Part shown: positions 1 to 18,274 of the stretch, piece after piece
How the letters are laid out: every line of letters starts with the position of its first letter
Numbering within the stretch: position 1 is the first letter of the stretch
NCBI GenBank assembly: GCA_003559065.1
Contig: PWMZ01000001.1
Location: 1-18,274 of the forward strand
Length of the DNA stretch: 18,274 nt
Direction of reading: 5' to 3'
Source of the DNA: Candidatus Nealsoniibacteriota bacterium
Lineage (GTDB): Bacteria > Patescibacteriota > Minisyncoccia > Minisyncoccales > GWA2-38-27
The notes under the pieces: generated by a model
What the model was told of the DNA's origin: nothing
Databases searched by the model: none
What the model saw: only the letters and a program-made list of their open reading frames with translations
Position numbers and translations under genes: made by a program

Positions 1-5
1 CACTC

Positions 6-33
6 TTGACAAGTGTTTATTAATGAATACAAT
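6..33 (+). promoter_or_regulatory. Sigma70-type promoter for the small acidic protein
   Basis: TTGACA at 6-11 is a perfect -35 hexamer. TACAAT at 28-33 matches the -10 consensus at five of six positions, and the spacer is 16 bp. Predicted initiation is near 40, leaving a leader of about 40 nt that contains purine-rich GG runs (around 37-54). Direct sequence observation; activity is inferred. Confidence 0.7.
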
Positions 34-81
34 TAAGGGGCAAAAGGAAAAAGGTCGAAAAAAATAATTTTTAAAAAAAAT

Positions 82-243
82 ATGTTATATCAAAAAAATC
101 ATCAATTTTTTGCCCAAGACGAAGACGAAATAGAAGATGATGTCCCTGTAGAAGATGATGAAGAAATGGAAGATGATGAAGATGTAGAAGATGACGAAGA
201 AATAGAAGACGATGAAGATGTAGAAGATGACGAAGGCTTTTAG
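82..243 (+). CDS. Small, extremely acidic repeat protein (53 aa), function unknown
   Basis: This short reading frame starts at ATG 82 and ends at TAG 241-243. After about 13 ordinary residues it is almost entirely Asp and Glu, built on a 12-residue period (VEDDEE-M/I-EDDED): two full copies at 148-183 and 184-219, then a partial third. It has a consensus promoter 50 bp upstream and a strong hairpin terminator just after the stop, so it looks like a complete monocistronic gene. There is no Cys, no membrane segment and no signal peptide. A purine-rich GGAAAAAGG tract lies about 28 nt upstream of the ATG, too far for a classical ribosome site, so the start is uncertain; the frame stays open back to 37. 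Polyacidic proteins of this sort can bind cations or basic proteins, or resemble acidic tails of transcription and translation factors. No family is recognised. Confidence 0.55.
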   Translation: MLYQKNHQFFAQDEDEIEDDVPVEDDEEMEDDEDVEDDEEIEDDEDVEDDEGF

Positions 244-248
244 ATAAC

Positions 249-282
249 AAAAAAACACCCCTTCAACTAGGGGTGTTTTTTT
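249..282. terminator. Bidirectional intrinsic terminator
   Basis: A perfect 7-bp stem (ACACCCC 255-261 with GGGGTGT 270-276) encloses an 8-nt loop. It has an A-run on the left and a T-run on the right. It therefore reads as a rho-independent terminator both for the acidic-protein gene on the + strand and for the convergent small-protein unit that ends at 284 on the minus strand. Confidence 0.85.
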
Positions 283-283
283 A

Positions 284-379
284 TTAAGGTAAAAAATCAG
301 GAACGACTCTTAGAAAAAAATAAGCGAAAAGAATAACAACAAAAACCACCACCGTTATAATGTTCAAAAATTTAATCAT
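284..379 (-). CDS. 31-residue single-pass membrane peptide, unknown function
   Basis: ATG is the complement of 377-379 and TAA the complement of 284-286. The peptide begins MIKFLN, then has about 17 hydrophobic residues (I7 to F23 region, rich in Val, Ile and Phe), and ends in a short tail RVVPDFLP. It would be a single transmembrane helix with a short charged N-terminus. It starts four bases after the stop of the 83-residue gene. The overlapping TAGGAAAATG puts an AGGA ribosome site right at the junction, which suggests translational coupling. It ends at the shared terminator. No family is recognised; it could be a chance frame, but the spacing, ribosome site and terminator placement favour a real gene. 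Confidence 0.5.
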   Translation of the reverse strand: MIKFLNIITVVVFVVILFAYFFLRVVPDFLP

Positions 380-383
380 TTTC

Positions 384-635
384 CTATTCTTTATAAACTT
401 TATAACCTTCTCTCACTTTTTCCTTTACCTTTAAGCCTACTTCCTGCCCTTTTTTGGCTTTTTTAATCTTTTCATGATCAACTTCCATTGATTTTACTTC
501 TTGAGTAAAATCAGTATCTTTTCCTCCTTCAATTCTAATTTCATCTCCGACAGCCAAAGAGCTTTTTAGTTTAATAACAGCTACCTTAGGTTTAGGAAAA
601 TAGTGAACTACTTCTCCTATTATCTTTGGTTTCAT
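384..635 (-). CDS. EF-Tu domain 2-like small protein (translation elongation factor-like)
   Basis: This 83-residue protein reads as one small beta-barrel. It opens with KIIGEVVHYFPKPKVAVIKL, continues with LAVGDEIRIEGG and a Val/Lys pattern, and ends in GQEVGLKVKEKVREGYKVYK. This is the pattern of the second domain of EF-Tu/IF2-type GTPases and of the C-terminal barrel attached to some U32 peptidases. It has no GTPase domain, so it cannot be a translational GTPase itself. A stand-alone protein of this kind is often annotated 'translation elongation factor-like' in Patescibacteria and archaea; the partner is unknown. It is the first gene of a two-gene unit with the 31-residue membrane peptide. 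A structured RNA with its own promoter and terminator lies immediately upstream and may control it. The ATG has only a distant GAAAGG upstream. Confidence 0.75.
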   Translation of the reverse strand: MKPKIIGEVVHYFPKPKVAVIKLKSSLAVGDEIRIEGGKDTDFTQEVKSMEVDHEKIKKAKKGQEVGLKVKEKVREGYKVYKE

Positions 636-675
636 ATTTTTATTAATTAAGACCTTTCTTATAATATATCATAAC

Positions 676-843
676 GAAAATTAAAAACAACCTTAAAAAA
701 GGTTGTCTTTAATGAGAGGGACAGGATTGATAAACTCGGTTTAATTATTAATATTGAGCTGGACAACTCAAGGATACCCTTAAACCTCCTTTATTAAAAC
801 CCTGTTGTCCTTCGGAAATACTTTTTTGTATTCCTACCCCCTC
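676..843 (-). ncRNA. Structured leader or small RNA with promoter and terminator (attenuator-like)
   Basis: The predicted transcript starts near 843, seven bases after a TAAGAT -10 box, and ends at a hairpin plus T-tract at about 706-676. Its first bases (GAGGGGG, 843-837) pair with CCCUCUC (720-714), a closing stem extended by GGA (834-832)/UCC (726-724). Inside are GGACAAC (810-804) and GUUGUCC (767-761), a 7-bp pair, and a small hairpin GGAAUAC/GUAUUUCC (833-812 region). The terminator's 5' arm GACAACC (707-701) can also pair with GUUGUC, giving mutually exclusive terminator and antiterminator folds. It could be a cis-acting attenuator of the 83-residue gene or a stand-alone RNA; the closing stem is reminiscent of 6S RNA. 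No named class is recognised. Confidence 0.5.
683..706 (-). terminator. Intrinsic terminator of the structured RNA
   Basis: ACAACCTT (687-694) and AAGGTTGT (699-706) form an 8-bp stem with a 4-nt loop. Read on the minus strand it is followed by TTTTTAATTTT, which fits rho-independent termination. It lies between the structured RNA and the start codon of the 83-residue gene at 635. Confidence 0.7.
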
Positions 844-849
844 AAGAGT

Positions 850-878
850 ATCTTAAAAAATTTAGAGGTTTTTGTCAA
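850..878 (-). promoter_or_regulatory. Promoter for the structured RNA
   Basis: On the minus strand, TTGACA (complement of 873-878) is a perfect -35. A 17-bp spacer leads to TAAGAT (complement of 850-855). It sits just beyond the 3' end of tRNA-Arg(CCU), so the RNA is a separate transcription unit. The same TAAGAT -10 sequence is used by the tRNA-Pro promoter at 12602-12607. Confidence 0.7.
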
Positions 879-884
879 TTGCTA

Positions 885-956
885 TGCCCCCGGCAGGAGT
901 CGAACCTACATCTAAAGCTTAGGAGTCTCTTGTTCTGTCCGTTGAACTACGGGGGC
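885..956 (-). tRNA. tRNA-Arg (anticodon CCU)
   Basis: A cloverleaf is visible on the minus strand. The acceptor stem GCCCCCG pairs with CGGGGGC, the D arm is GUUC/GAAC, the anticodon loop is CUCCUAA (anticodon CCU, reads AGG), and the T arm GUAGG-UUCGACU-CCUGC closes it. The discriminator is A at 885 and no CCA is encoded. The anticodon-stem closing pair is an A-G mismatch. It lies between the structured-RNA promoter and the divergent protease gene. Confidence 0.93.
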
Positions 957-978
957 TATCTTAAGACTAACAAAACAT

Positions 979-1007
979 TTGATTGAAATCAAGAAAAAGA
1001 TTATAAT
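979..1007 (+). promoter_or_regulatory. Promoter abutting the HtrA start codon
   Basis: TTGATT (979-984), a 17-bp spacer and a perfect TATAAT (1002-1007) predict initiation at about 1014. The in-frame ATG at 1015 then falls at or within one base of the 5' end of the mRNA. This makes the in-frame TTG at 979 and ATG at 1006 unlikely starts, because they lie inside the -35 and -10 boxes. Confidence 0.65.
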
Positions 1008-1014
1008 GAGCTAT

Positions 1015-2034
1015 ATGAAAAATTCACCAATTATATCGGTAGCCAAAAAAGTGTGCCCAGCGGTAATTACTATTGTTGTTTCTAAAGATCTGCCAAAAGT
1101 AGAAGGATACTACCTTTTCCCTTATGGAGAAAATAATTCTCCTTTACCTAAAATTAAAAAAGGAAACAAAGAATTAACTAAAATAGGAGGAGGATCCGGG
1201 TTTATTGTCTCTAAGGACGGTTATGTTTTAACTTGCTATCATATTGTTGAAGACACAGAAGCTGAATACTCGGTTATTATAGAACCGGGAGAAATATTCC
1301 CGGCTGAAGTTTTAGCCAGAGATAAAATTAACGATTTAGCTATTTTGAAAATAAAAGGAAACAATTTCCCCTATCTTTCTTTGGCTAATTATCAAGCAGA
1401 ACTAGGCCAAGAAGTAGTTGCTATCGGTAATGCCTTGGGAGAGTTCCATGATACCTTAAGCTCCGGTATTGTTTCCGGTCTTTCCAGATATATTCAAGCT
1501 ACCAACAGCATTACCAAACAAGCAGAAAGACTGAGAGGCTTAATTCAAACTGATGCTGCTATTAATCCAGGAAATTCAGGCGGACCCTTAGTAGACATGG
1601 AAGGAAAAGCTATCGGTATCAATACCGCTACAGTAATGAAGGCTCAAAATATAGGTTTTGCTATTCCTATTAAATACGCTAAAAAAGACCTTCAAGAAGT
1701 AAAAAAACATGGAAAACTAATTGTTCCTTTTTTGGGGGTAAAATATATTCTTATTACCGAAGAAATAGCTAAAAAAAACAAATTACCGGTAAATCATGGG
1801 GCTTTTGTCGTCAGAGAAACTTTAGGAGAGTCAGCTATTATAAAAGGTTCAGCCGCCGAAAAAGCCGGCATCAAAGAGTTCGATATTATTTTAGAGGCCA
1901 AAAAAGAAAAAATAACTATTGATAATCCTCTATCGTCCATCTTGAAAAAAATAAAACCGGTTGAAAAAATAAATCTAAAAATACTAAGAAGCGGCAAGGT
2001 AATCAACCTTAAAGTTAATCTCAAGGAGAGATAA
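1015..2034 (+). CDS. htrA: HtrA/Deg-family serine protease with PDZ domain
   Basis: This 339-residue trypsin-fold protease (from ATG 1015) belongs to the S1C family, which degrades or refolds damaged proteins. The catalytic triad is visible: His76 in TCYHIVED, Asp107 in INDLAILKI, and Ser188 in NPGNSGGPL. A C-terminal PDZ-like region of about 100 residues follows (FLGVKY, then SAAEKAGIKEFDIIL), for substrate or peptide binding. The N-terminus MKNSPIISVAKKVCPAVITIVV runs straight into the protease domain, with no signal peptide or clear membrane anchor; most family members are exported. The start is placed at 1015 because a TTGATT-N17-TATAAT promoter ends seven bases before it; the frame stays open to a TTG at 979. 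No ribosome site is visible. No clear terminator follows, and the gene converges on tRNA-His only five bases away. Confidence 0.9.
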   Translation: MKNSPIISVAKKVCPAVITIVVSKDLPKVEGYYLFPYGENNSPLPKIKKGNKELTKIGGGSGFIVSKDGYVLTCYHIVEDTEAEYSVIIEPGEIFPAEVLARDKINDLAILKIKGNNFPYLSLANYQAELGQEVVAIGNALGEFHDTLSSGIVSGLSRYIQATNSITKQAERLRGLIQTDAAINPGNSGGPLVDMEGKAIGINTATVMKAQNIGFAIPIKYAKKDLQEVKKHGKLIVPFLGVKYILITEEIAKKNKLPVNHGAFVVRETLGESAIIKGSAAEKAGIKEFDIILEAKKEKITIDNPLSSILKKIKPVEKINLKILRSGKVINLKVNLKER

Positions 2035-2039
2035 AAATG

Positions 2040-2114
2040 GGCGATCGACGGGGCTCGAACCCGCAAATCTCCTCGGCCACAGCGAGGCGCTTTACCGATT
2101 AAGCTACGACCGCC
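2040..2114 (-). tRNA. tRNA-His (anticodon GUG)
   Basis: On the minus strand, G-1 (2114) followed by GCGGUCG pairs with CGAUCGC plus C73 (2040), the 8-bp acceptor diagnostic of tRNA-His. The D arm is GCUU/AAGC, the anticodon stem is CCUCG/CGAGG with loop CUGUGGC (anticodon GUG), and the T arm is GCGGG-UUCGAGC-CCCGU. Only CA, not CCA, follows C73, so the CCA end is not fully encoded. A T-run follows at once. A degenerate second copy lies about 1 kb away, at 3118-3177. Confidence 0.94.
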
Positions 2115-2132
2115 ATATTATTTGTACTTTTT

Positions 2133-2612
2133 TTATTTCAAAGATTTTAAGGTTTTTTTATGATTATGGATTAAGTAATGACAATTATAACACAAAAAAA
2201 TTAAATTTGAAAATTGATTGTTAGACCTATCGCCATCCAGATGATGAACTAATATTATCCTTTTATCTTTACAGCCGCATCGCCTACAAGATACTTCAAC
2301 GCCCATTCTAATAAGTAATGCCTTATAGTCTATATATTTTCCGTCTATCCAATTAGGATGATCAGGTCCTCGTTGGAGTAGATTTCTCCACTTCATCATG
2401 CAATCTTTAGTACAAAAGAACGTTTTAGAATGTTTTAAAAAACGCGGCTGTCTCCAAATCGTTTTGCCGCACCTATAACAATTAACAAATCTTCCTTTCC
2501 TTTGGGCTTTATATTGACATTTCCGAGAACAATACTTCCCATGTCCTTTTTTGAGCCAATTTGGCTTTGTATAAAAATCTTTTCCGCAAATTTTACAAAA
2601 AACAGTAGGCAT
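2133..2612 (-). CDS. Zinc-finger HNH endonuclease (copy A)
   Basis: This 159-residue protein has three metal-binding modules. Two N-terminal CxxC...CxxxC fingers (Cys6/9/28/32 and Cys45/48/67/71) are likely DNA-binding. A C-terminal HNH nuclease module has Cys109/Cys112, the His123-His124 pair followed by D126 and G127, Asn136, and Cys141/Cys144 with His145 and His149. The HNH fold uses a metal ion to cut DNA phosphodiester bonds; free-standing genes like this are often homing endonucleases or phage or mobile-element nucleases. The substrate here is unknown. It follows its paralogue (copy B) by three bases and was very likely produced by tandem duplication. It lies directly upstream of the intact tRNA-His gene. 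No ribosome site is clear before the ATG. Confidence 0.8.
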   Translation of the reverse strand: MPTVFCKICGKDFYTKPNWLKKGHGKYCSRKCQYKAQRKGRFVNCYRCGKTIWRQPRFLKHSKTFFCTKDCMMKWRNLLQRGPDHPNWIDGKYIDYKALLIRMGVEVSCRRCGCKDKRIILVHHLDGDRSNNQFSNLIFLCYNCHYLIHNHKKTLKSLK

Positions 2613-2615
2613 ATT

Positions 2616-3089
2616 TTAATTCAATAACACATCATGACAATGCACTAAATGATGGCAATTTACGCAAAGCCATATTAAATTATCAATTTCATAATTCTGG
2701 TCATTACCATCTTTATGATGAACCTGTAAAACCCTTCGATCTTTTTTCTTACATAACTTGCACATAGCAGGCCGACCGCTCTCTAGCATTTTCTTTCTAT
2801 ATGTACTAGAACCATCAATCCAAAGAGCATGGCTTGAGCCGGAATAAACCTTATTCCGCCATAAGGCCTGACACGACTTATTGCAAAAAAATTTACCACT
2901 CTTTGAGTACCTGAAATGCTTTGGCGTCCTCCAAATCTTTTTTCCGCATGTGTCACAATTAACAAACTTACCCTTTTTGAAAGATTCATCTCGACATTTT
3001 TTAGAACAACACTTACCCCAACCTCGCTTCAAGTGCCAATTTTTTCCTTTAAACTTTTTTTCACATACTTTACAGGTAATTATGACCAT
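2616..3089 (-). CDS. Zinc-finger HNH endonuclease (copy B)
   Basis: This 157-residue paralogue of copy A has the same layout: fingers at Cys6/9/28/32 and Cys45/48/69/73, then an HNH module with Cys110/Cys113, His124-His125, Asp127-Gly128, Asn137, Cys142/Cys145, and His146 and His150. All key metal and catalytic residues are present, so both copies look intact rather than decaying. Shared signatures include GK-VNC--CGK-IWR-P in the second finger and HH-DG--NN-type spacing in the nuclease core. It is the first gene of the two-gene unit. Upstream (3090-3120) is AT-rich, with no convincing promoter, and the degenerate tRNA-His copy follows at 3118-3177. The role could be homing, defence or phage DNA processing; the sequence does not decide. 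Confidence 0.8.
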   Translation of the reverse strand: MVIITCKVCEKKFKGKNWHLKRGWGKCCSKKCRDESFKKGKFVNCDTCGKKIWRTPKHFRYSKSGKFFCNKSCQALWRNKVYSGSSHALWIDGSSTYRKKMLESGRPAMCKLCKKKDRRVLQVHHKDGNDQNYEIDNLIWLCVNCHHLVHCHDVLLN

Positions 3090-3117
3090 TATCTCATGTT
3101 AGCAGAAAAAACATAAA

Positions 3118-3177
3118 AAGGGAATACCGGCGAACTTCCCACAGCACGGCGCTTTGCTTAATTAAACTACGCTATAA
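3118..3177 (-). pseudogene. Degenerate tRNA-His copy (pseudo-tRNA)
   Basis: On the same strand as the intact tRNA-His, this stretch shares with it, in order, the blocks CCACAGC, GGCGCTTT, ATTAA and CTACG (given on the + strand). These cover the anticodon loop, D arm and D-stem junction. TAAAAA/GGG at the 3' flank is shared too. The variable region and T stem are shortened by roughly ten or more bases, and the acceptor 5' strand is lost, so no cloverleaf can form. The two HNH genes lie exactly between the intact and degenerate copies in direct orientation. Confidence 0.6.
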
Positions 3178-3387
3178 AGTCTGATTACTAAGTAAAAGAT
3201 TTTCTCGCTCAATTTTCCGTTCAATTTGCTCATCAAATGAGATGAAACGACAACAAGTTACTTGCAAATTCCTTACTAGTGGAATTATGCGACTTTGTTC
3301 AAACATATTTTGAGCATAACGCCCAACGCAGTCGCGAATCAAAACGAAATCATACCCTCCGCTAATGCTACGGTAGCAACCTCGCAA
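3172..3387 (-). CDS. Unrecognised ORF or gene remnant of higher GC
   Basis: This 71-codon frame begins at a TTG and can be read a little further upstream without an ATG. It contains a run such as SGGYDFVLIRDCVGRYAQN and ends inside the degenerate tRNA-His copy. No start codon with a ribosome site, promoter or terminator is visible, and I recognise no family. The stretch 3290-3375 is visibly richer in G and C than its surroundings and includes GCGACT...AGTCGC inverted bases, as expected of imported DNA. It is best treated as a fragment of a larger gene. It fills most of the 3178-3479 interval; the rest (3388-3479) shows nothing I can name. Confidence 0.25.
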   Translation of the reverse strand: MRGCYRSISGGYDFVLIRDCVGRYAQNMFEQSRIIPLVRNLQVTCCRFISFDEQIERKIERENLLLSNQTL

Positions 3388-3479
3388 AAAGCTTCCTTTA
3401 CAATTTTCTTTTTGAGTGTTCCCTAAAAAAATTCTAAAAGAAAGGAGATTTATAGGGGAAAAGTCCGAAAGTTTGATAT

Positions 3480-3556
3480 TGGTGCCCTCGGCAGGACTCG
3501 AACCTGCACTCTTTTCCTTAGAAGGGAATTGCTTTATCCGGTTAAGCTACGAGGGC
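3480..3556 (-). tRNA. tRNA-Arg (anticodon UCU), CCA encoded
   Basis: A cloverleaf on the minus strand has acceptor GCCCUCG/CGAGGGC, D arm GCUU/AAGC, anticodon loop CUUCUAA (anticodon UCU, reads AGA) and T arm GCAGG-UUCGAGU-CCUGC. Discriminator A is followed by an encoded CCA (3482-3480). The outermost anticodon-stem pair is mismatched. It begins only 15 bases after the last gene of the pilus operon, with no terminator between, so read-through transcription is possible. Confidence 0.93.
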
Positions 3557-3571
3557 CTAATTAGATTATAC

Positions 3572-3811
3572 TTAAAAATCCTCATTAATCAAATTTTCGA
3601 AGGGACTTTCTTCAAAATCAATAAATTCTTTTTCTTCTAGGTTTTTTAAAAATAGTTGATACTCTTTCTCGTTTAAAGAAATTCCTTCTTCTTTTTTTTC
3701 TGTTTTTTCATATTGAGAAAAAAAATAAAGAGGAAAAAGCAAAGAAATTAAAAAAAGAGTTAAGAACAAAAAGATTAAACCTTTATCTAAAATAAATATT
3801 ATTTTTTTCAT
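3572..3811 (-). CDS. Small membrane-anchored protein at the end of the pilus operon
   Basis: This 79-residue protein starts MKKIIFILDKG and has one long hydrophobic segment (about residues 11-32, LIFLFLTLFLISLLFPLYFF). A highly charged, mostly acidic tail of about 45 residues follows. It starts in the stop codon of pilO (TAATG, one shared base), so it is almost certainly translated with it. Its position after PilM-N-O is where pilP lies in classical clusters, but it is too short for PilP and lacks a lipoprotein Cys box, so I do not name it so. It may be a small accessory subunit of the inner-membrane alignment complex. Confidence 0.7.
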   Translation of the reverse strand: MKKIIFILDKGLIFLFLTLFLISLLFPLYFFSQYEKTEKKEEGISLNEKEYQLFLKNLEEKEFIDFEESPFENLINEDF

Positions 3812-4308
3812 TATTTTCCAAAAACTTTAATTAATAAAGAGGCTTCTATTTCTTGAATGAGTTCTTTCTCCTCAAAAACAGTCAAATTAAGAATTTCCAA
3901 AAAGAAAGGGGCCCTTTCTAATTCTTGCAAAAAATTGGTAAATTCTAAAAAATTACCCTTTAAAGTAATCTGCAATCTTAAAGACGGCCAATCATTACTC
4001 CCGGCCGGCTGAGGGGAAATTTGAAATAAAAGATTGTTTTCTTCTGCTTTTTCTTCTAGAAAGCCGATAAATTCTATTGGTGTTTTAAGATCAATAAATC
4101 TTTCTTGTATTTTTTTCATTTTTTCTTTTATTTCTCCTTCTTTTTCTCTAAATTCAGAAATATTGTCTGATCTTTCTTGAAGGGTCATGGCTTCTATTTT
4201 TATCTCTTCAATCTCAGAAAAGAATTTATTAAATCTTAAAACAGTGATTATAAGAATAATTATTAAAACGATTAAAACTAAAACTAAAATTAACTTGCTT
4301 TTTTTCAT
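3811..4308 (-). CDS. pilO: Type IV pilus inner-membrane protein PilO
   Basis: The 165-residue protein has a very short basic N-terminus (MKKSK) and one transmembrane helix (about residues 5-24, LILVLVLIVLIIILIITVL). A coiled-coil stretch of Glu/Lys heptads (about 30-75) follows, and then a small alpha/beta domain with PIEFIGFLEEKAEENNL and FTNFLQELERAPFFLEILNLTV. This is the PilO/GspM-like ferredoxin-fold pattern. PilO pairs with PilN through coiled coils and links the cytoplasmic PilM ring to the pilus. Its start overlaps the pilN stop by four bases and it shares one base with the next gene. Family assignment rests on layout and on the PilM-N-O order more than on a unique motif. Confidence 0.85.
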   Translation of the reverse strand: MKKSKLILVLVLIVLIIILIITVLRFNKFFSEIEEIKIEAMTLQERSDNISEFREKEGEIKEKMKKIQERFIDLKTPIEFIGFLEEKAEENNLLFQISPQPAGSNDWPSLRLQITLKGNFLEFTNFLQELERAPFFLEILNLTVFEEKELIQEIEASLLIKVFGK

Positions 4309-4811
4309 ATTAAAAAGGTTACAAAAAAATTAATATTCTTCCTTTCTACCCAATTTAAAGGAGGAAAGTTTACTTCTTGGAATCTCTCTTGTAGTCTTTC
4401 TTGAAAAATTAAAAGGTCTTCTCTAGAAAGAATAAAACCGTCCAAAGAAGCCTTATTTTCGGAAAAAGAAAAACGATCCAAATGAGCGTCTTTCGGTAAA
4501 GCTTCAATAATTTCTTTTAAAACTTCGGAATAATAGACTTTTTCTTGAAAAAAATTATTAATCTTTACTAATTCTTCGTTTATTTCTTCTATTTCTTTTT
4601 CAAATTCTTTGTCTTTTTCAAATTCTTTTAAACTTTCAATCAAACTTTGTTTTGTTCTCAGCTGGGAGTTAAAATAAATATTTAAAAACAAAGACAACAA
4701 AATCAAACAAATTAAGAAAAAGTTTAGTAAAACCAAAATAATAATTTGAATTTTTTCTTTTTCAATTTTTATTAACTCTTTTTTTTCAGAATCAGGAAGT
4801 AAATTAATCAT
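4305..4811 (-). CDS. pilN: Type IV pilus inner-membrane protein PilN
   Basis: The 168-residue protein begins with MINLLPDSEKKELI, the conserved cytoplasmic INLLP motif by which PilN docks in the groove of PilM. A transmembrane helix (about residues 21-45) follows, then a long Glu/Lys coiled coil (about 50-95) and a compact domain containing YYSEVLKEIIEALPKDAHLD. These are the hallmarks of PilN. Its first eight bases overlap the end of pilM and its end overlaps pilO by four bases, so the three are translated together. Confidence 0.92.
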   Translation of the reverse strand: MINLLPDSEKKELIKIEKEKIQIIILVLLNFFLICLILLSLFLNIYFNSQLRTKQSLIESLKEFEKDKEFEKEIEEINEELVKINNFFQEKVYYSEVLKEIIEALPKDAHLDRFSFSENKASLDGFILSREDLLIFQERLQERFQEVNFPPLNWVERKNINFFVTFLI

Positions 4812-5667
4812 ATTTTTTCATACCCCTTAAAGCCAATCCAATGGCGACGGAATAATTCAAAGACTGTTCAAAATCAATCTCAGGTATTTTTTTCATTCTA
4901 TCGGCAAAAACGTTAGCCCAGGGGTCAGAATTTTGGACTGAACAACCCAAAGAAATCAATTTTTCTTTTAAAAAGGTGCCTCTGTTTAAAATAATCTTAG
5001 GCTTTTTGCTTTGACAATAAACAAAACATTTTTTAATTTCTTTTAATAAAAACTTTTCTTCTAAGGTAGAAGTAAATCTGATTGTTCCTTGTGAGTAGAT
5101 TAAAATAACAATTTTTTCTTCTTTAGCATCAACAATTAAATAATCTCCATTATTTTTAATTAAAGCTCTGGCAATGGCTTGAGATTCTGTTTCTAGGGCT
5201 TTTGGTCTTAACCCTGTTTTTTTTAAACAAGATAAATAGGGCAAAACAATATCTTTTGGATAGGCGGCTACTAAAACCTCTTTTGGAGAAATAACCTCAA
5301 AATCCATACAAGATTCTTCTTTTTTCAAAGGAATGTAATTTTCTGCCTCATAAAAAACAGCTTTAGTTAAATACTCTTTTTCTACCTGCGGCAAAGTAAT
5401 CGTTTGAAGAAAAGCCCTTTCTTCTTCTAAAGAAACTACGGCATAATTAGTTTTTAGAGGGTTTCCTTCAATATTTTTCAAAAGTTTTTCTAGGCTAAAT
5501 AAGAAATTTTTTTCATTTCTTAGCTCTCCATTTTTTATGGTGCCTGGTTCTAGTCTTTCTTCTCCCCAAGAAACTAGCCCCTTCCTTCTCAGCTTAATAA
5601 TTCTTAAATGAGATCCTGATATTTCTAAGCCGAAAGCTTCTGGTTTTAAAGTTAAATAATCTAACAT
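4804..5667 (-). CDS. pilM: Actin-like ATPase PilM of the type IV pilus
   Basis: PilM is a cytoplasmic FtsA/actin-fold protein that binds PilN and couples the motor to the membrane complex. The 287-residue product opens with FGLEISGSHLRIIKLRRKG (phosphate-1-like loop). It continues with YAVVSLEEERAFLQTITLP, the conserved KAVFYEAENYIPLKKEE block, and ETESQAIARAL, all typical of PilM. The frame stays open upstream to 5718, but the start is set at ATG 5667. The longer start would place 17 atypical residues (KNKIKCYNSC) before the conserved N-terminus, and would overlap a TATAAT box at 5674-5679. The gene follows the PilX-like gene by 17 bases and has its own promoter there. Confidence 0.92.
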   Translation of the reverse strand: MLDYLTLKPEAFGLEISGSHLRIIKLRRKGLVSWGEERLEPGTIKNGELRNEKNFLFSLEKLLKNIEGNPLKTNYAVVSLEEERAFLQTITLPQVEKEYLTKAVFYEAENYIPLKKEESCMDFEVISPKEVLVAAYPKDIVLPYLSCLKKTGLRPKALETESQAIARALIKNNGDYLIVDAKEEKIVILIYSQGTIRFTSTLEEKFLLKEIKKCFVYCQSKKPKIILNRGTFLKEKLISLGCSVQNSDPWANVFADRMKKIPEIDFEQSLNYSVAIGLALRGMKKYD

Positions 5668-5673
5668 GCAACT

Positions 5674-5703
5674 ATTATAACATTTTATTTTATTTTTTCC
5701 CAA
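5674..5703 (-). promoter_or_regulatory. Internal promoter immediately before pilM
   Basis: On the minus strand, an extended -10 TGTTATAAT (TATAAT = complement of 5674-5679) follows an 18-bp spacer from a weak TTGGGA -35 (complement of 5698-5703). Predicted initiation falls on or next to the pilM ATG at 5667, so the transcript would be leaderless. The -35 lies inside the last codons of the upstream prepilin-like gene. Confidence 0.5.
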
Positions 5704-6896
5704 CTTAAAACCGACCATCCTCCACCAGCTCCCGAAGAGAAAAAAAGATTTTCTAATCCTATTTCATAAGATATTTCGGCATTTTGTTCTAAAATAATTT
5801 TATAAGCGGTTACTTCTCTTGCTATTATTCTTTGTTTCAATAAAATCGTTCCATAAGGAGCATAAAAAATCCCACCGTCTGAAGTATTGTCAATTTGAAT
5901 GGCTTTTTCCAAAGACTTATTAAGAGAAAGGAGCATTAAATAGCTTGATTGTTGTCCCGACCCTCTCAAAATACCACCCGGCCTTATTTGGCTCTCCCCT
6001 TCAACAATTATGACCCCACTTAAATCTTGATAATAATCTTGATCCAACTCTAAAACAGAATTATTTCTTACTAATAAATCTCCAGAAACCAAAACAGTTC
6101 CTTCCATTCTCAAGGTTGAGTTATTGCTTAATTCTAAGTCTCCCTTGATATGGGCTGGACCAAAAGATTCGATACCTTCAACCAGATAGTCCCGATCAAT
6201 AACTTCTCCCGCCTTAGCTTCTTTTACCCATCTTTCAATTATTTCTTCTGAAATAGGAAAATCTTTAGGTTCTATTCCTTCTATTTGTTCAATGTTTCCT
6301 TCCACCTGACAAGATTGCTGATCAACAAAAAATAAATTACCGATAATTTCAGCGTTTAAACAATTATAGGCCATAGCATCTTGACCAATATTAATATTGT
6401 CAATGGTTTTTGCTATTACACTATCGGTAACATCAACACTTCCTGTTTTCGCTATAATATCTCCATTAGAAAAAACATTTCCTTCGATAATACTATTGTT
6501 ACCCATACTAATTCCTCCTTCTCCTGCTTGGGCACCATAATGAAAAGAGATATTTTCTGAATCAATTTGGTATCTAACTCTTATTCTTTGAGTAGTATCT
6601 AAAAACTCTCCTTTAGAAATAATATTTAAAACTCCTCCAATATTTTCAGAAATATCAACTTCAACAATTCCTTTCTCCGTTTCAAAGGCATAGGAAAAAT
6701 CACTCAAAGAAGGATTATTTTTAATTCTTAATAAAGCATCTTCAATTCCTGATTCGGCTAAATAATAGGCTTGAAAAGAATTATGAAGGTTATTTAAAAA
6801 CCCTAATTTTTGTCTAAACAAAAAAACAGAAAACAAAGTAAAGATAATGACGAAAACTATTATAACTATAAATATGGCGGCAAATCCTTTTTTCAT
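5685..6896 (-). CDS. PilX/GspK-like minor pilin with long extracellular domain
   Basis: The 403-residue protein starts MKKGFAAIFIVIIVFVIIFTLF. This is a prepilin-like leader (cleavage after Gly4) and hydrophobic helix without the usual Glu at mature position 5. The motif QAYYLAESGIEDALLRIKN is the signature of PilX N-terminal minor pilins. From about residue 120 the chain is a series of short hydrophobic repeats (INIGQDAM, AEIIGNLFF, AHIKGDLELS, LRMEGTVLVSGDLLV), suggesting a beta-helix or bactofilin-like stack exposed outside the cell. It overlaps the preceding prepilin by four bases. Lack of Glu5 and large size are the features of GspK, which caps the pilus tip; that role is inferred here. 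Confidence 0.78.
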   Translation of the reverse strand: MKKGFAAIFIVIIVFVIIFTLFSVFLFRQKLGFLNNLHNSFQAYYLAESGIEDALLRIKNNPSLSDFSYAFETEKGIVEVDISENIGGVLNIISKGEFLDTTQRIRVRYQIDSENISFHYGAQAGEGGISMGNNSIIEGNVFSNGDIIAKTGSVDVTDSVIAKTIDNINIGQDAMAYNCLNAEIIGNLFFVDQQSCQVEGNIEQIEGIEPKDFPISEEIIERWVKEAKAGEVIDRDYLVEGIESFGPAHIKGDLELSNNSTLRMEGTVLVSGDLLVRNNSVLELDQDYYQDLSGVIIVEGESQIRPGGILRGSGQQSSYLMLLSLNKSLEKAIQIDNTSDGGIFYAPYGTILLKQRIIAREVTAYKIILEQNAEISYEIGLENLFFSSGAGGGWSVLSWEKIK

Positions 6897-7306
6897 CGTA
6901 AAAAAATAGTGGTGGTTAACTCATTTAATTCAATTATTACCCCTTCTTTTTCAATAAGCTGGAATTTTAAATAATCAATATTGGAGTTTAAAACAATTGG
7001 TTCTTTAAGTTCCTCTTTAAAACAAAGCATTTCCTGGCAAAAATAAAAGTCAATATAAGAGTCATTTATATCTAAAGAAAGTTGAGATTCCGAGGTTGTC
7101 GGATAATAGATACTATCTGAAAGCCTAATTTTTTCGACTATAAAATTTAAACTAGCATTGCTATTTAGTAATCTGTCTGTTCTTTCTCTTGCTTGCAAAT
7201 TATAATTAAAAATCCAGACTAAAAAAGAGACTGTTAAAACCAAGATTAAAGAAAAAACAAATATATATATTAAAGCTTCTATTAGGGTAAAAGATTTATT
7301 GTTCAT
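6893..7306 (-). CDS. Minor prepilin (GspJ/PilW-like position)
   Basis: The 137-residue protein starts MNNKSFTLIEALIYIFVFSLIL. The type IV prepilin motif FTLIEA with Glu5 follows a short leader ending in Ser at -1, an unusual but tolerated substitute for Gly. A single hydrophobic helix (residues 6-32) leads to a small pilin domain with one cysteine pair (FYFCQEMLCF) that could form a disulfide. It overlaps both neighbours (4 and 11 bases). Third in a run of four prepilin-like genes, it corresponds to the gspJ position, but the domain is too short and divergent to name by motif alone. Confidence 0.82.
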   Translation of the reverse strand: MNNKSFTLIEALIYIFVFSLILVLTVSFLVWIFNYNLQARERTDRLLNSNASLNFIVEKIRLSDSIYYPTTSESQLSLDINDSYIDFYFCQEMLCFKEELKEPIVLNSNIDYLKFQLIEKEGVIIELNELTTTIFLR

Positions 7307-7670
7307 ACCAGTTAGTTAAGTAATTTATTAATTCTATTTGATGATTATCAAAAGAAACCATAACAACTACTTTTTTAGTTTCTTCATCTAAAAACCCTTC
7401 CAAAGCAATATTATTGTTTCCGTCTCTGTAAACCTCTTCAAAGATAATAGATCTCGAAAAACCGTTTATTTCTTCCTCTTTCTCCTGTCTAAAGTACCTG
7501 GCTATTTCTTGCCCCTCTTGGGCCAAATAATTTGCTTGAATAAGTCTTTGATAAAAAATAATTTGCTTGATGCTTAAAAAAATAAAAGAAAAGCTCATGG
7601 TAATTAAAATAACTAAAATTGATAAACTAACTAAAATTTCTAAAGTGGAAAAAGCTTTTTTTATTCCCAT
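7296..7670 (-). CDS. Minor prepilin (GspI/PilV-like position)
   Basis: This 124-residue prepilin starts MGIKKAFSTLEILVSLSILVILI, with Ala instead of Gly before the cleavage site and Glu5 in STLEI. The hydrophobic helix is followed by a second conserved stretch, QRLIQANYLAQEGQEIARYFRQ, the 'A--LAQEG-E' pattern found in PilV/GspI-type minor pilins of this kind of cluster. The remaining domain is short (about 65 residues). It overlaps its neighbours by 10 and 11 bases and is surely co-translated with them. Confidence 0.83.
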   Translation of the reverse strand: MGIKKAFSTLEILVSLSILVILITMSFSFIFLSIKQIIFYQRLIQANYLAQEGQEIARYFRQEKEEEINGFSRSIIFEEVYRDGNNNIALEGFLDEETKKVVVMVSFDNHQIELINYLTNWYEQ

Positions 7671-8374
7671 TTTATTTTTTCAACAAATAAAGATTGATAA
7701 TTGGTTTCTCCTTCTTGAGAATATTCAATAATATAATTTTGGTCTCCTTCCAAAAAAATTGTTAAAGGATCTTGGTGAATTCTTCTGTCTCTTTTGATAA
7801 AAAAAACGGTATTAGGATTATTAAATTTTAAAGTTTCTATTAGCAAATCTTCGTGTTTCAAAGAAATATTATCATTTTTAAAATAATCTTTTATTAAAAA
7901 CTCTTCGTCGTTTAAAATAATCTTTTCATTATCGTCAATAATTCTGTCGTAATAAACAAGTACCCTTCGAGAATCTATATTTTCTCTTGCTGTTCCATCT
8001 TTTTCGGTAAAGGAAATCAAGCCAAATTTATTAATATAAACATCTAAAATTTCTCCCGGCTCAGTAAACCCGGTAATTTTTTCGAAAATAAACTCTCCTT
8101 CTTGGTTAGAATTAATATGATATTCCTCATCAAAATTAATATTTCTTTCTTCATATGATTCTCCTTTAAATAAAACGACTTTTTTTTCGGTTACTTTAAC
8201 TCCCCAGGAACTGTCTTGAAAACCCGCCAAAGAATTTATTCTTGCTTCATTCAAAAGTTGAAAAACAATATCCTTGCTTTCTTTTTTTTCGGGAAAAGAA
8301 AAGGCAATTGTCAACATAATCAAAAAAATAGCTATAACAATTAAAATTTCCAATAAAGTAAAACCTTTTTTCAT
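7661..8374 (-). CDS. Minor prepilin (GspH-like)
   Basis: The 237-residue protein starts MKKGFTLLEILIVIAIFLIML, a textbook class III leader (MKKG cut before FTLLE) with Glu5. Residues 40-60 resemble the GspH/FimT start (DIVFQLLNEARINSLAGFQDSSWGVKV), followed by a beta-rich domain with alternating short strands. Pilin cleavage and N-methylation would need a PilD peptidase, which is not encoded in the window. The gene overlaps pilC and the next prepilin by 4 and 10 bases. It is the first of four prepilin-like genes. Confidence 0.87.
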   Translation of the reverse strand: MKKGFTLLEILIVIAIFLIMLTIAFSFPEKKESKDIVFQLLNEARINSLAGFQDSSWGVKVTEKKVVLFKGESYEERNINFDEEYHINSNQEGEFIFEKITGFTEPGEILDVYINKFGLISFTEKDGTARENIDSRRVLVYYDRIIDDNEKIILNDEEFLIKDYFKNDNISLKHEDLLIETLKFNNPNTVFFIKRDRRIHQDPLTIFLEGDQNYIIEYSQEGETNYQSLFVEKIKWE

Positions 8375-9585
8375 ATTGCTCCGAGCATAGAGTATATTGG
8401 TTGAATAATGGAAACGGCAAAAAAAGCAACAGCTGCTCCAATTATTAACATTAAAACCGGCTCTATTAAAGTAGACATGTTTTTAGTTATATTAGCCGAT
8501 TCTTCTTCATAAAATTCAGCTAATTTTCTTAACAAGGAGACGGTTTCTCCCGTTTCTTCTCCTACTTGAATCATTTGAACTACCAAAATAGGGAAAATGT
8601 CATCATTTCTATCTAAAGATTCGGCTAATTTTGTTCCTTTTTGGATTTCTTTTTTACTTTTTTGGATTGCTTCTTTGTAAAAAACGTTGTTAATGGATAA
8701 AGAAACTAGATCTAAGGCTTTCACCATAGAAACTCCGCTAGCAATTAAGGAACTTAACGTTCGACAAAAATAAGCCAAATTAATTTTTTTTATTAAACCT
8801 GAAATGATAGGGGTCTTTAATAGAAGTTTATCTTTGACACTTTTTCCTTTCTTCGTTTTAAAAACAGCTCTTAATGTTAAAACAAAAACAACTAAGAAAA
8901 GAAAAAAAAGATACCAATAATTAGCAAAAAACACGCCAACGGCGATAATAATTCTAGTAGTTAGAGGCAAATCTACCTCTAACTGCTCAAAGGTATCGGC
9001 AATCATGGGGATAACCATAATCATCATTAAACTTCCAATCCCTAGCATAGCAGAAACTATAATAATAGGATAAATTAAGGCTCCTTTTATCTTGTTTTTT
9101 AGATCATATTCTTTTTCCATTTGTTCAGTCAAAACAGCTAAAGAATCTACCATTGACCCGCTTTCTTCGCCGGCTAAAATCATATTAGAAAAAAGGCTCG
9201 GAAAAACAGAGGGATGTTTTTTTAAAGCAAAGGAAAGTTTTTCTCCTTTAACAATACTATTTTTAAGGTCTTGAATTATTTTCTTAAACTTTTGCGATTC
9301 AGCTTGGCTAGTTAAAATATCCAAAGCTTTAGGAATGGGAACTCCGGCTGAAACCATCACCTGAAGATTTCTAGTAAACATTATCTTATCAACCAAAGAA
9401 ATTCTTTTAAAATAGGAGGCAATCTTAACTTTTTTCTTCAAAGCTTTCTCTTCCGGTTCTGCCCAAATCAAAAACCTCCCCTGTTCTTTAAGGGTTTTAG
9501 CTAAAGCTCTCTCGTCAGCGACCTCTAAGGTTCCTGCTTCTGTCTTTCCTTTATCATTTTTTGCTTTATAGAAAAAACGTGGCAT
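8371..9585 (-). CDS. pilC: Type IV pilus inner-membrane platform protein PilC
   Basis: This 404-residue polytopic membrane protein has two T2SS-F domains, about residues 65-190 and 270-390. Each has the motifs of the family: FTRNLQVMVSAGVPIPKALDIL with FSNMILAGEESGSM in the first, and FCRTLSSLIASGVSMVKALDLV with MIQVGEETGETV in the second. The N-terminus PRFFYKAKNDKGKTEAGTLEA-type beta domain is also typical. Hydrophobic segments near 170-200, 210-240 and 375-400 cross the membrane. PilC sits in the centre of the PilB hexamer and is thought to be turned by it to assemble pilin. Length is normal. Start shares one base with the pilB stop, with a weak GGA before the ATG. Confidence 0.95.
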   Translation of the reverse strand: MPRFFYKAKNDKGKTEAGTLEVADERALAKTLKEQGRFLIWAEPEEKALKKKVKIASYFKRISLVDKIMFTRNLQVMVSAGVPIPKALDILTSQAESQKFKKIIQDLKNSIVKGEKLSFALKKHPSVFPSLFSNMILAGEESGSMVDSLAVLTEQMEKEYDLKNKIKGALIYPIIIVSAMLGIGSLMMIMVIPMIADTFEQLEVDLPLTTRIIIAVGVFFANYWYLFFLFLVVFVLTLRAVFKTKKGKSVKDKLLLKTPIISGLIKKINLAYFCRTLSSLIASGVSMVKALDLVSLSINNVFYKEAIQKSKKEIQKGTKLAESLDRNDDIFPILVVQMIQVGEETGETVSLLRKLAEFYEEESANITKNMSTLIEPVLMLIIGAAVAFFAVSIIQPIYSMLGAI

Positions 9586-11321
9586 TATTCCGTAATAACT
9601 CTTAAAATTTCTTCGATAGTGGTTAACCCTTGGGCGGCCTTTAAGAACCCATCTTCTATCATTGTTCTCATTCCTTCCTTTTCCGCTCTATCTTGGATAA
9701 CTTTTTCCGAGGCATTCTGGACAATTAACTCTTTCATGGATTCGGTAATATTTAAAACTTCAAAAATACCTATTCTTCCTTTATAGCCATCTTCACTTTC
9801 TCGGGAAGCTTCCGGCTTGAAAAAAGTTGCGTCCTTCAATGATTGGTTTTCTTTAAGTATTCTTTCTTTCTGCAGCATCTGAGTAATTTTCTCTAGGTCA
9901 CAATAATTACTTAAATTTTCAATTTCATCTTCACTTAACTTATATTCTTTAGTACCAGAAAGTTTCCTTACTAGTCTTTGGGCAATTATTACTTTCAAAG
10001 TAGAAGCCGCTAAGAAAGGTTCTACTTTCATATCTGCTAAACGGGAAAGACTACCAGCCGCGCTAGTAGTGTGCAGAGTAGACAAGACTAAATGACCGGT
10101 TAAAGCGGCATTAATGCCCAAAGAGGCGGTTTCTTCATCTCTAATCTCTCCTATCATAATAATATCAGGGTCTTGCCTCACTAAGGCTCTCAGCCCATTG
10201 GCAAAAGTAAAGCCTATTTTGCTGTTTACTTGAGTTTGGTTTATCCTTGGAACTTGATATTCGATTGGGTCTTCAATAGTAGAAATATTAACTTCAAAGG
10301 TATTCAACATTTCTAATATTGTGTACAAAGTCGTCGTTTTCCCAGAACCGGTGGGGCCGGTAACTAAAACCATACCGCTGGACTTTTTAATACTGTGTTG
10401 AACTGTTTCCAGAGCATTTGCTCTTAATCCTAAGTCCTCTAGCCCTAAACTCTCTGTCTCTTCGGCTAAAAGTCTCATAACAATTTTTTCGCCATCGAAA
10501 ACAGGTAAAACAGAAACTCTAATAGCATATTTAGTCGACTCTAAATCAACCTTGAATCGACCGTCCTGAGGAAGGCGATGTTCATCAAGTTTTAAATCGG
10601 CTAAAATTTTAATCCTGGCAACAATCCCATCTTTAACTTTTTTGGGCAAAACCATTGCTTGCCTTAAAATACCATCTATTCGGTAACGAACTAATACTTC
10701 TTTTTCTGCTGGTTCAATATGAATATCAGAAGCTTTTTGTAAAATAGCATGTTTGATTAAAGTATCAACAATTCTAACAATCGGCACATCCTCGGCCATC
10801 TTTTTAAGATCTTTTTTGCTTTCTTTTTCTTGAACTACTTTTAAAGATTTAGCGTCTTTTTTAATAATATCTCCGAACTCCGCCTCTAAGCTTTTATGAT
10901 ATTGCAAAAGAGCTGATCTAATAGAGGCCTGGTTAGTTAGTCTTGGAACAATTTTCAGATTAGCTTTCTTTTTAATAAATTCAATTGTTTTTAAGTCCTC
11001 TGGATTTAACATGGCTACTTCCAGAGAATTGTTTTGTTTTCTAAAAGCAATAATATTATGATTTTTAGCAATAGATTCAGGAATAATCTTCAAAACATCT
11101 GAAGAAATTTTCTCTTTTTCTAAGTTAACAAAAGGAATCCCTAAAATATAGGCCTTTAACTTAATAAGCTCTTCTTCTTTAATAAGTCCCCGAGAAAGCA
11201 AAAAATCTTCAAATAACTTTTTTTGTTTTTGGCTTTCTTCCCAAGCTTTTTCTAAATCTTTCTTTTCAATCAGATCTGAATCTTCTAAAAAAGCTTTTAA
11301 TCTTTTTTGCTCAACTATCAT
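9585..11321 (-). CDS. pilB: Type IV pilus assembly ATPase PilB (GspE/PulE family)
   Basis: This 578-residue hexameric motor powers pilus extension. An N-terminal MshEN/T2SSE_N-type domain (residues 1-145) precedes the ATPase core. The Walker A is GPTGSGKT (322-329), the Asp box STIEDPIEYQ (347-356), the Walker B DPDIIMIGEIRDEE (384-397), and the His box GHLVLSTLHTTSA (409-421). The C-terminal ending GYKGRIGIFEVL is conserved. The four cysteines that normally bind zinc between RKL and GYKGR are absent: the chain reads RKLSGTKEYK (452-461) and KPEASRESEDGYKGR (502-516), with only Cys474 nearby. ATP binding and hydrolysis residues are intact. The ATG overlaps the response-regulator stop by one base. 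Confidence 0.97.
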   Translation of the reverse strand: MIVEQKRLKAFLEDSDLIEKKDLEKAWEESQKQKKLFEDFLLSRGLIKEEELIKLKAYILGIPFVNLEKEKISSDVLKIIPESIAKNHNIIAFRKQNNSLEVAMLNPEDLKTIEFIKKKANLKIVPRLTNQASIRSALLQYHKSLEAEFGDIIKKDAKSLKVVQEKESKKDLKKMAEDVPIVRIVDTLIKHAILQKASDIHIEPAEKEVLVRYRIDGILRQAMVLPKKVKDGIVARIKILADLKLDEHRLPQDGRFKVDLESTKYAIRVSVLPVFDGEKIVMRLLAEETESLGLEDLGLRANALETVQHSIKKSSGMVLVTGPTGSGKTTTLYTILEMLNTFEVNISTIEDPIEYQVPRINQTQVNSKIGFTFANGLRALVRQDPDIIMIGEIRDEETASLGINAALTGHLVLSTLHTTSAAGSLSRLADMKVEPFLAASTLKVIIAQRLVRKLSGTKEYKLSEDEIENLSNYCDLEKITQMLQKERILKENQSLKDATFFKPEASRESEDGYKGRIGIFEVLNITESMKELIVQNASEKVIQDRAEKEGMRTMIEDGFLKAAQGLTTIEEILRVITE

Positions 11322-11683
11322 TATAAGTTTTCTTTAATTTTTTCTAGCAATTCTTTTAAAGAATAATCTTTTTTAATTAGGTAAGCAGTGGCCCCTTTTT
11401 CAATTGCTTTTTCTATCCCTTCTGGGTCCTCTAGGTTGGTTAAAATAATAACCGGAATATCTTTTGTTAACTCATCCTCTTTTATTTTTTCTAAAACAGA
11501 AAGGCCTTTCATCTTGGGTAAGATTAAGTCAAGAAAAATCACATTAGGTTTTTCTTCTTTAGCTATCTCTAACCCTTTTAAACCATCGTTAGCAGTTAAA
11601 ACTTGATAGTTTTCCTTTTTTAAAAAATCAACAAATGCTTTTTGTAAAGACAAATCATCTTCAATAAGTAATATTTTTTTCAT
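11321..11683 (-). CDS. Single-domain response regulator (CheY-like receiver)
   Basis: The 120-residue protein is a complete receiver domain and nothing else. The acidic pocket is Asp9/Asp10 (IEDD), the phosphoacceptor Asp52 (VIFLDLILPK), the switch Thr82 (ILTNLED) and Lys104 (YLIKKDY). With no DNA-binding output domain it must act by protein contact, as CheY does. It sits between its likely kinase partner (one-base gap upstream) and pilB (one-base overlap downstream). The parsimonious reading is that it controls pilus assembly or motor activity rather than transcription; PilG/PilH in Pseudomonas are a functional parallel. Confidence 0.92.
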   Translation of the reverse strand: MKKILLIEDDLSLQKAFVDFLKKENYQVLTANDGLKGLEIAKEEKPNVIFLDLILPKMKGLSVLEKIKEDELTKDIPVIILTNLEDPEGIEKAIEKGATAYLIKKDYSLKELLEKIKENL

Positions 11684-11684
11684 G

Positions 11685-12548
11685 TTAAATTGAAAAGTAA
11701 AAAGTAGTTCCTTTCCCTTCTTCTGACTGGAACCAAATTTTACCTTTATGTTTCTCTATTATTTTTTTAACGATATAAAGGCCCAGACCGGAGCCTTTAG
11801 TTTTATTTTTTAAAGTATTGTCTGATCTGAAAAATTTTTCAAAGATATGCTTTTGATCTCTTTCGGGAATTCCTACTCCTTCGTCCTTTATTTCAAATAT
11901 AGCTTGATTATTTTTTTGATAAACTTTAATTTTAATATTTCCTTGAGAGCAATACCTAATAGCGTTATCTATTAAATTTTCTATTACTAGGCGGACTTGA
12001 TTGTAATCGGCTTTAACTCTTACTTCTTTAAAGTCGGTTTTGAAATTTCGAAGAGAAAAATTTTTCAATACCTCTTCTACTAACTCATTTAAAAAAAACT
12101 CTTTTTTTTGTAAAGCAAAATCTTTTTCCTCTATTTTAGTAACCATTAATAGGTCATCGGTTAATTCGGCCATTCTTTTTAAATTTTTATTTAAAACATC
12201 TTCTTTTATATCTAAAGACTCAAGAGACCATCTCAAACTAGTCAAAGGAGACCTTATCTGATGAATTATAATATTGGTTAGTTCAGTTTTCATTCTGGAG
12301 CTTTCTATGGCTTTTTCAAAATTTTGAGTAATAAAAAAAGAGAGAACAAATAAGAAAAGATTTGTCCCTATTGCTATTAAAGCTATAACATAATAGTTTT
12401 GGATATATCTTGTACCCAAAAAATAAACTAAAAGGGAACTTAGGCCAATAACAATACCCATTAAAAGAAAAAGAAACTGGGGGCATTGCCAAAAAGGAAC
12501 CCCTAAATCTTTACAACCTTTAATAATACGTAAATCCTTTTTCTTCAT
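11685..12548 (-). CDS. Membrane sensor histidine kinase
   Basis: The 287-residue kinase has two transmembrane helices (about 24-44 and 52-74) joined by a loop of only about eight residues. There is no HAMP, PAS or extracellular sensor domain, so the signal is probably sensed in or at the membrane. The dimerisation/phosphotransfer region holds His96 in IIHQIRSPLTSLR. The catalytic domain has an N box (VIENLIDNAIRYC, 188-200), a G1 box (DEGVGIP, 222-228), an F box (IFEKFFRSD) and a G2 box (GSGLGLYIVKKI, 252-263), all intact. The start is placed at ATG 12548; an upstream in-frame extension to 12593 would cover the promoter -10 box. With only about two bases between predicted initiation and ATG, the transcript is nearly leaderless. 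First gene of the pilus operon. Confidence 0.92.
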   Translation of the reverse strand: MKKKDLRIIKGCKDLGVPFWQCPQFLFLLMGIVIGLSSLLVYFLGTRYIQNYYVIALIAIGTNLFLFVLSFFITQNFEKAIESSRMKTELTNIIIHQIRSPLTSLRWSLESLDIKEDVLNKNLKRMAELTDDLLMVTKIEEKDFALQKKEFFLNELVEEVLKNFSLRNFKTDFKEVRVKADYNQVRLVIENLIDNAIRYCSQGNIKIKVYQKNNQAIFEIKDEGVGIPERDQKHIFEKFFRSDNTLKNKTKGSGLGLYIVKKIIEKHKGKIWFQSEEGKGTTFYFSI

Positions 12549-12557
12549 ACTTTCGGT

Positions 12558-12586
12558 ATTATAACATTTTTTAAAATATTGACCAA
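12558..12586 (-). promoter_or_regulatory. Promoter of the histidine kinase/pilus operon
   Basis: Read on the minus strand, TTGGTC (complement of 12581-12586), a 17-bp spacer and a perfect extended -10, TGTTATAAT (TATAAT = 12558-12563), lie before the kinase ATG at 12548. Nine bases separate the -10 from the ATG. The same TGTTATAAT sequence precedes pilM. The -35 overlaps that of the divergent tRNA promoter. Confidence 0.65.
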
Positions 12587-12607
12587 GAGTCAAAATTAAG
12601 CTAAGAT
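12579..12607 (+). promoter_or_regulatory. Promoter of the tRNA-Pro/tRNA-Gly pair
   Basis: TTGACC (12579-12584), a 17-bp spacer and TAAGAT (12602-12607) end nine bases before mature tRNA-Pro. Its -35 overlaps the kinase -35 on the other strand because TTGACCAA is read as TTGGTCAA in reverse. An inverted TTGAC/GTCAA pair spans 12579-12594. Confidence 0.65.
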
Positions 12608-12615
12608 AAAGTATT

Positions 12616-12686
12616 CGGGGTATAGTGTAACGGTAGCACGAGTCCTTTGGGAGGATTTAGTCTCGGTTCGAATCCGAGTACCCCGA
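12616..12686 (+). tRNA. tRNA-Pro (anticodon UGG)
   Basis: The acceptor CGGGGUA pairs with UACCCCG, the discriminator is A, and no CCA is encoded. The anticodon stem AGUCC/GGAUU encloses loop UUUGGGA (anticodon UGG). The T arm is CUCGG-UUCGAAU-CCGAG. The C1-G72 start is typical of bacterial tRNA-Pro. It is the first of two tRNAs on the + strand, opposite to the flanking protein genes. Confidence 0.93.
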
Positions 12687-12695
12687 TAAATATAC

Positions 12696-12769
12696 GCGGG
12701 TGTAGTTTAATGGTAAAACCCCAGGTTTCCAACCTGATAACGTGGGTTCGATTCCCATCACCCGCTCCA
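12696..12769 (+). tRNA. tRNA-Gly (anticodon UCC), CCA encoded
   Basis: The acceptor GCGGGUG pairs with CACCCGC. Discriminator U is followed by an encoded CCA (12767-12769). The anticodon stem CCAGG/CCUGA-type encloses loop UUUCCAA (anticodon UCC), and the T arm is GUGGG-UUCGAUU-CCCAU. It lies nine bases after tRNA-Pro and is likely cotranscribed from the shared promoter. A T-run at 12779-12785 follows at the convergent end of rny. Confidence 0.95.
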
Positions 12770-12783
12770 CAATAAAACTTTTT

Positions 12784-14316
12784 TTATCTGGCATATTCTA
12801 CCACTCTGTTTTCTCTAATAACTAAAACCTTTATTTCTCCCGGATATCTTAATTCCTCTTGAACCCGAGCAGCTATTTCTTTAGCAATTTTTTTTAATTC
12901 ATAATCATCTATTTCTCTCGCGTTAACAAAAACCCTCAGTTCTCTCCCTGCTTGAATAGCATAGGCTTTTTCTATGCCGGAAAAAGAAGTAGCCACCCCC
13001 TCCAATTCTTCCAATCTTTTCATGTAGTTTTCCAGGTTATCTTTTCTAGCTCCCGGTCTAGCGCCTGATATTTGATCAGCTGTTTGAACTATAACTGATT
13101 CTAAACTACTATAAGGATATTCTTCATGGTGAGATTTCATCGCTTCTTTTATCTTTTCTGGCATATTAAACTTTTCTAAAATTTTCAAACCGATATCAAC
13201 ATGAGACCCTTCAATTTGATGATCTACCGCTTTGCCAATATCATGAAGTAAACCAGCTTTTTGAGCTGTTTTAACGTCTAAACCTAACTCAGCCGCTAAG
13301 GCTCCGGATAAGTAAGCCACTTCTAAAGAGTGCATAAGGGCGTTTTGGCCATAACTTGTTCTAAAGTACAAACGACCTAGAAGCTGAACCAATTTAGGGT
13401 CAAAATCAATGATACCTAAATCATAAACCGCTTTTTCTCCGGCTTGCTTTATTTGGGATAAAACTTGTTCTTCCGCCTCTTGGACCGTTTTTTCAATTCT
13501 GGCCGGTTGAATTCTGCCATCTCTGATTAATTTTTCCAAAGCATATTTGGCCACATGTCTTCTTACTGGATCAAAACCAGAAATAACAACAGCTTCCGGG
13601 GTGTCGTCAACAATAATTTCTACTCCGGTGAGTTTTTCTAGAGTTTTAATGTTTCTCCCTTCTTTGCCAATAATCCTTCCTTTAATTTCATCTGAAGGAA
13701 GAGAAACAGTGGTTGTTGTTATCTCTTGAGATTGAGATAAAGCTAATTTTTGAATTGCTTGAGTTAAAATTTCTTTAGCTCTTTCTTGGTATTTTTCAAA
13801 ACCATTCGCTTCTAGCTTTCTTATTCTTTCTAAAATTTCTTGCTGATTTTCTTTTTCGAGCTTATCAATTAATTCTTTTTTGGCTTCTTCTTTAGAAAGG
13901 CCAGCTATTTTTTCAAGTTTTTGTTCTTCTTCTTTTTGAAGAATCTCCAAACTTTCTTTTACTTTTTTAAGTTTTTCTGTTCTAGCAGTAATTTCTTTTT
14001 CTTTTTCTTCAATATCGGTATATTTCTCGTTCAGAAGATTTTCTTTTTTCATCAAGAGCTTTTCTGCTTGAAAAATCTCCCTTCTTTGTGTCTCTACTTC
14101 TTTATTGGCTTTTTCTATTAATTGATCAGATTTTTCTTGAGCTCTTTTCCTAATTTCTTCAACTTCTTTTTTGACCTGATTAACCTTATTTTTAAGCCTG
14201 GTTTCTATTACATCTGATTTTCTCCTGGCAATTGATTGTCTGGTGTAATAACCTAAGATTGAACCCACAGTCAAAACCACCACCCCTGATAGGATTAATA
14301 ATATTATTTGTTCCAT
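12784..14316 (-). CDS. rny: Ribonuclease Y
   Basis: RNase Y is a membrane-bound endoribonuclease that starts mRNA decay. The 510-residue product has one N-terminal transmembrane helix (about 4-24), a long Glu/Lys coiled coil (about 35-195), a KH RNA-binding motif GRIIGKEGRNIKTLE (213-227), and an HD hydrolase domain with His329 (MHS), the metal-binding His358-Asp359 (LLHDIGKAVD), His372 and the His396-His397 pair (SHHEE). The C-terminal domain ending IKVLVIRENRVVEYAR is characteristic. Length is normal. It follows clpP by 15 bases, with no ribosome site visible before the ATG. At its 3' end it runs into the oppositely oriented tRNA pair; I see no terminator of its own. Confidence 0.97.
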   Translation of the reverse strand: MEQIILLILSGVVVLTVGSILGYYTRQSIARRKSDVIETRLKNKVNQVKKEVEEIRKRAQEKSDQLIEKANKEVETQRREIFQAEKLLMKKENLLNEKYTDIEEKEKEITARTEKLKKVKESLEILQKEEEQKLEKIAGLSKEEAKKELIDKLEKENQQEILERIRKLEANGFEKYQERAKEILTQAIQKLALSQSQEITTTTVSLPSDEIKGRIIGKEGRNIKTLEKLTGVEIIVDDTPEAVVISGFDPVRRHVAKYALEKLIRDGRIQPARIEKTVQEAEEQVLSQIKQAGEKAVYDLGIIDFDPKLVQLLGRLYFRTSYGQNALMHSLEVAYLSGALAAELGLDVKTAQKAGLLHDIGKAVDHQIEGSHVDIGLKILEKFNMPEKIKEAMKSHHEEYPYSSLESVIVQTADQISGARPGARKDNLENYMKRLEELEGVATSFSGIEKAYAIQAGRELRVFVNAREIDDYELKKIAKEIAARVQEELRYPGEIKVLVIRENRVVEYAR

Positions 14317-14331
14317 ATGTGTTTATTTTAT

Positions 14332-14919
14332 TCATTTATTTTTCGTCTTGATTATCTCGTCAATAATTCCATACTTTCTAGCATCATCGGCCGAAAGATA
14401 AAAATCTCTGTCAGTATCTTTCTCTACTTTTTTTAAATTCTGGCCGGTAGATTGAGAAATAATCTTATTTAACTTATTCTTAATTTTCATTATTTGTTTA
14501 GCGGTAATTTCTATCTCTATTGCCTGGCCAGTTGCTCCTCCGGCTACTTGATGTAACATTATCTCCGCGTTAGGTAAGGCAAACCTTTTCTTTTTTTCTC
14601 CGGCAGCTAATAAAACTGCACCCATAGAAGCAGCCATACCAAAACAAATGGTAGCTATCGGAGACTCTACATACTGCATAGTATCGTAAACTGCTAAACC
14701 AGCGGTGACTGATCCTCCGGGGGTATTAATATATAACTGAATATCTTTTTTAGAGTCTTTACTTGCTAAAAAAAGCATTTGAGCTATTACTGAATTGGCC
14801 ACATTATCAGTGATGGGACCAACTAAAAAAACTATTCTTTCTTTTAAAAGCCTAGAATAAATATCATAAGCTCTTTCCCCATGATGTGTTTTTTCTAAAA
14901 CTGTTGGAATTAAATTCAT
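14332..14919 (-). CDS. clpP: ATP-dependent Clp protease proteolytic subunit
   Basis: The 195-residue serine protease has the complete triad: Ser98 in GMAASMGA, His123 in [11 protein letters not shown], and Asp172 in [13 protein letters not shown]. The oxyanion-region [12 protein letters not shown] (65-76) and the C-terminal GIIDEII are also present. It forms the double-ring chamber fed by Clp/Hsp100 ATPases, none of which is in the window. The N-terminus [22 protein letters not shown] is the conserved pore-loop region with little or no propeptide. The start overlaps the trigger factor stop by four bases. Confidence 0.98.
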
Positions 14920-16178
14920 AAGTTTTCTAATAATTGAAGAATTTTTTCGTTCTTTACCGTTTCTTTAGTATATACCTTAAGCTTTTCTGAGTCAATATCT
15001 TTTTCTGCTTCTTGGGCGTTCTGATATTTTTTTAGAAATTTATCGGTCTCCTCTTTAATCTCTTTTTCGGTTGGTTCAATTTTTTCTTTTTCGGCCATTT
15101 GTTTTAAAATTAAAAACTCTTTTACTCTTTTTTCTGCTTCTTTTTCTAAAGAATCAAAAACTTCTTTTTCAGTTTTTTTGACTTGTTTCAAATAATCCTC
15201 AAAAGAAAGGTTCATTCTTTCTTTTATTTGTTTTTTCATATTACTGAGTAAAGTTTCACGTTCTTTTTCTATCAATATTTTTGAAATTTCTCCCCTAGTT
15301 TCTTCCGCTATTTTTTCTAAAATTTCCCCTCTTTTTCTTTGTTTCTCCCCTTGCTCTTTTTCTTGCTTAATTCCTTGCTTAATATTGTCTTTCAAAGCTT
15401 GTAAGCTTTCAAATTGTCCTATATTTTTAGCAAATTCGTCGTTTAATTCAGGAATTTCCATTTTAGAGACAGAATTAACTTTAATTTTAAAGGTTATTTC
15501 TTTCCCGGCAATTTCTTTAGTTGGATGATCTTGAGGCACTTTAATTTTAACATCTTTTTTTTCTTCTCCTGCTTTCATCCCGATAATAACATCTTCAAAA
15601 CCAGGCATTAATCTACCTTCTCCAAGCAAAAAGGCGTCTTTTTGCTCTCCGGTCGGTTCAGACCAATATTCAATCTCCACCAAATCTTTTTTTTCGGCTT
15701 CTCCTTCTTTATTAGATCTTTTAGCTCTCTTTTTTTGCAGCCATTCTAATGTTTGTTTTACCTCTGAATCTTTGACTTCAACTGATTTTTTTTCTACTTT
15801 TTTAGCTATCTTTTTATAATCAGGAAGTTCTAAAACAGGTAAAAGAGCAACTTTGATTTTAAAAACAAAGTTATTGCCTTCAGCTAGCTTTAAAACATTT
15901 AGTTCTGGAGCAGAGATAGGTTCTATTTCGTTTTCTAAAACGTATTGACTATATTCTTTTTGAGCTGCTTTTTCCGCCGCTAAAGAAAGCACGGCCTCTT
16001 TTTTAATATGCTCTTTAGCTATTTCTTTGGGGACATTCCCTTTCCTGAAACCTTTAACTTCAAGCTCTTTACTTAGTTCTTGAAGTGCTTTTTCGACAAA
16101 AGTGTTAAATTCTTCTGCTTTTATTTCAAATTCTAGTTCTAGTTCTGACTTTGAAAGTTTATTGGTTTTTTTTAACAT
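14916..16178 (-). CDS. tig: Trigger factor, ribosome-associated chaperone
   Basis: The 420-residue protein has the three domains of trigger factor. The N-terminal ribosome-binding domain (1-115) carries the signature [11 protein letters not shown] (43-53), which docks near the exit tunnel. An FKBP-type domain (about 160-240) includes [30 protein letters not shown] and the [23 protein letters not shown] pattern. A helical chaperone domain (about 240-420), very rich in Lys and Glu, includes [12 protein letters not shown]. Length is close to the usual 430. It lies 12 bases after nusA and overlaps clpP by four bases. No ribosome site is visible before the ATG. Confidence 0.96.
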
Positions 16179-16190
16179 AAATTATTTATT

Positions 16191-17456
16191 TTATTTCTCT
16201 TTTTTTTGATCAACCTTTTCGTCGGCGTCTTCTTCTGTCTCTTCTTCTTTTTTTTGATCAACTTTTTCGTCAACGTCTTCTTTATTTTTTTCTTCTTTCT
16301 GGTCAGCTTCTTCGCTGGCGTCTTTTTTACTTTCTTTTTCTTCTGTTTTTTCTTCAATTTCTTCATCCTCTTCTTCTCCACTCTCTACCTCTTGGACATC
16401 AATATTCCAACCGGTAAGCTTGGCGGCTAACCTTACGTTTTGACCATCTCTTCCGATCGCTAAAGAAAGCTGGTCTTTAGGAAGAAGACAAACGGCCTTA
16501 TTATCAGATGATATTTTAACTTCTAGTACTTTTGCCGGTGAAAGAGAATTGGCAATAAACTCTTCCGGATTTTCTGAATATTCAACAATATCTATTTTTT
16601 CCCCTCCCAGTTCTCTAATAACAGCGGAAACACGAGTTCCCTTTTGTCCCACAGCACTACCAATAGGATCAATATTTTCATCCGAAGAAGAAACGGCAAT
16701 CTTTGTTTTTGCTCCTGGAGCTCTGGCGATAGCTTTAATTTCCACTATTTCTTGCCCAATTTCCGGTACTTCCAATTCAAAAAGCTTAGAAACTAATTTA
16801 GGATGAGCTCGAGATAAAACAATATTAGGTCCTTTAGACCCTTCTTCCACTTTTAAAAGAAAAAACTTTAATCTCTGACCAGGTTTATAAAACTCACCGT
16901 AAACTTGCTCTTCTTTGGGAAGAATGGCGAATGTTTTACCTAAATCAACATAAATATGATTGTGTTCAATTCTTTGAAGGGCTCCGGAAACAATTTCTCC
17001 TTCTTTCCTCTTGTATTCTTGGAAAATAGTGTTTCTTTCCGCCTCTCTAATTTTTTGCAAAATCACCTGCTTAGCCGTTTGAGCGGCAATTCGACGGTAA
17101 TCTTCTTTGCTTTCTAGTTCTGTTTCTATTTCTTCTCCCTCCTCAATTCCAGGATTGTCTTTTTTGACTTCTTCTAACATGATGTGCCTTTCGGGATTAA
17201 ATCTTACTTTCTCTTCGTCTTTTTCTTCATCTTCTTTATAAACCATGTCTTCCGACACTACTGTTTTTACCTGCCAAAATTTAAACTCTCCTGTTTTAAA
17301 ATCAAGTTTACATCTAATATTTTGACCTTTCTGGCCATAATCTTTTTTATAAGCGGCAGCAATAGCCGTTTCAATGCTTTCTTTTACCTGTTCCGTAGAA
17401 ATACCTTTTTCTTCGGCTATTTGATCTAAAGCTAAATTGAAATTTTTTATATCCAT
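16191..17456 (-). CDS. nusA: Transcription termination/antitermination factor NusA
   Basis: This 421-residue RNA polymerase-binding factor controls pausing and termination. The N-terminal polymerase-binding domain (1-135) includes ESIETAIAAAYKKDYG and RIAAQTAKQVILQKIREAER. It is followed by an S1 domain (about 150-216; GEIVSGALQRIEHNHIYVDLG), KH1 with DPIGSAVGQKGTRVSAVIREL (263-283), and KH2 with LAIGRDGQNVRLAAKLTGW (332-350). From about 359 onward the chain is a low-complexity Glu/Lys/Asp tail of some 60 residues with a 16-residue repeat (DEKVDQKKE core); it replaces the acidic repeats seen at the C-terminus of some other NusA proteins. It leads the nusA-tig-clpP-rny unit. Confidence 0.96.
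   Translation of the reverse strand: MDIKNFNLALDQIAEEKGISTEQVKESIETAIAAAYKKDYGQKGQNIRCKLDFKTGEFKFWQVKTVVSEDMVYKEDEEKDEEKVRFNPERHIMLEEVKKDNPGIEEGEEIETELESKEDYRRIAAQTAKQVILQKIREAERNTIFQEYKRKEGEIVSGALQRIEHNHIYVDLGKTFAILPKEEQVYGEFYKPGQRLKFFLLKVEEGSKGPNIVLSRAHPKLVSKLFELEVPEIGQEIVEIKAIARAPGAKTKIAVSSSDENIDPIGSAVGQKGTRVSAVIRELGGEKIDIVEYSENPEEFIANSLSPAKVLEVKISSDNKAVCLLPKDQLSLAIGRDGQNVRLAAKLTGWNIDVQEVESGEEEDEEIEEKTEEKESKKDASEEADQKEEKNKEDVDEKVDQKKEEETEEDADEKVDQKKEK
16207..16320. repeat. Tandem repeat encoding the NusA C-terminal tail
   Basis: Two near-identical 48-bp units (starting at about 16207 and 16255) and a degenerate third (about 16300) share the core GATCAAC-TTTTTCGTC--CGTCTTC on the + strand. 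They encode the DEKVDQKKE repeats of the tail. The period is a multiple of three, so copy-number changes would keep frame. Confidence 0.7.
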
Positions 17457-17470
17457 ATATTTGTTTAATT

Positions 17471-17494
17471 AAAATGTCCGTTCTGCAACGGACA
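17471..17494 (-). terminator. Intrinsic terminator downstream of the Gre-family gene
   Basis: TGTCCGTT (17475-17482) and AACGGACA (17487-17494) form a perfect 8-bp stem with a 4-nt loop. On the minus strand a TTTTAATT tract follows. It lies 38 bases after the Gre-factor stop and before nusA, so the Gre gene is probably monocistronic. Confidence 0.8.
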
Positions 17495-17497
17495 ATC

Positions 17498-17526
17498 ATT
17501 ATTTTAACCCTAACATAAAAAGTTAA
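17498..17526 (-). promoter_or_regulatory. Candidate promoter of the nusA operon
   Basis: On the minus strand, TTAACT (complement of 17521-17526), a 17-bp spacer and AATAAT (complement of 17498-17503) match the consensus at four and five of six positions. Initiation near 17491 would fall inside the terminator stem, so the nusA transcript would lack the full hairpin. Confidence 0.4.
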
Positions 17527-17531
17527 AAAAA

Positions 17532-17999
17532 TCAAGCTAAATGGTGATAACTAATTTTTCTTATCTTATACTTTTTACCCAAATTAGCTAAAACAACTTC
17601 TTGTCCTTTTTGACAACCCAATAATGTTTTCCCAACAGAAGAATCAATAGATACTTTTCCTTTCATGGGGTCGGCCTCAAAAGTATCAACTAATTGGAAA
17701 TAATTCTTTTCTTCGGCTGATTCTAAAACAATCTTGGCCCCCAAAACAACTTTATTCTGTTCGTTTTTAGCGGGAGGTTTAATCAATTCGGCGTGTTTCA
17801 AAACGTAGTTCAAATCTCTTAGTTTAACTTCCAATAAATCAATATCTTCCATATAGGTTAAATATTCAGCGTTAATTTCTTGAGAATGCAAAATCTCAGG
17901 TTGGTCACCTTTTAATTTTTGTTTTTTAAGTTTTGAAAGTATTTCTTTTTCTTTCTCTATTTCTTTCAAACCTTCTTTGGTGAAATAAAATCTGTCCAT
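17532..17999 (-). CDS. greA: Gre-family transcription elongation factor
   Basis: The 155-residue protein has the Gre layout: an N-terminal antiparallel coiled coil (about 1-75, with FYFTKEGLKEIEKEKEIL) and a C-terminal FKBP-like domain (about 78-155) with VVLGAKIVLE, FQLVDTFEADP-KGKVSIDSSVGKTLLGCQKGQEV. These bind the secondary channel of stalled RNA polymerase. In GreA the coiled-coil tip carries GDLSENAEY, whose Asp and Glu hold the catalytic Mg2+. Here the aligned stretch reads ILHSQEINAEY (36-46): NAEY is kept but the two acids are replaced or shifted, so RNA-cleavage activity is uncertain. ATG 17999 is chosen because the family N-terminus (M-YFTKEG) starts there. A GGGAG ribosome site nine bases upstream lies in a hairpin. 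Confidence 0.85.
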   Translation of the reverse strand: MDRFYFTKEGLKEIEKEKEILSKLKKQKLKGDQPEILHSQEINAEYLTYMEDIDLLEVKLRDLNYVLKHAELIKPPAKNEQNKVVLGAKIVLESAEEKNYFQLVDTFEADPMKGKVSIDSSVGKTLLGCQKGQEVVLANLGKKYKIRKISYHHLA

Positions 18000-18004
18000 A
18001 TTAT

Positions 18005-18036
18005 TAAAAACTCCCCCTTTTAAGAGAGGGGGAGTT
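18005..18036 (-). promoter_or_regulatory. Hairpin covering the greA ribosome-binding site
   Basis: AACTCCCCCT (18009-18018) and AGGGGGAGTT (18027-18036) are perfectly complementary over ten bases, with an 8-nt loop. On the minus strand the 3' arm contains AGGGGGAG, followed by TTTTTAATA and then the greA ATG. It can be read as a terminator followed by a T-tract, or as a leader hairpin hiding the ribosome site. Similar palindromic AGGGGGAG elements are widespread repeats in bacterial genomes. Confidence 0.6.
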
Positions 18037-18060
18037 AGATTACAAATCTTTAATTTGTTC

Positions 18061-18144
18061 TCAACCTCCCCTAACTGCAAAGAAAAAACCACTTCTAGTT
18101 ACAGAATTATATTCGAAACTATGATTGTAATTTAAATATTTCAT
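18061..18144 (-). CDS. Possible leader peptide (27 aa) before greA
   Basis: ATG is the complement of 18142-18144 and TGA the complement of 18061-18063. The peptide begins MKYLNYNHSFEYN and ends FFFAVRGG. The ATG is about six bases after the transcription start predicted from the TTGACA-N16-GATAAT promoter, so it would be nearly leaderless. Its final codons contain GGGGAGG, and the hairpin that covers the greA start follows 25 bases later. It may be a regulatory leader peptide or chance. Confidence 0.3.
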   Translation of the reverse strand: MKYLNYNHSFEYNSVTRSGFFFAVRGG

Positions 18145-18156
18145 ACTAGTAAATCC

Positions 18157-18184
18157 ATTATCTTCTTTTTATCTTTTTTGTCAA
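18157..18184 (-). promoter_or_regulatory. Promoter upstream of the greA leader
   Basis: On the minus strand, TTGACA (complement of 18179-18184) is perfect, the spacer is 16 bp, and GATAAT (complement of 18157-18162) matches at five of six positions. The -35 overlaps the stop codon of the upstream partial gene. A second TATAAT lies at 18106-18111 but has no good -35. Confidence 0.65.
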
Positions 18185-18274
18185 GGGGTAACTTCTTCCC
18201 ATCCCGGAGATCTTCTGCCAATATTGATTTCTCTTTTTATCTGGCAAGAACCAACATCGTCAGTAGCTGTTAAA
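18181..18274 (-). CDS. 3' end of an unidentified protein gene (partial)
   Basis: The frame is open from the window edge to TGA (complement of 18181-18183), giving about 30 C-terminal residues. They contain TATDDVGSCQIKREIN and end RRSPGWEEVTP. 'TATDDVG' recalls extracellular Ig-like or PKD-like repeat domains in which this tract recurs, but the piece is too short to assign. The stop is embedded in the greA -35 box. The gene body lies outside the window. Confidence 0.45.
   Translation of the reverse strand, partial: LTATDDVGSCQIKREINIGRRSPGWEEVTP

Follow-up and report, generated by a model that had tools for sequence, protein, structure and literature searches.

A pseudoknotted small RNA of Parcubacteria with a covarying palindrome that very probably pairs between copies

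Introduction

Two identical RNA molecules can be joined through self-complementary stretches, as at the dimerisation palindromes of retroviruses and Ty1, which act in genome packaging. OLE, ROOL and GOLLD are RNAs with Rfam families of their own, and 6S RNA is the product of a stand-alone, single-copy gene that folds into a long rod with a central bubble. According to the part of PMC12286853 drawn on here, OLE, ROOL and GOLLD form homo-oligomeric complexes consisting of RNA only, the cases of RNA-only quaternary structure treated there are large, and the symmetric self-complementary contacts in OLE and GOLLD are backed by covariation of adjacent bases.

The RNA described here, known from sequence alone, lends itself to the same argument from adjacent covarying bases as OLE and GOLLD. 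In contrast to the three RNAs, which are large in the material used from PMC12286853, it measures about 130 nt and comes from small Parcubacteria genomes. Rfam covariance models revealed no homology to OLE, ROOL or GOLLD at the RNA in the window or in 20 further loci. Its self-complementary strand is 8 nt long, occurs in 19 versions and lies between two helices, next to helix P6. That position within a small non-coding RNA also sets it apart from the retroviral and Ty1 palindromes, which serve genome packaging. 6S RNA (RF00013) is likewise stand-alone and single copy, but the present RNA differs in having a pseudoknotted fold and no match to RF00013.

Results

A promoter-RNA-terminator unit

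The window, i.e. the whole 18,274-nucleotide stretch of DNA analysed here, comes from an assembly of 466 kb in 71 contigs that is 78% complete. Positions 845-676 of its minus strand are a promoter-RNA-terminator unit. This unit and its surroundings comprise the following features, given in the direction of transcription.

850..878 (-), RNA promoter: -35 UUGACA at 878-873, 17-nt spacer, -10 UAAGAU at 855-850
714..843 (-), RNA body of about 130 nt, closed by helix P1 (GAGGGGG 843-837 with CCCUCUC 720-714)
814..834 (-), P2 hairpin, 834-828 with 821-814
805..810 and 761..766 (-), pseudoknot, GGACAA with UUGUCC, the 3' strand lying in the P6 loop
791..804 and 722..734 (-), 5' and 3' strands of helix P4, 791-804 being the partner of 734-722
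780..786 and 738..744 (-), helix P5, GGUUUAA with UUAAACC, 780-786 being the partner of 744-738
772..779 (-), palindrome A, GGGUAUCC, self-complementary if G-U pairs are counted, and abutting P5 on one side and P6 on the other
754..771 (-), P6 hairpin, UUGAG 771-767 with CUCAA 758-754, whose loop holds a pseudoknot strand
746..753 (-), palindrome B, UAUUAAUA, adjoining P6 on its 3' side; a second inter-copy contact is proposed here on weaker evidence
680..713 (-), intrinsic terminator of the RNA, its arm sequences unconserved among relatives
660..672 (-), promoter-like -10 region shortly 3' of the terminator, belonging to the downstream gene
384..635 (-), EFTU_D2/U32_C-like gene of 83 aa, downstream neighbour of the RNA

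A first-pass annotation of this DNA had proposed a discrete structured RNA of unknown class that operates as an attenuator; the former part of that reading is upheld by the present analysis and the latter, treated below, is not. The -35 and -10 elements and the terminator (713-680) that it placed around the RNA are indeed present, with 10 of 12 promoter positions matching the consensus (4/6 for the -10 alone). When positions 845-676 were folded, the minimum free energy was -56.3 kcal/mol (z -6.56), which none of 200 shuffled sequences equalled; leaving out the terminator gave a z of -3.98. A tRNA-Arg(CCT) lies upstream of the RNA at 956-885. The 83-aa gene downstream matches PF16325 above the cut-off and PF03144 below it.

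Two further stretches of the window caught our attention. At 118-243 (+), strongly acidic, near-repetitive codons (EDDE/VEDDEE-like, by eye) stop shortly before a terminator-like hairpin at 259-273. At 2133-3089 (-), adjacent genes of 159 and 157 aa, similar by eye, lie beside tRNA genes; the first, the only one of the pair that was searched, has an HNH_3 match below the cut-off.

The RNA belongs to a new family almost confined to one order

The first-pass annotation recognised no known motif here, and searches with covariance models agree: none of the Rfam 15 models matched the RNA in the window at E values up to 5, nor did any Rfam family match it at E up to 1 in 20 homologous loci (of 64 then known). 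The open-access literature yielded no paper recognisable as describing this RNA, subscription papers being outside that scope, and it may already be in print elsewhere. Comparison of the sequences identifies the RNA as a new structured small RNA family, one whose evolution speaks strongly for pairing between copies.

BLAST against 60 genomes (the host's own and those of relatives) found clear homologues in G001, G012, G010, G013 and G007, with E values from 7e-51 to 1e-4. A homologue in G039, which belongs to another family, was recognised on inspection of the matches, the remainder of which were mostly short and chance-like. Covariance model R1, built from the window and these homologues (seven sequences), had one match each in 67 of the order's 196 genomes (E up to 0.01), among them 13 of the 14 genomes in the window's family; the one miss is 61% complete. 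Three matches, L102-L104 (E 0.003-0.01), were rejected as false, lacking the anatomy and not being recovered by R2, a model built from 63 sequences; they are left out of all counts except the R1 tally of 67. Sequence reading combined with R2 confirmed 64 loci in the order. A more sensitive search of 40 genomes counted as RNA-less (35 from the order, 5 from the class) added G043 and G038, each showing by eye the promoter motif, terminator, pseudoknot and palindrome; nine weak matches from this search (E 0.02 and above) and a reverse-strand partial match in L046 were discarded. Altogether, no fewer than 66 of the order's 196 genomes, spread over 22 family handles, carry the RNA, with one match each. 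This figure is a lower bound, since of the 132 genomes in the order that lack a confirmed match only 35 were put through the more sensitive search.

Beyond the order, 8 of 285 genomes of the class matched, one of them from outside the order, and 2 of 379 in the phylum, both from inside it; absence at these two levels is provisional because the stricter filters used there lose weak matches. A pattern scan of named genomes returned seven records (Nealson-, Wildermuth- and Staskawiczbacteria and other Parcubacteria or Patescibacteria), and R2 confirmed the RNA in the Staskawiczbacteria record, L111. As far as these searches indicate, the RNA is nearly confined to a single order of tiny, uncultured Parcubacteria (e.g. 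Nealson- and Wildermuthbacteria).

The counts below use alignment A4, which holds 67 distinct sequences (the 64 order loci, the named records L107 and L111, and L113 from another order); counts out of 69 add L117 and L118. TTGAC stands no more than 60 nt upstream of the RNA in 64 loci out of 69, compared with a mean of 5.7 and a maximum of 12 after shuffling. The terminator arms vary among relatives, whereas the RNA body is conserved.

A covarying fold with a pseudoknot

From its 5' end the RNA consists of P1, P2, the pseudoknot strand GGACA, P4, a GGA internal loop, P5 and palindrome A, followed by P6 with the loop strand UGUCC, palindrome B, P5', an A-containing loop, P4' and P1'. Both sides change at 37 of the 40 named pairs across the 67 sequences, and covariation was 0.490 compared with 0.249 when shuffled (0/500) and 0.05-0.16 for slid structures. 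These values are to be read with two properties of A4 in mind: it was fitted to P1, P2, P4, P5, P6 and the outer two pairs of A, so that their counts lean towards the structure, and its sequences are related, so that cells are non-independent events counted without a tree. The predicted pairing of the 5' end with the 3' half holds, with 99.1% of P1 cells paired and changes on both sides at 7/7 pairs. Such changes also occur at 12/12 counted pairs of P4 and 5/5 of P5. P2 is variable in length and sequence (paired in 77.4% of cells for the register used in counting), and no P2 hairpin was seen in L118.

The letters cited in the first-pass annotation (GGACAAC 810-804, GUUGUCC 767-761 and the terminator arms) are all there, and its 1:2 pairing does exist, in the form of a pseudoknot that covaries. 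In fixed columns, pseudoknot pairs 1-4 form in 67, 67, 66 and 67 of 67 sequences (267/268 cells) and pair 5 in 52/67; neither the pseudoknot nor the two central pairs of A were part of the model used to align A4. Two of the five pairs are invariant. Compensatory versions occur in the 67 sequences, namely GGCC/GGCC (2), GGGC/GCCC (2), GGAUA/UAUCC (1) and GGCAG/CUGCC (1), and GGGUC/GACCC and GGCA/UGCC were read by eye in L117 and L118.

In the internal loop J4/5, A155 is present in 67/67 sequences and A81 in 66/67; the GGA/(A or G)A loop is compatible with tandem G-A pairs. A small open reading frame following the Shine-Dalgarno-like strand of this region was considered and rejected, since an AUG is found there in some relatives only (by eye).

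Palindrome A points to pairing between copies

Scanning all column boundaries of A4 for self-complementarity gave a single outstanding centre, column 98. Here 56 of 67 sequences are self-complementary over 4 nt, 53 over 6 nt and 43 over 8 nt, and they do so with 9, 16 and 19 different sequences respectively, although GCAGCUGC alone accounts for 13 of the 43 perfect octamers. Centres one column away were at chance level or below. The best other column over 4 nt reached 34/67, of which 33 are one fixed TTAA in P4, and the best over 6 and 8 nt, both in B, reached 15/67 and 10/67.

Symmetry is maintained pair by pair. Pair 1, the central dinucleotide, is Watson-Crick in 61/67 sequences (shuffled mean 22.3, maximum 31 of 1000) and takes all four Watson-Crick types (TA 25, GC 25, CG 7, AT 4). 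Pair 2 forms in 58/67 (shuffled 42.1, maximum 50), pair 3 in 57/67 (20.1, 31) and pair 4 in 48/67 (33.6, 43); pair 5, at 11/67 (14.1), is at chance, and the proposed helix is therefore 8 bp long. Free searching of the A region found a Watson-Crick palindrome of at least 6 nt in 61 of 69 sequences, and in 68 of 69 when G-U pairs were admitted. Deviations exist: 24 of 67 octamers are imperfect by Watson-Crick rules, the window's own GGGUAUCC is perfect only if G-U pairs are allowed, the sister genome G001 carries GGAUACCC with one A/C mismatch, and L076 has no A palindrome.

Because neighbouring bases cannot pair within one chain, and because in 66/67 sequences the transcript contains the A hexamer only once, the partner of A must be another copy of the RNA. 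The mean predicted energy of the A-core self-duplex is -10.1 kcal/mol, compared with -4.0 for shuffled cores and -2.7 for duplexes between species. Covarying self-complementary bases that can pair only between chains are a feature of homo-oligomeric RNAs, and they are found here. On this comparative evidence, the RNA very probably forms a homodimer through palindrome A.

Palindrome B as a possible second contact

Palindromes in strand B, e.g. CUUUAAAG, CCUUAAGG, UUCCUCGAGGAA and ACAAGCUUGU, are longer than in shuffled letters (5.37 versus 3.65; maximum of 300 shuffles, 4.21). They reach 6 nt in 34 of 69 sequences by Watson-Crick pairs and in 52 of 69 with G-U pairs. The sequences hint that the A and B contacts may share the load. 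L076, which is devoid of A, carries a B of 12 nt; a Watson-Crick B of 6 nt was found in none of the five f46 sequences (L063, L068, L073, L082 and L085), whose A spans 10-12 nt in four cases and 6 nt in L085. In the window, the linkers P5-A, A-P6, P6-B and B-P5' measure 0, 0, 0 and 1 nt. Automatic counting put the A-P6 linker at 0 in 40/69 sequences, -1 in 13 and 1-3 in 16; the automatic placing of P6 and B behind these counts, used for linkers only, misplaced P6 in several sequences.

The RNA and its downstream neighbour

As the first-pass annotation had it, a translation-factor-like gene follows the RNA: in 64 of 69 loci, the same strand carries an EFTU_D2-like gene that starts no more than about 0.9 kb past the RNA. 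This gene was found in 167 of 196 genomes and the RNA in 66, and filters-off searches near the gene in nine loci of RNA-less genomes (2.2-3.3 kb each, hand-picked from 30 loci) found no RNA, the best score being 12 bits. The synteny may thus be merely inherited, and we rejected a partnership of the RNA with the EFTU_D2-like protein, which was considered on account of it. What we take to be a LOG-like gene is located downstream in 33/69 loci, between the RNA and the EFTU_D2-like gene where coordinates were inspected. Within 2 kb on either side of the RNA in the 69 loci, the other neighbours are presumably MgtC-like (31) and amino-acid-permease-like (16) genes downstream, and a Trm9-like methyltransferase (34) and an Elp3-like gene (29) upstream.

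In the 150 nt downstream of the RNA, 56 of the 69 loci have a TG-N-TA-type -10 element (mean of shuffles 13.2, maximum 23), TANAAT occurs in 58 (33.3, 44) and the combined TG-N-TANAAT in 41 (1.8, 4).

6S RNA and the signal recognition particle in relatives

Whole-genome searches covered 30 genomes, G000 and 29 relatives. None had a 6S RNA (RF00013) above the cut-off, and at E up to 0.1 there was one match, elsewhere than at the RNA. SRP RNA (RF00169, RF01854) was found in 0/30, with positive controls in 12 and 9 of 14 known genomes for the two models; the Ffh M domain was found in 0/30 and the SRP54 GTPase domain in 1/30 (controls 14/14). An SRP-core pattern with 2 mismatches was uninformative, matching 10 places in 5 of 15 genomes against 6 places in 5 of 15 for its reversed control. 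The part of PMC4508563 drawn on here already reports SRP loss in Parcubacteria. The one below-cut-off 6S-family match in the 30 relatives scores 25 bits and lies at G004:C52:12769-12910 (+).

Weighing other readings

Could the RNA be a riboswitch or transcription attenuator of the EFTU_D2-like gene, with segments 1:2 and 3:4 pairing in one state and 2:3 in the other? This genome does contain all four segments, and the gene is in the appropriate position in the great majority of loci. However, conserved, mutually exclusive antiterminator and terminator structures were not found when the 2:3 design was examined in the 67 sequences: the 2:3 match is 6 bp in this genome only and 3 bp in the sister genome, and its mean of 3.39 bp among relatives is at chance (3.55 bp for shuffled arms). 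The fold thus stands and the switch does not, as 37 of 40 pairs change on both sides while 2:3 remains at chance. Moreover, the terminator arms differ among relatives, the promoter-like -10 follows the terminator in far more loci than in shuffled sequences, the LOG-like gene precedes the EFTU_D2-like gene where coordinates were seen, and the gene is far commoner than the RNA. The 2:3 result and the -10 beyond the terminator indicate a stand-alone RNA, and we consider attenuation highly improbable. The first-pass annotation had named a stand-alone, 6S-like RNA as its main alternative, of which the stand-alone part fits and the 6S part does not, no recognisable 6S RNA being present. A divergent 6S RNA acting as an RNA polymerase decoy, or a replacement for SRP RNA, would agree with the single copy, the promoter motif of its own and the 30 relatives that have neither 6S above the cut-off nor SRP RNA. 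Nevertheless, RF00013, RF00169 and RF01854 do not match at the RNA, side hairpins and a pseudoknot replace the long rod with its central bubble, and with the SRP protein missing too, as judged from the Ffh M domain, there would be nothing for an SRP RNA to bind; this reading is very improbable.

Less far-fetched, if still unlikely, is a ribosome-binding RNA whose AAGGAGG strand mimics a Shine-Dalgarno sequence. AAGGAGG occurs in 29/67 sequences and AAGGAG in 41/67, and G80, A81 and G82 are conserved in 62, 66 and 63 of 67. Yet other relatives have lost the motif (e.g. AAAAGG or CAAGC), P5 pairs part of the strand with covariation, and the loop, including its invariant A155, would fit a tandem G-A internal loop instead. 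The remaining reading concerns palindrome A itself, which, instead of an RNA dimer contact, might be a mini-hairpin or a DNA site bound by a restriction system or a dimeric protein. Symmetry of this kind is typical of DNA sites, and a 2-bp hairpin could arise from the outer two A pairs. Against this reading, the sequence drifts freely through its octamer versions with symmetry kept, at one spot of a covarying RNA fold; the central bases are unable to pair in one chain, and isolated 8-mers fold to 0.0 kcal/mol. We regard either as extremely improbable, and return to the reading of palindrome A as a contact between RNA copies.

Discussion

Taken as a whole, the comparative data argue that this is probably a stand-alone, single-copy gene for a pseudoknotted non-coding RNA that acts as a homodimer and does not attenuate its downstream gene. 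In the dimer, two copies would lie antiparallel and A would pair with A' over 8 bp. Where B is also palindromic, B would pair with B', so that both strands of one internal loop exchange partners; such a swap would link the copies at two four-way junctions that leave hardly a nucleotide unpaired. An exchange of both A and B between antiparallel hairpins would yield a compact homodimer of C2 symmetry, with two 8-bp helices and, on their flanks, two four-way junctions in which nearly every nucleotide is paired; we hold this tentative model to be possible rather than probable. More speculatively, the dimer might serve as a scaffold offering a protein or the ribosome two copies of each conserved feature, the J4/5 GGA/A loop and the pseudoknot. 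Dimerisation may be conditional.

If the model is true, this would be a natural double-junction RNA dimer with only about 130 nt per chain; for OLE, ROOL and GOLLD, no joining of RNA copies by a double junction is described in the part of PMC12286853 drawn on here. Conserved quaternary structures made of RNA only are few in nature, and a single-copy RNA of this length with 19 versions of its contact would document the evolution of an RNA-RNA dimer very clearly, in a molecule whose size suits routine biochemistry. For reduced bacteria, in which the 30 relatives searched have neither a 6S RNA above the cut-off nor an SRP RNA, a conserved non-coding RNA can now be assigned.
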